In this document: positions 1-60,450 of the stretch, piece after piece
Position numbering within the stretch: the first letter of the stretch is position 1
Layout of the letters: each line of letters starts with the position of its first letter
Assembly (NCBI GenBank): GCA_903896015.1
Contig: CAITWF010000113.1
Location: 1 to 60,450, forward strand
Reading direction: 5' to 3'
DNA length: 60,450 nt
From: an uncultured Opitutia bacterium
GTDB taxonomy: Bacteria > Verrucomicrobiota > Verrucomicrobiia > Opitutales > Opitutaceae
The notes under the pieces: generated by a model
What the model was told of the DNA's origin: nothing
Seen by the model: only the letters and a program-made list of their open reading frames with translations
Databases searched by the model: none
Made by a program: the position numbers and the translations under genes

Positions 1-1
1 C

Positions 2-1183
2 GCCCTCGAGCTCTACACGATCGACGTGATCTATGGGCGGCGCTCGGGCGCGGCGGCCGCGGTGTATGGCGCCTTTTTGCAGGCACTATCCTGGCTGTTC
101 AGTGGCGCGGTGCAGCTAAGGCTCTGGCTTTACCGCCACCGTATCCTCCACGATCAACCGTTGGGCTGCCTCGTTGTCGTGGTCGGCAACCTCACCGTCG
201 GCGGCACCGGCAAGACGCCTGTCGTCGAAAAATTCGCGCGCGCGCTCCACGAGCGCGGACGCAAAGTCGCGATTCTCAGCCGCGGCTATAAGAGCAAGTC
301 CCTGCCGTTCTGGAAGCGCTGCTGGAACAGTCTCACCAACGCGGCCGAGCCGCCGCCTCGCATCGTAAGCGATGGCGAAGACGTGTTGCTCAACAGCGAG
401 GAGGCGGGCGACGAGCCCTACATGCTCGCGAAAAATCTCCCCGGCGTGATCGTGCTCGTCGACAAGAACCGCGTAAAAGCGGGCGCCTTCGCGATCAAGA
501 AATTCGGCTGCGACACGCTCGTGCTCGACGACGGCTTTCAATACCTGCCGCTCAAGGGCCAGCTCAACCTGCTGCTCGTCGACAAGACGAATCCGTTCGG
601 CAACGGCCACCTGCTGCCGCGCGGCGTGCTCCGCGAACCGATCAAGCACCTGAAGCGCGCGAGCTACGTTTTTCTTACGAAGTCGAATGGCCAGAGGGAC
701 CACGACCTCGAAGGGCTGATCAAAGAGCACAATCCCGGCGTGGACATCATCGAGTGCGCGCACCGGCCACAGTATCTCCGGCCGCTGGGTGCGCCGATCG
801 GATCGGCGGACGGGCAAATGCCGCTGGCCTACCTGAAAGGCCGGCGCGTGCTCGCGTTCAGCGGCATCGCCACCCCGGAGAGTTTTGAGAAATTCCTCCG
901 AGATCTCGGCGCGCTGATCGTGGCGCGTGAGCGCTTTCTTGATCACTACCGGTTTGAGGACTCGGATTTCGACGACTTGGTCGCACTGGCGAAGCGCGAA
1001 GGCGCTGAGTGCCTCGTGACAACCGAAAAAGACGCCGTGCGCATTCCGGCGGGGCGCACGTGGCCGCTGCCGGTCTATTACTTGCGCCTCGAAATCGAGC
1101 TCATCAGTGGCTCGGCTGACTTCAATGAGGCGGTGTCGCGCATCTGCTTTCCGCAGACCGGCGGGCGCGCGGTCAGCGGGTAG
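2..1183 (+). CDS. lpxK: Tetraacyldisaccharide 4'-kinase, 5' end outside the window
   Basis: LpxK phosphorylates the 4' position of the lipid A disaccharide at the inner membrane, a late step of lipid A synthesis. The reading frame is open to the left edge of the window and the codons before the GTG at 26 (ending LYTIDV) look like real protein, so the gene probably starts upstream. Seen: a hydrophobic N-terminal stretch ([11 protein letters not shown]), then a P-loop ([12 protein letters not shown]) and the SRGY motif that follows it in the family. The visible 385+ residues fit a slightly long LpxK. It implies an LPS-bearing outer membrane. Confidence 0.93.
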
Positions 1184-1232
1184 GGCGCCTGGCTGAGCCG
1201 TCGTGGGTTCCCATTTGATTCCTCCGCCAAAC

Positions 1233-1259
1233 TAGGGACGGCGCGGGGCGCCGTCCCTA
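1233..1259. repeat. Perfect GC-rich hairpin in an intergenic gap
   Basis: TAGGGACGGCGC, a GGG loop, and the exact complement GCGCCGTCCCTA form a 12-bp perfect stem between lpxK and the M29 aminopeptidase gene. There is no T-run after it, so it is not a classic terminator. It could be a copy of an interspersed palindromic element or a roadblock-type terminator for lpxK. Confidence 0.5.
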
Positions 1260-1305
1260 CCTTTCGCTTGCAGGCCTGAGCAGGAGCGGCGTTATTGGCT
1301 ACATC

Positions 1306-2430
1306 ATGATTATCGACCCGCGTTTCGCCGAACTCGCCGCCGGGCTTACCGGATTTTCGACCGCGCTGAAGAAAGGTGAGCGCGTCTTAATCGATGCGTT
1401 TGACGTGCCGGATGCGATGGTGATTGCGCTGATTCGCGCGACGCGGGCCCATGGCGCACATCCCTACGTGCAACTGCACCGCGCGCGCGTCACGCGCGAG
1501 ATGTCGCTCGGCGCTGAGGAGGATCAGTTCGCACCGCACGCTGAAGTCGAACTCGCGCGGATGCAGAAAATGGACGCCTACATCGCGCTGCGCGGTTCGG
1601 ACAACATCTTTGAGGCGTCCGACGTTCCCTCTGATCGCGTGCAGCTTGTGTCGCGCTTGATGAAACCGGTGCTCGATCACCGCGTTGGGAAGACGAAGTG
1701 GGTGGTGCTCCGCTGGCCGAGCGCGGCGATGGCGCAGCAGGCGGCGATGAGCACGGAAAAGTTCGAAGATTTTTATTTCAAAGTCTGCACGCTTGATTAC
1801 GGCCGCATGGTGCCGGGTATGGATGCGCTTGCCGAGTTGATGACGAAAACCGATCGCGTGCACATCAAAGGTCCCGGCACCGATCTTACGTTCTCGATCA
1901 AGGGAATCGGCGCGCAGCCGTGCGGCGGGCTCCGTAACATCCCGGACGGAGAAGTCTTCTCGTGCCCGGTCAAGGAGAGCGTTGAGGGCCACGTGCAATA
2001 CAATGCGCCGACCGTTTATCTCGGCGCCTCGTTCGACAACATACGCCTTGAGTTCAAGAAGGGCAAAATCACGGGCGCGACGTCGAGCAACACGAAGCGC
2101 TTGAACGAGATTTTGGACAGCGACGCCGGCGCGCGCTATATCGGCGAATTCGCGCTCGGCTTCAACCCGCACATCCTCGAGCCGATGCGCGATATTCTCT
2201 TCGACGAGAAAATCGCCGGCTCGTTTCACTTCACGCCCGGGCAGGCCTACGAGGGTGTGGGCAACGGCAACAAGTCCCAGGTTCACTGGGACATGGTGTG
2301 CATCCAGCGCCCGGAATACGGCGGCGGCGAAGTCTGGTTCGACGGCAAACTGATCCGCAAGGACGGACTCTTCGTGCCGAAGTCGCTGCACAAGCTGAAT
2401 CCGGAATACCTGCTCGGCGCGAAGAAGTGA
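1306..2430 (+). CDS. M29-family metallo-aminopeptidase
   Basis: A 374-residue protein of the thermophilic-type aminopeptidase family (AmpS/AmpT, PepS), cytosolic two-metal enzymes that remove N-terminal residues from peptides. The family's metal ligands can be picked out: a Glu in NIPDGEVF, a Glu in IGEFALGFN, and His and Asp in QVHWDMV near the C-terminus. Length is normal for the family. The ATG start lies about 120 bases after lpxK. The stop TGA shares its A with the ATG of the adenosine deaminase-like gene, so the two are probably translationally coupled. No signal peptide. Confidence 0.88.
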
Positions 2431-3404
2431 TGCGTGATTTTATTCAGGCGCTGCCGAAGACCGAAACGCACCTGCACGTCGAAGGCGCATTGCCCTACGA
2501 ACTGCTCGAGGCTTGGCGTCCGCGGGACTACCCGCCGAATCCGCCGTTCCGCGCGCGCAGCTACCGATATCAGACATTTCCGGATTTCGAGAAGATTTTG
2601 CTTGATGCGGCGCTGCCGTGGTTCACCACGCCCGAGCGTTACCATGAGGCGTGCAAAGTGATGTTCGCAAAACACGTCGCGCAAAATGTCCGCTACGTGG
2701 AGACGAGCTTTCACCTGCCAGTCACGAAATTCATTAATGCCCCCGGGCCCGAAATCATCGCGGCGATCCGCGCGGCAGTGCCGGCGAGACTCGAAGTGCG
2801 CATCTTTACCGGCATGCTGCGCAGCGACCTCACCGGCGATCTGCGCCCAACGATCAACCAGTTGCACACGTGGGACGGGCTCGCGGGCGTCGATCTCCAC
2901 GGCTTCGAGAAACAGCCGACAGCGATCGAGACGGCCGAAGTCTGGGCTCGGCTTCGCGCAGCGGGGAAAGTTACCAAATGCCACGCCGGTGAGTTCGACG
3001 GTCCGGCGCGCGTGCGCGAGGCAATCGAATTGCTCGGGGTGAAGCGCATCCAGCACGGTGTCCGTGCGATCGAGGACCCTACGATCGTGAAACTTGCGGC
3101 CGACCGTGGAGTGACGTTTGACGTCTGCCCGATCAGCAACGTCGGTCTCAAGGTCGTTCCATCGATTCGTGAGCATCCGCTCCGTCGGCTGATGCAGGCC
3201 GGCGTGCGCTGCACGGTGAGCACGGACGACCCGCTCTGCTTCGCGAATTCGCTGACTGAGGAATATACCTCGCTCGCGCTCGAGGCGAATTTCACCCGCG
3301 CCGAACTCGTGCAGGTTGCCCGCAACGGCTGGGAAGTTGCCGACGTCGCGCCCGCCGTCCGCGACACCGCGATCGCGGAAATCACGCGGCTCGCCAACGG
3401 CTGA
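2430..3404 (+). CDS. Adenosine deaminase-family aminohydrolase
   Basis: A 324-residue amidohydrolase of the adenosine/adenine deaminase family. Motifs in order: TETHLH near residue 13 (two zinc His), KCHAGEF (zinc His and catalytic Glu), RIQHG (His) and STDDP (zinc Asp). These are the full catalytic set. The frame extends upstream to 2298, but ATG 2430 is preferred because it overlaps the preceding stop (TGATG) and starts at the conserved domain. The family also includes adenine deaminases and AMP-deaminase-like enzymes, so the exact substrate is not settled. Confidence 0.87.
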
Positions 3405-3425
3405 GCCACGGCTCACCCTCGCAGT

Positions 3426-4469
3426 GTGGCGAAAGAATCCTACATTATTCCTGACGGCGTCCGGCGCATTCGTGCAGACAAAGCACTCGCGCTCGCGTTT
3501 CCCGATCACAGCCGGACGGCGCTGCAACGAGCGTTTGATGCCGGTCTCGTCACGCTCCGGGGCGCAGCCATCAAACGCGACCAGGGCGTCACGGGTGGCG
3601 ATGAACTCGCGTTTGATTTTCCCACGATGAAGCCGGCTGAACTGCGCGCAGTGGACATTCCGCTTGAGGTGGTTTTTGAAGACAAGCACCTGCTCGTCGT
3701 CAACAAACCCGCCGGCATGGTCGTGCATCCGGGCGCCGCGACAGGTGAGGACACGCTCGTGCACGCTTTACTGGCGCATTGCGCGGGCAGTCTAAGCGGC
3801 ATTGGCGGCGTCGAGCGCCCCGGCATTGTTCACCGTCTCGATCGCGAGACGACAGGCATCATTATCGTCGCGAAAAACGACAAGACCCACCGCGGCCTCG
3901 CCGCGCAATTTTCCGATCGCTCCCTCCACAAAGAATACCTCTCGCTCGTCGCCGGCACGCCGTCGCTCCTCAGTGGCAGCATCAAAAAGGCGATTGGTCG
4001 CAATCAGCAGCACCGGCACAAGATGACGGTAATCGACGACGAAGACGAGAAGCACCGCGGCAAGGATGCGCACACCGACTGGCAAGTCGTGGAAAAGTTC
4101 GGCGACATCGCGGCGCTCGTGCGCTGCACCATTCACACCGGACGAACGCACCAGATTCGCGTGCACCTCAAATCGCTTGGCCACGTGCTGTTCGGTGATG
4201 AGGTTTACGGCTGGAAGCCCGATCGGCGTCTGCCGAAACAGCCCGAGCGTGTGATGTTGCACGCAGAGCACCTCGTTGTAGTGCATCCCATCACACGGAA
4301 GAGCCTCGATCTACGTGCGCCGTTACCGGCCGACTTTCTCGCACAACTGGCTCAGCTTCGGAAGGTCGCTGCGACTGGCGCAAAATCCGCGGCGCGCATC
4401 GCGGCGGCTGCGAAACCGCGACGCAAGACGAAGGCGCCGGATTTTCACGTGCACGAATCTCGGAAATGA
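3426..4469 (+). CDS. RluA-family 23S rRNA/tRNA pseudouridine synthase (RluD-like)
   Basis: Isomerises uridine to pseudouridine in structured RNA. The N-terminal part (about residues 15-75) resembles an S4 RNA-binding domain; the catalytic domain carries HRLDRETTG, with the catalytic Asp, and the TGRTHQIRVH motif near residue 235. The order S4 plus catalytic domain points to the RluD/RluC side of the family. It starts with GTG. The last 35 residues are a basic Ala/Lys/Arg-rich tail beyond the usual end of the domain, possibly an RNA-binding extension. Confidence 0.9.
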   Translation: MAKESYIIPDGVRRIRADKALALAFPDHSRTALQRAFDAGLVTLRGAAIKRDQGVTGGDELAFDFPTMKPAELRAVDIPLEVVFEDKHLLVVNKPAGMVVHPGAATGEDTLVHALLAHCAGSLSGIGGVERPGIVHRLDRETTGIIIVAKNDKTHRGLAAQFSDRSLHKEYLSLVAGTPSLLSGSIKKAIGRNQQHRHKMTVIDDEDEKHRGKDAHTDWQVVEKFGDIAALVRCTIHTGRTHQIRVHLKSLGHVLFGDEVYGWKPDRRLPKQPERVMLHAEHLVVVHPITRKSLDLRAPLPADFLAQLAQLRKVAATGAKSAARIAAAAKPRRKTKAPDFHVHESRK

Positions 4470-4485
4470 TCACCCGGTCGACGCC

Positions 4486-5427
4486 CTACGCCAGATATTC
4501 GAGCGCTTCGGCCGCGAGACCGTAGCGGAGGTTGAAGAGGGAATGGTGAAAACCGTCGAAGCCGACAATCTCTGCAAGTGACAGCATAGTGGCCAGTGCG
4601 GCCGGAAAAACATCCGCGCGAGCCGGGGGCAATCCTGGCAGCCGTTTGCGCTCGTCGAGATTCAGTCGCGCCACGAGTCCGGAGGTCAGATAGAGTTCAT
4701 CTAGGCTGAGAAACGCGGAAGAGGCGTCGAACGCCAATCCGTTTCGTGCTGCTGCAATAGCCCGGCAGGTGCTAGCCGTGCCACCGGTGAAGACCGCCAC
4801 ACCCTGAGTTAAATCAAAACGAAATCCACTGTTCGCCATCAACTCTTCGGTGTAATCGGAGATTTTGGTCCTAGCTTCAGCGGTGAATGGGGTCGCGACG
4901 TCAGCCACGAATTTCTCCGTCAGCCGCACACAGCCAAGTTGGAGGCTGATCGCCTGCTCAATTTCCCGATCGCGAAACGCGAGACACTCGAGGCTGCCGC
5001 CGCCGAGATCGAAGACATAAAAATCACGCAGGCAGGCGAGAGCCGGATCGCACGTGAGCCCGCGGCCGATAAGGTTCGCTTCCTCGTCGCCGGTGAGGAT
5101 GCGAATCTCGTGGCCCGTGACGGCTGCGACGCGTGCGCGAAATTCGCCGCCATTCTTTGCGTCACGCACCGCACTAGTCGCGACGAGAATCACGCGCACC
5201 GGCGCGAAAGCCGCCGCGTCCTTCAGCAGCGCTCCGATTGCATCTAGGCCGCGCGTCATGCCATCCTCGGTGAGCCTTGGATCGACTTTGCTTATCCCCG
5301 CGCTGATGCGCGCGTCGATCGTCCGCGTGGCAAGGGCGAGAATTCCGCCCGATGCGGAGCGTGTGGCTACGAGCACTTTGATCGAGTTGCTGCCGATATC
5401 AATGACGGCGACGACGGGAGCGGGCAT
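4486..5427 (-). CDS. Ppx/GppA-family phosphatase
   Basis: A 313-residue member of the exopolyphosphatase / guanosine pentaphosphate phosphatase family, ASKHA fold. Seen: phosphate-1 motif AVIDIGSNSIKV at the N-terminus, the second motif FDLGGGSLE near residue 145, and VFTGGTAST near residue 210. Only the short catalytic core is present; the HD-type C-terminal domain of long Ppx enzymes is missing. Polyphosphate or (p)ppGpp-related hydrolysis is likely, but the sequence does not separate them. It lies 3 bases downstream of rsmI on the same strand and is probably cotranscribed. Confidence 0.88.
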   Translation of the reverse strand: MPAPVVAVIDIGSNSIKVLVATRSASGGILALATRTIDARISAGISKVDPRLTEDGMTRGLDAIGALLKDAAAFAPVRVILVATSAVRDAKNGGEFRARVAAVTGHEIRILTGDEEANLIGRGLTCDPALACLRDFYVFDLGGGSLECLAFRDREIEQAISLQLGCVRLTEKFVADVATPFTAEARTKISDYTEELMANSGFRFDLTQGVAVFTGGTASTCRAIAAARNGLAFDASSAFLSLDELYLTSGLVARLNLDERKRLPGLPPARADVFPAALATMLSLAEIVGFDGFHHSLFNLRYGLAAEALEYLA

Positions 5428-5430
5428 GGC

Positions 5431-6153
5431 TCAGAGTGTGAAGTCGGTCGGCGCGATCAGGAGGACAAATTCGCCCTTGAGGCTCGTCTTGGCCAAGCGC
5501 GCTTGCACGTCGGCGACCGGTCCGACCAGAAATGTTTCGTGAAGCTTGGTGACTTCTTTCGCGACGCACACGACGCGCGTGGGGCCGAGCGTGCTGGCGA
5601 GGTCGTCGATGGCCTTGTCGATCCGGTGGCAGCTTTCGTAGAGCGCGATTGTGTAGTCGAAGTCGCGGTGCTTTTCGAAGAACGCGATCCGCGCGGCGGA
5701 CTTAGGGGGAAGAAAACCGACGTAGAGAAATCCGTTCGTCGGCAGGCCGCTTGCGCTCAGCACCGCCGTGAGCGCGCTCGGACCGGGCACGGGCACTACG
5801 GGGAGATTTCGGCGGCGGCAGGCGCGCACGATGCGGAAACCCGGATCGCTCAGGGAGGGCGTGCCGGCATCGCTCACGACGGCGATCGATTTTCCGGCAG
5901 CGAGTTGATCGGCGAGTTTTTCGGCGGCCTCGAGTTCGTTGTGCTCGTGATAGGGGACGAGTTCACGGCGGATGCCAAGGCGGGTGAGCATCGCTCCGGT
6001 CGTGCGGGTATCCTCGCACGCGATAAGATCGACGGCCCCGAGAATCGACCGCGCGCGGTCGGTGAGGTCACCGAGGTTGCCGATGGGCGTCGCCACGACG
6101 TAAAGGGTGCCGGGCTGCGGGGTGAGCGAGGCGTTGGCGGCGGGTTCGGTCAT
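5431..6153 (-). CDS. rsmI: 16S rRNA 2'-O-ribose C1402 methyltransferase
   Basis: RsmI methylates the 2'-OH of C1402 in the ribosomal P site. The SAM-binding tetrapyrrole-methylase fold is recognisable by VATPIGNLGDLTDRA at the N-terminus, CEDTRTTGAMLTRLGI, and SDAGTPSLSDPGF near residue 90. I chose ATG 6153 over an in-frame TTG 21 bases upstream because the conserved part begins soon after it. About 240 residues is shorter than E. coli RsmI, which has an extra C-terminal region. It ends 3 bases before the Ppx/GppA gene. Confidence 0.93.
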   Translation of the reverse strand: MTEPAANASLTPQPGTLYVVATPIGNLGDLTDRARSILGAVDLIACEDTRTTGAMLTRLGIRRELVPYHEHNELEAAEKLADQLAAGKSIAVVSDAGTPSLSDPGFRIVRACRRRNLPVVPVPGPSALTAVLSASGLPTNGFLYVGFLPPKSAARIAFFEKHRDFDYTIALYESCHRIDKAIDDLASTLGPTRVVCVAKEVTKLHETFLVGPVADVQARLAKTSLKGEFVLLIAPTDFTL

Positions 6154-6175
6154 GTCAGGCGGAAAAAGGCACAAA

Positions 6176-6200
6176 AAAATCCGGCGCTAGGCCGGATTTT
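6176..6200. terminator. Hairpin with A/T flanks, probable bidirectional terminator
   Basis: AAAATCCGGC and GCCGGATTTT flank a 5-base loop, giving a 10-bp perfect stem with T-runs readable from either side. It sits between the end of the small lipoprotein gene (6224) and the rsmI start (6153), both on the minus strand, so it would end the pgi/coiled-coil/lipoprotein transcript. Confidence 0.65.
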
Positions 6201-6223
6201 GCGAGAGTGAAGTGGGGCCGCGA

Positions 6224-6385
6224 TCAGCGACCGGTGGTCTGGCCCATGCCGGGAATCTGGCCTTCCCAACCGGCGGGGCGGCTCCACGGGATCGAAGTGT
6301 CCTTTTGCGGCGTAATCGAACAGCCAGCCAGCGCGAGTCCAGCGGTAAGGAGCAGAAACGCGGAGAATTTCTTAAGCGAGGTCAT
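6224..6385 (-). CDS. Small lipoprotein, 53 residues
   Basis: A short gene with all signs of a lipoprotein: MTSLKKFSAFLLL signal sequence, lipobox LALAGC with Cys at residue 22, then only about 31 mature residues containing IPWSRPAGWEG and ending PGMGQTTGR. The Trp- and Pro-rich mature part looks conserved in style rather than random. It lies 7 bases after the stop of the coiled-coil membrane protein and before a strong hairpin, which supports it as the last gene of that operon. Function unknown. Lipidation and envelope location are inferred from the lipobox. Confidence 0.75.
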   Translation of the reverse strand: MTSLKKFSAFLLLTAGLALAGCSITPQKDTSIPWSRPAGWEGQIPGMGQTTGR

Positions 6386-6391
6386 GGTCGT

Positions 6392-7138
6392 TTAGCGAAT
6401 CAATAGGGCTAAATCGCCTTTCTGCAAGACTCCTCGGAGCGTGTCGGGCTGCACTTGGGCGATGGAAAAATTGGAGCGGACATCGCTGATGAGAACCGTT
6501 GCGACGATATCGGCTCCCTGGTGCACTTCGAGTTTCTGCCCGAGCTGAGCGCCGCGGGCCGAACCGAAATTCAGCACCACAAACGCCCCCGACGGGCCGA
6601 CCGTGAGGATCGTTGATCGGCCGGGGCGGCTGGAGAAAACGGCCGTCGAAGCGCCGGCGGCGGTGGGCGCGGCGGCGCCGTTGCGAGAATTGGCGAGTTG
6701 CCGCTCCAGCTCCGCAATCGTGCTCTTGTAGGCGACAACCGCCTCGGGCGACGCAAACGTCGCGTGCGTGTCGGCGAGATCGGCCTTGAGTGTCGCGACC
6801 TCGTCGCTCAGCGCACGCGCGGTCTGCTCGTAAACCGACACGATACTTTTTGCTTGGGCGAGGTCATGTTCCAGCAACACGGCATGCATCTCGGCGGACG
6901 AAAGCTTTTCACGGTTCGCCCCGAGATCGGCCTTCGCGGTCGAGAGATCAGATTGGAGCGCGGCAGCGTGCCGGTTGGCGGCGTCGAGATCAGCGGAGAG
7001 TTTCCTGGCGCGAGTTTTTTCGTCAACGAGCCGAGATTCCGCGAGGTCGCGCGCGTCAATCGCGCGGAAAAACTGCAGTGTAAAAACGCCGAGCCCCGCT
7101 AGGACGACGATGATTAAAAAGGATAGCGATCGCGGCAT
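6392..7138 (-). CDS. Membrane-anchored coiled-coil protein
   Basis: About 248 residues. Seen: one N-terminal membrane segment (LSFLIIVVLAGLGVF), then a long Glu/Lys/Ala-rich heptad region (roughly residues 30-155, with many Leu and no Pro) predicted to be a coiled coil, a short Ala/Pro linker, and a small C-terminal beta-rich domain (about 175-248) with GARGAQLGQKLEV and QVQPDTLRGVLQKGD. That end resembles the compact SH3-like domains that follow coiled coils in envelope proteins. ATG 7138 is chosen at the membrane segment; an in-frame GTG at 7171 would overlap pgi. Function not recognised; a periplasmic spacer is likely. Confidence 0.7.
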   Translation of the reverse strand: MPRSLSFLIIVVLAGLGVFTLQFFRAIDARDLAESRLVDEKTRARKLSADLDAANRHAAALQSDLSTAKADLGANREKLSSAEMHAVLLEHDLAQAKSIVSVYEQTARALSDEVATLKADLADTHATFASPEAVVAYKSTIAELERQLANSRNGAAAPTAAGASTAVFSSRPGRSTILTVGPSGAFVVLNFGSARGAQLGQKLEVHQGADIVATVLISDVRSNFSIAQVQPDTLRGVLQKGDLALLIR

Positions 7139-7160
7139 GCCAGCGTGTGCAGGGATCTCG

Positions 7161-8747
7161 TTAGCCAACACGATAGGTCGAGGCGAACCACGGGGTCTTC
7201 ACGCGTTTTTTCACTCCACTTGATTTATTCGCGGCCAGGTGCTCGAGAATCTTGAAGACGATCTCGGTTTTCTCCGGCGGCACGCCCATGGCGGCCGTGA
7301 GCTGCTCGACGGTAAACGCCTTGCCGGGTGCGGAATTCAGCGCTGCGGTAATTTTCTGCTTGAGCGCGATCACACTGCCCGCGGCCTTTTTGCCGGCTTC
7401 GACGCCGGGCTGGTGGTAGGCGTTGATGCCGATGAGGGATGCGTAGAGGCCTGTGACGCGTTCGTAGAGGGCGATCAACATCCCGAGCGAGCGCGGCGAG
7501 ACGTCGGGCACGGTGAGCGTGATCGAATGGCGGTCTTTTTCTGAAAGGGCGTCGCGCGTGCCGAGGTAGAAGCCCTGCAGGTAGTCGCCGCTCGTGATGC
7601 CGGGTTCGACTTCGAGCGAGGTCTTGGCGTCGCGATCCTTCAGCACCTCAATGAACGTCACGAAGAAATTGTTCACGCCCTCGCGGAGCTGCTGCACATA
7701 GGCGTGCTGATCAGTGGAGCCCTTGTTGCCATAGACGGCGATGCCTTGGTTGACGACGTTGCCCTTGAGGTCGAGTTCCTTGCCGAGCGACTCCATCACG
7801 AGCTGCTGGAGGTAGCGCGAGAACAGCAGCAGGCGATCCTTATAGGGGAGCACGACCATGTCCTTGGCGCCGCGGCCGTCGGTCGCGAAATGCCACATCA
7901 GCGCCATGAGCGCCGCGGGATTCTGCGCGATGTGGGGCTCACGCGTGACGGCATCCATCGCGGCCGCGCCGTCGAGCATGGCCTGGATGTCGAGTCCCTG
8001 AAGGGCAGCGGGTAACAGGCCGACTGCGCACAACTCGCTGGTGCGACCGCCGACCCAATCCCACATCGGGAAGCGTGCAAGCCAGCCCTCGCTGCCGGCG
8101 ACCTGATCGAGTTTCGATCCGACGCCAGTGACGGCGACGAAGTGCTTCGGATAGTCGAGCTTGGCGGCCTTGAACGCCGCGATCGCTTCGAGCATGCCGT
8201 TGCGCGTCTCGGCGGTGCCGCCAGACTTTGAAATGACGATGACGAGCGTCTTCGCGAGTTGGCCGCGGAGGCCGTTCAACACGTAGTCGAAGCCGTCTGG
8301 GTCGGTATTGTCGAAGAACGAAACTGCCAACTTGTCCTTGCGCGGGTGGCCGAGCGCGTGCGCGACCAGTTGCGGACCGAGCGCGGAGCCGCCGATGCCG
8401 ATCACGAGGAGGTGTTTGAATTTGCCCTTCGGGCCTGCGACTTCGCCCGAGTGAACGCTCGTGGTGAACGACACGATGCGCGCCAATGTATCGAGAATCT
8501 CCGCCCGAATTTCAGGAGTCGGCGCCAGGCTTGGAGTGCGCAGCCAGTAGTGACCGACCATGCGGTGTTCGTCGGGATTCGCGATTGCGCCGCGTTCAAG
8601 CGCGGCCATGTCCGCAAACGCCTGCTCCATCTTCGGCGCCATCTGGGCGAGGAACTCGTCGGGAAACGGGATCCGCGAGACGTCGAGAGAGACGCCAAGT
8701 GCGTCATTATGGTAGAAATGGGTTTTGAAGCGTGACCAGGAGAGCAT
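7161..8747 (-). CDS. pgi: Glucose-6-phosphate isomerase with C-terminal extension
   Basis: Interconverts glucose-6-phosphate and fructose-6-phosphate in glycolysis and gluconeogenesis. Two SIS domains are visible: [11 protein letters not shown] and [12 protein letters not shown] (phosphate-binding) in the first, [12 protein letters not shown] and [10 protein letters not shown] in the second. 528 residues from ATG 8747; the frame runs further upstream but that part is unlike the family. The last 65-70 residues (from about [13 protein letters not shown]) look like a small winged-helix domain with helices around [10 protein letters not shown] and [11 protein letters not shown], followed by a basic tail. 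This is not part of the standard core. Confidence 0.92.
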
Positions 8748-8989
8748 GGGAGTGGGACGGAGTGTGAAGTCAGGATGGCTCGGGCACAAGCACGGCGGTA
8801 GAACTAGGCCGGAAGTGTGCGTTGCGAAAAACATCGCCTGGGTCCGGCCGGATCGCCCGGCGAGGCTATGCAGATTTTGCGCGGCCATGGAGCCCGCTAA
8901 TTTTTCCCAGTGTGACCAGGGGCCGGCACAACATTCGCTCTTTCGAGCCGCAGTTTCGCGCCGTCTCGTTGGTTCGAGCCACACTTATC
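8748..8989. other. Divergent intergenic region between pgi and the FAD oxidase
   Basis: 242 bases with no convincing ORF of their own, although open frames from both neighbours run into it. It must hold the promoters of both divergent genes. I see no clear -35/-10 pair or ribosome binding site. Confidence 0.4.
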
Positions 8990-10414
8990 ATGTCCCACTC
9001 CGCGCAAGGTTTTATTCCGGTTGCCCCCGATTTGATCGAGGAACTCCAGGCGATCGTTGGCTATGACCAAGTCATCACCACGGAGGCCGAGGTCGAGACG
9101 CTCTCCAAGGATTGTTACTGGTATTCGCCCGTGCTGAAAAATCGACTGGAAGGTCGCCGCGCCTCGGCGGCGGTGAAAGTCGGCTCCGTAACGGAGCTCA
9201 AGGGCGTGCTCGCCTTTGCCTACGGGAATGACTTGCCCGTGACCTTGCGCGGTGGCGCGACCGGCAACTACGGGCAATGCATTCCGCTGTGCGGCGGCTT
9301 GGTCATAGATATTACGGGGCTCGATCGAATCACAAGTATTGAAGCCGGAGTGGCCACAGTGGAGCCGGGGGTGCGCGTCATCAATTTGGAGCGCGCCGCG
9401 CGGGCGCAGGGCTGGGAGATGCGCTGTCTGCCTTCAACGTGGGTGAAGTCCACGGTAAGCGGTTTCATTTCGGGCGGCAGCGCCGGGATCGGTTCCATCA
9501 CCTGGGGCGGCCTGCGCGAACCGGGAACGATCAAACGCCTCACGCTGCTCACGCTGGAATCTGCACCGCGCGAGATCGTGCTTGAAGAAGCTGAGACGCT
9601 AAAGGCCTTCCACGCCTACGGCACCAACGGTGTGATTGTGGAACTGCAGTTGCGCCTCGCGCCCGCGCGCCGCTGGGATCAACTCGTCATCACGGGACGG
9701 GAGTGGGCCGCGGTGACGGCGTTCGCGACTCGCGTGGCCTACGACGATTCGATTCCGAAGCGACTCGCCTCGCTGCTGGAGCCAAGTTTTGGTGAGAGTT
9801 TCAGGCCACTGCGCAAATGGCTGCCCGAGGGCCACGCGTTTATTTGGCTCGAAGTGGACCAGGGATGTGCGGCGGCAGTTGTAGCGGAGGCCCGCGCGAA
9901 AGGATTAAACGTGCCGTTGGTCATTCCTCACAGCGATCCGAAGCGGCAGCCGATGCTGATGGAATACGGCTGGAATCACAGCACGCTTTGGATGCTGAAG
10001 AGCCATCCGAACCACACCTACCTTCAACTAGGTATGGGCGCCAACTTTGCCGAGCAAGCGGCGAGGTTGAAGGCGCGCTTCCCGGGACAAATTCACCTTC
10101 ATTTTGAATTTGTGCGCGGGCGAGCGCCCTCCGGGGAATTCGGGCTCGTGATCCCGGTGCTTATCCCCGTCGTGAAATTCGTCGACGAAGACCACCTTCG
10201 CGGCGTCATCGCATTTGCCCGCGAACTCGGCATCGCCAGCAACAACCCGCACACCTGTTATCTCGAAGGCACACCGGACGATCGTGTATTTGCTTCACAG
10301 CTGGCACTGAAGCACACTGCCGACCCCAAAGGCCTGCTCAATCCCGGCAAGTTGAAAGGTGGCGCGATCAACTCCTTCATCGCGCAGAATTTTCCGGAGT
10401 TTCTCTATGCTTAG
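8990..10414 (+). CDS. FAD-linked oxidase of the glycolate-oxidase/VAO type
   Basis: 474 residues. The PCMH-type FAD-binding domain occupies roughly residues 40-225, with the flavin-contacting stretch RGGATGNYGQ near residue 84, then ITGLDRI, VEPGVRV and SGFISGGSAGIGS. The C-terminal half ends LLNPGKLKGG, typical of D-lactate/glycolate dehydrogenase relatives. No Cys-rich iron-sulfur domain is present. ATG 8990 starts just before the conserved domain; the frame continues upstream with unlike sequence. The substrate, probably a hydroxy acid or alcohol, cannot be read from sequence. Confidence 0.8.
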   Translation: MSHSAQGFIPVAPDLIEELQAIVGYDQVITTEAEVETLSKDCYWYSPVLKNRLEGRRASAAVKVGSVTELKGVLAFAYGNDLPVTLRGGATGNYGQCIPLCGGLVIDITGLDRITSIEAGVATVEPGVRVINLERAARAQGWEMRCLPSTWVKSTVSGFISGGSAGIGSITWGGLREPGTIKRLTLLTLESAPREIVLEEAETLKAFHAYGTNGVIVELQLRLAPARRWDQLVITGREWAAVTAFATRVAYDDSIPKRLASLLEPSFGESFRPLRKWLPEGHAFIWLEVDQGCAAAVVAEARAKGLNVPLVIPHSDPKRQPMLMEYGWNHSTLWMLKSHPNHTYLQLGMGANFAEQAARLKARFPGQIHLHFEFVRGRAPSGEFGLVIPVLIPVVKFVDEDHLRGVIAFARELGIASNNPHTCYLEGTPDDRVFASQLALKHTADPKGLLNPGKLKGGAINSFIAQNFPEFLYA

Positions 10415-10455
10415 GCTGCTTCGCCAATTTCTTCGCACTCCCAGCAGGAAAGGCG

Positions 10456-12564
10456 TCACAGCTTTGCCGTCTCGTCGACTTCGAGTCGGAGATAATCGTA
10501 GACGACACCGCTCGTGATTTCTCCGGCAGGGACCGTGAGGGTCAGTTCGTTTTCACCCGCCTTCAACAGGGCTGCGTCGAACTTCTGTGCATATTCCCGC
10601 CAGATGCCCTTGTTGGTATTATAGCGGAGCGCGTTGGTGGCCACGGTCCGGATGGTGCCGACTTCCTGGCCGTTGACGCCCACCGCCAGCCCGCCGCCGC
10701 CATCGGCGCCCGCCAGCGCCACGCGCAGCGTCGCGAGACCTTGGTCGGCTTGGTCGCGGTGGAACTTGATCGTCCAGGTCGTCGCGCGGCCGCGGCCGTA
10801 AACGCGCCACGGTCCCGCTTCGTTGGTCGGGGGATACTTCTCTTGCGACTCCGCTTTCACCCAGCCGAAGCGCTGATTGGCGGGATCTTTCGCCTCGGGA
10901 TTGAGCCACGCGGTCGACTCGCCGTGCGGCACCTGCTGGAAAAACCAGTCCTTGTGATAGTCGCTCCGGCCGATTGTATAGGTAATGTCGTTCGGGTAGA
11001 GGAGCGGATAGCGCAGACCCCAGCCCCAGAGCCAGTAATTCGCGCCGTCGCCCTTGAAAAATTTTCCACCCGTGCGATCCGGATAGCCGACCTCCCAAAC
11101 TTGCCGGCCGTAGCGGACCGGCTTCCAGTCGAGCCTGCCGAGATCAATCGTTTTGCCGGCTTCGACGGTGATGTCGGTCTTGGCGAACTCGCCCAACACA
11201 CCCTCGGCAAACGCGTGCAACGTGTAGGTGCCCGGCCGCACGTTGCGAATCGTGAAGTGCCCGTCTTCGCCACCCTCGGCCCAGAACTGGTAATAGTTCG
11301 CGTCGTGATCCCACGTGACGGTCCGGCCGTTGCCCGAGCGCAGCGCGAATGCCGTGCCGGGTCCTTCGAAATCCGGCTGCGTGAGGCCCGCCCAGAGATG
11401 CGGCAGCTTCTTGGTGGCCGCCTGCGGATCGTTCAACGCCAGTTGGCCTGCGACCGTGGCCCGCGCGGCTTTCTGCGGGTAGTCCACGCCCTGCACCCAG
11501 GCAAAGGGCCATTGCGCCTGCGTGACCTTGGCCTGCACGAGCGCGTCGGTGAACAGCGCGTTGGCATTCGCGGTCCAGGCGGTCGGAATGATCGGATTGC
11601 CCGCGGTGGCGGCGAATTTTTCGAGGTCCGCCGGCGCGGGCGTCGCGGCACTCTGCAGCGCGTTGCAATAAACGAAAATCGGCCCGACGACCTTGTTCCA
11701 CTCCTGCCCGGCGGGGATGTTGCACTCGGCGCCACCCGCGTAATGTCCCGAGGTCCAGTAATCGAGCATCGTTGCCCCCATGTGGCAGACCAGATCGATT
11801 CGGGTGGGACCGCCGCCGAGATATTCGTGGGACGGATTGATGAACCAGATGCCGACGTGTTGCTTGATACTCGACCAGCCATACGCGGGAAGCTTATACA
11901 TTTCCGCGCAGTAACTGTATTTGTGTTCGACCGAGTTCTTATAGAGACCAGTGCTCAGGATGCGCTGCTCTTTGGCGTGAATGACGACGCCCGCGCGCAA
12001 ATCTTCGTTGCTGCACATGGGCATATTGCGATCGGCGTCGACCGAGAGCCAGTCGAAGTCGGGGATCATTTGGTTGATGAAGCGGCTCTCGCCTTCACCC
12101 GCCGCGGGATAGCCGGCGCTGTGCGAGTAGATCGCATAGGTGTAGAAACCGCTCACCCCTCGTTCCAGTGTATAGCGCACCTCAATATCCATGCGACCGG
12201 TCACGCCCTTCACGGCAACTTCGGCGCGCTCGCCGCCGTTTGAAACCGGGTCGACCGTGACCGCTTGGGTTACCGTCCCGGACGGCAACTGCTCCCAGCT
12301 TTCGGAGCGGCCATTTAGCACCTCGAGTCCGTGGTAAACGAGCGAAGTCATTTTGCCGTTTCGCTTCGCGATCCCGGCTTTGACGATGCCGTTGTCGAGC
12401 GTCCATGAATCGCCGTTGTCGGTGATCGTCGCCGCGGTGTTTACTGCGAGTTTGGCAACGACCGGCGCAGCATCGGCGGCGCGAAGCTTTGGGCTGGAAA
12501 ATGAGGTGGACACCAAGGCAGCCAGCGCGAGGGCGTGCCGAAAGCTCGACGGGGGGATATTCAT
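10456..12564 (-). CDS. Secreted rhamnogalacturonan lyase, PL4 family (copy 1)
   Basis: 702 residues with a signal peptide ending near LRAADA. PL4 enzymes cut the rhamnose-galacturonate backbone of pectin by beta-elimination. The N-terminal two-thirds is the beta-sandwich catalytic domain (GVVIHAKEQRIL, KNSVEHKYSY, KQHVGIWFINPS); the Lys in HKYSY is a candidate catalytic residue. Near residue 430 comes a fibronectin-III-like module (RNVRPGTYTLHAFA), then a C-terminal carbohydrate-binding-like domain (WLWGWGLRYPLLYPND, RVYGRGRATTWTIKF, GVVYDYLRLE). It is clearly paralogous to the gene just upstream on the same strand; the two are 56 bases apart. Confidence 0.85.
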   Translation of the reverse strand: MNIPPSSFRHALALAALVSTSFSSPKLRAADAAPVVAKLAVNTAATITDNGDSWTLDNGIVKAGIAKRNGKMTSLVYHGLEVLNGRSESWEQLPSGTVTQAVTVDPVSNGGERAEVAVKGVTGRMDIEVRYTLERGVSGFYTYAIYSHSAGYPAAGEGESRFINQMIPDFDWLSVDADRNMPMCSNEDLRAGVVIHAKEQRILSTGLYKNSVEHKYSYCAEMYKLPAYGWSSIKQHVGIWFINPSHEYLGGGPTRIDLVCHMGATMLDYWTSGHYAGGAECNIPAGQEWNKVVGPIFVYCNALQSAATPAPADLEKFAATAGNPIIPTAWTANANALFTDALVQAKVTQAQWPFAWVQGVDYPQKAARATVAGQLALNDPQAATKKLPHLWAGLTQPDFEGPGTAFALRSGNGRTVTWDHDANYYQFWAEGGEDGHFTIRNVRPGTYTLHAFAEGVLGEFAKTDITVEAGKTIDLGRLDWKPVRYGRQVWEVGYPDRTGGKFFKGDGANYWLWGWGLRYPLLYPNDITYTIGRSDYHKDWFFQQVPHGESTAWLNPEAKDPANQRFGWVKAESQEKYPPTNEAGPWRVYGRGRATTWTIKFHRDQADQGLATLRVALAGADGGGGLAVGVNGQEVGTIRTVATNALRYNTNKGIWREYAQKFDAALLKAGENELTLTVPAGEITSGVVYDYLRLEVDETAKL

Positions 12565-12620
12565 GGGGATTTGAACGACAGGAAAAACACCGAGGGTGGA
12601 GGGGCGTTTTCGCGGGCCGG

Positions 12621-14960
12621 TTAATTCGTCGCGCCCACGGGTTTGCCCTCGAGCTTTTGAGTCTCGTCGAGTTCAAGGCGCAGATAATCGTAGACGACGC
12701 CGCTGGTGAGTTCACCGGCGGGCACGGTGAGTTCGATTGTGTTCTCACCGGCTTTCAGCAGCGCAGCATCGAATTTGAGCGTCTGCTCCTGCCACACGGC
12801 TTTGTTCGTATTGTAGCGCAGGGCGTTCGTGCTCACGGGATGAACGACCCCGGCCTCCTTGCCGTTCACACCGATGAGGAGCGCCGGTGTATCGGCGCCC
12901 GCAAGAGCGAGTCGCAGCGCAGCGACGCCCTGCTTCGCCTTCTCTACGTTGAACTTAATCGTCCACGTGCACGCGCGGCCACGGCCGTAGATGCGCCAAG
13001 GACCGCTTTGATTCGTCTGGGGATATTGATCGAGCGACTCGGCCTTTACCCAGCCGAAACGTTGGTTAGCGGGATCTTTCGCGGCAGGATTTAACCACGC
13101 GGTCGATTCGCCGTGCGGTGTCTGTTGGAAAAACCAGTCGGTGTGGTAGTCGCTCCGGCCGATCACATAAGTGATGTCGTCCGGAAAAAGCAGCGGGTAA
13201 CGCAGCCCCCAGCCCCAGAGCCAGTAGTTGGCGGCGTCGCCCTTAAAAAATTTTCCGCCCGTGCGATCGGAATAGCCGATTTCCCAAAGCTGCCGACCAA
13301 AACGCACCGGCTTCCACTCAAGTTTTCCGAGATCGAGCGCTTTGCCGGCTTCGATTGTGATGTTCGCCTGCGCGAATTCTCCGAGCACCCCGTCGGCAAA
13401 CGCGTGCAGCGTGTAAGTGCCGGGACGCACATTTGTGATAGTGAACTTTCCGTCGTCGGTGCCGTCGTTCCAAAACTGATAGTGTTTCGCGTCGTGCACC
13501 CAGTCACTCGGCCGCGGCCCGAAACCGAAGCCGCCGCGACCGCGGCCCGGCCCGCCACGTGCGCCGGCGGGGGACGCGGCCAGCGCTTCGCGCGCCGCCG
13601 CGAGGGTTTCGGGCGTGGCGACAGTGATGAACTGGTTGAGATTTGCGCCTGCGCTGCCGGACGCATCGGGATACGCGAGACCAACAGTGAGATGGGGCAA
13701 TTTCGTCGCAGCGGCTTGCGGATCGTTAAGCACGATCTGGCCGGTGACACTACCGCGGTCGTTTTTGTGCGGATAGTCGATGCCTTTGACCCAGTCGTAA
13801 GGCCACGCGGCTTTCTCTTTTGCAGCTTGCCCGAGTGCATCTTGCCAGAGTGCGGTCGCATTTTGCTTCCACGCTGGCGGCACCGCCGGATTGCCGGCAG
13901 TCGCGGCGAGCGTGTCGAGATCGGACTGCGAGGGTATCGCAAAATGATCAAGCGAGTTCACATAGATCATCATCGGCCCGACCACCTTCGTCCAGGCCTC
14001 GCCGGCTGCGATGCTCGCGTTCGCACCGCCGCCGTAATGCGTGCCGCGCCAGTAATTCAACAGGATCGGATCGGGATTGTCGTTGTCGCCGAAGTGGCAA
14101 ACGAGTTCCTGCTTCGTCGCGCCGCCGCTGAGATATTCGATCGTCGGGTTGATGAACCACACGCCGACGTGCTGCTTGGTGGACGACCAGCCATACGCGG
14201 GTATTTTATATTGGACGGCATTGTAGCTGTATTTGTGCTCCACCGAATTCTTGTAGACGCCCTGGCTCAGGATGCGCTGCTCCTTCGCGTGCACGACGAC
14301 ACCGGTGCCCCAATCTTTCGGTGCGCACGCGAGCATGTTGCGATCGCCGTCAACCGAGATCCAGTCGAACCCCTGATTGACGCGAATGATGTAACGACTC
14401 TCGGGCATGTTGAGCGGCCCATAGTCCGCAGGGTGAGAAAAAATCGCATAGACGTGCACACCGCTCTCGCCGCGCGCGAGGGTGTAGCGCACTTCGAGAT
14501 CGAGATTCACCGTGCCGCCAGCCGCGCCGCCCGGTGAACCCGGCGTCAGCCCCGCCGCCCGATCACCCTTCGTGACGCCCTTGATCGAAACCTCGGCGCG
14601 ATCACCACCGTTGGCCGCGGGATCGATCGTGATCGACTGGGTAAGGCCGCCCACTTTGGCCGCGGCAGAAGGATCCTGCTCCCAGCCGCCGACGTGACCC
14701 TGATCGTGGCCGAGGACATCGGCGCCGCGATAGATCAGCGACTCAAGTTCGGCGCGGCGCTTGTCGAGGCGCACGGTGACGATGCCGTTATCGAGCACAA
14801 AGGTGTCGGCCTCCTCCTTCACGGTGACGGGAGTGGTGACGGCAGTCCGGGCAATCACCGGCGCGATTTCCGCCGTCGACGTCGTCTGGATGGCAGCGAT
14901 CAGGGTGCCGGTGAGGAGAAAGGAAATAAACCGTAAGTTGGGGCGGTGTGGAACATGCAT
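12621..14960 (-). CDS. Secreted rhamnogalacturonan lyase, PL4 family (copy 2, with insert)
   Basis: 779 residues from ATG 14960, chosen because MHVPHRPNLRFISFLL begins a signal peptide. Same domain order as the neighbouring copy and nearly identical blocks (VVHAKEQRIL, KNSVEHKYSY, NVRPGTYTLHAFA, YWLWGWGLRYPLL, IYGRGRACTWTIKF). It is longer for two reasons: small insertions in the N-terminal half (for example the Gly/Ala/Pro stretch encoded near 14510-14565), and a Gly/Arg-rich insert (GARGGPGRGRGGFGFG) encoded around 13505-13570 between the catalytic and fibronectin-like parts. Tandem duplication is the simplest explanation. Confidence 0.85.
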   Translation of the reverse strand: MHVPHRPNLRFISFLLTGTLIAAIQTTSTAEIAPVIARTAVTTPVTVKEEADTFVLDNGIVTVRLDKRRAELESLIYRGADVLGHDQGHVGGWEQDPSAAAKVGGLTQSITIDPAANGGDRAEVSIKGVTKGDRAAGLTPGSPGGAAGGTVNLDLEVRYTLARGESGVHVYAIFSHPADYGPLNMPESRYIIRVNQGFDWISVDGDRNMLACAPKDWGTGVVVHAKEQRILSQGVYKNSVEHKYSYNAVQYKIPAYGWSSTKQHVGVWFINPTIEYLSGGATKQELVCHFGDNDNPDPILLNYWRGTHYGGGANASIAAGEAWTKVVGPMMIYVNSLDHFAIPSQSDLDTLAATAGNPAVPPAWKQNATALWQDALGQAAKEKAAWPYDWVKGIDYPHKNDRGSVTGQIVLNDPQAAATKLPHLTVGLAYPDASGSAGANLNQFITVATPETLAAAREALAASPAGARGGPGRGRGGFGFGPRPSDWVHDAKHYQFWNDGTDDGKFTITNVRPGTYTLHAFADGVLGEFAQANITIEAGKALDLGKLEWKPVRFGRQLWEIGYSDRTGGKFFKGDAANYWLWGWGLRYPLLFPDDITYVIGRSDYHTDWFFQQTPHGESTAWLNPAAKDPANQRFGWVKAESLDQYPQTNQSGPWRIYGRGRACTWTIKFNVEKAKQGVAALRLALAGADTPALLIGVNGKEAGVVHPVSTNALRYNTNKAVWQEQTLKFDAALLKAGENTIELTVPAGELTSGVVYDYLRLELDETQKLEGKPVGATN

Positions 14961-15048
14961 CAACGCGCGAGACGCGCCCCGCCCAAAACCGTTTCGAGCC
15001 GACGGAGTTCGCCGCGTCGGACAGTCTGCCGCGAGGCAGCAACGCAAC

Positions 15049-18000
15049 TCACGCGGTCTGAATTGTTTCGTCGGGTAGCAGTGCGGAGATCATCGCGGCA
15101 CCGTCGGTCTGCTGCTGGGTGGTGAGCGTTAACGGATCGGCGTCAGTCAGGGAGAGGGCGTTCAGTTTGCCGGAGCCGCCATTGTAGAGCGCGATAAGGT
15201 TGCCCCAACTGCTGGCGATATCGCCAGAGGTGTCGGCGACCGCGAGGTTGCGGATGGTCGAATCCGAGGCGATTGTAGAAGCGTCGGCGGCATTCACCTC
15301 GGACAGGTCGACTTGGTAGCTGCTGTCGATCTTGCTGAGGGCATCGCTGCCGGACGTCCAAGCTTGTTGATTGAGCGCGAGAACCGGGGTCGAGTCGGTT
15401 AGGTGCAGACCGGAGAGGGAGCCGCCGAGCGCGAGGATGTCGTCAAAGTTGGTAGAGACGTTGTCCGCCGTATCACTGATGCCGATTGAAGCAACTTGGT
15501 CGACGGCTTTGACGTTGCCGAGGTCGGCCGTGGAGACGGCGCTGGCGGCGATCTGGAAGGCGTTGGAGATCTTATCGAGCGTCGCGGAATCGTTGAGAAT
15601 CTGCGAACCGGTGAGGGAGAGTGTGCCACCTTCATCGGTGAGCGCAATCGAGTTGACGTTCGAGAGGCCGGCGAGGGCGTCGAAATTCGTGGCGACGTCT
15701 CCGCTGGAGCCGGTGAGATCCATCGCGCTCACGTGGGCATTGGCGCCGAGCGTGGCGGCATCGGCCACCGCGACGTCGGAGAGCGCGACCTGATAGTTGC
15801 CGTCTTTCACGAGGCCAAGCACGTCGGACGAGCTGTTGAACGCATCGGCCGACATCGTGAGTGCGGTGGTCGGATCGGAAAGCTGGATCTGCGTGAGCTT
15901 CGATTCGGCGGCGAGATCGCTGAGCGAAGCTGAGATCGTCGAGGAATTGTCGGCGACTTGAATTTGCGTGACCGCGCTGTCGCTGCTGAGCGACGAAACG
16001 TCCGCGACGCTGGCGCCGGAAACCGAAACGGCGAGCGAGGCGGAGAACTTGTCACCCAGGCTGTGGGCAGAGGTCCATTGCTTCACCGTCAACTGCAGCG
16101 GATCGGAGTCCGTCTGCGCGATGTCGACGAGCTTGGTGCCGAGGGTGCCGAGGGTATCCCACGCGGCGGAAAGATGCGCGCCGGAGTCGGACACCGCGAG
16201 GGATTTGACAGAGGTGCTCGCGGCGAACGTCGCGGCCTTTGCCGCGGCGACATCGGAAAGATCGGCTTGGTAACCGCCGGCGATTTTCGCGAGCGTGCCT
16301 TGGTTTTGATCAAACGCAGTGCCAGTCAACGCGAGTGCCGTGGTGCCGGCATCGGTCTGCGCGATGCTCACTAACTTGTGACCGATCGTCGTCAGATCGG
16401 CGAGATTGCCGACGATGCTGGAGGCATCGCCCGTGACCTGCATCGTTGCAATCTTGGCGTTGGCGGTGAACAAATCCTTGGCTGCGGCGGCATCGACTTG
16501 ATCGACCGCAAGGGTGTAGCGGCCTCCTTTGATCAAGCCGAGGACGCCTTGCGCACCGTCGAGCTGGCTGGCGTGCAAGGAGAGGCTAGTGGCGGGTGCG
16601 GTGAGCGTGATGCTGTTTAATTTTCCGCCGCTGTTGAGCGTCGCGAGGCCGGACAATGAATTTGTCACGGCGCTGCCGTCATCGGTGATGTCGATTTTGT
16701 CGACCACGCTATCGGAACCAATTTGCGCCGCTTGCGCGACGCTCGCACCGAAAACGGAAAACTTCAGGGAGGCGTCGAATTTACCGACGAGTTGGTCGTT
16801 GACGCCAGTTTCATACTGGTTGACTGAGAGCGAAAGCGAGCCGTCGTCGGACTTGCTGACGCTGGCGAGCGAGCCGCTGATCGAGCGGAGGGAATTCCAG
16901 TTGGCGAGGAGGTTCTTGCCGGTGTCGGCGACGGCGAGTTGGGCGACGTGGACGTTTGTCGCGTCAGTGAGTGCCTTAGCGGCGGAAACCCCCGTGACGT
17001 TGACCGTGTAACCCCCGTCGATCTTGGCGAGGACCGAGGAGCGCGACTCCAACGCGGACTGTGTGACATTGATCGCGGTGCCGCTGTCGGACTGTTGGAT
17101 TTTAGCGACCTTCTTTCCGAGTTGATAAAGCGTGTCGAGGTTCGACCTAATTTGGGCGCTGGTGCCGCCGACCTCCATCGAGACGACGTGCGTGTTGCTC
17201 GCGAGATCATTGAGCGAGGTCATCGACGCACCGGTGACGGCGAGGCTGTAGACGCCGTTCGTAATTTTGCTGAGAACGCTCTGCGTGCCAGTGAGCTTGT
17301 CGCCGGTAAGCAGCGCGGCATCCATAGACATGGTGTAGTTCTTGCCGGTCAGCGCGATGCCTGAAAGAAGGCCGGCATCACCGACGGTTTTGAGATCGTC
17401 GAGATTGGCGGCGACATTGTCGGCGGAATCGGAGACTTTGACGGAGGCGACATGATCGACGTTCGCCACTGCCGCAGCCTGACCGGCGGCCACACCAGTG
17501 ACCGCGAGATTGTAGGTATGGGTGTTATCGACCGTGAACTTGCCGAGCAGGTCCTGGCTTTGGGCGAGTTGATCGCCGGTGATTGCAATGTTGTTGGAGG
17601 AATCGGAGACGGTGATGGCGGTGAGGCTTCCGGACAGCCGTTGGAGCAGGGACCATTTTTTCGCGAGGTTCGCGGCGGTGTCATTGACCGAGACCGAAAT
17701 GACTTTCTGGTTCGCGGTGAGCGCGGCGGTTTGCGCCGCGGAAGCGCGGATCACGGCGAGGTGGTAGCTGGTGAGAATTTTTCCGATAGCGACGGAATCC
17801 TGAGTGTATTGCGTGCCGGTGATGCTGAGTGGGGTGGACGCGTCAGTTTGCGAGATGCTTTTGAGCTTCAAGCCAGCACGCTGAAGCGCATCGAGATTGG
17901 ATTCGATCGCATCGGTTGTGTCGCTGACGTCGATCGATTTGATTTTGGCGTTGGCGGTGAGGGCGGGAGAGCTGCCGAGGCCGAGGGTGTCGCTGACGCT

Positions 18001-18576
18001 CGCGCTTGAGATGGCCAGGGTGTAGGCGCCGTTCTTGATGGAGTTGAGCGCATCGCCATCGGCGGCGAGCTGCGCGGCGGAGATTTTCAGCGTCGAGGCG
18101 GCACCGGTCTGGACGATTTGGGTGAGCGAGCCGGCGCTCGCCAGGGTCTGTAGACTGTCGAGATTGCGCTGGATGTTCGCGCTGGTGTCAGCGACGGCGA
18201 TCGTGGTGACGTAGCTGGGCTTGGCCGCGACGAGCGAGGCGGCATTGGCGGCCTTCACGCCAGAGACGTCGAGGGTGTTGCCATCGCCGGCACCCCATTT
18301 GGCGAGAATGGCGCTGTCCTTGGCATATTGGGTGGCGGTGACAGAGAGATTTTGCGCCGAGTCCGTCGTGGTGAGGTCGGTGATTTTAGCCGCGACACTT
18401 TGGAGCGAATCGAGGTTCTTAAGGATGTTCTGGAGGCTGTCTGCAATGACGACCGTGGCGGAGGGCTTGAGCCGCAATGTGGTCAAAGCCGCCGCTACCG
18501 TCACGGGATCCGTAGACGTTTGCGGGACGAAAATTGTCCCCGCGGCGGCGTGGACGGCACCATTAACTGTGGGCAT
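15049..18576 (-). CDS. Giant repetitive protein of about 14 tandem 80-residue units
   Basis: 1175 residues, almost entirely repeats of a unit that reads roughly V.SI.VSDT..NI..NLD.L..LG.KL.SI..TD....L.ITG.Q......L.KI...Y.L.V.GVSAA.A..L. Ser, Thr, Ala and Asp dominate; there is no Cys. The alternation of short beta-like strands and a helix per unit suggests an elongated solenoid. No signal peptide and no GGxGxD calcium repeats are seen, so its export route is unknown; the C-terminus (LLPDETIQTA) might carry a non-cleaved signal. Large repetitive proteins of this type are usually surface-attached or secreted, but that is inference. It is the first gene before the two PL4 lyases on the same strand. 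Confidence 0.8.
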   Translation of the reverse strand: MPTVNGAVHAAAGTIFVPQTSTDPVTVAAALTTLRLKPSATVVIADSLQNILKNLDSLQSVAAKITDLTTTDSAQNLSVTATQYAKDSAILAKWGAGDGNTLDVSGVKAANAASLVAAKPSYVTTIAVADTSANIQRNLDSLQTLASAGSLTQIVQTGAASTLKISAAQLAADGDALNSIKNGAYTLAISSASVSDTLGLGSSPALTANAKIKSIDVSDTTDAIESNLDALQRAGLKLKSISQTDASTPLSITGTQYTQDSVAIGKILTSYHLAVIRASAAQTAALTANQKVISVSVNDTAANLAKKWSLLQRLSGSLTAITVSDSSNNIAITGDQLAQSQDLLGKFTVDNTHTYNLAVTGVAAGQAAAVANVDHVASVKVSDSADNVAANLDDLKTVGDAGLLSGIALTGKNYTMSMDAALLTGDKLTGTQSVLSKITNGVYSLAVTGASMTSLNDLASNTHVVSMEVGGTSAQIRSNLDTLYQLGKKVAKIQQSDSGTAINVTQSALESRSSVLAKIDGGYTVNVTGVSAAKALTDATNVHVAQLAVADTGKNLLANWNSLRSISGSLASVSKSDDGSLSLSVNQYETGVNDQLVGKFDASLKFSVFGASVAQAAQIGSDSVVDKIDITDDGSAVTNSLSGLATLNSGGKLNSITLTAPATSLSLHASQLDGAQGVLGLIKGGRYTLAVDQVDAAAAKDLFTANAKIATMQVTGDASSIVGNLADLTTIGHKLVSIAQTDAGTTALALTGTAFDQNQGTLAKIAGGYQADLSDVAAAKAATFAASTSVKSLAVSDSGAHLSAAWDTLGTLGTKLVDIAQTDSDPLQLTVKQWTSAHSLGDKFSASLAVSVSGASVADVSSLSSDSAVTQIQVADNSSTISASLSDLAAESKLTQIQLSDPTTALTMSADAFNSSSDVLGLVKDGNYQVALSDVAVADAATLGANAHVSAMDLTGSSGDVATNFDALAGLSNVNSIALTDEGGTLSLTGSQILNDSATLDKISNAFQIAASAVSTADLGNVKAVDQVASIGISDTADNVSTNFDDILALGGSLSGLHLTDSTPVLALNQQAWTSGSDALSKIDSSYQVDLSEVNAADASTIASDSTIRNLAVADTSGDIASSWGNLIALYNGGSGKLNALSLTDADPLTLTTQQQTDGAAMISALLPDETIQTA
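15070..18462 (-). repeat. Nested tandem repeat region inside the giant protein gene
   Basis: 14 units of about 78-88 codons can be aligned by eye, beginning at ATVVIADSLQN and ending at IRNLAVADTSG. They also fall into a three-unit order: units 4, 7, 10 and 14 have a Trp after the first helix (LAKKW, LLANW, LSAAW, IASSW); units 6, 9 and 12 begin with a Met variant (VVSMEVGG, IATMQVTG, VSAMDLTG); units 2, 5, 8 and 11 form the third class. The super-period is about 240 residues (720 bases). Confidence 0.7.
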
Positions 18577-18611
18577 TACCTAACTTATCGGCTGGCTTCC
18601 GGGGGACTTAA

Positions 18612-18631
18612 GGCGGGGCGATCGCCCCGCC
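18612..18631. repeat. Perfect 20-base palindrome
   Basis: GGCGGGGCGA followed directly by TCGCCCCGCC, a perfect two-fold symmetric site with no loop, in the 122-base gap between the sigma factor terminator and the giant repetitive gene start. It lies 36-55 bases upstream of that gene's ATG, so it could be an operator or an interspersed palindrome. Confidence 0.45.
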
Positions 18632-18649
18632 CGTCCCACTCAGGCCACG

Positions 18650-18675
18650 AAAAAAGCCCGGCTCGCGTCGGGCTT
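18650..18675 (-). terminator. Rho-independent terminator of the sigma factor gene
   Basis: Read on the minus strand: AAGCCCG, an 8-base loop, CGGGCTT, then a run of T. It starts 24 bases after the sigma factor stop codon. Confidence 0.8.
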
Positions 18676-18698
18676 CGCTTTCCACAGTGGGTGAGACC

Positions 18699-19784
18699 TC
18701 AGTTTCGCCCCGGCTTGGCGGGCTTCTTCGACTTGCTCTCGACGAACTCGCGAATGATGGCCATGCGCTGACGTTGACGGTCTTCCTCTTCGATTTCGTC
18801 GGACGTTCGGATGGCTTCGTGCTTCGTCATCGCCTTTCGCATCTTGGTCAGTGCGAGATACTCAAGCTGGCGGATGCGCTCGCGGGTAACGTGAAATTTC
18901 TGGCCGACTTCCTCGAGCGTGAGCTCGTCACGACCGTCGAGACCGAAGCGCAGCTTGATGATTTCGGCTTCGCGTTTGTCGAGGGACTCCACCATCGCGT
19001 GAAGATCGCTGTTCTGGCTACGGTCGCGCAGGCCTTCGAAGGGACTGACGGCGTTTTCGTCGCCGACGATCTCGCCGAACGTGCCGGAGTCGCCGTCTTC
19101 GCCGATTGGTGCGTCGAGTGAAGCCGGGCGGACGCTGACGGACTTCAAATGCGCTACCTTGGACGTCGGAATTTGGAGCTCGATCGCCAATTCCTCGTCC
19201 GTGGGCTCGCGGCCGAGCTGCTCGGTGAGCGCCATCGCGGTGCGGCGCATCTTGGAGATCTTGTCGACGAGATGGACAGGCAGGCGGATCGTTTTGCTCT
19301 GGTTGGCCAGCGCACGCTTGATCGACTGCTTGATCCACCAGGCGGCGTAAGTGGAGAGTTTGCCGCCCTTGCGTGGATCGAAACGTTCGACGGCCTTCAC
19401 GAGGCCGATGTTACCCTCGCTGATCAGGTCGAGGAGTGGGAGGCCAAAGTCCTTATAGTCCATCGCGATTTTCACGACGAGCCGAAGGTTGGCGGAGATC
19501 ATGTGATCGCGCGCAGCCTTGTCGCCACGGCGGATACGTTTCGCGAGACGGATTTCGTCCTCGATCGTAAGGAGAGCGGTTTTGCCAATTTCCTGGAGAT
19601 ACAGTTGGAGATTACTGCGTTCTCCGTGCGGAATCGGGGCCTCGGGCGCGGAGCGATCGGGCTTTTCGAGAAAGGACGGCGGCGCGTCATAGGGCGCGGC
19701 GGTAAGAGTGGCGGTCGTGGCCTCAGAGGCGGCGCGGTCGTCAGCTGAATTGGGTGAGCGGAACGATTGGGCTTTCGTGGGCAT
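18699..19784 (-). CDS. RpoD-like sigma-70 factor
   Basis: 361 residues. Regions visible in order: 1.2 (LQLYLQEIGKTALLT, about residue 60), region 2 (NLRLVVKIAMDY, LISEGNIGLVKAVERFD, STYAAWWIKQSI), region 3 (PVHLVDKISKMRR, EQLGREPTDEELA) and region 4 with the helix-turn-helix (TLEEVGQKFHVTRERIRQLE). The N-terminus has a short low-complexity stretch and lacks the long acidic region 1.1 and non-conserved region of many primary sigma factors. It may be the housekeeping factor or a group 2 (RpoS-like) alternative; sequence alone does not decide. It has its own promoter region upstream and a strong terminator. Confidence 0.9.
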   Translation of the reverse strand: MPTKAQSFRSPNSADDRAASEATTATLTAAPYDAPPSFLEKPDRSAPEAPIPHGERSNLQLYLQEIGKTALLTIEDEIRLAKRIRRGDKAARDHMISANLRLVVKIAMDYKDFGLPLLDLISEGNIGLVKAVERFDPRKGGKLSTYAAWWIKQSIKRALANQSKTIRLPVHLVDKISKMRRTAMALTEQLGREPTDEELAIELQIPTSKVAHLKSVSVRPASLDAPIGEDGDSGTFGEIVGDENAVSPFEGLRDRSQNSDLHAMVESLDKREAEIIKLRFGLDGRDELTLEEVGQKFHVTRERIRQLEYLALTKMRKAMTKHEAIRTSDEIEEEDRQRQRMAIIREFVESKSKKPAKPGRN

Positions 19785-19992
19785 GATAGGAACCTCGTGA
19801 TGATTGGAGGAAGCAGTCGGCTAGTTTGTTCCCGCGAACTGTAGCTAGCGCTGTTCCATTTGAAATACGCGCGAACTCACTGTAAGGTTTCAAAATTCCT
19901 TCGGTCGTGTGAGCAACTATGGCGCACGAATGCGCCACGGCCACCGCCAATAGGTAACAACGCGGTTACAGTTCCGCCCCTAGCGAGCCCGA
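19785..19992. other. Intergenic region between trpE and the sigma factor gene
   Basis: 208 bases, lower in GC than the neighbours. Contains a hairpin near the trpE side (19920-19937) and must carry the promoter of the sigma factor gene on the minus strand. No ORF supported. Confidence 0.5.
19920..19937 (-). terminator. Hairpin downstream of trpE, weak terminator candidate
   Basis: TGGCGCA, loop CGAA, TGCGCCA: a 7-bp perfect stem with a tetraloop, 56 bases beyond the trpE stop. There is no good T-run after it, so termination is uncertain. Confidence 0.35.
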
Positions 19993-21477
19993 TCAGAACT
20001 GTTCCGCCATCGCGACCGCTTTAAGCAGCGCTGATGCCTTGCTGATGGTCTCCTGATACTCGGACGCTGGAACGGAATCCGCAACGATCCCGGCGCCGGC
20101 CTGAATATGAATTTGGCCTCCCTTCAGCAAAGCGGTCCGCAGCATGATGCACGTGTCCATGTTGCCGTCGTAGCCGATGTAGCCGAGCGCACCGGCGTAG
20201 AACCCACGCTGCGTTGGCTCGTAGTGGGCGATTATCTGCATTGCGCGAATCTTGGGCGCACCGCTGACCGTGCCGGCGGGAAAGGTCGCTCGCAAAAGAT
20301 CGTACGCGTTCTTGTCGGGCGCAATCTGGCCCTCCACCTGCGAGACGATGTGCATCACGTGCGAGTAGCGCTCGATGACCATCATCTCGGGCACTTTCAC
20401 GCTGCCGAACTGGCACACGCGGCCGATATCATTGCGCGCGAGATCGACGAGCATGAGATGCTCGGCACGCTCCTTTTCGTCCGCGAGAAGATCTTTTTCG
20501 AGCGCGACATCCTCGTCGTGCGTGGCCCCGCGTTTGCGCGTGCCGGCGATTGGGCGGATTTCGACGAGGCCATCCGTGAGTCGCACGTGCACCTCGGGCG
20601 ACGCGCCGACGATCGAGAAATCGCCCGCCTCGAGGATAAACATATACGGTGACGGATTTACCGTTCGCAGGGCCCGGTAAAGGTCGAGCGGCGATTTCGC
20701 GAAGGGCTTCGTGAAACGCTGCGAAGGCACGAACTGGATAATGTCGCCCGCGCGAATGTATTCCTTGCCATCGTTGACGACTTTCTCGAACGCCGTCTGC
20801 GTGAAATTGCCCACCGGCGTGATGATTTTACCCGGATCGACGAGCGGCGCGGGCGCAAGTTCGCGCGGCTGACGCAAAAGCCCATAGAGTTCCCGCAGTT
20901 CGGCCACAGCCGCATCGTAAGCGGCCACCGCGCCGGCCGCGCCGATGTGCGCGTTGACACACAGTCGCAGTGTCTGCTTCGCGCGATCGAAAATCAGGAT
21001 CGAATCCGACAGTACGAAGTAGAGCAGGGGAAGGCCGAGCTCGTCCTTCGGTGCGATCGGCACGGTTGGCTCGATTCGAGTAACATACTCGTAGCCGATA
21101 AACCCCACCGCGCCGCCTGTGAAACGCGGCAGTCCCAGCAACGTCACCGGCTTGTAGCCACGCATCTCGTCCGAAATTAGGGTCAGTGGATCGGCGGGCG
21201 TCGGAATTGTTTTCGTGATCTGCCCGGGCGCGCGAATCTCTGTCGTCGTCGCGCCGCACGTGAAAATTTTCCGCGGCCGGCAGCCGATGAAGCTGTAGCG
21301 CGCAAGATTTTCCCCGCCCTCGACTGACTCGAAGAGATACGCCGGACCGGCATCCTTGAGTTTCGCGTAGGCCGAGACCGGCGTCTCAAAGTCCGCCATG
21401 AGATCCGTGTAAACGGGAATCACATTGCCCTGCGCGGCGAGGGTCACGAACGCGTCTTTGGCCGGATGGATATTCAT
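19993..21477 (-). CDS. trpE: Anthranilate synthase component I
   Basis: Makes anthranilate from chorismate with ammonia or with the TrpG glutaminase, the first step of tryptophan synthesis. 494 residues from ATG 21477. The N-terminal domain carries FESVEGGENLARYSFIG, corresponding to the tryptophan-binding LLES region of the family, so feedback inhibition is likely. The C-terminal chorismate-binding domain has RPIAGTRKRG, DEKERAEHLMLVDLARNDIG, GTVSGAPKIRAM and IQAGAGIVADS. trpG is not in the window. Divergent from the sugar ABC importer. Confidence 0.94.
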   Translation of the reverse strand: MNIHPAKDAFVTLAAQGNVIPVYTDLMADFETPVSAYAKLKDAGPAYLFESVEGGENLARYSFIGCRPRKIFTCGATTTEIRAPGQITKTIPTPADPLTLISDEMRGYKPVTLLGLPRFTGGAVGFIGYEYVTRIEPTVPIAPKDELGLPLLYFVLSDSILIFDRAKQTLRLCVNAHIGAAGAVAAYDAAVAELRELYGLLRQPRELAPAPLVDPGKIITPVGNFTQTAFEKVVNDGKEYIRAGDIIQFVPSQRFTKPFAKSPLDLYRALRTVNPSPYMFILEAGDFSIVGASPEVHVRLTDGLVEIRPIAGTRKRGATHDEDVALEKDLLADEKERAEHLMLVDLARNDIGRVCQFGSVKVPEMMVIERYSHVMHIVSQVEGQIAPDKNAYDLLRATFPAGTVSGAPKIRAMQIIAHYEPTQRGFYAGALGYIGYDGNMDTCIMLRTALLKGGQIHIQAGAGIVADSVPASEYQETISKASALLKAVAMAEQF

Positions 21478-21581
21478 CGTCAGAGGCTCGGTTGTATGCG
21501 TGGGGGCGTGCGGCGCGGCAAGGCGAATGACGGCGCAGCGCGCGCTCCGCCCGCGCGGCACAGTTTCGCACCTGACCGTCA

Positions 21582-21599
21582 TGCAACATCGCGGTTGCA
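21582..21599. promoter_or_regulatory. LacI-type operator candidate upstream of the sugar importer
   Basis: TGCAAC, six bases, GTTGCA: an 18-base dyad 48 bases upstream of the ytfQ-like start and 105 bases from the divergent trpE start. Composition resembles LacI/GalR-family operators. No regulator gene is adjacent, so this is a suggestion only. Confidence 0.35.
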
Positions 21600-21646
21600 G
21601 CGCACGTGGCTCGTCGTTTTCGTTGAAGGGCCTTTCTCACCCCACC

Positions 21647-22609
21647 ATGCACACACTTCCCCGTCGTTGGTTTTCCCTTTTCGCAGGCGCGCTCGCGCTC
21701 CTTGCCGCCGGTTCGCTGCTCGCACAGACGCCAAAAAAGCCGCTCAAGATCGGTTTCTCCCAGACTGGCGCCGAGAGTGCCTGGCGCACCGCCAACACCG
21801 TCTCAATGAAGACCGAGGCCGAGAAACGCGGCATTGATCTCAAGTTCTCCGACGCGCAGAGCAAACAGGAGAACCAGATCCGCGCCGTCCGCTCCTTCAT
21901 TACCCAAGGCGTCGACGTAATCGTCATCGCGCCGATCGTGGAGACAGGTTGGGACCCGGTGCTGCGCGAGGCCAAGCGCGCACACATCCCTGTCATCCTC
22001 ACTGATCGCACGATTAAGACCGAGGACGAGTCGCTCTATGCCTGCTTCATCGGCTCCGATTTTTATGAGGAGGGCCGAATGGCCGCCGACTGGCTCGCGA
22101 AATTCGCCGCAGGCAAAGGCAACATCGTCGAGTTGCAGGGAACGCCCGGCTCCGCGCCCGCCAACGAGCGCCGCAAAGCATTCGCCGACGCCATCACAAA
22201 ATATCCCGGCCTCAAAATCATCGACTCGCAAAGCGGCGATTTCCGCCGCGCTGGCGGCAAGGAGGTCATGGAGGCGTTTCTCAAGAAACACAGCAAGGCG
22301 ATCGATGTCGTCTACGCGCACAATGACGACATGGCCCTTGGCGCCGCGCAGGCGATCGAGGAGGCCGGTCTCAAGCCCGGAAAGGACATCACCATCGTCA
22401 CGATCGACGCGATCAACGAGGCGATCCAAGCGATCGTCGATGGGCGGATTAACTGCACGGTCGAGTGCAGCCCGCTCTTCGGGCCGAAAGTTTATGAGAC
22501 CGCCGCGAAGCTCGTCGCGGGCGAGAAAGTCCCGAAGAAAGCCTACAACAAGGACGAACTCTTCGATTCGTCGAACGCCGCCGCCGCGCTGCCTTCGCGG
22601 GTTTACTGA
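21647..22609 (+). CDS. ytfQ: Sugar ABC transporter substrate-binding protein (YtfQ-like)
   Basis: Periplasmic binding protein of the ribose/galactofuranose class. A signal peptide (RRWFSLFAGALALLAAGSLLAQ) precedes a two-lobed type I periplasmic-binding fold: KIGFSQTGAESAWR at the start, GVDVIVIAPIVETGWDPVL, VYAHNDDMALGAAQAIEEAG, and a C-terminal lobe ending near residue 320. ATG 21647 is chosen because it begins the signal sequence. The opening GFSQTGAESAWR and the order binding protein, double ATPase, two permeases match E. coli ytfQRT-yjfF. Galactofuranose as ligand is by analogy. Confidence 0.88.
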   Translation: MHTLPRRWFSLFAGALALLAAGSLLAQTPKKPLKIGFSQTGAESAWRTANTVSMKTEAEKRGIDLKFSDAQSKQENQIRAVRSFITQGVDVIVIAPIVETGWDPVLREAKRAHIPVILTDRTIKTEDESLYACFIGSDFYEEGRMAADWLAKFAAGKGNIVELQGTPGSAPANERRKAFADAITKYPGLKIIDSQSGDFRRAGGKEVMEAFLKKHSKAIDVVYAHNDDMALGAAQAIEEAGLKPGKDITIVTIDAINEAIQAIVDGRINCTVECSPLFGPKVYETAAKLVAGEKVPKKAYNKDELFDSSNAAAALPSRVY

Positions 22610-22639
22610 GTCGCCGCTGCGCCCGCCACCACGTCTACC

Positions 22640-24157
22640 GTGTCTGATGAGCCGCTCCTTCAACTACGAGGAATCACCAAGCGTTTCCTTGGCGTCACTG
22701 CGCTCGATGGCGTCGACTTCACCCTCCGCGCCGGCGAGATCCACGCGCTGCTCGGTGAAAACGGCGCCGGCAAGTCCACCCTGATCAAGGTGCTCACCGG
22801 CGTGCACGCGCCGGACGCGGGCACGATCACGCTCACCGGCAAACGCATCGCGCCGGCCTCGCCCAAGGATGCCGAGCAGGCCGGCCTTAGCACGGTCTAT
22901 CAAGAGGTGAATCTGATCCCCGCGCTTTCCGTCGCGGAAAACATCGTACTCGGCCGCCAGCCGGGACGTTTCGGTTTCGTCAACTGGCTGGCGGTCCGTC
23001 GCCACGCTCGCAAGGCGCTCGCACGTCTTGAGATCGATTGCGATGTCGATGCCGAACTCGGCTCACTCTCGGTTGCGCTCCAGCAGATGGTCGCGATCGC
23101 CCGCGCCCTCGATCTGCGCGCCAAGCTCCTTATTCTCGACGAGCCGACCGCGAGCCTCGACGAAAAGGAAGTGGCCGAACTGTTCGGTATCATGTGCCGC
23201 CTGCGCGCGGACGGACTCGGGATTGTTTTCGTGACGCACTTCCTCGATCAAGTTTACGCCATCAGCGATCGCCTTACGGTGCTGCGCAACGGCCAACTCG
23301 TCGGCGAATTTCCCACCGCGAGTCTGCCGCGCCTCGCGCTCGTCGGCAAGATGCTCGGCCGCGACGTGTCGGACGAGTCGGGCCGTCCGGCATCTGCCTC
23401 AACGGCAACGAAAAACGCCGCCGCGACCGTCCTTGAGGCCCGCGGCCTCGGTCGCCGTGGCGCCGTACATCCTTTCGATCTCACCCTGCGGCGCGGCGAA
23501 GTCACCGGTCTCGCCGGTCTCCTCGGCTCCGGTCGCACAGAGACTGCACGGCTGCTCTTCGGCATCGATCGCGCCGACACCGGAGAACTCTACCTCCACG
23601 CGCAACGCGCCGCGCTCCCTTCCCCGCGCAACGCCGTGAGGCTCGGGCTCGCGTTCTGCTCCGAGGATCGGAAGCGCGAGGGCATTCTGCCGAATCTCTC
23701 CGTCCGAGAAAATCTCATCATCGCGTTGCAGGCGAAGCGGGGCGGGGCGCGATCGCTCGCTCGCGCGGAGCAGGAAAAGCTTTGCGCCCATTACACTGCC
23801 GCGCTGCGCATCAAGACCGCCGACGCCGAAACACCGATCAAAAACCTCTCCGGTGGAAACCAGCAGAAGGTCCTGCTCGCACGCTGGCTCGCGACGCAGC
23901 CCGAGTTGATCATTCTCGATGAGCCCACGCGTGGCATCGATGTCGGAGCGCGCGCCGAGATCGAGGCTCTCATTGCGCAACTTCGCGCCGATGGGCTCGC
24001 CGTGCTGTTCATCTCCTCCGAGATTGAGGAGATTGTGCGGACGTGTTCGCGCGTGCTCGTGATGCGCGAGCGGCGGCTCGCGGAAGAAGTGAGCACCGCC
24101 GATCTCACCCCGGGCCGGCTCATGCAGGCGATGGCGGGCGCGCATGAAGAATCCTGA
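22640..24157 (+). CDS. ytfR: Sugar ABC transporter double ATPase (YtfR-like)
   Basis: 505 residues with two fused ABC ATPase domains, the arrangement of RbsA/MglA/YtfR. Domain 1: Walker A GENGAGKST, signature SVALQQMVAIA, Walker B LLILDEPTASLD. Domain 2: a degenerate Walker A (GLLGSGRTETARLL), signature LSGGNQQKVLLARWL, and ELIILDEPTRGIDVG. The weak P-loop in domain 2 is usual for this class. Starts at GTG and overlaps the next permease gene by 14 bases, so it is part of one operon. Confidence 0.92.
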   Translation: MSDEPLLQLRGITKRFLGVTALDGVDFTLRAGEIHALLGENGAGKSTLIKVLTGVHAPDAGTITLTGKRIAPASPKDAEQAGLSTVYQEVNLIPALSVAENIVLGRQPGRFGFVNWLAVRRHARKALARLEIDCDVDAELGSLSVALQQMVAIARALDLRAKLLILDEPTASLDEKEVAELFGIMCRLRADGLGIVFVTHFLDQVYAISDRLTVLRNGQLVGEFPTASLPRLALVGKMLGRDVSDESGRPASASTATKNAAATVLEARGLGRRGAVHPFDLTLRRGEVTGLAGLLGSGRTETARLLFGIDRADTGELYLHAQRAALPSPRNAVRLGLAFCSEDRKREGILPNLSVRENLIIALQAKRGGARSLARAEQEKLCAHYTAALRIKTADAETPIKNLSGGNQQKVLLARWLATQPELIILDEPTRGIDVGARAEIEALIAQLRADGLAVLFISSEIEEIVRTCSRVLVMRERRLAEEVSTADLTPGRLMQAMAGAHEES

Positions 24158-25160
24158 CTCACGGCCGCGTCGCCCCGTCTCGCCACTGGTCTGGCTCGTC
24201 GCCGGCCTCGCGTTGCTCGTGCTCCTCAACCTCACGAAGAACCCCGCATTTCTCCGCGTTACGTGGCACGACGGCCATCTCTTCGGCACGCCGATTGACA
24301 TTCTCACGCAGGGCTCGCGCACGATGCTGCTCGCGCTCGGCATGACGCTCGTCATCGCCACCGGCGGCGTCGATCTGTCCGTCGGCTCCGTCTGCGCAAT
24401 CACCGGGGCGGTGTGTGCGCTGACCTTGCAGCACGGACAGTCACTCGCCGTCACACTCGCAGCGGCGATCGGGGTTGGCGCAGCGGCCGGGCTCGCCAAC
24501 GGCCTACTCGTCGCGCGCCTCGGCATCCAGCCGATCGTCGCCACCTTGATCCTGATGGTTGCGGGCCGCGGCATCGCGCAACTCGTCACCGATGGCCAGG
24601 TGCTGATCATCAAGCATGCCGCCTTCGAGTTTCTCGCGACCGGCTTCGTGCTTGGCGCGCCGTTCGCGCCGCTCGCGGTCGGAGCGCTCTACTTGGTTTC
24701 CCACGCCGCCCTGCGCCGGACCGCCGCCGGACTGTTTATCGAGGCGGTCGGCGACAACGAGACCGCGAGCCGCTTCGCCGGTCTCGCCGCCGCGCGCGTC
24801 AAAGTGCTCGCCTACGTTTTCTGCGGCATCTGCGCGGGGCTGACCGGCGTGCTGATCGCGGCCAACATCGGCGCCGCCGACGGCAACCGCGCTGGGGAAA
24901 ACGCCGAGCTCGATGCGATCTTCGCGGTGGTGGTGGGCGGTACGGCGCTGACGGGCGGACGCTTCACGCTGCTCGGATCGTTGCTGGGCGCCCTGCTGAT
25001 CCAGACGCTCACGACGACGATGTATAACCTCGGCGTCGCGCCCGCGGTCGCACCGGTGCCGAAGGCGCTCGTGATCGTCGGCGTCTCGCTGCTGCAGTCG
25101 GAGAAATTTCGTGCGCTGGTGGCGCGCGCGTGGCGGCGCGAAGGAAGGTCGGGCGCATGA
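24144..25160 (+). CDS. ytfT: Sugar ABC transporter permease (YtfT-like)
   Basis: 338-residue inner-membrane permease of the RbsC family (BPD_transp_2) with eight or more hydrophobic segments. Typical blocks are MTLVIATGGVDLSVGSV, LILMVAGRGIAQL and ELDAIFAVVVGGTALTGGRF. It overlaps ytfR at its 5' end, and its stop overlaps the ATG of the second permease (ATGA). The pair would form a heterodimeric channel. Confidence 0.9.
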   Translation: MKNPDSRPRRPVSPLVWLVAGLALLVLLNLTKNPAFLRVTWHDGHLFGTPIDILTQGSRTMLLALGMTLVIATGGVDLSVGSVCAITGAVCALTLQHGQSLAVTLAAAIGVGAAAGLANGLLVARLGIQPIVATLILMVAGRGIAQLVTDGQVLIIKHAAFEFLATGFVLGAPFAPLAVGALYLVSHAALRRTAAGLFIEAVGDNETASRFAGLAAARVKVLAYVFCGICAGLTGVLIAANIGAADGNRAGENAELDAIFAVVVGGTALTGGRFTLLGSLLGALLIQTLTTTMYNLGVAPAVAPVPKALVIVGVSLLQSEKFRALVARAWRREGRSGA

Positions 25161-26122
25161 AGATCATTCGCCGCAACCTCCCGCTCGTCGTCACCGCCGC
25201 AATCTTCGCGGCGCTGTTCGGCGCGGCGGGGGTTTGCTACGACGGATTTTTCTCCGTGCGCGTCGCAACGAGCCTGCTCGCCGACAACGCGTTTCTCGGC
25301 ATCGCCGCCATTGGCATGACGCTCGTGATCTTTTCCGGCGGGATCGATCTTTCGATCGGGGCGGTCGTTGGGTTTACCTCGATCTTCACGGCGACGCTCG
25401 TTTCTGGCCACGGCGTGCCGCCCGCAGTGGCATGGCTGCTCGCGCTCGCACTCGGTGCGGCACTCGGAGCGGCGATGGGCACACTGATCCACGTGTTCAA
25501 GCTGCCGCCGTTTCTCATCACGCTCGCGGGAATGTTCTTTGCACGCGGCATGGCGTTTGCGCTCAACACCGAGTCCGTCGGAATTACCCATCCGCTCTAC
25601 GAAAAACTCTCCAACTTCGATTTCGCGCTCGGCGAGCGGGTGCACCTCCCCGCCGCGGCGCTACTGTTTTTCGGCGTCGTGCTGATCGGTTATCTGATCG
25701 CGCACCACCTGCGCTTCGGGCGCACGCTGCTCGCGATCGGCGGCAACGAGCAGTCCGCGCTGCTCATGGGCTTGCCGGTCGGCGCGGCGAAAATCGGCGT
25801 CTATGCGCTCAACGGATTTTTGGCCGCGCTCGCCGGGATCGTCGCGACGCTCTACACGGGCTCAGGCAATCCGGTGATGGGCGTCGGCCTCGAACTCGAC
25901 GCCATCGCGATCGTGGTGATCGGCGGCACGTTGCTAACCGGCGGCCGCGGGCACCTGCTCGGCACGCTGCTCGGCGTGCTCATCTTCGGTACAATTCAGT
26001 CCGCCATTCTTTTTGATGGGCGGCTCAGCTCGTGGTGGATGCGCATCCTCGTCGGGGCCCTGCTCCTGAGCTTCATCTTGCTCCAACGATGGTTGGTCCG
26101 AGGCCTGGCGCGAAGGGGTTAG
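25157..26122 (+). CDS. yjfF: Sugar ABC transporter permease (YjfF-like)
   Basis: 321 residues from ATG 25157, whose ATGA overlaps the stop of the first permease; an upstream in-frame codon at 25130 is less likely. Same family as the preceding gene: MTLVIFSGGIDLSIGAVVGF, FKLPPFLITLAGMFFARG, ELDAIAIVVIGGTLLTGGRGH. As in E. coli, the second permease completes the ytf importer. The gene ends 9 bases from a convergent metallo-hydrolase gene. Confidence 0.9.
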   Translation: MKIIRRNLPLVVTAAIFAALFGAAGVCYDGFFSVRVATSLLADNAFLGIAAIGMTLVIFSGGIDLSIGAVVGFTSIFTATLVSGHGVPPAVAWLLALALGAALGAAMGTLIHVFKLPPFLITLAGMFFARGMAFALNTESVGITHPLYEKLSNFDFALGERVHLPAAALLFFGVVLIGYLIAHHLRFGRTLLAIGGNEQSALLMGLPVGAAKIGVYALNGFLAALAGIVATLYTGSGNPVMGVGLELDAIAIVVIGGTLLTGGRGHLLGTLLGVLIFGTIQSAILFDGRLSSWWMRILVGALLLSFILLQRWLVRGLARRG

Positions 26123-26131
26123 GAGATCGGG

Positions 26132-27046
26132 TTACGGTGCCTCGGCAAAGGCCGCCTTGATTGCTCCGCTCAGTCGGGCGCGATCGGGATACTTCGCCTG
26201 CTCGTTTGTCTCAATCACGATCACTTCATCGAGGGTCTTGCCGGCCTTCTTCAAATCGGCGGTCCGCGTCTGAATCGTGGTGAGGTAGCCGCGGTAGCCG
26301 TCGATGAGTTCGATTCCGCCCATCGGGCCGTGGCTCGGGACGATGTGGGCGGGTTGAAGTTGTTCGAGGCTGGTGAGGGTGGCGAGCCAGTGGGCGGGCG
26401 TGGAGGCCGTGTTCATAAACGAAGGCTGCGGCTTCATCGCGAGGTCACCCGCGAAGAGCACGCGGTCGGGCTCGACGAAAACGATCGTGTCGCCGAGCGT
26501 GTGGTTCGGTCCCATCGCGACAATCCGCGCGCGCACTTCGCCGAGATCGATCGTGGTTTCCTTTTCGAAGACGATGGTCGCGGGACGATAGGCGGCGTCT
26601 TTCAGCAGGTCGGCGATGAACGGCGAGCGCTGGCTGAACTGGCGGGCGAGGTCGAGCCCACCGGCGGCAATATCCTTCACCTGATCGGACGAGCGCAGGA
26701 AGGTCGTGTCGGCCGGAAACGCCGACGCTCCGAGATCGTGCTCGGGATGGACGTGGGTCGTCACCAGATAAAGTGCGGTGCCGCGCGTTACCTTCCTCAT
26801 TTCGCGCACGACCGCCTCGCCGTTGCGCGCGCCGAGCCCGGTGTCGACCACCAGCGTCGCGCGCGTGCCGACGATGATCCCGACATTGGGCACGAGCGGC
26901 ACGCTGCCGTCGGGGATGACGTAAACGTGCGCAGAGATCGTTTCCGTGACGCCCTCGCGCACAATCGGATTGATCGGTTGCGCGCGGGTGGAATGCGCTA
27001 AGGGCGCTGCGAGCGCGATGATACCCCGGCAGAGCAGCGCACGCAT
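26132..27046 (-). CDS. Secreted metallo-beta-lactamase-fold hydrolase
   Basis: 304 residues with a signal peptide (RGIIALAAPLAHSTRAQ). The MBL fold is shown by TLVVDTGLG, the metal motif TTHVHPEHDLG near residue 98, MGPNHTLGDTIVFV, LFAGDLAMK and PSHGPMGG. The canonical HxHxDH is HVHPEH here, with Glu in place of Asp. The later His and Asp ligands are kept, so it is probably still active. Similar periplasmic MBL proteins are linked to quinoprotein pathways, but nothing here supports a specific substrate. Convergent with yjfF; 10 bases downstream of the Tat-exported TIM-barrel gene. Confidence 0.8.
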   Translation of the reverse strand: MRALLCRGIIALAAPLAHSTRAQPINPIVREGVTETISAHVYVIPDGSVPLVPNVGIIVGTRATLVVDTGLGARNGEAVVREMRKVTRGTALYLVTTHVHPEHDLGASAFPADTTFLRSSDQVKDIAAGGLDLARQFSQRSPFIADLLKDAAYRPATIVFEKETTIDLGEVRARIVAMGPNHTLGDTIVFVEPDRVLFAGDLAMKPQPSFMNTASTPAHWLATLTSLEQLQPAHIVPSHGPMGGIELIDGYRGYLTTIQTRTADLKKAGKTLDEVIVIETNEQAKYPDRARLSGAIKAAFAEAP

Positions 27047-27056
27047 GGCGGCAGGC

Positions 27057-28076
27057 TCAGGCGAGCGCGTCGCGGCAGAATTTGATCGAGCGGGCGATCT
27101 CCTTCATGCGGTCGGAGCCGGCGGGGACGGGATATTCGAATTCGATCGTCGCCTGAATCGGCCACCGGTTGTCGCGCAGGAGCCGGAGGACCTCGGCGAT
27201 CGGGGTGTCGCCCTCGCCAAAGGTCACGTTGGGGCCTTCGTCCTCACTCTTGGAGCCTTTCGGCCCGTGCATTTTCCGATCCTTGATGTGAATGTGGGTG
27301 ATGCGGTCGTGATACTGCTTGATGAACTCGACCGGTGAGTAGTGCAGGCCGGCGATGAAGTGGCCGATGTCGACATTGGCGCCGTTGAACTTCGCGAGCT
27401 TGAAGGCCTGCTCCCAAATCGCGGGTGTCACCTTGGTGTGACCGTGATAGCCGACCCAGAGCTGGTGCTTGTCGGCGAAGCTGCCGAGGCGCGTCAACTC
27501 TGCCTCACGCTGATCGGTCATCGAAATTTCGCATGAGATCGCGCGGGCGCCGAGCGCCTTCGCGAGCAGGAACGCGTAGTCGAGCTCGGCGTCGGAGAAT
27601 TTGTAGATGTTGTCGAACTTGAGGACGTCGACGGACACGCCGGCGTCGGCGTATTTGGTGCGGAACTCCTGGGCGCGGGCGAGCGGCGCGGAGGAGCGCC
27701 AAGCGCGGAGTTTTTCGGCCTTCGCGGCGGCGGAGAGGACGGCGGACTTTTCGACGGGGACGGCGCCGGGGTTGTTGCGCATCGCGGGGGCGAGCAACTC
27801 GGGCGGCACGCCGAGGAAGAGCTCGACGGGCTGGGAGCGGAGCTCGAGCGCGCTCACGCCGAGGGTGACGCACTTGGCGAGCGTGTCGTCGGCGCTAAGG
27901 AGGTTGTTGCCGAAACTGTAGGGGACGTTGAGGCCGATCTGCACGCCGTTGACCTTGGAGTTCGGCTTCGCCGGCGCATCGGCGGCGAAGAGGCGGCTGG
28001 AGGAGGAGAGAAGTCCGGCGGCGGGGATGGCGGCCAGGGCGAACTTCGTGAAGTCACGACGGGTGTAGGGTGTCAT
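27057..28076 (-). CDS. Tat-exported xylose-isomerase-like TIM-barrel protein
   Basis: 339 residues from ATG 28076. The N-terminus is a twin-arginine signal (TRRDFTKFALAAIPAAG, cleavage near LFAADA). The rest is an AP-endonuclease-2/xylose-isomerase-like TIM barrel: VKFD-type strand VLKFDNIYKF, VGYHGHTKV, ANVDIGHFIAG, ITHIHIKDRK and ATIEFEYPV, with His/Asp/Glu residues placed as metal ligands. Such proteins are often annotated as sugar phosphate isomerases/epimerases; a periplasmic sugar epimerase or dehydratase is more likely given the Tat signal. Confidence 0.82.
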   Translation of the reverse strand: MTPYTRRDFTKFALAAIPAAGLLSSSSRLFAADAPAKPNSKVNGVQIGLNVPYSFGNNLLSADDTLAKCVTLGVSALELRSQPVELFLGVPPELLAPAMRNNPGAVPVEKSAVLSAAAKAEKLRAWRSSAPLARAQEFRTKYADAGVSVDVLKFDNIYKFSDAELDYAFLLAKALGARAISCEISMTDQREAELTRLGSFADKHQLWVGYHGHTKVTPAIWEQAFKLAKFNGANVDIGHFIAGLHYSPVEFIKQYHDRITHIHIKDRKMHGPKGSKSEDEGPNVTFGEGDTPIAEVLRLLRDNRWPIQATIEFEYPVPAGSDRMKEIARSIKFCRDALA

Positions 28077-28202
28077 AATTATTGGGGAGACAGACAGGAC
28101 GCGTGCGGACGCGCGGGGTTGCGTTGCGAAAGCAAACGCGAGCAAGAAAGCGGGATCACGCGCGGGCAAGTTGATTTGTGCGGACCGCGCGACGCGCGGC
28201 AG

Positions 28203-29195
28203 TCACCGATCGGCGTAGCCCTGCGGGCGCGACGAGTGCCACTTCCACGCGGTCGCAACGATGGAATCGATCGTGGGGAATTTGATTTTCCAGCCGAGTT
28301 CACGCTGGGCTTTGCGCGAATCGGCGTAAAGCGCGGGCGGATCGCCGGGACGGCGGGGCTTCTCGATTACGTTGATTTTTTTGCCGGTGGCCTTTTCCAC
28401 CGCGCGAACGACTTCGCGGTTTGAGGTCGGTTTGCCGGTGCCGAGATTGTAGAATAGCGCGGATCCTGGCGTCGTGAGTTTGTCGAACACGGCAATGTGC
28501 GCGCGGCTAAGATCGTCGACGTGGACGTAGTCGCGGAGGCAGGTGCCATCCGGAGTGGGGTAGTCCGTGCCGTAGAGTTCGAGGTGCGGGCGCTTGCCGA
28601 TCGCGGTATCGATCGCCAACGGGATGAGGTGCGTTTCCGGATGGTGGTCTTCGCCGATCGCACCGTCTTCGGAGGCGCCGGCGGCATTGAAGTAGCGGAA
28701 GGCTGCAAAACTCAGGCCCGTCGCGGGCGCGAGCGCGCGGAGAGCGTTTTCGATGTCGAGCTTGGTTTGGCCGTAGGGGTTGATCGGCGCCTGCGGAAAA
28801 TTTTCGTCGATCGGTAGCTTGGCGGGCACGCCGAAGGTCGCGCAGGTGGATGAGAAGACGAATTTCTTCACACCGGCTTGAAGCATAGCGTGGAGCATGT
28901 GCAGCGTGTCGGCGCTGTTGTTGAGGTAGTATTTCAACGGGTCGGTCACTGACTCGCCGACGTAGCAGTAGGCGGCAAAGTGCATCACGACCTCGATTTT
29001 CTCGGCGCGGAGGATGCGCTTGATGACACTCTCGTCGCCAAGATCGCCGCCGTGGACGGTCACGCCCTCGGCCAGAGCGCCACGGTGGCCATAGACGAAA
29101 TTGTCGAGCACGACCGGACGATGACCGGCAGTGGCGAGTTGGCGGACGCAATGGCTGCCGATGTAACCGGCGCCTCCGACGACGAGGACGTTCAT
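28203..29195 (-). CDS. galE: UDP-glucose 4-epimerase
   Basis: 330-residue extended SDR. NAD-binding motif VVGGAGYIGSH at the N-terminus, SSTCATFG with the catalytic Thr/Ser position, YGQTK with the Tyr-Lys pair near residue 145, RYFNAAGA, and LRDYVHVDDL. This is the standard GalE set; it interconverts UDP-glucose and UDP-galactose for the Leloir pathway and for glycan synthesis. The gene is divergent from the ketosynthase gene with about 60 bases between starts. Confidence 0.93.
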   Translation of the reverse strand: MNVLVVGGAGYIGSHCVRQLATAGHRPVVLDNFVYGHRGALAEGVTVHGGDLGDESVIKRILRAEKIEVVMHFAAYCYVGESVTDPLKYYLNNSADTLHMLHAMLQAGVKKFVFSSTCATFGVPAKLPIDENFPQAPINPYGQTKLDIENALRALAPATGLSFAAFRYFNAAGASEDGAIGEDHHPETHLIPLAIDTAIGKRPHLELYGTDYPTPDGTCLRDYVHVDDLSRAHIAVFDKLTTPGSALFYNLGTGKPTSNREVVRAVEKATGKKINVIEKPRRPGDPPALYADSRKAQRELGWKIKFPTIDSIVATAWKWHSSRPQGYADR

Positions 29196-29255
29196 GCGGC
29201 GAGGCTTGTATTGCTTTCGTAGCGGGGTTGGCTAGCGATTTCCGTTTTCACGTTC

Positions 29256-30494
29256 ATGTCATCCTCTCGCATCGTCATCACCGGAGTGGGTCTCACGGCC
29301 CCGAACGGCAACTCGCTGGCCGAGTTTCGGGCCAATTTGCTTGCCGGGGTTGCGGGCATCGAGCGCATGGAAATTCGCTATATGGGCTCGCAGCTCGCGG
29401 GCGTCTGCCATTTCGATGCGTTGCGGCACCAGAAGAAAAAGGAAGTGCGCGTGGGGACACGGGCGGGAAGCATCTCGATCTATTGCGCGCGCGAGGCGCT
29501 GGCCGACAGCGGCATTGCGTGGGACGCCGTCCCGAAGGATCGCGTGGGGATTTACATCGGGTGCACAGAACACGGAAACGTCGAGACCGAGAACGAAATC
29601 TATAATATCTCGAAATTTAATTACGACACGAAGTTCTGGTCGCATTACCACAATCCCCGGACGGTCGCCAACAACCCCGCCGGCGAAACTTCGCTCAATC
29701 TCGGCGTCACCGGTCCAAGCTACACGATCGGTGCGGCGTGTGCGGCGGGCAACATGGGCCTCATCCACGCGACGCAGATGCTGCGACTCGGCGAGGTGGA
29801 CCTCGCGATCTGCGGCGGGGTAAGCGAGAGCATCCACACGTTTGGAATCTTCGCCGGCTTCAAATCTCAAAATGCCCTCGCGACCCACGAAGACCCACAC
29901 AAAGCATCGCGGCCCTTCGACAAGGCGCGCAACGGCATCGTGATCTCCGAAGGCGGGGCACTTTACACACTCGAACGGCTCGACGACGCGCAGAAACGCG
30001 GCGCGAAAATCTACGCCGAGATCGCCGGCTATCATGTGAACAGTGATGCTAGCGACTACGTGCTGCCGAATCCGACGCGGCAGGCGGAGTGCATCCGATC
30101 GGCCCTGAGCCGGGCAAAGCTGGAGCCGCGCGACATCCATATCGTTAACACCCACGCGACCGCCACGCCGCTCGGCGACATCCAGGAATGCGAAGCGATC
30201 CGCGCCGTCTTTGGCGAAGGCTGTCCGGACACGTCGATCAACAACACCAAGAGTTATATCGGTCACTGCATGGGCGCAGCCGGTGCGCTTGAGCTCGCGG
30301 GCAACCTCCCGTCATTCGACGACCTCGTGGTTCATCCGACGATCAACGTCGACGATCTCGACCCGCAATGCGCGCTGCCGGGCCTCGTGCTCAATCAGCC
30401 GCGCAAGGTTGAGAAAGTAGACACCATTCTCAATAATTCCTTCGGCATGCTGGGGATAAATTCCACGTTGATTGTTAAGCGGTTTGTCCCCTAA
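29256..30494 (+). CDS. FabF-type beta-ketoacyl synthase of a lipid cluster
   Basis: 412 residues, condensing enzyme of the KAS I/II family. The complete catalytic triad is visible: Cys162 in IGAACAAGN, His300 in NTHATATPLGD and His337 in IGHCMGAAGAL, with the structural Lys332 (NNTKS). The active-site context differs from ordinary FabF (ACAAG instead of ACATG; IGHCMGAAG instead of TGHLLGAAG), which suggests a specialised paralogue. It is followed 20 bases later by an acyl carrier protein. I infer it is the chain-elongating synthase of the 29-38 kb lipid cluster. Confidence 0.9.
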   Translation: MSSSRIVITGVGLTAPNGNSLAEFRANLLAGVAGIERMEIRYMGSQLAGVCHFDALRHQKKKEVRVGTRAGSISIYCAREALADSGIAWDAVPKDRVGIYIGCTEHGNVETENEIYNISKFNYDTKFWSHYHNPRTVANNPAGETSLNLGVTGPSYTIGAACAAGNMGLIHATQMLRLGEVDLAICGGVSESIHTFGIFAGFKSQNALATHEDPHKASRPFDKARNGIVISEGGALYTLERLDDAQKRGAKIYAEIAGYHVNSDASDYVLPNPTRQAECIRSALSRAKLEPRDIHIVNTHATATPLGDIQECEAIRAVFGEGCPDTSINNTKSYIGHCMGAAGALELAGNLPSFDDLVVHPTINVDDLDPQCALPGLVLNQPRKVEKVDTILNNSFGMLGINSTLIVKRFVP

Positions 30495-30514
30495 TTCGCC
30501 CCTCGACCCGACCT

Positions 30515-30778
<264 letters not shown>

Positions 30779-30802
30779 GCGCGAACCAAAGATGGAATAA
30801 AG

Positions 30803-30826
30803 GCCGGGCTACGCGCCCGGCTTTTT
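30803..30826 (+). terminator. Rho-independent terminator after the ACP gene
   Basis: GCCGGGC, a 5-base loop, GCCCGGC, then TTTTT. It starts 24 bases after the ACP stop and would separate ketosynthase-ACP from the downstream genes, or attenuate read-through into them. Confidence 0.75.
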
Positions 30827-30837
30827 GTTTATATGCG

Positions 30838-30892
30838 GAACTCAGGAAAGCTCGAAAAGGGTTGGCTTCTGCCTTCCTGATTTCCTGAGTTC
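30838..30892. promoter_or_regulatory. 12-bp inverted repeat before the first flavoprotein gene
   Basis: GAACTCAGGAAA and its exact complement TTTCCTGAGTTC are separated by 31 bases and end 15 bases before the ATG at 30908. The spacer holds a further CTTCCTGA half-copy. It could be a regulator site pair or an mRNA hairpin in the leader. Confidence 0.45.
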
Positions 30893-30907
30893 TGCATTCT
30901 CCGCTGC

Positions 30908-32353
30908 ATGAACACCCGCTCGCACTACGATGTCGCCGTCATCGGCGCCGGCATGTCCGGTCTCGCGGCGGGCATCCGGTTGGCGCATTTCGGCAAGAAG
31001 GTCTGCATCTTTGAGCGCCACAACGCCGCCGGCGGCCTGAACAGTTTTTACTCGATTAACGGCCGCAAGTTCGACGTCGGCCTCCACGCGATGACCAACT
31101 TCGTGCGGCCCGGCGTGAAAGGCACGCCGCTCACGAAACTCCTCCGCCAACTCCGCATCGATCGCGACCAGTTTGCCCTCTGCGAGCAGAAGCAATCGCG
31201 CATCGCCTTCGGTCCGCGGGGGGAAACCTCGCTGCGCTTTACGAACGATTTCGCCGTGCTCGAAGCCGACGTCGCGGAGAAATTTCCCGCGGAGATCGAC
31301 GGCTTTCGTAAACTCGTCGCGCTAGTGCGCTCCTATGACGACGTGTCGCTCGATGCCAAACCCGAGTCGGCCCGCGCCGTCGTGCGGCGGCACGTGACCG
31401 ATCCGCTGCTGGAGGACATGCTGTTTTGCCCAGTGATGTATTACGGCAGCGCGACCGAGCACGACATGGACTTCGGGCAGTTTGTGATCATGTTCAAGGC
31501 GCTCTTTCTCGAGGGCTTTGCGCGGCCGTTCGAGGGCGTGCGGCTCGTGATCCGCGTGCTGTTGGAAAAATACCGCTCGGCCGGCGGCGAGCGCCGGATG
31601 AAATGCGGTGTGCAACGCATCGTCGAGCGTGACGGTCGCGCGACCGCGCTCGTGCTCGATGAGGGCAGCGAAGTCACAGCCGATCACATCATCTCGTCGA
31701 TCGGCGCGCCGGAGACCGAGTCGTTGATTCATCTCGGCCGCGCCGCAGCGGGAGAGGGCGAACCGCCGCCCGCCAACATCGGCCGTCTCTCATTCGTCGA
31801 AACGATCACGATCCTCGGCCGGCAACCCGATGAATTTGGTTGGGGGAGCGACACGATTATTTTTTTCAATGACTCGCCGCACTTTGCTTACGAACGTTGC
31901 GCCGACCAGGTCGATCCGCGCAGCGGCGTGATTTGTTTCCCGAACAATTTCGATTTCGGGCCGGAGCGGATGCTGCCCGAGGGCGTGCTTCGCGTCACGT
32001 GTCTCGCGGACTACGCGCACTGGGCGAATCTTTCCGAGAATCATTATCGCGCGGACAAAGCGCGCTGGTTCGCCACGGTACAGCGCAGCGCGCGACGCTT
32101 CCTGCCGGCGGTGGAAGACAGCGCCCTCGACGCCGCAACACTAGCGACGGACATGTTCACGCCCCGCACCATCACGAAATTCACCGGACACTTCGGCGGC
32201 GCAATCTACGGATCGCCAGTCAAGCACCGACAAGGCCGCACGGAATTGAGCAACGTTTACCTTTGCGGCACGGATCAGGGTTTTCTTGGCATCGTGGGCG
32301 CCATGCTTAGCGGAATCTCGATGGCGAATTATCACATCTTGCAAAAAGGGTAG
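30908..32353 (+). CDS. CrtI-like FAD-dependent desaturase/isomerase (1)
   Basis: 481 residues of the phytoene-desaturase/carotenoid-isomerase flavoprotein family. The N-terminal dinucleotide fold VIGAGMSGLAAGIRLAHFGK is followed by ERHNAAGGLNSFY; the C-terminal FAD-contacting part is VYLCGTDQGFLGIVGAMLSG. There are no carotenoid genes (crtB, crtE) in the window; its neighbours are fatty-acid genes. I infer action on a polyunsaturated acyl chain (desaturation, saturation or isomerisation) rather than on phytoene. It is about 25% different in layout from the second copy at 33269 and not a recent duplicate. Confidence 0.82.
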   Translation: MNTRSHYDVAVIGAGMSGLAAGIRLAHFGKKVCIFERHNAAGGLNSFYSINGRKFDVGLHAMTNFVRPGVKGTPLTKLLRQLRIDRDQFALCEQKQSRIAFGPRGETSLRFTNDFAVLEADVAEKFPAEIDGFRKLVALVRSYDDVSLDAKPESARAVVRRHVTDPLLEDMLFCPVMYYGSATEHDMDFGQFVIMFKALFLEGFARPFEGVRLVIRVLLEKYRSAGGERRMKCGVQRIVERDGRATALVLDEGSEVTADHIISSIGAPETESLIHLGRAAAGEGEPPPANIGRLSFVETITILGRQPDEFGWGSDTIIFFNDSPHFAYERCADQVDPRSGVICFPNNFDFGPERMLPEGVLRVTCLADYAHWANLSENHYRADKARWFATVQRSARRFLPAVEDSALDAATLATDMFTPRTITKFTGHFGGAIYGSPVKHRQGRTELSNVYLCGTDQGFLGIVGAMLSGISMANYHILQKG

Positions 32354-32379
32354 GGCCCGCGCGAAGCTCGCAGCGCCCC

Positions 32380-33228
32380 ATGAAAAAAATCCTTATCACC
32401 GCCGCGCTCGCGCTTTCCTCTGCTATGGCCGCCGACTTCCACGATCACCTCGGCCTGCAGTTGTGGAGCCTGCGCGCGCAAACCAAAGTCAGCACCACCG
32501 GTGCACTCGATCAGGCCAAGGCCTACGGCATCAGCGAGGTCGAGACCGCCGGCACCGGCAGTCTCACGACCGAGCAGTTCGCCGCCGAGTTAAAGGCACG
32601 TGGTCTCCACGCCGTCAGTGCCCACATCGGCTACGGCGATCTGGCCAAGGACATCAACGCTGCGATCGCGACCGCAAAGACACTCGGCGCGAGCTACATC
32701 ATTTGCCCCTATCCCAAAACCTCGAAGGACAGGAAAGTCACCGACGAGATCATTCATGAGATGGCGGCCAACTTTAATCAATGGGGCGAAGCCTGCCAGG
32801 CAGCGGGGCTGCATTTTGGCTACCATCCGCACGGGCTGGAATGGGTGGCGAGTTCCGCCAATCCGAACGAAAAGCTTTTCGACATCCTGCTCCGCGAAAC
32901 CAAGCCCGGTTTGGTCGGCTACGAAATGGACGTTTTTTGGGCATATCACGCCGGACAGGATCCAGCGAAGTTGCTCGTAGCTCATCCTGATCGCTGGTTG
33001 ATGCTTCACGTGAAGGATATGCGCAAAGGCGCGCTCACCGGCTTCTCCACTGGCAGCGCGCCGCCGACGGACAACGTCGCCGTTGGCTCCGGTCAGATCG
33101 ACTGGACCGCGGTGCTCGGCGCCGCGCAGAAGATCGGCGTGAAATACTATTTCATTGAGGACGAGACGCCCGCCCCGCTGCAGTGCATTCCCGACAGCTT
33201 GAAATTTCTGCGAGCGCTGAAACTCTGA
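32380..33228 (+). CDS. Exported xylose-isomerase-like TIM-barrel protein
   Basis: 282 residues with a Sec signal peptide ([18 protein letters not shown]). TIM-barrel sugar isomerase/epimerase family: [66 protein letters not shown] and YYFIEDET. Conserved Glu/His/Asp suggest a metal site. It sits between the two CrtI-like genes on the same strand, 26 bases after the first and 40 before the second, although its predicted periplasmic sugar chemistry does not fit a lipid pathway. It may be a passenger. Confidence 0.8.
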
Positions 33229-33268
33229 GTTGCGCTTCGGCGACACCCCGCCTCAGTCTTGGCGATCC

Positions 33269-34735
33269 ATGGCTTACGACTGGCTCAAAGGTGTCGCCGA
33301 CGAGTATGATGTGATCGTCATCGGCAGCGGTCTCGGCGGACTCACGGGCGCCAACGTGCTCGCGAAGGCCGGCCACCGCGTGCTGCTGCTCGAGCATCAC
33401 TATCAATTCGGCGGGCTCGCGACGTGGTTCACGCGCAAGGGTGGCCACATTTTCGACATTTCCCTGCACGGTTTTCCCATCGGTATGATCAAGTCGTGCC
33501 GCAAGTATTGGACGAAGGAAATTTCCGACGCGATCGTGCAATTAAAGGACGTCCGGTTCGTCAACCCGCAGATGGATGTGTGGACGACGTTCACCCGCGA
33601 GGATTACACGCGCGTGCTGGTCGAAAACTTCCGACTGCCGCGCGAGAAAGTGGAGGCGTTCTACGACTACCTCCGCGCGATGAACTACTATGACAACAAC
33701 CCCGAGACGACGGGCGAGATGCTCAACCGTTTTTTCCCTAGCCGGCCCGACGTCCACCGTCTGCTGATGGAGCCCATCTCCTACGCGAACGGCTCTAACT
33801 TCGACGATCCCGCGATCGCGTTTGGTATCGTGTTTTCGAATTTCATGGGCGCCGGCGTTTACACGTTTCGTGGCGGCTCCGACGTGCTCATCGAAAAGAT
33901 GACGGCGGAGCTGAAGAAGAACGGAGTCGAACTGCGCAAGAAGGTCCTCGTCGAAAAAATTCTCGTCGAAGAGCGTGAGGGCCGGAAGGTCGCCTGCGGG
34001 ATCGTGGCGGGCAACGGCCGAGTGATCCGTGCGAAAGCGATTCTCTCGAACGCGAATATCCACAACACGATCTTCAAGCTCGCGGGCGCGGAGAATTTTC
34101 CCGCGGACTTCGTCGAAGAGGCGCGCAAAGTCCGGATTAACACCAGTTCGTGCCAGGTCTACCTTGGGATTCGGAAGGGCGAAACGATCCCGCACATCGG
34201 CGATCTCGTTTTCACCTCGGCGGCACCAGAATACAGCAACGACGAACTGACGGCGCTGCACACGACAAGTCGCACGTTTTCCGTCTATTATCCGGACACG
34301 CGCCCCGGCTCCGATCGCTACACTGTTGTCGCCTCACTTAACGGCCGCTATCCGGAGTGGAAGCAACTGAACGACGTAGCCTACGAGCAGCACAAAACGC
34401 GGCTGATCGATGAGGCGATCGAGGCGCTGGAAAAGTTCATCCCTGGTGTCCGCGCGAAGATCGATTGGAGAGAGGCGGCGACCCCGCGCACGATTGAGCG
34501 CTACACGACGCATGCACTCGGCACCTCGTTCGGCACGAAGTTCGAGGGGCTGCCTGTCTCGATGAACCTTTCCGAAAAACTCCCCGGACTTTACCACGCC
34601 GGGTCGGTTGGAATCATCATGTCGGGCTGGCTCGGCACCATCAACTACGGCGTAATCACCGCGAACAAGATCGACAAAGCGCTCTTCGGGCAAAAGCGTG
34701 CCGGCGCCCCGTCGCTCGCCACGACCTCCGCCTAA
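33269..34735 (+). CDS. CrtI-like FAD-dependent desaturase/isomerase (2)
   Basis: 488 residues from ATG 33269. N-terminal FAD fold [22 protein letters not shown], then [15 protein letters not shown]-terminal [17 protein letters not shown]. The same broad family as the gene at 30908, but the C-terminal flavin motif differs (GSVGI against GTDQG), so the two may act on different bonds. Its stop lies 4 bases before the FabZ-like start, so it belongs to the FabZ-FabI-OleA-OleB block. Substrate unknown. Confidence 0.82.
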
Positions 34736-34739
34736 TCCC

Positions 34740-35195
34740 ATGCCCGTCGCTGTCACCGAACTCATTCCGCACCGTCCGCCTTTTTTGTTTGTGGATGAAA
34801 TTGTCTCCGACGCGCCCGAGGCGTTTGTCGCGAAGCGCACCTGGCGCGCCGACGAGGATTTTTATCGCGGCCACTATCCGGGTGCGCCGATCACTCCAGG
34901 CGTATTGCTCTGTGAGGCGGTGTTTCAAACGGCGGCATGCTACATGGCGCTGAAGGCCCGGGCGGCGGGCGGGAAGCCCGGCGAAGGGGTGCCGCTGATC
35001 GCAAAGATCGGGGATGTGCGTTTTCGCAGTCCGGTTTATCCAGGCGACACCGTTCTGATCGAGGTGAGGGAAAAGGAGGCCATGGGTGGATTCACGATGC
35101 TGAGCGGGTCCATGAAAAGAGCCGACGGCACGCGGGTGATGAATCTGGAGTGTGCGGTCGCGTGGAAAACGCCCGAGGGTGCGCCTACGCCATGA
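34740..35195 (+). CDS. FabZ-like 3-hydroxyacyl-ACP dehydratase
   Basis: 151-residue hotdog-fold protein. PHRPPFLFVDEI is the family signature; catalytic His45 (GHYPG) and Glu59 (GVLLCEAV) are 14 residues apart, as in FabZ. ATG 34740 is chosen at the start of the hotdog fold. It overlaps the FabI-like gene by ATGA. In the cluster it would supply the dehydration that puts double bonds in the chain. Confidence 0.9.
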   Translation: MPVAVTELIPHRPPFLFVDEIVSDAPEAFVAKRTWRADEDFYRGHYPGAPITPGVLLCEAVFQTAACYMALKARAAGGKPGEGVPLIAKIGDVRFRSPVYPGDTVLIEVREKEAMGGFTMLSGSMKRADGTRVMNLECAVAWKTPEGAPTP

Positions 35196-36004
35196 GTGAT
35201 TTCCTCCAAGTCGCCGGAAAAACGTTTCTCGTTTTCGGCGTCGCGAACAAGAAGAGCGTCGCGTGGTTCATCGCCAAGTCGCTGGAGGAGCAGGGCGCGC
35301 GCGTGCTCTACAGTGTGCGGTCTGAGGCACGGAAGAAATCCCTCGAGGCCCTGCTTGCCGGCAAACCCGTATTCGCGTGCGACGTGGAGGACGAGGGCGC
35401 GGCGCCGCGCCTCGCCACAGAAATTTCCCAGGGCGGGCATGCGCCACTGCACGGCATCGTCCACTCGATCGCGTTTGCGAACTACAGCGAGGGCTTCAAG
35501 GCGTTTTATGAGACGAAGCGCGCCGACTTTCTTCAGGCGACTGCGGTCTCGGCCTTTTCGCTGGTGGAGATCGCGAAGGCGTTTAAGCCGCTGCTCGCAC
35601 CCAATGCGTCGGTAGTGACCATCGGCATTTCGTCACTGCTCGTGACCCCCGACAACTACGGTTACATGGGACCGATCAAGGCGGCGCTCGAATCGAGCGT
35701 GCGATTTCTGGCGAAGTCATTCAGCGCGCACGGGCAGGTGCGCTTCAATGCGATTGGTGCGGGGCCGCTAAAGACGAGTGCGTCGGCGGGGATTCCCGGA
35801 TATCTCGAAAGCTATCTCTACGCGGAGAAGCTGACGTTTCGGAAACGAAATCTCAGCACACAGGAGGTGGCTGACGCCGCGGTTTTTCTCCTCAGCGAGC
35901 GCAGCAGCGGCGTGAACGGCACGACCCTCCTCGTCGACGCCGGCCTCGGTTCCAACTATTTCGATCAGGAAATTGTCCGGCTCGCGATGCGGCCCGAGAA
36001 GTGA
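35192..36004 (+). CDS. FabI-like enoyl-ACP reductase homologue lacking the first tyrosine
   Basis: 270-residue SDR of the FabI type: GVANKKSVAWFIAKSL for cofactor binding, and Tyr156-x6-Lys163 (YGYMGPIK), the FabI spacing. The position of E. coli Tyr146 is Ile146 here (TIGISS in place of LSY). Tyr156 and Lys163, the main catalytic pair, are kept. The 11-base gap to the OleA-like gene and the ATGA overlap with FabZ show one operon. It may be a true enoyl reductase, or a ketoreductase working after OleA. Confidence 0.82.
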   Translation: MSDFLQVAGKTFLVFGVANKKSVAWFIAKSLEEQGARVLYSVRSEARKKSLEALLAGKPVFACDVEDEGAAPRLATEISQGGHAPLHGIVHSIAFANYSEGFKAFYETKRADFLQATAVSAFSLVEIAKAFKPLLAPNASVVTIGISSLLVTPDNYGYMGPIKAALESSVRFLAKSFSAHGQVRFNAIGAGPLKTSASAGIPGYLESYLYAEKLTFRKRNLSTQEVADAAVFLLSERSSGVNGTTLLVDAGLGSNYFDQEIVRLAMRPEK

Positions 36005-36014
36005 ACGCTGCCGG

Positions 36015-37040
36015 ATGAAATTCGAGAACGTCTGCATCGAGTCGCTCGCAGTTGCATTGCCCGACGAAATCTGGACATCTGCTCAGATCGAGGAGTCACT
36101 GCGTCCGCTCTACGAGCGGCTCAAGCTCCCCGTGGGACGGCTGGAATTGATGACGGGCATCCGTGAACGCCGGATGTGGCCGGCAGGCACGCGTCCGTCG
36201 GACGCCAGTGCGGCCGCGGGCAAGGCGGTCTTAGCGAAGTCGTCGCTCAGCGCAGAAACAATCGAGTTGTTCATCCATGCCGCGGTCAGTCGCGATATGC
36301 TCGAGCCCGCGACGGCCTCGTTTGCGCATCGCAAGATCGGGTTGCCGGGTTCGGCGCAGATCTTCGACGTTTCAAATGCTTGCCTTGGTTTTTTGAATGC
36401 ACTCACCGTCGCCGCCGGACTGATCGAATCGGGCCAGATTCGCTGCGCCATGATCGTCTCGGGTGAAAACGGTCGCCCGCTTGTGGAGCAGACGCTGCGA
36501 ACACTGCTCGATCGGCCCCTGACGCGAAACGAAATCAAACCCTATTTCGCCAACCTCACGATCGGCTCCGGCGCGGTCGGTGCGATAGTCTGCCACCGCT
36601 CGCTGGTGACGGGGAGGGCGCACCGTCTGCTTGGTGGCGTAGCGCGCGCGGCCACCGAGCACAGTGAACTCTGCCAGGGCGACACGCATGGTGCGGAGGC
36701 ACTCGCGATGCAGACGGATTCGGAACAGTTGCTGGTCGCTGGCGTGAAGCTCGCGAGCAAAACGTGGCGTGATTTCATGATGGAACAGGGAGAGGACTTC
36801 GCCCGCTTTATCTGCCATCAAGTCGGCAGCACGCATCGCCGGAAACTCTACGAAACGCTCGGGCTGGAACTCGCGAAGGATTTTTCCACCTTTGAAACGC
36901 TCGGCAACACCGGTTCCGTCGCGCTGCCCGCGACGCTCGCCGCCGCGATTGAGGCAGGGGCAGTGCACGATGGCGATCGCGTGGGGCTGCTCGGCATTGG
37001 CAGCGGGCTCAACTGTCTGATGCTCGCGTTGGAGTGGTGA
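36015..37040 (+). CDS. oleA: OleA-like head-to-head acyl condensing thiolase
   Basis: 341 residues. OleA joins two fatty-acyl thioesters to a beta-keto acid. The thiolase triad is Cys123 (SNACLGF), His268 (ICHQVGS) and Asn298 (TLGNTGS). The OleA-specific base, Glu117 in Xanthomonas, is matched by Glu97 in SRDMLEPATAS: it is 26 residues before the Cys, as in Xanthomonas (117 to 143), and His to Asn is 30 in both. The C-terminal GIGSGLNCL also matches OleA. ATG 36015 is 11 bases after the FabI-like stop. An ordinary FabH would lack that Glu. Confidence 0.88.
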   Translation: MKFENVCIESLAVALPDEIWTSAQIEESLRPLYERLKLPVGRLELMTGIRERRMWPAGTRPSDASAAAGKAVLAKSSLSAETIELFIHAAVSRDMLEPATASFAHRKIGLPGSAQIFDVSNACLGFLNALTVAAGLIESGQIRCAMIVSGENGRPLVEQTLRTLLDRPLTRNEIKPYFANLTIGSGAVGAIVCHRSLVTGRAHRLLGGVARAATEHSELCQGDTHGAEALAMQTDSEQLLVAGVKLASKTWRDFMMEQGEDFARFICHQVGSTHRRKLYETLGLELAKDFSTFETLGNTGSVALPATLAAAIEAGAVHDGDRVGLLGIGSGLNCLMLALEW

Positions 37041-37927
37041 TGAGCGCTCCGATCCCAGACTGGCTGGCACGCGAGTATCCGTTTGTGCCACGGACGTTCA
37101 CGACGCCACGCGGCGCGAAGATGAGTTTTCTCGACGAGGGGCCGCGCTCGGACGAAGCGGTCCTGATGTTGCACGGGAATCCCACGTGGTCGTTTTATTT
37201 TCGCCACTTGGTCCAAACGCTTGCGCCGCGGTGGCGCTGCCTGGTGCCCGATCACATTGGTATGGGTTTGTCGGAGAAGCCCGAAAACTACGATTACACG
37301 CTCGCGACGCGAATCGCCGACATCGAAGCGCTCGTGGCGACGCTCGGAGTCAGGCGGGTGCATTTGGTGGTGCATGACTGGGGCGGGGCGATCGGATTTG
37401 GGTTCGCCGCGAAACATCCCGCGATGATCGGGCGGCTCGTGATTCTCAACACGGGTGCGTTTGCCTCGGTGCACATTCCCGACCGGATTGCGCTGTGCAA
37501 GGCGCCGGTGATCGGGCCGTTGCTCGTGCGCGGGTTCAACGGTTTTGCGTGGCCGGCAACCTGGATGGCAATGCATCGCCGCGGGCTCACGGCGGACGAG
37601 AAGCGCGCCTATCTGCTGCCGCACGGCTCATGGGCGGACCGCGTGGCGGTGAGCGAGTTTGTTCGCGACATCCCGATGAATCCGGTGCACCGCAGTTGGG
37701 CTGCGCTTGCAGGGGTCGAGCAGGGGCTCGAGCAATTCCGCAACCGGCCCGCGTTAATCGCGTGGGGCGGGCGCGACTTTTGTTTCAACGATCATTTTCT
37801 CGCGCGCTGGCGCGAACTGCTGCCGCAAGCCGCCGTGCATCGGATCGCGGACGCGGGGCACTACGTGCTTGAAGATGCACGCGAGGAAGTCCTCCCGCTG
37901 ATCGTTACGTTTCTGTCGGCACCGTGA
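37040..37927 (+). CDS. oleB: OleB-like alpha/beta hydrolase (beta-lactone decarboxylase family)
   Basis: 295 residues of the haloalkane dehalogenase-like family to which OleB belongs. HGNPTWSFYFR oxyanion region, nucleophile Asp113 in VVHDWGGAIG, and the catalytic His in DAGHYVLED near the C-terminus. The ATG overlaps the OleA stop (TGATG), so translation is coupled. OleB decarboxylates the beta-lactone made by OleC to give an alkene. A dehalogenase or epoxide hydrolase cannot be excluded from sequence alone; the adjacency to OleA decides. Its 3' end overlaps malQ, running the other way, by 23 bases. Confidence 0.8.
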   Translation: MSAPIPDWLAREYPFVPRTFTTPRGAKMSFLDEGPRSDEAVLMLHGNPTWSFYFRHLVQTLAPRWRCLVPDHIGMGLSEKPENYDYTLATRIADIEALVATLGVRRVHLVVHDWGGAIGFGFAAKHPAMIGRLVILNTGAFASVHIPDRIALCKAPVIGPLLVRGFNGFAWPATWMAMHRRGLTADEKRAYLLPHGSWADRVAVSEFVRDIPMNPVHRSWAALAGVEQGLEQFRNRPALIAWGGRDFCFNDHFLARWRELLPQAAVHRIADAGHYVLEDAREEVLPLIVTFLSAP

Positions 37928-39488
37928 GCGGCAGACCGTCGCGTCCGGATAGTTCGGCGAGTTCGCGCAGGTAGGAGGCGGAGTTCTCGTGCAGCGCGCG
38001 CAGTTGCTCTGCGCGGTAACGCCAGGTCCAGTTGTCCTGACTCTTGCCGGGAGTATTGAAGCGTGCCCCGGAACCGAGACTCATCAGATCTTGCAACGGA
38101 ATGACGGCGAGATTCGCGACGGAGTCGTAGGCCGAGCGGATAAAATCCCAGCCGACTTCGCGGCCGCTGACGCGCAGGTAGCGGCGCACGTGGTCGCGCG
38201 ACTTTTCGTCGGTCGTCGCATACCAGCCGAGCGTGGTGTCATTGTCGTGGGTGCCGGGATAAACGACGCTGTTGGTGCGGTGGTTGTGCGGGAGGTAGAG
38301 GTTCTTGGCGTCGCCGCCGAAGGCGAATTGAAGAATCGCCATGCCGGGGAGACCCGTCGCATCGCGCAACGCCACGACGGAGGGCGCGAGTTCGCCAAGA
38401 TCCTCCGCGATGAGTTTCGCGTGTGGCATCGCGGCGCGGACGGCGTGGAAGAAATCGAGGCCCGGGCCTGGTTGCCAGGTGCCCGTGCGCGCGGTCGGTG
38501 CGGAAGCTGGGATTGACCAGTAGGAATCGAAGCCGCGGAAGTGATCGATGCGCACGACGTCGCAGAGCGCGAAGTTCGCGCGGAGTCGGGCGATCCACCA
38601 GGCGTAGCCCTCGGCGGCGTGCACGGGCCACCGATAGAGCGGGTTGCCCCAGAGTTGGCCGTCGGCGGAAAAATAATCCGGCGGCACGCCGGCCACGAAA
38701 GTGGGCCGCGCCGTTGCCGGATCGAGCTGGAAAAGGTGCGGGCTGGCCCACACATCAGCGCTGTCGATTGCGGTAAAGATCGGGGTGTCACCGATGATGC
38801 TGATGCCGAGTTTCGCCGCGCGGGCACGCACCTGGGTCCACTGGGCGAAAAACAGATATTGGATGAACGCGTAGGCCTCAGCCCGCGCCGCGACTTTTTC
38901 GCGCAACGGGGATTCTGCGGAGTTCGCGAGCGAACGCACCTCCGCCGGCCATTCCCACCAAGGTCGGCCGCCAAAGTGATCTTTGAGCGCGGAGAAGAGC
39001 GAGTAGCCGTCGAGCCAAGCAGACTGCTGGGCCCGAAAGCCTGCGAAATCGCCGTAGGGCAGAACGCGTTTCGGGTTCTTGGCCCATGTGGCGTGCGCCG
39101 CGAAGAGGAGCGGGAGTTTCAGCCGATACAGCGCGCCGAAGTCGACGTGGTCCGTGTCGAGCGCGCGCAAAGACTGAAGTTGTTCGGTCGTGAGCAATCC
39201 CGCGGCCGCAAGTGGCGCCAGATCGACCAGGTAGGGGTTGCCGGCGAACGAAGAGAAACATTGATAAGGGGAATCGCCATAGCCGGTTGGCCCCAACGGA
39301 CAAACTTGCCAATATTTGATTCCTGAAGCGGAAAGAAACTCCAGCAGCGCGGTGGCTGCGGCATCAAATGCGCCAACACCGAACGCGCTCGGCAGCGAGG
39401 TCGGGTGCGCCAGCACACCGGCTGCGCGATGGTTGAGCCAGTTAAAGAGAGGAGCGGGATTAGTCGAAACGGCAGGCGAAGGTGCCAT
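37905..39488 (-). CDS. malQ: 4-alpha-glucanotransferase (amylomaltase)
   Basis: 527-residue GH77 enzyme that transfers alpha-1,4-glucan segments in maltodextrin and glycogen metabolism. Typical blocks: LPSAFGVGAFD, KYWQVCPLGPTGYGDSPYQ, IGDTPIF, VRIDHFRGFDSYW (nucleophile Asp), AEDLGELAPSVVALRD (acid/base Glu) and YPGTHDNDTTLGW. No signal peptide, cytosolic. Convergent and overlapping with the OleB-like gene. A short A/T-rich region upstream (39489-39594) contains the 11-base dyad AACATAATGTT and probably the promoter. Confidence 0.93.
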   Translation of the reverse strand: MAPSPAVSTNPAPLFNWLNHRAAGVLAHPTSLPSAFGVGAFDAAATALLEFLSASGIKYWQVCPLGPTGYGDSPYQCFSSFAGNPYLVDLAPLAAAGLLTTEQLQSLRALDTDHVDFGALYRLKLPLLFAAHATWAKNPKRVLPYGDFAGFRAQQSAWLDGYSLFSALKDHFGGRPWWEWPAEVRSLANSAESPLREKVAARAEAYAFIQYLFFAQWTQVRARAAKLGISIIGDTPIFTAIDSADVWASPHLFQLDPATARPTFVAGVPPDYFSADGQLWGNPLYRWPVHAAEGYAWWIARLRANFALCDVVRIDHFRGFDSYWSIPASAPTARTGTWQPGPGLDFFHAVRAAMPHAKLIAEDLGELAPSVVALRDATGLPGMAILQFAFGGDAKNLYLPHNHRTNSVVYPGTHDNDTTLGWYATTDEKSRDHVRRYLRVSGREVGWDFIRSAYDSVANLAVIPLQDLMSLGSGARFNTPGKSQDNWTWRYRAEQLRALHENSASYLRELAELSGRDGLPLTVPTET

Positions 39489-39594
39489 GGCTCAACGTCA
39501 CAGTGGAAAGCACCCAATGGCAGGTCAGAACCAAACAACCCGACTTAACATAATGTTCATTGTGCGTTTTCTAGCTATGGAAATACGTGTCTGT

Positions 39595-40875
39595 CTATCG
39601 CGCCGGACCCCAGTGACGCGTAAACGGGAAATACACAAACAATGGCCGCCCGACTACATCTTTCGCCGGAACGTAACCCCAATAACGTCCGTCCTGGCTG
39701 TTCGGAGAGTTATCGCCCATCGCGAAAAAGTTACGCACTGGCACCTCAACTTTCAACCCCGGCGCGAGTTTTTCCTTCGCTTCGTAGCCAGGATAGTTCC
39801 CGGCTTGATTTGCATTGGCCGCGAACGCGTCGGCTCCGGCGATTGGCGCATTATTCCGCATGAGTCCGTGCCCTTTCACTTCGAGCACATCACCCGGCAC
39901 GCCGACGAGCCGCTTCACGAAATATTGATCGCCGTAGGTCCCGACGAGATCCGGAATATTGCCCGTACGAAAAACGAAGCCACTGCCAACGCTCGGTTCG
40001 ATGAAGTGATAACTGAAACGATCCACGAACAACTGGTCGCCCGTGAGGATATCGAACGCCATCACCCGATCGCCGCGTTTGACCACCTTGCCGGTGCGGA
40101 GGTAAACCTGATTCAAGCGATCTCGAAACAACGCGTTTTTTCCCGCCGCGGCGCGAGCCAAGTCTACACCGCTTGGCTGCCGCGACGGCGTCGCGTTGGC
40201 GAAAAACGCGTCGCGGACCGCCCACTCAAAGTCGAAATCGGCCGGCACCTGCACCTTCACCGCCTGCTCGCCGACGTAGAGCGTGTATTCCTTCAACGTG
40301 GTCGGAAACACCAGCCACGATCTGCCGGGCACCGATTTGTAGGGAATATAGACACGGTCGAGCGTTCCGCCGACGGGAATCAAAATTTCCCCTTCAGCCG
40401 TTGAATCGATGCGATGCGGCCACGCGCCGAAAGCGATCATTCGCACCGCCTCGATCGGGGTCGCCGGCTCGTCCGCCGGCTTAGTGAATACCTCAGGCGT
40501 CATGCCATTGTAAGTTGGCCACATCGAGTTTGTGGGGATCTTGAACGGCTGCACAAAATACGTGCGGATCCCAAGAATCACGATTGCCGCGACCAGGAAA
40601 AACTCGACGTTTTCGACGAGCGAGGACTTCGGGTAAATCGCCCCGCCCGTCCGGCGCAGCACGTCTTCCAATGCCTCCAGCGTGAGTTTCAATTTCTCCG
40701 CCGGCACTTTCTCCTTCACCTGCTGCCGCACCTCCTGGGTGCGGGCCAACAGTTCCGCCGCTTCGGTCGCGTTCAGTTGATCGCGCCGAAAATTCCAGAC
40801 CTTTTCCGCGAGTTCGAGCCAGTTGGCCGCGTTCTCGCGCATCTTTTTATCCGGCGAACTGAAGAATCCGAACAT
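39595..40875 (-). CDS. lepB: Signal peptidase I with a long insert
   Basis: 426 residues from ATG 40875. Removes signal peptides in the inner membrane. One membrane segment (VEFFLVAAIVILGI) leads to catalytic Ser117 in PTNSMWPT; catalytic Lys321 is in FVKRLVGVPGD; GDNSPNSQDGRYWG is the family's third block. The Ser-Lys distance is about 204 residues, against about 55 in E. coli, so a large extra domain is inserted. An N-terminal coiled-coil-like region precedes the membrane segment. Last gene of a fabD-lepA-lepB string. Confidence 0.92.
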   Translation of the reverse strand: MFGFFSSPDKKMRENAANWLELAEKVWNFRRDQLNATEAAELLARTQEVRQQVKEKVPAEKLKLTLEALEDVLRRTGGAIYPKSSLVENVEFFLVAAIVILGIRTYFVQPFKIPTNSMWPTYNGMTPEVFTKPADEPATPIEAVRMIAFGAWPHRIDSTAEGEILIPVGGTLDRVYIPYKSVPGRSWLVFPTTLKEYTLYVGEQAVKVQVPADFDFEWAVRDAFFANATPSRQPSGVDLARAAAGKNALFRDRLNQVYLRTGKVVKRGDRVMAFDILTGDQLFVDRFSYHFIEPSVGSGFVFRTGNIPDLVGTYGDQYFVKRLVGVPGDVLEVKGHGLMRNNAPIAGADAFAANANQAGNYPGYEAKEKLAPGLKVEVPVRNFFAMGDNSPNSQDGRYWGYVPAKDVVGRPLFVYFPFTRHWGPAR

Positions 40876-40883
40876 GGAATCGG

Positions 40884-42680
40884 TTAGTTGGTTTTTAGCA
40901 CCTTGATGAAGGCATCCGACGGAATCGAGACGCGACCGAACTGCTTCATCTTCTTTTTGCCCTCTTTCTGTTTGTCGAGGAGCTTTCGCTTGCGGCTGAT
41001 GTCGCCGCCGTAGCATTTCGCGGTTACGTCCTTCCGCATTTCTTTCACGTTGTCGCGCGCGATGATCTTGCCGCCGATCGCGGCTTGGATCGCAACCTTG
41101 AACATCTGCGGCGGGATGATGTCCGCGAGTTTCTCACAGAGCTCGCGGCCTTTGCCCTCAGCCTTGTCGCGATGCACGATGCTGGCAAACGCGTCGACCG
41201 GATCCGCGTTTACGAGGATTTCCATCTTCACGAGATCGGCGGCGCGATACTCGCCCAGTTCGTAGTCCATCGAGCCGTAGCCGTGCGTGATACTCTTTAA
41301 CCGATCATTGAAATCGACCAGGATTTCGTTGAGCGGTAGGACGCACGTGAGCATCACGCGCGTGGCATCGAGCGTGTCGGTATGGTCCACGGTGCCGCGC
41401 TTTTCCATGACGAGCGCAAGGATGTCGCCCATCGAATCATTCGGGATGTGAATGGCTGCCTTGATCGTCGGTTCGCGGATTTCGACGATTTCTCCGGGGT
41501 CCGGGAGATTTACGGGATTGTCCACTTCGAGCATCACGTCGCCGTGCTTGATCACGTGGTAGACCACGCTCGGGTAGGTCGAGATGATGTCGACGTCGTG
41601 TTCGCGGCGGATTCGCTCCTGGATGATTTCCATGTGGAGCAGCCCGAGAAAACCGCAGCGGAAGCCGAAGCCGAGCGCAACGGAACTCTCCGACGAGTAA
41701 ACGAAGGCTGCGTCGTTGAGCCGCAGTCGGCCGAGCGCGGCCTTGAGCTTTTCGTAGTCGCCCGTGTCGACCGGATAGAGTCCGCAAAACACCATGGGGC
41801 GAACTTCCTTGTATCCCGGCAGCATCTCGGCTGCAGGCCGGGCAGAGAGCGTGAGCGTATCGCCGATTTTGATCTCCGACGGATCCTTGATGTTGGAGAC
41901 GACGTAGCCGACGTCGCCGGCTCCGAGCGACGCGCGTTTTTCCATCTTCGGCATGAACACGCCGACTTCCTTGATCTCGGATTTGGCGTTATTGCTCATC
42001 AGCAGCATGTATTCGCCCGCCTTCACCGCGCCCGAAAATACGCGCACGTAGGAAATCACGCCACGATACGAATCGTAGAGCGAGTCGAACACCAGCGCAC
42101 GGGTTTGCGGATAGTCGGTCCAGCGCGGCGGTGGCACACGTGTTACGACCGCTTCGAGAATGTCCACAATTCCAATGCCCGACTTGCCGCTCGCGAGAAT
42201 CGCCTCTTCCGCCGAAATCGTGAGGATGTCCTCAAGCTGCTTGAGACAAAGATCGAGATTTGCGCTCGGCAGATCGATTTTGTTGATGACCGGGATCACT
42301 TTCAGCTTCTGGCCAAACGCGAGGTGCGCATTCGCCACCGTCTGCGCTTCGACGCCCTGCGCCGCATCGATCAGCAGCACGGCGCCTTCGCACGCCGCGA
42401 GCGATCGCGAAACCTCGTAGGAAAAGTCCACGTGGCCGGGCGTGTCCATCAGGTTAAGCTTGTAGATGTGCCCGTCCTTCGCCGGGTAATTCATCGTGAC
42501 TGGGTGCGACTTGATCGTGATGCCGCGCTCCTTCTCGAGATCCATCGAGTCGAGGTGCTGCTCAGTCAGCACGCGCTGCGAGACCTGGTTGGTGTATTCG
42601 AGCAACCGGTCCGACAACGTGGTCTTGCCGTGGTCAACGTGCGCGATGATGCAGAAATTTCGGGTATAGCGGGAAGACAT
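40884..42680 (-). CDS. lepA: Elongation factor 4
   Basis: 598-residue ribosomal back-translocase GTPase. G1 AHVDHGKTTLSDRL, G3 DTPGHVDFSYE, G4 NKIDLPSA, then the LepA-specific C-terminus with KAEGKGRELCEKL and CYGGDISRKRKLLDKQKEGKKKM. Complete and of normal length. Four bases downstream of fabD and eight upstream of lepB; the lepA-lepB order is classic. Confidence 0.96.
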   Translation of the reverse strand: MSSRYTRNFCIIAHVDHGKTTLSDRLLEYTNQVSQRVLTEQHLDSMDLEKERGITIKSHPVTMNYPAKDGHIYKLNLMDTPGHVDFSYEVSRSLAACEGAVLLIDAAQGVEAQTVANAHLAFGQKLKVIPVINKIDLPSANLDLCLKQLEDILTISAEEAILASGKSGIGIVDILEAVVTRVPPPRWTDYPQTRALVFDSLYDSYRGVISYVRVFSGAVKAGEYMLLMSNNAKSEIKEVGVFMPKMEKRASLGAGDVGYVVSNIKDPSEIKIGDTLTLSARPAAEMLPGYKEVRPMVFCGLYPVDTGDYEKLKAALGRLRLNDAAFVYSSESSVALGFGFRCGFLGLLHMEIIQERIRREHDVDIISTYPSVVYHVIKHGDVMLEVDNPVNLPDPGEIVEIREPTIKAAIHIPNDSMGDILALVMEKRGTVDHTDTLDATRVMLTCVLPLNEILVDFNDRLKSITHGYGSMDYELGEYRAADLVKMEILVNADPVDAFASIVHRDKAEGKGRELCEKLADIIPPQMFKVAIQAAIGGKIIARDNVKEMRKDVTAKCYGGDISRKRKLLDKQKEGKKKMKQFGRVSIPSDAFIKVLKTN

Positions 42681-42684
42681 CGGT

Positions 42685-43599
42685 TCAGGCAGCAGTCACA
42701 TCGACAAACTCGGCAAAACTCTTCACGGCCCATGTTTTGTCCGTCCGGCGCGCGAGCCCGGCGAGCACCCCGCCCGGCCCGAGTTCCCAAAACTCCGTCG
42801 CACCCGCAGCCGCCGCGCTGCGTGTGCAGTCCTCCCACAGCACCGACGAAACGACCTGCTTCACCAGCGCAGCCTTGATTGCGGCGGGATCGCTCACGGC
42901 CTGACCGGTGGTGTTGGTGAAGACGGTGAATTTCGGCGCGGAAAAATTGACCCCGTCGAGATACGCCGCAAACGCGACCCGCGCCGGCTCCATCAATCGC
43001 GAGTGATACGCGCCAGCGACGACGAGCGGGATGACTTTCTTCATGCCACGCGCCTTCGCGCCGGCCACCGCCGCCTCGACCTTGGCCTTTTCTCCCGACA
43101 CGACAATTTGCCCGGGGGCGTTGAAATTTGCCGCCTCAATGTCGAATTCCCTGCACAACTCGGCGACCTTTGCGCGGTCCTCGCCGATGATTGCAGCCAT
43201 GCCTCCGGTCGCCTGCTCGCACGCCTGTTGCATCAGCCGGCCGCGCTCCGAGACGACCTTGAGGCCCGTCGCGAAATCAAACACCCCCGCCGCGCAATAC
43301 GCCGTGACCTCCCCGAGGCTTAGGCCGAGCGAAAACGTTGGCTCCCCTGCGCGTATTTTTCCCTGCTCGCGCAATGCCGCTACCAGAGCCAATCCATGAA
43401 CAAACAGCGCAGGCTGGCAGACTTGGGTCTGAGTCAGGTCGGCTTCCGGACCCTCAAAGCTTACCTTCGCCAGATCCCAGCCCAGCACGCGATTTGCCTC
43501 GTCGTAGACGGCCAGCGCGGCGGCCGACTGCTCGCACAGTGACTTGCCCATGCCCACCTTTTGGGCTCCCTGCCCTGCAAATAAAAATGCCAATGCCAT
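42685..43599 (-). CDS. fabD: Malonyl-CoA:ACP transacylase
   Basis: Loads malonyl groups on ACP for fatty-acid synthesis. 304 residues: LFAGQGAQKVGMG at the N-terminus, nucleophile Ser in GLSLGEVTA near residue 93, catalytic His in AGAYHSRLM near residue 200, and NTTGQAV. It starts the fabD-lepA-lepB group. It could also feed the lipid cluster 5 kb away, which lacks its own transacylase. Confidence 0.95.
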   Translation of the reverse strand: MALAFLFAGQGAQKVGMGKSLCEQSAAALAVYDEANRVLGWDLAKVSFEGPEADLTQTQVCQPALFVHGLALVAALREQGKIRAGEPTFSLGLSLGEVTAYCAAGVFDFATGLKVVSERGRLMQQACEQATGGMAAIIGEDRAKVAELCREFDIEAANFNAPGQIVVSGEKAKVEAAVAGAKARGMKKVIPLVVAGAYHSRLMEPARVAFAAYLDGVNFSAPKFTVFTNTTGQAVSDPAAIKAALVKQVVSSVLWEDCTRSAAAAGATEFWELGPGGVLAGLARRTDKTWAVKSFAEFVDVTAA

Positions 43600-43645
43600 G
43601 GTTGAAACCGGTTAGACAATCGCCCGCTCCGCCTGAATCCAAGCC

Positions 43646-44551
43646 CTAAAAACGCTTTAGCTGCTTGAAATATTTTTCGTCGGCCGCCGGCTTCGCAAAA
43701 TCCGGAATTTTTGACCTCGTGGCAGGCAGCTCAAGCGGCTGCGGCACAACTGCCGAAGGCGCCGGGTTCGCGGGTGCAGCGGCGCTCGGCGGTGTAAAGC
43801 TCGCGACCGGCGCCGCCACCGTAGCGAACGATTGCAAAAACGGATTGTCCGCTGGCTTGGGCAGAGCCAGCGCGGCGGGTTTCCCCGTCGCTCCAAAATC
43901 GACGCCGCCAGCGCCGCCAAGATTTCCCATCGCCGTAAATTCGCCAACGCCACCAGACGACGCCTGGACGATCGGGCTGTTCGCCATCCGGCTGGACACG
44001 ACTGAATCGAGCCCCGGCTTGAGCAGCGCGTAATCCTGCGAGGTCATCCAGCCCGCCATATAATTCATCAGCGGATTAAACTCCGGCCCGGTTTTCTTTT
44101 CCGCCGCCGGCGGAGCCTTTTTATCGCGCGTAGTCGGCAGAGGCGACTCGGCGTCGGCTACCAGTCCTCTCCCCTCGCGATCTAGGATCGCGGTGTTCGA
44201 ACGTTCACTGCCCACCAAGTCTGAGTTCTTGGCTCGTGGATCACGGGCATCCGTTTCCGCCGGTTTCATCATCGCGTCGACCAGCCAGTTGGCGGACTGC
44301 TTCTTGGTCGTCGCGGGATCGGGTTTCGACAGCGAGGGCAGCGGTTGTGGCGCGCCCGTCGAAAGTTCCGGCGTTGCGACGGACGGCAAATCTAGTTTCG
44401 CAGGCACATCCAGTGAGTTCCGCGCAGCTTTGAGCGCGTTGAACTCGCGCGTAGCCGAATCGATCGAGATGTCCGGTGGCGGCGCAGACTTTTCCTGAGC
44501 CAGCGCACTACTCGCCGCTATCAGCCAAAAAATTGGGAGCGCGCGGCGCAC
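43646..44551 (-). CDS. Exported Pro/Ala-rich protein of unknown function, next to pilT
   Basis: 301 residues with a signal peptide (RRALPIFWLIAASSALAQ). The mature protein is low-complexity: Pro, Ala, Ser and Lys rich, with PLPSLSKPDPATTKK, FNPLMNYMAGWMTSQDYALL near the middle, and a Pro-rich C-terminal third ending KYFKQLKRF. No known domain recognised. It starts 1 base after the pilT stop, so it is translationally coupled to pilT and may belong to the pilus machinery. That link rests only on position. Confidence 0.6.
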   Translation of the reverse strand: MRRALPIFWLIAASSALAQEKSAPPPDISIDSATREFNALKAARNSLDVPAKLDLPSVATPELSTGAPQPLPSLSKPDPATTKKQSANWLVDAMMKPAETDARDPRAKNSDLVGSERSNTAILDREGRGLVADAESPLPTTRDKKAPPAAEKKTGPEFNPLMNYMAGWMTSQDYALLKPGLDSVVSSRMANSPIVQASSGGVGEFTAMGNLGGAGGVDFGATGKPAALALPKPADNPFLQSFATVAAPVASFTPPSAAAPANPAPSAVVPQPLELPATRSKIPDFAKPAADEKYFKQLKRF

Positions 44552-44552
44552 G

Positions 44553-45656
44553 TCACGTCTTGATGAAGATTCCCTTGAGATTCATCTCAAGTTGCTGCGG
44601 GTTCGGCGAGAAACGCAGCCCGTCGGCTTTGCTGATCACTCCCGCTTTGATTAGTTTGTAGATGTCCTTGTTGAAGGAAAACGTTGCCGAGTCGGCGTCA
44701 CTTTCGAGCAGGCCCTGGATTTTTTCGTTCTGTCCCTCGAGGATGAGATTTCGGACGGTAGCGTCGGCGTTGAGAATTTCGTTCGCGGGCACGCGGCCGT
44801 TGCCGTCGATCGTCGGAATAAGTTTCTGACAAATGAACCCGCGGAGCGACCCAGCGATCGCGCGACGGGCCTGCACGACCTCCTCGGCGGGAAAGAATTC
44901 AAACAGGCGCGTGAGCGACTGCGCCACCGTCGCCGCGTGCATCGTAGAAAACACCAAGTGGCCCGTCTCCGCCGCGCTGATCGCGGTCTCGAACGTCTCG
45001 CGATCGCGCATTTCGCCGACGAGGATGATATCGGGGTTCTGACGCAGCACCGCCTTGATCGCCAACTGAAAGTTCGGCACGTCGAGCCCGATCTCCCGCT
45101 GCTGAAACAGTGATTTGTCGTCGACGAACGTATACTCAATCGGGTCCTCGATCGTGACGATGTGTTTGTCGAGCGTGGCGTTAATCCAGTTCAACATCGC
45201 CGCCATCGTGGAGCTTTTGCCTGAGCCGGTCGCGCCGCAGACGAGCAGGATACCGTCCTTTGCCTGCGAGAGTTTGACGAGCGCATTTTGTTTTTCGCCG
45301 AGCTTGAGTTGGTCGAAGCTGGGTACCGTGCTCTTGATGTGGCGCATCACGATGCTGACGAGGCCGCGCTGGTGAAAGGCGTTTACGCGAAAGCGGCCCA
45401 CGCCCTCAAACGAATAGGCAAAATCGACTTGCCCCTCGTCATCCCACTTTGTCCGAAACATCTTCGGCGTGTGCTCCTCGACCCAGGCGTTGGCCTCGCT
45501 GTTGGTAATCGGGTCCATGTCGACCGGCTTGAGCTTGCCGGCTAGCCGCACGTAGCCGGGCTTGTTTGATTTCACGATCACGTCGCTCACGCCGCTGTCG
45601 ACCGCGAGCTTGAGCAGGTCGTTCATCATTTCCGTATGCGGTGTGAGGGTGGACAT
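44553..45656 (-). CDS. pilT: Twitching-motility ATPase
   Basis: 367 residues from ATG 45656. PilT powers type IV pilus retraction. Walker A GATGSGKSST near residue 130, Asp box EDPIEYTF, Walker B PDIILVGEMRD, His box GHLVFSTMHA, and the C-terminal TVRNLILEGQ. It is a full-length hexameric secretion ATPase; PilU or a pilB-type extension ATPase is less likely since the N-terminal GspE domain is absent. No other pilus genes in the window apart from the coupled unknown gene downstream. Confidence 0.9.
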   Translation of the reverse strand: MSTLTPHTEMMNDLLKLAVDSGVSDVIVKSNKPGYVRLAGKLKPVDMDPITNSEANAWVEEHTPKMFRTKWDDEGQVDFAYSFEGVGRFRVNAFHQRGLVSIVMRHIKSTVPSFDQLKLGEKQNALVKLSQAKDGILLVCGATGSGKSSTMAAMLNWINATLDKHIVTIEDPIEYTFVDDKSLFQQREIGLDVPNFQLAIKAVLRQNPDIILVGEMRDRETFETAISAAETGHLVFSTMHAATVAQSLTRLFEFFPAEEVVQARRAIAGSLRGFICQKLIPTIDGNGRVPANEILNADATVRNLILEGQNEKIQGLLESDADSATFSFNKDIYKLIKAGVISKADGLRFSPNPQQLEMNLKGIFIKT

Positions 45657-45724
45657 GGGAAAAAAGCGTTGCGGATTCTTTATTTCGCCGTGCTCTGTTC
45701 CGCAAGGCAACACTGGCCTCTTCC

Positions 45725-46612
45725 ATGAAACTTCGTCCGCTCACCGGCACCATTACCGCGCTCGTCACGCCCTTCACCAAGGGCAAAGTTGACTACGCCG
45801 GTCTGAAAAAACTTGTCGCGCACCAACTTCGCGGCGGCATCGATGGCCTTGTGCCCGTCGGCACCACCGGTGAATCACCGACGCTCGACTACGAGGAGCA
45901 TATCGATGTGGTGCGGGCCGTCGTCGAGAACGCGCGTGGCCGCGTGCCCGTGATTGCCGGCACCGGCTCAAATTCGACCCATGAGGCGGTGCATCTCACT
46001 AAACTCGCGCATGACGCCGGCGCGGATGCGATGCTCCTCGTCGCCCCGTATTACAACAAGCCGAGCCAGGAAGGCCTCTTCCGCCATTTCTCGGAACTCG
46101 CCGAAGCTACGGACAAACCGATCATTCTCTACTCGATTCCGGGCCGTTGCGGCGTCGAGATTGGGGTTAACACCGTGGAACGCCTGCGGACGAAATACGC
46201 GCACGTCCGCTGGATCAAGGAAGCCGGCGGCAGCGTCGATCGCGTTGATCAGTTGAAGCAGGCGATGGGCGCGGATATCACCGTCTTGAGCGGCGATGAC
46301 TCGCTTACCCTTCCCTTCATGTCGGTCGGAGCCGAAGGTGTGATCAGCGTGGCGTCGAATCTTTACGTGAAGGAAATCTCGACGATGGTGCGGCTCGCAC
46401 TCGCGGACGAGTTCGCGAAAGCCCGGAAAATCCACCAGCGGCTCTACCCGATTTTCAAGACGCTGTTCATTGAGCCGAATCCGGTACCCGTGAAATTCGC
46501 CCTCGTGCGCGCCAGGATCATCGCCTCCGCCGAGGTTCGATCGCCGCTGTGTGATATGACCGCCGCCAACGAGAAGATTCTGATCCACGCGCTCGCCACG
46601 CTCGAACGCTGA
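45725..46612 (+). CDS. dapA: 4-Hydroxy-tetrahydrodipicolinate synthase
   Basis: Condenses pyruvate and aspartate semialdehyde for lysine and diaminopimelate synthesis. 295 residues, TIM barrel: GTTGESPTL, PYYNKPSQEG, Tyr in LYSIPGRCG, and Schiff-base Lys in WIKEAGGS. Full length. First of a dapA-dapB-ruvA run on the plus strand, divergent from pilT by 68 bases. Confidence 0.95.
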   Translation: MKLRPLTGTITALVTPFTKGKVDYAGLKKLVAHQLRGGIDGLVPVGTTGESPTLDYEEHIDVVRAVVENARGRVPVIAGTGSNSTHEAVHLTKLAHDAGADAMLLVAPYYNKPSQEGLFRHFSELAEATDKPIILYSIPGRCGVEIGVNTVERLRTKYAHVRWIKEAGGSVDRVDQLKQAMGADITVLSGDDSLTLPFMSVGAEGVISVASNLYVKEISTMVRLALADEFAKARKIHQRLYPIFKTLFIEPNPVPVKFALVRARIIASAEVRSPLCDMTAANEKILIHALATLER

Positions 46613-46618
46613 CGAGTC

Positions 46619-47353
46619 ATGAGTTCGCCGAAAATTCTAATCAACGGTGCGAAGGGCCGTATGGGCCAGGCGCTGATCGCGGCCGCGAAGGAACTCCGTC
46701 TAACGGTGGGCGCCGCGATTGATGCGGGCGATGATGTGGCCGCAGCTGTGGCGTCGTGCGATGTTGTCGTCGACTTTAGCTCTCATCACGCAACGCGGGC
46801 CCTGCTCGACGCCGTGATCGCGCAGCGGAAGGCGATCGTAATCGGCACGACCGGACATTCCGCCGACGACAAAGCGACGTTGCTCTCGCTCGCGGCGAGG
46901 GTGCCGTGCGTGTGGGCGGGAAATTTTTCGGTCGGCGTCAACTTGCTTTTCGCGCTGACGCGTCGTGCAGCATCCGTTCTGGGATCGGATTACGATGCCG
47001 AAGTGATCGAGATGCATCATCGTTTCAAGAAAGACGCGCCGAGTGGCACAGCCGAACGCTTGCTCGAAATCATCCGTGAGGAGCGGGGGCTCGCCGCCGA
47101 TTCGATCCGGCACGGACGCCATGGCATCACCGGTGAGCGCACGCCCACGGAAGTCGGCATGCACGCGTTGCGCGGCGGCGATGTCGTCGGCGATCACACG
47201 GTAATGTTTGCGGCACTGGGCGAGCGCGTGGAACTCACCCACAAGGCGAGCGATAGGGCGATTTTCGCGCGGGGGGCGCTGCGTGCGGCGCAGTGGGTCG
47301 TCGATCAAAAACCTGGCGTCTATGATATGCAGGATGTGCTCGGCCTGAAATAA
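46619..47353 (+). CDS. dapB: 4-Hydroxy-tetrahydrodipicolinate reductase
   Basis: NAD(P)H reductase that follows DapA. 244 residues: INGAKGRMGQAL nucleotide-binding motif, VIGTTGHSADD, the catalytic EMHHRFKKDAPSGTA, and GEVVGDH-like GDVVGDHTVMF. Six bases after dapA; its stop is immediately followed by the ruvA ATG, so all three are probably cotranscribed. Confidence 0.95.
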   Translation: MSSPKILINGAKGRMGQALIAAAKELRLTVGAAIDAGDDVAAAVASCDVVVDFSSHHATRALLDAVIAQRKAIVIGTTGHSADDKATLLSLAARVPCVWAGNFSVGVNLLFALTRRAASVLGSDYDAEVIEMHHRFKKDAPSGTAERLLEIIREERGLAADSIRHGRHGITGERTPTEVGMHALRGGDVVGDHTVMFAALGERVELTHKASDRAIFARGALRAAQWVVDQKPGVYDMQDVLGLK

Positions 47354-47947
47354 ATGATCACCTCGATTCAGGGCACACTCGCTTCGGTTTCCCCCTTGCG
47401 GGCCGTCGTCGAGTTGAACGGTTTTGGCTATGAAGTGAATATCCCCGTTACCACGGCGGAAAAGCTGCCTGCCGTTGGAGCAGCTGTGAAATTGCAGACG
47501 CTCGTGATCTATCGCGAGGATTCGCAGACGCTCTACGGCTTCGCGACACCGGCGGAACGGGACTTTTTCCGGTTGATGATTGAGAATGTCACGGGCGTCG
47601 GACCGAAGGTGGCGTTGAGTATCATGAGTCGGCTGTCGTTGCCGCTGCTCGAGAGCGCGATTCGACTGGGAGATGTCGGCACGCTCGCGAAGTGCCCCGG
47701 CATTGGCAAAAAAACGGCGGAGCGACTCGTCGTTGAACTAAAGAGTAAGGTTGGGGCCTCCGACGCGGCTCGGACCTCAAGCACAGAATCGAGTTCTTCC
47801 GGCAGCACCACCCACGGAGATGCCGTCGCTGCACTCGTGGCGCTGGGTTATCGAGCGGCCGACGCCGACGAATCCATCCGTCGCGCCGCCCTAGCTTTGG
47901 GCGGGAATGCGACGACGGAAATGCTGATTAAGCGGGCGCTGGCTTGA
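47354..47947 (+). CDS. ruvA: Holliday junction branch migration protein RuvA
   Basis: 197 residues. Domain I is an OB fold (ITSIQGTLASV, EVNIPVTT), domain II holds two helix-hairpin-helix motifs (GVGPKVALSIM, CPGIGKKTAERLVVELK), domain III at the C-terminus (AVAALVALGYRAADADESIRRA) contacts RuvB. ruvB and ruvC are not in the window. Starts directly after the dapB stop. Confidence 0.95.
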   Translation: MITSIQGTLASVSPLRAVVELNGFGYEVNIPVTTAEKLPAVGAAVKLQTLVIYREDSQTLYGFATPAERDFFRLMIENVTGVGPKVALSIMSRLSLPLLESAIRLGDVGTLAKCPGIGKKTAERLVVELKSKVGASDAARTSSTESSSSGSTTHGDAVAALVALGYRAADADESIRRAALALGGNATTEMLIKRALA

Positions 47948-47959
47948 AGCCGGGCCGGC

Positions 47960-48730
47960 TCAGCGCTGAAACTTAAACGCCGTCATTTCCACATTGGCCT
48001 GCGGCTGCCGCGGTTTCGTATAGGTCTGGAGGGGTGAACGCGCGTCGAGCCGCGGGTCGCTCACCGGCGTCTGCTGAATGGGAGCGAGTTGTACGCTGTG
48101 CATCCAGGCGAGCTGCGCCTGAAGGGCCTGCTGTTGCGATTGCGCGTTTTGCTGGGCGCTGGCAAGCAACGCCTCAACATCAATCGGATTGGCGCTGGCG
48201 AGTGGAACAGGGGCTGAGGCGAGCACCAAGCTGCCACTGGACGTTGCTGTCGGCGTCGGCGCGGAAAGGGCAATTTGAGTCGCCGGCTTGATCACGGCCG
48301 AAGCCGAAGGGGCAACGGAGCCTTGAGACTTTTCTACCGCGGGCGTGATCACCGAGGTCGGCGGCGCCACCACTGAAGCGATTGTTTGCGAACCAGCCGC
48401 CGAACCGATCGTGGCTTGCTGCGGGGCACGAGTGACGAGAACCACAGCTACGCAGGCTGCGGCGACCGCGAGACCGCCGGCTGCATACCACGCCGGATTC
48501 CGACTCGCACCACTCGGTTCAAAGGCGAGGATTTTACGATCGGCGACGGGTTGATCGGCGAAATCCTTGGCGAGGAACGTGCACGCTTTCTGCATCTGGC
48601 AATATTCGCGATACACCCGGCGGCGAGCGGGGTCGGCCTGCACTTCGGCTTCGAGACGCGCAGCATCCGCCGCAGAAATCTCGTGGTCGAGGTAGAGGTT
48701 GAGCAGTTCGATAAATTCAGACTCTTTCAT
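47960..48730 (-). CDS. Membrane anti-sigma-factor-like protein
   Basis: 256 residues from ATG 48730. A short acidic N-terminal helix bundle (ESEFIELLNLYLDHEISAAD, then ARRRVYREYCQM) resembles anti-sigma domains; a single membrane segment follows (AAGGLAVAAACVAVVLV, about residues 80-100), then a long Ala/Ser/Pro/Gln-rich periplasmic tail. The zinc-binding HxxxCxxC is not present in standard form (YCQMQKAC). The 25-base distance downstream of an ECF sigma gene on the same strand is the main reason for the call. Confidence 0.65.
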   Translation of the reverse strand: MKESEFIELLNLYLDHEISAADAARLEAEVQADPARRRVYREYCQMQKACTFLAKDFADQPVADRKILAFEPSGASRNPAWYAAGGLAVAAACVAVVLVTRAPQQATIGSAAGSQTIASVVAPPTSVITPAVEKSQGSVAPSASAVIKPATQIALSAPTPTATSSGSLVLASAPVPLASANPIDVEALLASAQQNAQSQQQALQAQLAWMHSVQLAPIQQTPVSDPRLDARSPLQTYTKPRQPQANVEMTAFKFQR

Positions 48731-48755
48731 TGCGGTGGTGGTGTTGGCAGTCAGT

Positions 48756-49361
48756 TCAGACCTTGAAATCTTCGCCAAGTTTCGAGCGGAGGCTTTCCCG
48801 CGCACGGGCGATGCGACTTTTAACAGTTCCCACGGAGATTCCGAGAATAGCGGCAATTTCTTCGTAGGAGAGATTCTTGATGTTCCGCAAGACGAGAATC
48901 TCGCGGTGCTTGGCGGAAAGCTTTTCCATGCCTTTTGCGATGCGGTCGACGAATTCACTGGTCACGGTGATGTCGTCGGGCGACTCGACTTCCGCGGGGA
49001 TGACGTCGGCGAGGGTCATGTCGTTTTCGGCACCGAGGGGTGCGTCGATGGAGACAGATTTATCCCGCTTGCGGCGCCACCAATACCAGTAGCGGTTGCG
49101 GGCGAGGTTGGTGGCGATTTGGTAGAGCCACGTGGAAAAGGCGGAGTCACCGCGGAAGTTTGCCAGGCCGCGGTGCGCGCGGATGAAAGCGTCCTGCGTC
49201 ACTTCCTCGGCATCCTGCTGGTTGCGCAGGAGCTGATGGACCATCGAAAAGATGCGATCCCAATAGCGCGTGACCATTTCATCGAAGGCGGACTGGTCGC
49301 CGTTCTTGAACCGATCGACGAGCACCCGATCGAGGGCTACTTCTTGAGCTTTGGCGGACAT
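48756..49361 (-). CDS. ECF-type RNA polymerase sigma factor (SigE/RpoE-like)
   Basis: 201 residues from ATG 49361. Region 2: FDEMVTRYWDRIFSMVHQLL, DAEEVTQDAFIRAHRGL, STWLYQIATNLARNRYW. Region 4: LSAKHREILVLRNIKNLSYEEIAAILGISVGTVKSRIARARESLR. This is the typical two-region architecture of extracytoplasmic-function sigma factors. It is paired with the anti-sigma-like membrane protein downstream, so it probably responds to an envelope signal. Confidence 0.92.
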   Translation of the reverse strand: MSAKAQEVALDRVLVDRFKNGDQSAFDEMVTRYWDRIFSMVHQLLRNQQDAEEVTQDAFIRAHRGLANFRGDSAFSTWLYQIATNLARNRYWYWWRRKRDKSVSIDAPLGAENDMTLADVIPAEVESPDDITVTSEFVDRIAKGMEKLSAKHREILVLRNIKNLSYEEIAAILGISVGTVKSRIARARESLRSKLGEDFKV

Positions 49362-49528
49362 ACGTTCTGTCTCGCTCTGATGGGTGTATTTTTGGATTGT
49401 TCCCAAGATTTTGTAGGGTGAGCAGATAAAGGGGTAACGCCCCCGGTCAACCGTGCGCGTGGTCTTTTTCGGAAAAATCCTTGCCAACCGCCGCACGCGA
49501 AACCCATTTATCCTCGCTTCATCGGATT

Positions 49529-49603
49529 GGGTTGGTAGCTCAATGGTAGAGCAGCGTCCTTTTAAGTCGTTGGTTCCGGGTTCGAATCCCGGCCAACCCA
49601 CCA
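49529..49603 (+). tRNA. tRNA-Lys (anticodon TTT), CCA encoded
   Basis: Acceptor stem GGGTTGG pairs with CCAACCC; D-arm GCTC/GAGC; anticodon loop CTTTTAA with TTT at 49561-49563; T-arm CCGGG-TTCGAAT-CCCGG; discriminator A at 49600 followed by genomic CCA. The anticodon stem GCGTC/GTCGT carries a T-T mismatch and a G-T pair. It lies in the gap between the ECF sigma gene and the response regulator. Confidence 0.93.
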
Positions 49604-49627
49604 TCCGATTTCTCACCTTACTCATTA

Positions 49628-50275
49628 ATGAAACGCCTTGTTATCATCGAAGACCAAACCGCCATCCGCGAAATGCTGGTGGAAATCCTTCGACTCGATG
49701 CCAACTACCAACTCGTCGGCGAAGCCGGCGATGGCCAGAGCGCTGTGGCCCTCTGTCTGGAGAAATCCCCTGATGTCTGCGTCCTGGACGCCAAGCTCCC
49801 CGGCCTGAACGGCGTTGATATTCTCCGCCGCATCGCGAAAAAACTCCCGCAAATGCGCGTGCTGGTCTTTTCGGGCCACGAAAACCCCGTGCTGGTCCGC
49901 GAAATGCTTGAAGCTGGCGCGCACGGTTTCGTCGAAAAAACCGCGGGCCTCTTCGAATTTAAAAAAGGCCTCGAGACGGTCGCCAACGGCGGCACCTACT
50001 TCGGCCCCGCCGTCGCTTCGCTCCTGCGCAACGTTGTCGCCAATCCCGCCACCAGCAGCGCCGCCGACTTCCTCACGGACCGCGAACGTGAAATCCTCCA
50101 ATTGGTCGCCGAGAGCCACAGCACCAAGGAAATCGCCGCCAAGCTCACCATCAGCGTGAAGACCGTGGACAACCACCGCACCAACCTGATGCGCAAGCTC
50201 AACCTCCATGACGTCGCCAGCCTTACCCGCTATGCGCTCGAGGTCGGGCTCATTGAGCAGAAAAAGCCCGTCTAA
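49628..50275 (+). CDS. NarL/FixJ-type response regulator
   Basis: 215 residues. Receiver domain: acidic pair in IIEDQTA, phospho-acceptor Asp in CVLDAKLPG near residue 54, Thr/Ser position in VFSGHE and Lys in VEKTAG. C-terminal LuxR-type helix-turn-helix: [40 protein letters not shown]. No sensor kinase is adjacent, so it is an orphan within this window. Starts 25 bases after the tRNA. Confidence 0.9.
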
Positions 50276-50337
50276 AAGCCTTGCCGCCGCGGAGCTAAGC
50301 GCCCAATAAAAAATCCTCCGCGCCACACCTCTTTCAC

Positions 50338-50892
50338 ATGAAACTCGCTTCGTCCTCTCTCTGCCTTGTCCTCGCCAGCGCCGCGCTCGTCCTCGCCGGT
50401 TGCAGCAAGAAGCCCGATCGGCCCACGCCGCTGCAAACCGCCCCGATGGGCAATAGCGCGCTCAACTCGACGCCCGTCGACACGGGCCTCGCCCCCGGCA
50501 CCGACCTCACGACGCGCACGGATGATTTCGATCCCAACGGCATCAGCCGCACGCTCCTCGCCGCCAACACCGTCTACTTCGACTTCGATCAATCGTCGAT
50601 CAAGGCTGCCGATCGCGAGAAGCTCAAAGCCGCGAAAGACGCTCTCGACAAAAACCCGACCTACCGTCTCGTCCTTGAGGGTCACTGCGACTGGCGCGGC
50701 ACCGCCGAATATAATCTCAGCCTCGGCGATCGCCGCGCGGCTGCCGTGAAAAAATATCTCCTCTCACTCGGCGTCGCCGCTGACAAGCTTGAGACCCTCT
50801 CGAAGGGCAGCCTCGAAGCGGCCAAGAACGCGGACGACGCCACGATGGCCAAAGATCGTCGCGTCGATCTCCTCGTCTCGAAGGCGAAGTAA
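50338..50892 (+). CDS. Peptidoglycan-associated (Pal/OmpA-type) lipoprotein
   Basis: 184 residues. Lipoprotein signal with lipobox LVLAGC (Cys near 21), a low-complexity linker, then an OmpA C-terminal domain (about 75-184): TVYFDFDQSSIKAADREKL, LVLEGHCDWRGTAEYNLSLGDRRAAAVKKYL, DRRVDLLV. It anchors the outer membrane to peptidoglycan. The Pal naming is from architecture; tol genes are not in the window. A strong terminator follows. Confidence 0.9.
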   Translation: MKLASSSLCLVLASAALVLAGCSKKPDRPTPLQTAPMGNSALNSTPVDTGLAPGTDLTTRTDDFDPNGISRTLLAANTVYFDFDQSSIKAADREKLKAAKDALDKNPTYRLVLEGHCDWRGTAEYNLSLGDRRAAAVKKYLLSLGVAADKLETLSKGSLEAAKNADDATMAKDRRVDLLVSKAK

Positions 50893-50916
50893 GCCCGCGA
50901 TAATTTCTCAAAGCAA

Positions 50917-50951
50917 AACGCCCCGGAAACTCCGGGGCGTTTTTGTTTTTC
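50917..50951. terminator. Bidirectional terminator between Pal and the M20 peptidase
   Basis: AACGCCCCGGA, loop AAC, TCCGGGGCGTT: 11-bp stem followed by TTTTGTTTTT. An A-run on the left lets it also serve the convergent minus-strand peptidase gene. Confidence 0.85.
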
Positions 50952-50957
50952 GCGATT

Positions 50958-52331
50958 TCAGCTCTTCGCGAGGCCCAGCAACATCCGTCGCACCGTCTCG
51001 GTCCCTTTTTTCATCACATCGAGATTAAAGCTCTCGTTCGGCGCGTGCAGATTATCTTCAGGCAAGAACAATCCCATCATCACCGAGTCTAGTCCCGTGA
51101 CGCGCTTGATCTCCGCGATGATCGGCACGCTGCCACCTTCGCGCAGGAACAATGGCGGTCGTCCCCAGACTTCCGTCACGGCCTGTTCCGTCGCGCGAAA
51201 CGCCTTCGCCAGCACCGGCGACTGATCCTTCGGCGTGTTCGACCGGCCCGGCGGCACGACGACATACGGCTCGCCTTTGTGCTGGTCGACGAACTCCACC
51301 GTCACGCCCTTCGGCGTGCGTGCGCGAATGGCGTCCATCACCAGCTTTTTGATTTTGTCAGGCTGCTGGTTCGGCACGAGCCGGCAGGAAATTTTTGCGA
51401 ACGCCTTGCTCGGAATCACTGTCTTTGTCCCCTCCCCCTGATAGCCGCCGCCGATGCCGTTGAATTCGAGCGTCGGCTGAAACCGCAGCGACTCAAACGG
51501 CGTAAATCCCGGCGTCGGATAGAACTCATCGATCCCGAGGAATTTTTTGTAGTCCTCTTCTTTGGCGCCGAGCTTTTTGAGTTCCTCGCGCTCCCACGGA
51601 TGCACATCGAGCACATCGTCGTAAAAGCCGGGCACATTTACGCGGCCGTCCAGCGTGTGCAGCGTCGCGATGATTTCCGCGAGCGCCTGGATCGGATTGC
51701 GCAGCACGCCGCCATGCAACCCCGAGTGCAAATCGCCTTTCGGGCCGGTCACTACGACATCAAGGAGCGCGAGTCCACGCAGTCCCGCCGTGATCACGAC
51801 CTGGGTTTCGTTAGGTAGCGCGGTGTCGCACAGAAAAACGAAATCCGCCTCCTTCAATCGCGATGAATACTGCTCCAGGAATTTGGGGAAACTCGGACTC
51901 CCCATCTCCTCTTCACCCTCGATCAAAAACGTGATCCGCAGCGGCAGCTTCGGGTTGTCTTCCAGCAGTTGCGCGACCGCCGCGATGATCGTCATGAGCG
52001 GGCCCTTATTGTCCGCCGCGCCGCGGCCGTAGATGCGATTGCCAACGATCGTCGGCTCAAACGCGGGCGTCTTCCACAGGTTCAACGGATCGGCCGGCTG
52101 CACGTCGTAGTGCCCGTAGATGAGCACGTGCGGCCAGCTCTTGTCGCCGTCGCGGCTCGCGAGGATGAGCGGGTGCATGTCGGTCTTCGCGACCTCCACT
52201 TTGAAACCGATCGAGCCGAGCAGGCCCGACATAAATTCCTGCGCACCTTTCATGCCCGCGCCCGCCTTCGGATCGGTCGAGACGCTCGGCTGACGGATGA
52301 ATTCCTTTAGTTTTTCAACGGGATCGAACAT
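50958..52331 (-). CDS. M20-family metallo-dipeptidase
   Basis: 457 residues from ATG 52331. Two-zinc exopeptidase: LIYGHYDVQP (metal His and catalytic Asp), GRGAADNKGPL (bridging Asp), EGEEEMGSPS (general-base Glu and metal Glu), and the dimerisation domain from about 190-305 with TGPKGDLHSG. Annotated relatives are carnosinase/DapE-like dipeptidases. No signal peptide, so cytosolic peptide turnover. Five bases downstream lie the terminator and the convergent Pal gene. Confidence 0.88.
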   Translation of the reverse strand: MFDPVEKLKEFIRQPSVSTDPKAGAGMKGAQEFMSGLLGSIGFKVEVAKTDMHPLILASRDGDKSWPHVLIYGHYDVQPADPLNLWKTPAFEPTIVGNRIYGRGAADNKGPLMTIIAAVAQLLEDNPKLPLRITFLIEGEEEMGSPSFPKFLEQYSSRLKEADFVFLCDTALPNETQVVITAGLRGLALLDVVVTGPKGDLHSGLHGGVLRNPIQALAEIIATLHTLDGRVNVPGFYDDVLDVHPWEREELKKLGAKEEDYKKFLGIDEFYPTPGFTPFESLRFQPTLEFNGIGGGYQGEGTKTVIPSKAFAKISCRLVPNQQPDKIKKLVMDAIRARTPKGVTVEFVDQHKGEPYVVVPPGRSNTPKDQSPVLAKAFRATEQAVTEVWGRPPLFLREGGSVPIIAEIKRVTGLDSVMMGLFLPEDNLHAPNESFNLDVMKKGTETVRRMLLGLAKS

Positions 52332-52372
52332 CCGGCCACCGTGGCGGAAAATCTCCCTTCGCGCCAACCAGA

Positions 52373-53920
52373 TTAATGCTTAAAGTGACGTGATCCCGTG
52401 AAGACCATCGCCATCCCGCGCTCGTCCGCCGCCGCGATTACTTCCGCGTCACGCACCGATCCGCCGGGCTGAATCGCGGCGACCGCGCCCGCATCCGCCG
52501 CGGCGATCAAGCCGTCCGCAAACGGAAACAGCGCCTCGCTGCACACGACCGATCCGCGCAGTTCGAGTTTGGCCTCGCCCGCTTTCCATACGGCGATCCG
52601 TGAGCTGTCGACGCGTGCCATCTGGCCAGCGCCAATGCCGAGTGTCTGCTCCCCGCGACAGTAAACGATGGAGTTCGACTTCACGTGCTTTCCGACCTTC
52701 CAGCCAAACATCATCGACGCCCACTCGTCCGCCGTCGGTTCGCGCTTCGTCACGACCTTAAAGTCGCGCACATTGCCGAGCGTTCGATCGCGGTCCTGCA
52801 CCAGCACGCCGCCGATGACGGAACGAATCTCCTGCAAGGCGTCCGCGCCGATGCCGCCTTTCGCGATCATGAGACGCAGATTTTTCTTTTTCCCGAGAAT
52901 TGCCAGTGCTTCGTCGCTGAACCTCGGCGCGATGATCACCTCGGTGAAAATCTCCGCGATCGTTTTCGCGAGTTCGCCGCCGAGCGTCTGATTGACGATG
53001 ATGATGCCTCCGAAGGGAGCTTGCTTATCCGTCGCGTAAGCCTTCTCCCAGGCCGCCTCGAGCGTCTCGGCGCTCGCGACGCCGCACGGATTCGTGTGCT
53101 TCAAAATTGCGACCGTCGGGCGTTCGAACTCACCGATGAGGTAGGTCGCCGACGTGATGTCCAAAATATTGTTATAGGAAAGTTCCTTGCCCTGCAGTTG
53201 CGAAAAATGCTCGTGAAACGTTCCATAGAGCGCCGCCTTTTGGTGCGGATTTTCTCCATAACGAAGAGCCTGCGCCTTCTTCCAGGTGAGCGTCAGCGTG
53301 GAGGGAAACCCGCTCATCGCTTCCAAGTCCGGCTCGCTTGCCTGCGCCTCAAGATACTTCGCGATCGCGGCGTCGTAGCTCGCAGTCCGTTGAAAAACCT
53401 TCAGCGCGAGCTTGCGGCGCACCTCTCCGAGCTTCGTTGCATCATCCATCGCAGCGAGCACTGCGTCATAATCCGACGGATCGCAGACGACGGTCACGCT
53501 TTCGTGATTTTTCGCCGCACTGCGCAGCATCGATGGACCGCCGATGTCGATATTTTCGATCGCCTGCTCGAAGTGCACATCGGCTTTTGCGACGGTCTGC
53601 TCAAACGGGTAAAGGTTCACCACAACCAAATCGATTAACTCGATCGCATTGGCTTTCGCCTGCGCAAGGTGGTCAGGCTTGTCACGGCGGCAGAGCAGGC
53701 CGCCGTGGATTTTCGGGTGCAGCGTTTTCACCCGGCCTTCCATGATTTCCGGGAACCCCGTATGCTGGCTCACCTCGGTCACCGGCAGGCCCTTTTCGGC
53801 GAGCAGTTTCGCGGTACCGCCGGTCGAGAGCAGCGTGTAGCCGTGCGTACGCACGAGCGCCGTGGCGAATTCCACGAGATCGCGTTTATCCGACACCGAA
53901 AGGAGGGCGAGTTTAGCCAT
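52373..53920 (-). CDS. purH: Bifunctional AICAR transformylase / IMP cyclohydrolase
   Basis: Catalyses the last two steps of IMP synthesis. 515 residues from ATG 53920 (the frame extends upstream, but MAKLALLSVSDKR is the conserved start). N-terminal MGS-like cyclohydrolase domain: STGGTAKLLAEKG, GRVKTLHPKIHGGLL. C-terminal transformylase: ILKHTNPCGVASA, YGENPHQKAALYG. Complete. The M20 gene lies 41 bases downstream on the same strand. Confidence 0.96.
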   Translation of the reverse strand: MAKLALLSVSDKRDLVEFATALVRTHGYTLLSTGGTAKLLAEKGLPVTEVSQHTGFPEIMEGRVKTLHPKIHGGLLCRRDKPDHLAQAKANAIELIDLVVVNLYPFEQTVAKADVHFEQAIENIDIGGPSMLRSAAKNHESVTVVCDPSDYDAVLAAMDDATKLGEVRRKLALKVFQRTASYDAAIAKYLEAQASEPDLEAMSGFPSTLTLTWKKAQALRYGENPHQKAALYGTFHEHFSQLQGKELSYNNILDITSATYLIGEFERPTVAILKHTNPCGVASAETLEAAWEKAYATDKQAPFGGIIIVNQTLGGELAKTIAEIFTEVIIAPRFSDEALAILGKKKNLRLMIAKGGIGADALQEIRSVIGGVLVQDRDRTLGNVRDFKVVTKREPTADEWASMMFGWKVGKHVKSNSIVYCRGEQTLGIGAGQMARVDSSRIAVWKAGEAKLELRGSVVCSEALFPFADGLIAAADAGAVAAIQPGGSVRDAEVIAAADERGMAMVFTGSRHFKH

Positions 53921-53978
53921 GCGATGAGCACTGTGAATTTTTCCGCGCGACCCCAGCAAGCGGAAAGCCGCTTGCTGT

Positions 53979-54407
53979 GTGTCAAATCCACGCTCTCTTT
54001 GCGGAGTGTCCTGCTCGTCCTGCGAATTACCCGGCCTCACCGCCCGTCTCGACCGTCTCGTCCATCACCATGGTGGCGCCTCCCTCCCGCCGGACAAACC
54101 GCACGCGTTCGTCTACTACATCACAATCACGAATGGCTCCGATCGAAACGTCACGCTCCTTGGCCGGAAGTGGGTCGTCGTTCACGGCGACGGCACGCGG
54201 CTGGTGATCGAGGGTGACAAGATTGTGGGCGAGACTCCGCGACTCGCACCCGGGGAGCAATTTTCCTATAACAGTTACCATGTCACAGGCATCGATGCGG
54301 TCGCGCACGGGAGTTTTCACGGCGTCGACGAGCTTGGACAAAAAATCCACGTCATTCTGCCCGCTTTCGCTCTTGCGATTCCAGACGCGGGGCCCTGCGA
54401 CGTCTGA
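53979..54407 (+). CDS. apaG: ApaG-domain protein
   Basis: 142 residues, fibronectin-like ApaG/DUF525 fold. Family blocks: YYITITNGSDRNVTLLGRKWVV, GDKIVGETPRLAPGEQFSYNSY, GSFHG and a beta-rich end. The start is uncertain: GTG 53979 gives the length listed, and another GTG at 54006 would remove nine residues of odd Cys-rich sequence (SLCGVSCSSC). ApaG function is not well defined; a Co2+/polyphosphate link has been suggested for the family. Divergent from purH by 58 bases. Confidence 0.82.
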   Translation: MSNPRSLCGVSCSSCELPGLTARLDRLVHHHGGASLPPDKPHAFVYYITITNGSDRNVTLLGRKWVVVHGDGTRLVIEGDKIVGETPRLAPGEQFSYNSYHVTGIDAVAHGSFHGVDELGQKIHVILPAFALAIPDAGPCDV

Positions 54408-54486
54408 ATATGTTTTTCTGCAGGTCAGCACGTTTCCGTAACTTCGTTCTCGTTCTCGCGCGCTTTCTCGCTTCTCTCGGCGGCAC

Positions 54487-55845
54487 ATGAAACTGACAGA
54501 CCTGAACCGCGATGGCGGCATCGGCGCCAACTCGCTGTTCGTCCAGCTCGGCGACCTCAACATTTTGATCGATTGCGGCCTGCATCCGAAAAAAGTCGGC
54601 CGCGCGGCCACACCCGATTTGAAGCCCCTGCGCGGCCTCACGCTCGATCTCATCATCATCACGCACTGCCACCTCGACCACATCGGCAGTCTGCCCGTCG
54701 TGATGCGCGAGCATCCCAACACTCCCGTCCTGATGACGACGTCGAGCCGCATGTTGATCGAGCGGATGCTGCACAATTCGGCCAACGTGATGCTCCGCCA
54801 GAAGGAAGAGGAAAACATCCCCGACTACCCGCTCTTCACGCACGACGACATCGATCGCTGCGCGAAGCGCATGGTCGGCCTGAATTTCGGGCAGGCGAAG
54901 CATTTCCGCGGTGCCAAGGATGAGGTTGAGATTACGTTTCGGCCCGCCGGCCACGTCGCGGGTGCGGCTGGCGTCGAACTTCACTACAAGCACCGGGCGA
55001 TCTTTTTCACGGGTGACGTGCTTTTCGACAACCAGCGCACACTACCCGGAGCGAAGTTCCCTGCTGGTCATTTCGACACGCTCATAACAGAAACCACCCG
55101 AGGCACGACCGAGCGCGCCCCCGGCAAAGAGCGCGTCAACGAATTCGCGCGCCTCATCACCTCGATCAACGACACCATCCAGCGCGGCGGATCGTTTTTG
55201 ATTCCGGTCTTTGCGCTCGGCCGCATGCAAGAAGTCCTCTCCGTCATTCACGACGCGCGCAAGTTCGGCCGCCTCGTCGAGTGCCCGATCTTCGCCTCCG
55301 GCCTCGGCATGGATCTCGCGGATTACTTCGACGAAATCAGCCGTAAAACGAAACACCTCCAGTTCAGCCGCGGTATTATCAAGGAACTCAAAATCAAGCC
55401 CACGCCGCGAAAAATGATCGCCGGCGAGGATCCGCAGCAAAACGCACTCTACATCATCAGCTCCGGCATGATGGTCGAAAACACGCCAAGCTACACCCTT
55501 GCCTCCGGACTCATCGGTCACGCGCGCAACACGATCGGTTTCGTCGGTTATTGCGATCCTGAAACTCCCGGCGGCAAGCTACTCGCCTCGAAGCCCGGCG
55601 ATACGTTTCTTTTCGAAAAGGCCCACGTGCGAGCGAAGCTAAAGGCGCGGGTCGAACGCTTCGAACTCAGCGGCCACGCTGATCGCGAGGAATTGCTGGA
55701 GTTTGCCGTCCAAACCGGCGCCCGCAGCATCGTTCTCACGCACGGCGATCCGGCGGCCCGCGCGTGGTTCGCCGAGCAACTGGCCCTCCAAGCGCCAAAA
55801 TCCAAGGTCCTCGATCCGGTGCCGCTGAAGACCTATCAGGTCTAG
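54487..55845 (+). CDS. Beta-CASP metallo-beta-lactamase RNA nuclease
   Basis: 452 residues. MBL motif 2 THCHLDHIG near residue 60, motif 3 PAGHVAGAAG, motif 4 FTGDVLFD, then the beta-CASP insert with LITETTRG, GSFLIPVFALGRMQEVL and motif C FELSGHADREEL near residue 395. This is the CPSF73/Ysh1-type exonuclease fold, known from archaea, eukaryotes and some bacteria. RNA processing is the likely role; the direction of action (endo/exo) is not visible. It begins 79 bases after apaG. Confidence 0.88.
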   Translation: MKLTDLNRDGGIGANSLFVQLGDLNILIDCGLHPKKVGRAATPDLKPLRGLTLDLIIITHCHLDHIGSLPVVMREHPNTPVLMTTSSRMLIERMLHNSANVMLRQKEEENIPDYPLFTHDDIDRCAKRMVGLNFGQAKHFRGAKDEVEITFRPAGHVAGAAGVELHYKHRAIFFTGDVLFDNQRTLPGAKFPAGHFDTLITETTRGTTERAPGKERVNEFARLITSINDTIQRGGSFLIPVFALGRMQEVLSVIHDARKFGRLVECPIFASGLGMDLADYFDEISRKTKHLQFSRGIIKELKIKPTPRKMIAGEDPQQNALYIISSGMMVENTPSYTLASGLIGHARNTIGFVGYCDPETPGGKLLASKPGDTFLFEKAHVRAKLKARVERFELSGHADREELLEFAVQTGARSIVLTHGDPAARAWFAEQLALQAPKSKVLDPVPLKTYQV

Positions 55846-55856
55846 GCGATCAATAA

Positions 55857-55896
55857 AGCAGCCACGGCGTCAGGAGTTCCTGACTTTGTGGCTGCT
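55857..55896. terminator. Nested hairpin between convergent genes
   Basis: Outer stem AGCAGCCAC / GTGGCTGCT encloses a second perfect stem GTCAGGA / TCCTGAC with a two-base loop. It lies between the ends of the beta-CASP nuclease and the inositol-phosphatase-like gene. No strong T-run, so a bidirectional structural terminator is the best guess. Confidence 0.55.
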
Positions 55897-55907
55897 GGAT
55901 TCTTATC

Positions 55908-56705
55908 TCAGCTCCCCATCAATTCCCGCAGCCTGGCGCACATCGCCGTGCTGCCGGCCACGTAGACGATCTTTTTCATTTTCAGATCGAAGGTTTTCAT
56001 TGGCAGTTGCTCGCCGTTCAGAAATTGCACTTCCCCACCCCCTGCGCGCACGAGCGGAATCGCGGCAGCGAGATCCCAAATCTTGACGTTGAAATCGACG
56101 CAGCCGTCGAGAATCCCCTCTGCGACGTAGGCAAGGTGCAGCGTCGCGGTGCCGAGGCCGCGAATCTTAAACTGTGAAAGCACGCCGCTCGCCATCGGCA
56201 GGAGCGCCTTGTCGAAAGGACTGTGAAACCCCACGAGTGTTTCCTTGGTGAAAGGGGCCGTGCTCACCCGCACTTCCCGCTCGCCATCGTGCACGCCAAA
56301 CCCCGGCCCGCCGTGCATCAGCGTTCGACGGCTCAAATCATACACCACGCCGTAGACCGGGTCGCCGCGCTCACACAGCGCAAGTGAGATCGCACAGTGC
56401 GGTATGCCGAGCGCGAAATTATTCGTGCCATCAATCGGATCGAGCACCCAGGAGAAGTGCGCGGTGACGGGAATCGGCGCATCGGTTTCGGCGAGTTCCT
56501 CGCTAAAAAACTGGTCGGCGGGAAACTGGGCGCCGAGCTCGCGGAAAATATTTTCCGAGATCGCGACGTCGACGGCAGTCACCCGCGTGCCATCGCTCTT
56601 CCAACGGCTCTCCGCGCGGCCAAACTCCCGGTGAAGTAAATCGGTTTGCGCGAGGACCGCGCGCTTGGCGGCTTCAATACGAGCGAGAAGATCAGACGAA
56701 GGCAT
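55908..56705 (-). CDS. Inositol-monophosphatase-family phosphatase
   Basis: 265 residues. Li-sensitive Mg-dependent phosphatase fold: FSEELAE (metal Glu), VLDPIDGTNNFALGIPHCAISLAL (metal Asp residues), and the second metal Asp in VKIWDLAAAIPLVRAGGG. Relatives act on inositol phosphates, fructose-1,6-bisphosphate, histidinol phosphate or PAP, and sequence alone does not choose. Confidence 0.88.
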   Translation of the reverse strand: MPSSDLLARIEAAKRAVLAQTDLLHREFGRAESRWKSDGTRVTAVDVAISENIFRELGAQFPADQFFSEELAETDAPIPVTAHFSWVLDPIDGTNNFALGIPHCAISLALCERGDPVYGVVYDLSRRTLMHGGPGFGVHDGEREVRVSTAPFTKETLVGFHSPFDKALLPMASGVLSQFKIRGLGTATLHLAYVAEGILDGCVDFNVKIWDLAAAIPLVRAGGGEVQFLNGEQLPMKTFDLKMKKIVYVAGSTAMCARLRELMGS

Positions 56706-56758
56706 ACGGCCTGCGAATGGACGCTAATCTTCGCAAATGACCAAACAAATTTTGCGTT

Positions 56759-56772
56759 AGCTCGCGCGAGCT
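56759..56772. repeat. 14-base perfect palindrome
   Basis: AGCTCGCGCGAGCT in the 78-base gap between the FmdB-like gene and the inositol-phosphatase-like gene, both on the minus strand. Role unknown; could be a hairpin or an operator. Confidence 0.3.
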
Positions 56773-56783
56773 GCGAACAACTT

Positions 56784-57347
56784 TCACGCGTAATCGTAGA
56801 GCTTGGGATCACGGCGCAAGCGGCGCGGCCGCGGCTTGAAGCGGTGCTTTGGTTCCTTCGGATCTTTGGCATCAGTGGGCGGGCTCCCCATGCCCACCTC
56901 GTCTCCGTAGGGATCGGGTTCGCCGGGTGCGTCGCCGCCGAGTTGCTCCTCAAGGGCATCAGGATCGGCGCCCTCCTCAAGTTTGCGCACAACCTCCTCC
57001 ATCTCGCCATCGATCTTTTCGCCGGTGAGTTCGGACATGCGGCGCATCATCCGCGCCATCGCCTTCGGATCGTTTTCGTCGACGCTGGAAAATTCGTGCT
57101 CCATCGCGCCCATCGCGGCCTCCATCCTCGCATCTCCGGCGGAGTCGCCTGGAGCGGGCATTGTTTTCATTTCCGTCGGCTCGTCCTTCTTTCCACCGCC
57201 GGTGACGGCGAAGGCGGATAGAACCTTCTTCATCCGAAATTTAGGATTGTCGGGGCACGTCGGCGTAAGCTTTCCCTGCGCAAGCGTCTTCGCGTAAAAT
57301 TGATAGAGGGTGTGATTGTCCGGACAGTAATACTCGTAGATTGGCAT
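56784..57347 (-). CDS. FmdB-like protein with a degenerate zinc ribbon
   Basis: 187 residues from ATG 57347. The first 45 residues follow the FmdB regulatory-protein pattern (MPIYEYYCPDNH, CPDNPKFRMKKVLSAF), but each CxxC has become CxxN (Cys8-Asn11 and Cys31-Asn34), leaving one Cys per knuckle. A long acidic/charged tail follows (GEMEEVVRKLEEGADPDALEEQL, then a basic Arg/Lys end). Ferredoxin-like zinc binding by the full set is unlikely. A function in translation or regulation is suggested for FmdB proteins generally; this one cannot be assigned. Starts 13 bases after dinB. Confidence 0.72.
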   Translation of the reverse strand: MPIYEYYCPDNHTLYQFYAKTLAQGKLTPTCPDNPKFRMKKVLSAFAVTGGGKKDEPTEMKTMPAPGDSAGDARMEAAMGAMEHEFSSVDENDPKAMARMMRRMSELTGEKIDGEMEEVVRKLEEGADPDALEEQLGGDAPGEPDPYGDEVGMGSPPTDAKDPKEPKHRFKPRPRRLRRDPKLYDYA

Positions 57348-57360
57348 AGACGACGTCCTG

Positions 57361-58554
57361 TTATGATACGCCGCGGCGTTTGGCAAGCTGATGCCCGTGC
57401 TGGACGACGGCGTCGCGGCGGCTTGCATTGAGTTTGTCAAGGACGCCGGCGAGCCGGCGGCGCTTTTCATCCAGCTGCGCGAACATTTCCAACTGCGCCG
57501 CCCCGTCATCGACACCCGAGAAACGCACGCTCACGAGTCGTAGCGGCCGGCGCTTTTTCCAAGCTGCCCGCAACAGCGGCTCGACTAGCGGGTAAAACGG
57601 CGCCTCAAGATCCGTCGCTGTTTCGAGGCTGCGGCCGTGCGACTCCTGAGTGAAATCCGGATAACGCACCTTGATCGTCATCGTGCGGACGCGTTTGCCG
57701 TCAGCCCGGATGCTCGGGAGCAGTTCGTCCACCATGCGCTTCGCGATGCGTTCGATCTCGGTGAAGTCGCTGATGTCCGTGAAAAACGTTTCCTGCTGCG
57801 AGTAACTCTTCGCGTCGTCACGTTCGGTCTCGACCGGCCGGTCGTCCTGACCACGCGCCGTCGCGAGCACGTCGCGCCACGAATCGCCAAAGATTGCCTG
57901 GAGCTCATTGTCGCCGCGGGCAGTGAGGTGGCGCACGAGTTTGAGGCCGTGGTTCGCGGCGAGTGCAGCTTCGGTTTTTGCGCCGATGCCCGGGAGTTTG
58001 CCCAGCGCGAGTGGTGCGAGAAACTCCTCCTCAGTGCCGGGCGGGACGATGACAAAGCCGCGGGGCTTGCGGAGCTTGGAGGCGATTTGCGATACCAGCT
58101 TGTTCGTCGCCAGACCGAACGAGGCCGGGATCTGCAACTCGTCCCAGATACGGCGCTGGAGTACGCGGACACGCCGCTCCAGTTCTTCGGCACTGGCGAC
58201 TCCGCACGGCCCGAGATCGAGGTAGCCCTCGTCGATCGAATTGCGCTGGACGATCGGTGTGAGCGTTTCGCAGAGGTCGAACATCTGACGCGAAACCTTG
58301 GAGTAGAGTCCACTCGTGTGCGGCAGCATGACCAGGTCGGGGCAGACTTTGAGCGCGCGCTGCGTGGGCATCGGGGTGTAAACGCCGCAGGCGCGCGCCT
58401 CGTAGCTCGCCGATGAAATAATCCCGCGCTCACGACCACCGACGGCGCACTTCGTGCCGCGCAGTTCGGGCTTTAGCGCGAGTTCGCACGACACGAAAAA
58501 CGCGTCGGCGTCGAGGTGGACGATGGTAGGCAGCGGGCGCGGCACGGGCGGCAC
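57361..58554 (-). CDS. dinB: DNA polymerase IV (Y-family)
   Basis: 397 residues. Translesion polymerase: LDADAFFVSCEL at the palm (Asp), NSIDEGYLDLGP with the second catalytic Asp-Glu, then FGLATNKLVSQIASKLRKP and GIGAKTEAALAANHGL (thumb HhH), and a C-terminal little-finger domain (RTMTIKVRYPDFTQESHGRS). No C-terminal beta-clamp motif is obvious by eye. Starts 53 bases or more from its neighbour, with no clear LexA box. Confidence 0.92.
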   Translation of the reverse strand: MPPVPRPLPTIVHLDADAFFVSCELALKPELRGTKCAVGGRERGIISSASYEARACGVYTPMPTQRALKVCPDLVMLPHTSGLYSKVSRQMFDLCETLTPIVQRNSIDEGYLDLGPCGVASAEELERRVRVLQRRIWDELQIPASFGLATNKLVSQIASKLRKPRGFVIVPPGTEEEFLAPLALGKLPGIGAKTEAALAANHGLKLVRHLTARGDNELQAIFGDSWRDVLATARGQDDRPVETERDDAKSYSQQETFFTDISDFTEIERIAKRMVDELLPSIRADGKRVRTMTIKVRYPDFTQESHGRSLETATDLEAPFYPLVEPLLRAAWKKRRPLRLVSVRFSGVDDGAAQLEMFAQLDEKRRRLAGVLDKLNASRRDAVVQHGHQLAKRRGVS

Positions 58555-58819
58555 AGTGCGGCGAAGGGGCAGTTAGTCGCAAAACCAAAAGAATCGTTCA
58601 TAATTATTCTGCTGGCCAAAACGCACCCCGGCCCGTTGCCTGCTAAGGCTTCACTTATCCCAGCTCAGCTTCCCCCCTCGGCTGGCCTCAATGATCCTCA
58701 TCGCTATCTTTACCGTCATCGTGCTGCTGATGTGCTGGCTCTGCCACAGCAGCAACTGCAACCACTAAGCGCGCACTTCGGCGTTGCCGAACCGCTTTCC
58801 CCTCGCCCACTCTCGGCGC
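58555..58819. other. Divergent intergenic region dinB / yebC
   Basis: 265 bases. It must contain both promoters. A short hydrophobic reading frame of 25 codons lies at 58691-58768 (listed separately). An AGAAT...ATTCT pair around an A/T-rich segment near 58585-58605 is the only other structure I see. Confidence 0.4.
58691..58768 (+). CDS. Candidate 25-residue membrane peptide
   Basis: ATG, a strongly hydrophobic run (LIAIFTVIVLLMCWLC) and a short polar end (HSSNCNH), then TAA. It could be a one-pass small membrane protein. There is no ribosome binding site, but this genome rarely shows one. The coding potential of 25 codons is weak, so treat as a hint. Confidence 0.25.
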   Translation: MILIAIFTVIVLLMCWLCHSSNCNH

Positions 58820-59551
58820 ATGGGACGTCAATGGCTCCACGCAAAACGCGCGATCGTTAACCTCAAAAAAGGTCAGGTCGTCGGCAAACTGGTCAAGGAA
58901 ATCACGGTCGCCGCAAAGCTTGGCGGCCCGGATCCTGAGGGTAATGCCCGGCTGTTCGCCGTGCTCGAAAAAGCGAAGAAGGCGAGCGTCACCCGCGATG
59001 CGATCGAGCGTGCCATCGCCAAGGGCGCTGGCGTCGGCGGCGACAAGACGGCCATGGAGCACGTCGTCTTCGAGGGTTACGCCCCGCACAAGGTGCCGCT
59101 CATCGTCGAAGTCTACACCGACAACCACCAGCGCACCGCGCCGGAAATCCGCGTACTTTTTAAGAAAGGCGTGCTCGGCCAGGCCGGCGGTAACAAGTTT
59201 CTCTTCGATCACGTCGGTCTCGTCGAGGCTCACCGCGAAGGCGCCGGTGTCGATCTTGAGGGCGTGGCGATCGAGGCGGGGGCGAACGATTTTGAGCCGC
59301 TCACGCATGCGCAAAACGACGATATCCCCGAGGGCCACGCGGGCGCGCGGTTCATCACCGAGCGCACCGCCGTCCACGCGGTCTCCACCTGGCTGAAACA
59401 GAACGGCTGGTCGGTCATCACGGCCGAAATCGGCTACCTCGCGAAGAATTATCCCGAACTCGACGAGGCCGCGCGCGCCGAGGTGGGTGAATTCCTTCAG
59501 CAACTCGAAGATCACGACGACGTGCAGCGTGTCTGGGCCGCAGTGAAGTAG
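58820..59551 (+). CDS. YebC/PmpR-family transcriptional regulator
   Basis: 243 residues from ATG 58820 (upstream in-frame sequence is unlike the family). N-terminal helical domain [18 protein letters not shown], then [26 protein letters not shown], a central domain ([21 protein letters not shown]) and C-terminal [16 protein letters not shown]. The normal N-terminal MAGHSKWANIKHRK is altered here to [11 protein letters not shown], as in the verrucomicrobial type of the family. Cytosolic; recent work on the family links it to translation as well as transcription. Confidence 0.9.
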
Positions 59552-59580
59552 TTGTCCGACGTTCTGCCGATCTGCCGCCC

Positions 59581-60255
59581 ATGCGCTTTCGCGACCTGAC
59601 CGAAGCGCAATTGCTCGCCCTCGCGATCACCGCCGAAGAGGAGGACGGCCGCATCTACCGCGACTACGCGGAGTCGTTGCGCCCAAACTTCCCCGACACG
59701 GCTGCGCTCTTCAATAGGATGGCGGAAGAGGAGTCGGGTCACCGCCATCGCCTGATCGAACTTCACCGTCAGCGGTTCGGCGAGCACATACCGCTCATCC
59801 GCCGGCAGGACGTAAAAGGATTTCTCGCGCCGCGATCGAGCTGGCTCACGCTCAACGTCCGTCCGGAGAAAGCCCGCGAGGAGGCCACCCTGATGGAGAT
59901 CGAGGCGCGGCGTTTCTATGAGACCGCCGCGCAACGCGCGACGGACGCCGGGGTCCGCCAGCTTCTCGGTGATCTCGCGCAGGAGGAAGGAAAGCACGAG
60001 CAACTCGCCGCGGCGATTAATACAAGTCAGGCCACGCGCCACGAGTCAGTCGAGGAGCACGCCGTGGCGAAGCGGTTGTTTGTGCTGCGCTTCATGCAGC
60101 CGGGACTCGCCGGGCTGATGGACGGATCCGTTTCCACGCTCGCGCCGCTGTTTGCGGCGGCCTTCGCGACGAGCAGCACGACCGACACCTTCAAAGTAGG
60201 CCTCGCCGCTTCGATCGGCGCAGGCATCAGCATGGGGTTGGCAGCAGCTACCTGA
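59581..60255 (+). CDS. MbfA-type membrane ferritin, truncated after the first VIT1 segment
   Basis: 224 residues. The N-terminal erythrin/rubrerythrin-like domain is intact, with di-iron ligands in [40 protein letters not shown] and [11 protein letters not shown]. Then the VIT1 domain begins normally ([38 protein letters not shown]) but a TGA follows at 60253-60255. Relatives continue for about 100 more residues with four further membrane segments. So it is either a pseudogene or an unusual single-domain form. Manganese or iron export would be lost. Confidence 0.75.
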
Positions 60256-60450
60256 TTTATACGCAAATATGAAGTTTTATATCGTTTCTTCGCGCAACGG
60301 GTAACCAACCCTTGCCAAATAACCTGGCTTTTGGGGGTGTCGGAAGCGTGGAGTTGAATCGAAAATGGGTTGCGGAAGCCATGGTAAGTGTTCACAAGAA
60401 CACTATGAGACGGATCCTTCCGCGAAGGGTAGAGGATAACCCGGCGGCGA
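60256..60450 (+). other. A/T-richer tail of the window after the truncated ferritin
   Basis: GC falls sharply right after the ferritin stop, and the other frames carry no VIT1-like sequence. A small frame begins at 60348 and runs off the edge. It may be an insertion boundary or a flanking repeat. Confidence 0.4.
60348..60450 (+). CDS. Possible start of a gene cut off by the window edge
   Basis: An open frame from GTG 60348 reads [18 protein letters not shown] and continues to the edge without a stop. The basic, helix-rich opening could belong to a helix-turn-helix protein. Only about 34 codons are visible, so this is a hint. Confidence 0.2.

What the first reader, a model, noticed from the sequence alone, without database searches (positions are those of the whole stretch)
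15049..18576. Giant protein with a nested repeat: 14 units grouped in a three-unit super-period
The 80-residue units are not equal. They cycle through three classes (Trp class at 4, 7, 10, 14; Met-start class at 6, 9, 12; a third class at 2, 5, 8, 11). This points to growth by block duplication of about 240 residues and perhaps a three-fold solenoid. It has no visible signal peptide.
Basis: seen in the sequence. Interest (0 to 1): 0.55.

Follow-up and report, generated by a model that had tools for sequence, protein, structure and literature searches.

The report
Solenoid repeat protein tied to flagella
A long bacterial protein built of 14 similar blocks in groups of three belongs to a rare family that jumps between distant bacteria and carries several signs of being made and exported with the flagellum, the cell's propeller.

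Summary
In detail: ORF 15049-18576 (-) encodes 1175 aa with 14 units of 68-89 aa; units three apart are the most alike. AlphaFold predicts an alpha/beta solenoid, three beta-alpha coils per unit, after a disordered uncharged N-terminus. A congener has a gap-free 73% orthologue; a genome of a Comamonadaceae-titled family has a 60% one of equal length, so the gene moved laterally. Three Burkholderiales relatives have 17 units, one three-unit block more. Outside the coordinates: in 7 of 7 clade genes a sigma28-type element (TNAAG-N14-NYCGAT) ends 7-9 nt before the start codon, against 3 of 4183 other start codons. Two Burkholderiales copies lie inside flagellar clusters, a third about 6 kb beyond fliI. 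FlhA is in 7 of 7 genomes, the type I adaptor HlyD in 4 of 7. Best reading: a flagellar-regulon solenoid protein exported by the flagellar type III apparatus. Against: the window organism's own flagellar genes lack the element, and its copy is not near flagellar genes. Export is inferred, not shown.

The parts
15049..18576 (-). ORF of the 1175-aa all-repeat solenoid protein (P0001)
   Evidence: AlphaFold full length mean pLDDT 81.5, pTM 0.38
18585..18611 (-). sigma28-type promoter element TTAAGTCC-N11-GCCGATAA ending 8 nt before the ATG
   Evidence: same place in all 7 clade genes; consensus TAAAGTTT-N11-GCCGATAA from PMC2859248 passages
18517..18576 (-). first 20 residues: no D/E/K/R; residues 1-19 pLDDT under 50 in the full-length model; possible type III export signal
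18454..18516 (-). N-terminal cap (residues 21-41), helix 27-36
18211..18453 (-). unit 1
17452..18210 (-). super-block A: units 2-4 (unit 4 Trp class)
16705..17451 (-). super-block B: units 5-7 (unit 6 Met class, unit 7 Trp class)
15973..16704 (-). super-block C: units 8-10 (unit 9 Met class, unit 10 Trp class)
15052..15972 (-). irregular last block: units 11-14 (unit 12 Met class, unit 13 extra, unit 14 truncated, weak Trp class)
12621..15047 (-). downstream neighbour, rhamnogalacturonate-lyase-like (PL4 domains); likely start 88 nt after the repeat gene's stop; kept as neighbour in the sister species (76% identity over 792 aligned residues). Link to the repeat protein not shown

Best explanation
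The gene encodes an elongated alpha/beta solenoid: 14 units of about 80 residues, three beta-alpha coils each, about 42 coils in all, grown by duplication of single units and of three-unit blocks. It belongs to a small clade, found so far in the window's genus and in Burkholderiales, whose members consist of these repeats and nothing else that I recognise: no visible Sec signal peptide and no type I C-terminal module. The clade carries its own sigma28-type promoter so close to the ATG that the mRNA would be nearly leaderless. I infer that it is a late-flagellar gene product whose uncharged, disordered N-terminus is taken by the flagellar type III export apparatus, and that the protein acts outside the cell, on or near the flagellum, as a long surface or adhesive rod. 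Shown by computation: repeats, super-period, lateral spread, conserved promoter-like element, flagellar-cluster location in Burkholderiales, N-terminal composition. Inferred: that sigma28 reads the element, export by the flagellum, function as a rod or adhesin.
For: Element within 7-9 nt of the start in 7 of 7 clade genes with fixed internal spacing although the spacers differ: scores 17-21 of 25, top-scoring site of the 300 nt upstream in 6, second in G427. Of 4188 candidate start codons on 8 contigs, 8 have score >=17 there; 5 are clade genes, the other 3 are non-ATG codons; the starts of G569 and G427 were not among those tested. Nine repeat genes outside the clade score only 7-10 at 5-11 nt. 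In G424 and G425 the same TCAAG-N14-NCCGAT form precedes fliC and fliD, and fliS in G425. Location: G424 between fliE and fliC, with one more large gene in the gap; G427 between fliK / an flhB-like piece and flgN, flgM, flgA, an unassigned ORF, flgB, flgC, flgD, flgE (on two contigs with a 208-nt, 96% end overlap, so their adjacency is inferred); G425 about 6 kb after fliI, the last flagellar gene found there. FlhA over cut-off in 7 of 7 clade genomes; HlyD over cut-off in 4 of 7, not in G000, G001, G528. First 20 residues uncharged in 6 of 7; of 174 long ORFs from 19 fetched stretches 11 are uncharged: 3 clade proteins, 5 which I read as FlgE, FliD or FliC, 1 as FliF, 2 others. Zero Cys and 0.7% Glu against 8.3% Asp. 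dN/dS 0.19 between the two congeners.
Against: In G000 and G001 the host's own flagellar genes (fliC, motA, cheA, tar and others) show no clear element, and none of the ORFs read downstream of the other exact matches recurs between the two genomes, so what reads it there is unknown. By score alone the element is not rare: in 1500 random 300-nt pieces of the window the best site reached 17 or more in 231 and 18 or more in 58; its fixed position is what stands out, and the 7 genes are homologous, not independent. The gene is not near flagellar genes in G000 and G001 (stretches read) nor in G528 and G569 (the G528 contig ends 3.8 kb past the gene). FlhA is also present in 6 of 11 genomes with other repeat-family members, so its presence discriminates poorly. 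Wider relatives are linked with type I secretion: a Methylovirgula protein beside peptidase-domain ABC and HlyD genes, a Bradyrhizobium one with HlyD about 1.5 kb away, a bluetail-model match (E 8e-6) inside a Methylococcales one. An uncharged N-terminus is not specific: of 13 E. coli proteins that I list from memory as export substrates only FlgK has none, and MotA and FliO have none either. A site 8 nt from ATG implies a nearly leaderless mRNA, unlike fliC (62-66 nt).
Confidence: 0.5

Rival explanations
1. It is a type I-secreted surface adhesin like other members of the repeat family; the flagellar signs in Burkholderiales are incidental.
For: Family members outside the clade sit with type I genes or carry other C-terminal parts, such as a metalloprotease; 9 of 11 outside genomes and 4 of 7 clade genomes have HlyD over the cut-off; composition is of the extracellular kind (my reading).
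Against: No HlyD over the cut-off in G000, G001 (best 55-57 against 208.65 bits) or G528 (nothing at E<=1e-20; completeness of that genome not told); no recognised C-terminal module; the clade-wide promoter element and cluster positions are left unexplained. Only two type I models, TIGR01843 and TIGR03375, were searched in G000 and G001.
Confidence: 0.25
2. It is a flagellar-regulon protein that stays inside the cell, for instance a scaffold or a ruler-like factor, and is not exported.
For: Promoter element and gene location need only co-regulation; no secretion-related family is recognised by any model.
Against: Uncharged disordered N-terminus like the FlgE, FliD and FliC proteins of the same genomes; no Cys and very low Glu; type I-linked wider relatives.
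Confidence: 0.15
3. It is an accessory of plant-polysaccharide breakdown, co-transcribed with the rhamnogalacturonate-lyase-like gene downstream.
For: Same strand, about 88 nt apart, kept together in the two congeners.
Against: By eye I saw no such neighbour among the ORFs listed around the Burkholderiales copies, though they were not all searched by family; two species with general synteny downstream are weak evidence.
Confidence: 0.1

Closest known systems
Non-flagellar proteins secreted by the flagellar type III system (Campylobacter; PMC5223770, abstract and outline seen)
   Same: Would share export through the flagellum and, as I recall for the flagellar co-expressed determinants, sigma28-type control and no Sec signal
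   Different: No sequence relation known to me; far longer, all-repeat solenoid; export untested here
Type I-linked repeat proteins of Proteobacteria (the Methylovirgula DUF4082 protein and others)
   Same: Same 80-aa repeat family
   Different: That protein carries other domains and has type I genes nearby; this clade has neither in the window's genus
Leucine-rich repeat and other beta-alpha solenoids
   Same: Stacked beta-alpha coils; weak Foldseek hits to predicted viral LRR proteins (best E 4e-4, TM-score 0.17); a repeat-family protein outside the clade (L050) has a weak LRR_EndoS match, E 0.0075, below its cut-off
   Different: No LRR model listed at E<=1 for this protein; three unlike coils per unit; no solved structure at E<=0.001, best VIA Z 4.3 over 92 residues at 3.4 A

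Membership tests
Flagellar type III secreted protein | Export depends on the flagellar apparatus | not testable with these tools
   Needs mutants and secretome
Flagellar type III secreted protein | Host encodes the flagellar export apparatus (FlhA) | tested here: met
   G000 FlhA 802.3 bits against a cut-off of 772.1; 7 of 7 clade genomes over it
Flagellar type III secreted protein | Uncleaved N-terminal signal, usually disordered and poor in charge (recalled) | tested here: inconclusive
   No D/E/K/R in the first 20 residues in 6 of 7; residues 1-19 pLDDT under 50; composition is not proof
Flagellar (sigma28) regulon | sigma28 promoter shared with late flagellar genes of the same genome | tested here: inconclusive
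   Met in G424 and G425; element present at the window gene but not at the host's own flagellar genes in G000 and G001
Type I (RTX) secreted protein | Type I system (HlyD-type adaptor) in the genome | tested here: not met
   G000 and G001: 0 of 2 over the TIGR01843 cut-off; the TIGR03375 transporter model also not reached, but no control genome reached that cut-off either; other type I models not searched
Type I (RTX) secreted protein | C-terminal secretion module or RTX repeats | tested here: not met
   No Pfam or NCBIfam match of that kind; the protein ends inside unit 14
Sec-dependent surface protein or autotransporter | N-terminal signal peptide | tested here: not met
   By eye only, no predictor run; the start is fixed by the in-frame TAG 6 nt upstream and by N-terminal conservation among the clade proteins
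Leucine-rich repeat protein | LRR sequence motif | tested here: not met
   No LRR model listed at E<=1 in Pfam for this protein
Leucine-rich repeat protein | LRR fold | tested here: inconclusive
   Weak structural matches only

The most novel reading that the evidence does not exclude
A previously undescribed family of giant alpha/beta-solenoid proteins is delivered through the flagellum, forming long rods on or near it, and travels between bacterial phyla as one gene with its own nearly leaderless sigma28 promoter, changing length by whole three-unit blocks.
Probability: 0.35. Interest if true: 0.78.

Novelty: new variant of a known kind. Interest (0 to 1): 0.6.

Why it matters
Flagella are known to secrete some non-flagellar proteins (PMC5223770, abstract); a solenoid of more than 1100 residues under flagellar control would extend what that export channel carries and suggest an adhesive or structural accessory of flagella in environmental bacteria. 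No Pfam or NCBIfam model matched this protein, so copies are probably filed as hypothetical. The fixed 14-unit and 17-unit forms offer a clean case for how nested repeats grow, and the conserved promoter-ATG spacing gives a testable leaderless mRNA.

Tried and rejected
Pfam, NCBIfam and PHROGs on the protein: no real match (DUF1216 at E 0.11, below its cut-off, only). PDB by sequence: none at E<=10; by single-unit profile: best E 0.32, chance-like. Phages: none; plasmids: one Methylovirgula hit, none with the G424 protein. Eleven viral contigs matched the DNA pattern; 0 of 11 gave a repeat-family hit by HMM. Structure search: no solved fold at E<=0.001 and no VIA Z above 4.3; this shows neither that the fold is new nor that it is known. 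LRR and TIM-barrel-like hits rejected as local beta-alpha resemblance. Idea that the second giant G424 gene (from L078:15552) is a relative: no HMM hit. Idea that other exact promoter matches in G000 mark a FliA regulon: of the four others, one lies opposite or outside a clear gene start, the rest lie before a sugar cytidylyltransferase, an ORF with no Pfam match and an HDOD protein; none recurs among the ORFs read in G001, so I do not use them as support. FlhA presence inside against outside the clade (7 of 7 against 6 of 11) is not decisive alone. Literature: searches, aimed at this family or its motif, found no description in the held open-access library (most subscription papers are not held); searches were for the sigma28 consensus and for flagellum-secreted proteins. 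Papers: PMC2859248, PMC4866697 and PMC7286023 seen as passages only, PMC5223770 as abstract and outline.
Full report
OBSERVATION. ORF 15049-18576 on the minus strand encodes 1175 aa. After a 41-residue N-terminus it is made of 14 units of 79-89 aa, the last cut to 68. Pair scores normalised by shuffling are highest at lag 3 (mean 10.20 over 11 pairs; the other lags from 1 to 9 give 6.05-7.78). Modulo-3 grouping beats label permutation at p = 0.0011 (all 14 units) and 1.5e-4 (units 2-13). MAFFT folded 24 overlapping 3-unit windows into the modulo-3 register on its own. At DNA level the copies are old: no tandem array and only short stretches at 61-79% identity.

WHAT IT LOOKS LIKE. AlphaFold on residues 1-375 with 15 own or related rows gives mean pLDDT 87.9 and pTM 0.75; full length with 6 rows gives 81.5 and pTM 0.38, so the overall shape is not fixed. 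A typical unit reads strand-helix-helix-strand-strand-helix-helix-strand-helix, that is three beta-alpha coils, repeated through the chain. Residues 1-19 have pLDDT under 50 in the full-length model and residues 27-36 form a cap helix. No solved structure matches at E<=0.001; the best VIA Z is 4.3 over 92 residues at 3.4 A. The protein has no cysteine, 0.7% Glu and 8.3% Asp.

RELATIVES. The own genome has one copy. Of 57 genomes searched among relatives, 2 have it: the own one and a congener, G001, with 854 of 1175 identical residues and no gap; dN 0.19, dS 1.0. Of 387 genomes drawn from the same phylum only the own one matched the unit profile; G001 was evidently not in that draw. A DNA pattern scan of genome contigs gave 28 stretches; 27 hold a repeat-family ORF by HMM, all 27 titled as Proteobacteria or groups of them, and the one Verrucomicrobia contig (L053) gave no HMM hit. 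In the family of G424 (record title Comamonadaceae) 4 of 399 genomes matched: G424 itself, G434, G528, G569. G569 holds a 60% identical protein of the same 1175 aa with nearly the same C-terminus. At least 21 of the 387 phylum genomes are of its own family, so the phylum must be small and is very unlikely to be Pseudomonadota. On that reasoning the gene has crossed phyla; direction is not tested and no tree was built.

THE CLADE. Seven genes share a related N-terminus (a short uncharged stretch, often with NYY, then V-x-V-A-x-A-L) followed by repeats to the end: window, G001, G569 (14 units, identical unit lengths except the last), G424, G425, G528 (17 units; 1417 aa, 1428 aa counted from the first TTG, 1411 aa), and G427 (split over two contigs). 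The two forms differ by exactly three units. Lag-3 similarity is strong in 14-unit forms (10.0, 10.1, 11.9) and weak in 17-unit forms (7.5, 7.5, 7.8, where in each another lag, 4, 6 or 9, is higher).

THE PROMOTER-LIKE ELEMENT. Upstream of the window gene stands TTAAGTCC-N11-GCCGATAA-N8-ATG. The published sigma28 consensus is TAAAGTTT-N11-GCCGATAA (PMC2859248 passages). Scanning the 300 nt upstream of the 7 clade genes finds such an element ending 7-9 nt before the start in all 7 (score 17-21 of 25; top site in 6, second-best in G427; in G425 counted from the ATG, not from the upstream TTG). Control 1: of 4188 candidate start codons on 8 contigs, 8 have such a site at score >=17, and 5 of these are clade genes (the G569 and G427 starts were not among those tested); the other 3 are non-ATG codons. 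Control 2: nine repeat genes outside the clade give 7-10 at 5-11 nt, though their best sites anywhere in 300 nt reach 14-19. Control 3: in 1500 random 300-nt pieces of the window the best score is 17 or more in 231, so position, not score, is the strong point. In G424 and G425 the same form precedes fliC and fliD, and fliS in G425. Against: in G000 and G001 the host's own flagellar genes lack a clear one. Genome-wide exact matches of TNAAG-N15-CCGATAA are 5 in G000 and 3 in G001, with reversed-pattern controls of 0 and 1; only the repeat gene is shared among those read.

FLAGELLAR LINKAGE. By tblastn with E. coli K-12 proteins, the G424 copy lies between fliE and fliC of a large fli-flg-flh-mot locus; the G425 copy lies about 6 kb after fliI, the last flagellar gene found on that side; the G427 copy follows a fliK (PF02120, E 2.5e-5, below its cut-off) and an flhB-like piece and is followed by flgN, flgM, flgA, an unassigned 632-aa ORF, flgB, flgC, flgD and flgE. 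G528 and G569 have no flagellar hit in the stretches read, nor do the window or the fetched part of the G001 contig beyond sigma-factor and response-regulator hits. FlhA is over cut-off in 7 of 7 clade genomes and in 6 of 11 outside ones. HlyD is over cut-off in 4 of 7 clade genomes and 9 of 11 outside; G528 is of untold completeness, so its absence there is weaker.

N-TERMINUS. The first 20 residues have no D, E, K or R in 6 of 7 clade proteins (G569 has one). In 174 long ORFs from 19 of the fetched stretches 11 are uncharged: 3 clade proteins, 5 that I read as FlgE, FliD or FliC from sequence and position, 1 FliF, 2 others. This fits flagellar type III substrates but is not proof: among 13 E. 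coli proteins that I list from memory as substrates only FlgK has none.

MECHANISM. Best reading (0.5): a flagellar-regulon protein exported through the flagellar type III apparatus and acting outside as a long rod, perhaps adhesive. Shown by computation: the repeats, the conserved element, the cluster positions and the N-terminal composition. Inferred: sigma28 recognition, export, function. The main rival is type I export, the apparent habit of some wider relatives, which the missing HlyD in G000 and G001 (about 98% complete) argues against.

NOVELTY. No Pfam or NCBIfam model matched the protein, and four literature searches aimed at the family or its motif found nothing on it in the held library. 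As a way of working, flagellum-dependent secretion of non-flagellar proteins is known (PMC5223770 abstract); a giant solenoid of this kind in that role would be a new variant.

Noticed in passing
window 18699-19784 (-): RpoD/RpoS-like sigma-70 factor directly upstream of the repeat gene, with a terminator-like GC hairpin and T run after it (by eye); in the sister species a different gene stands upstream.
   Followed up: partly
window 10456-15047 (-): Two tandem rhamnogalacturonate-lyase-like genes downstream (the second by eye); the sister species shows one alignable block there that both copies hit.
   Followed up: partly
L088 and L093 (G424, G425 contigs C2): FlgE-like hook proteins of 1142 and 1050 aa, and flgK matches split by about 2 kb: oversized hook parts in genomes that carry the 17-unit protein.
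   Followed up: no
L078 15552 onward into L088: A second 1617-aa protein beside the repeat gene in the G424 flagellar locus, with its own TCAAGCTT-N11-GCCGATTC site about 57 nt upstream, no Pfam match in its first 1450 aa and no repeat-family match.
   Followed up: partly
L067 1325-4855 (-): Acetobacteraceae member of the repeat family whose C-terminal part is an NF038122-family metalloprotease.
   Followed up: no
L123 1536 (G000 contig C123): HDOD-domain protein whose possible GTG start also lies 8 nt after an exact TNAAG-N15-CCGATAA element.
   Followed up: partly
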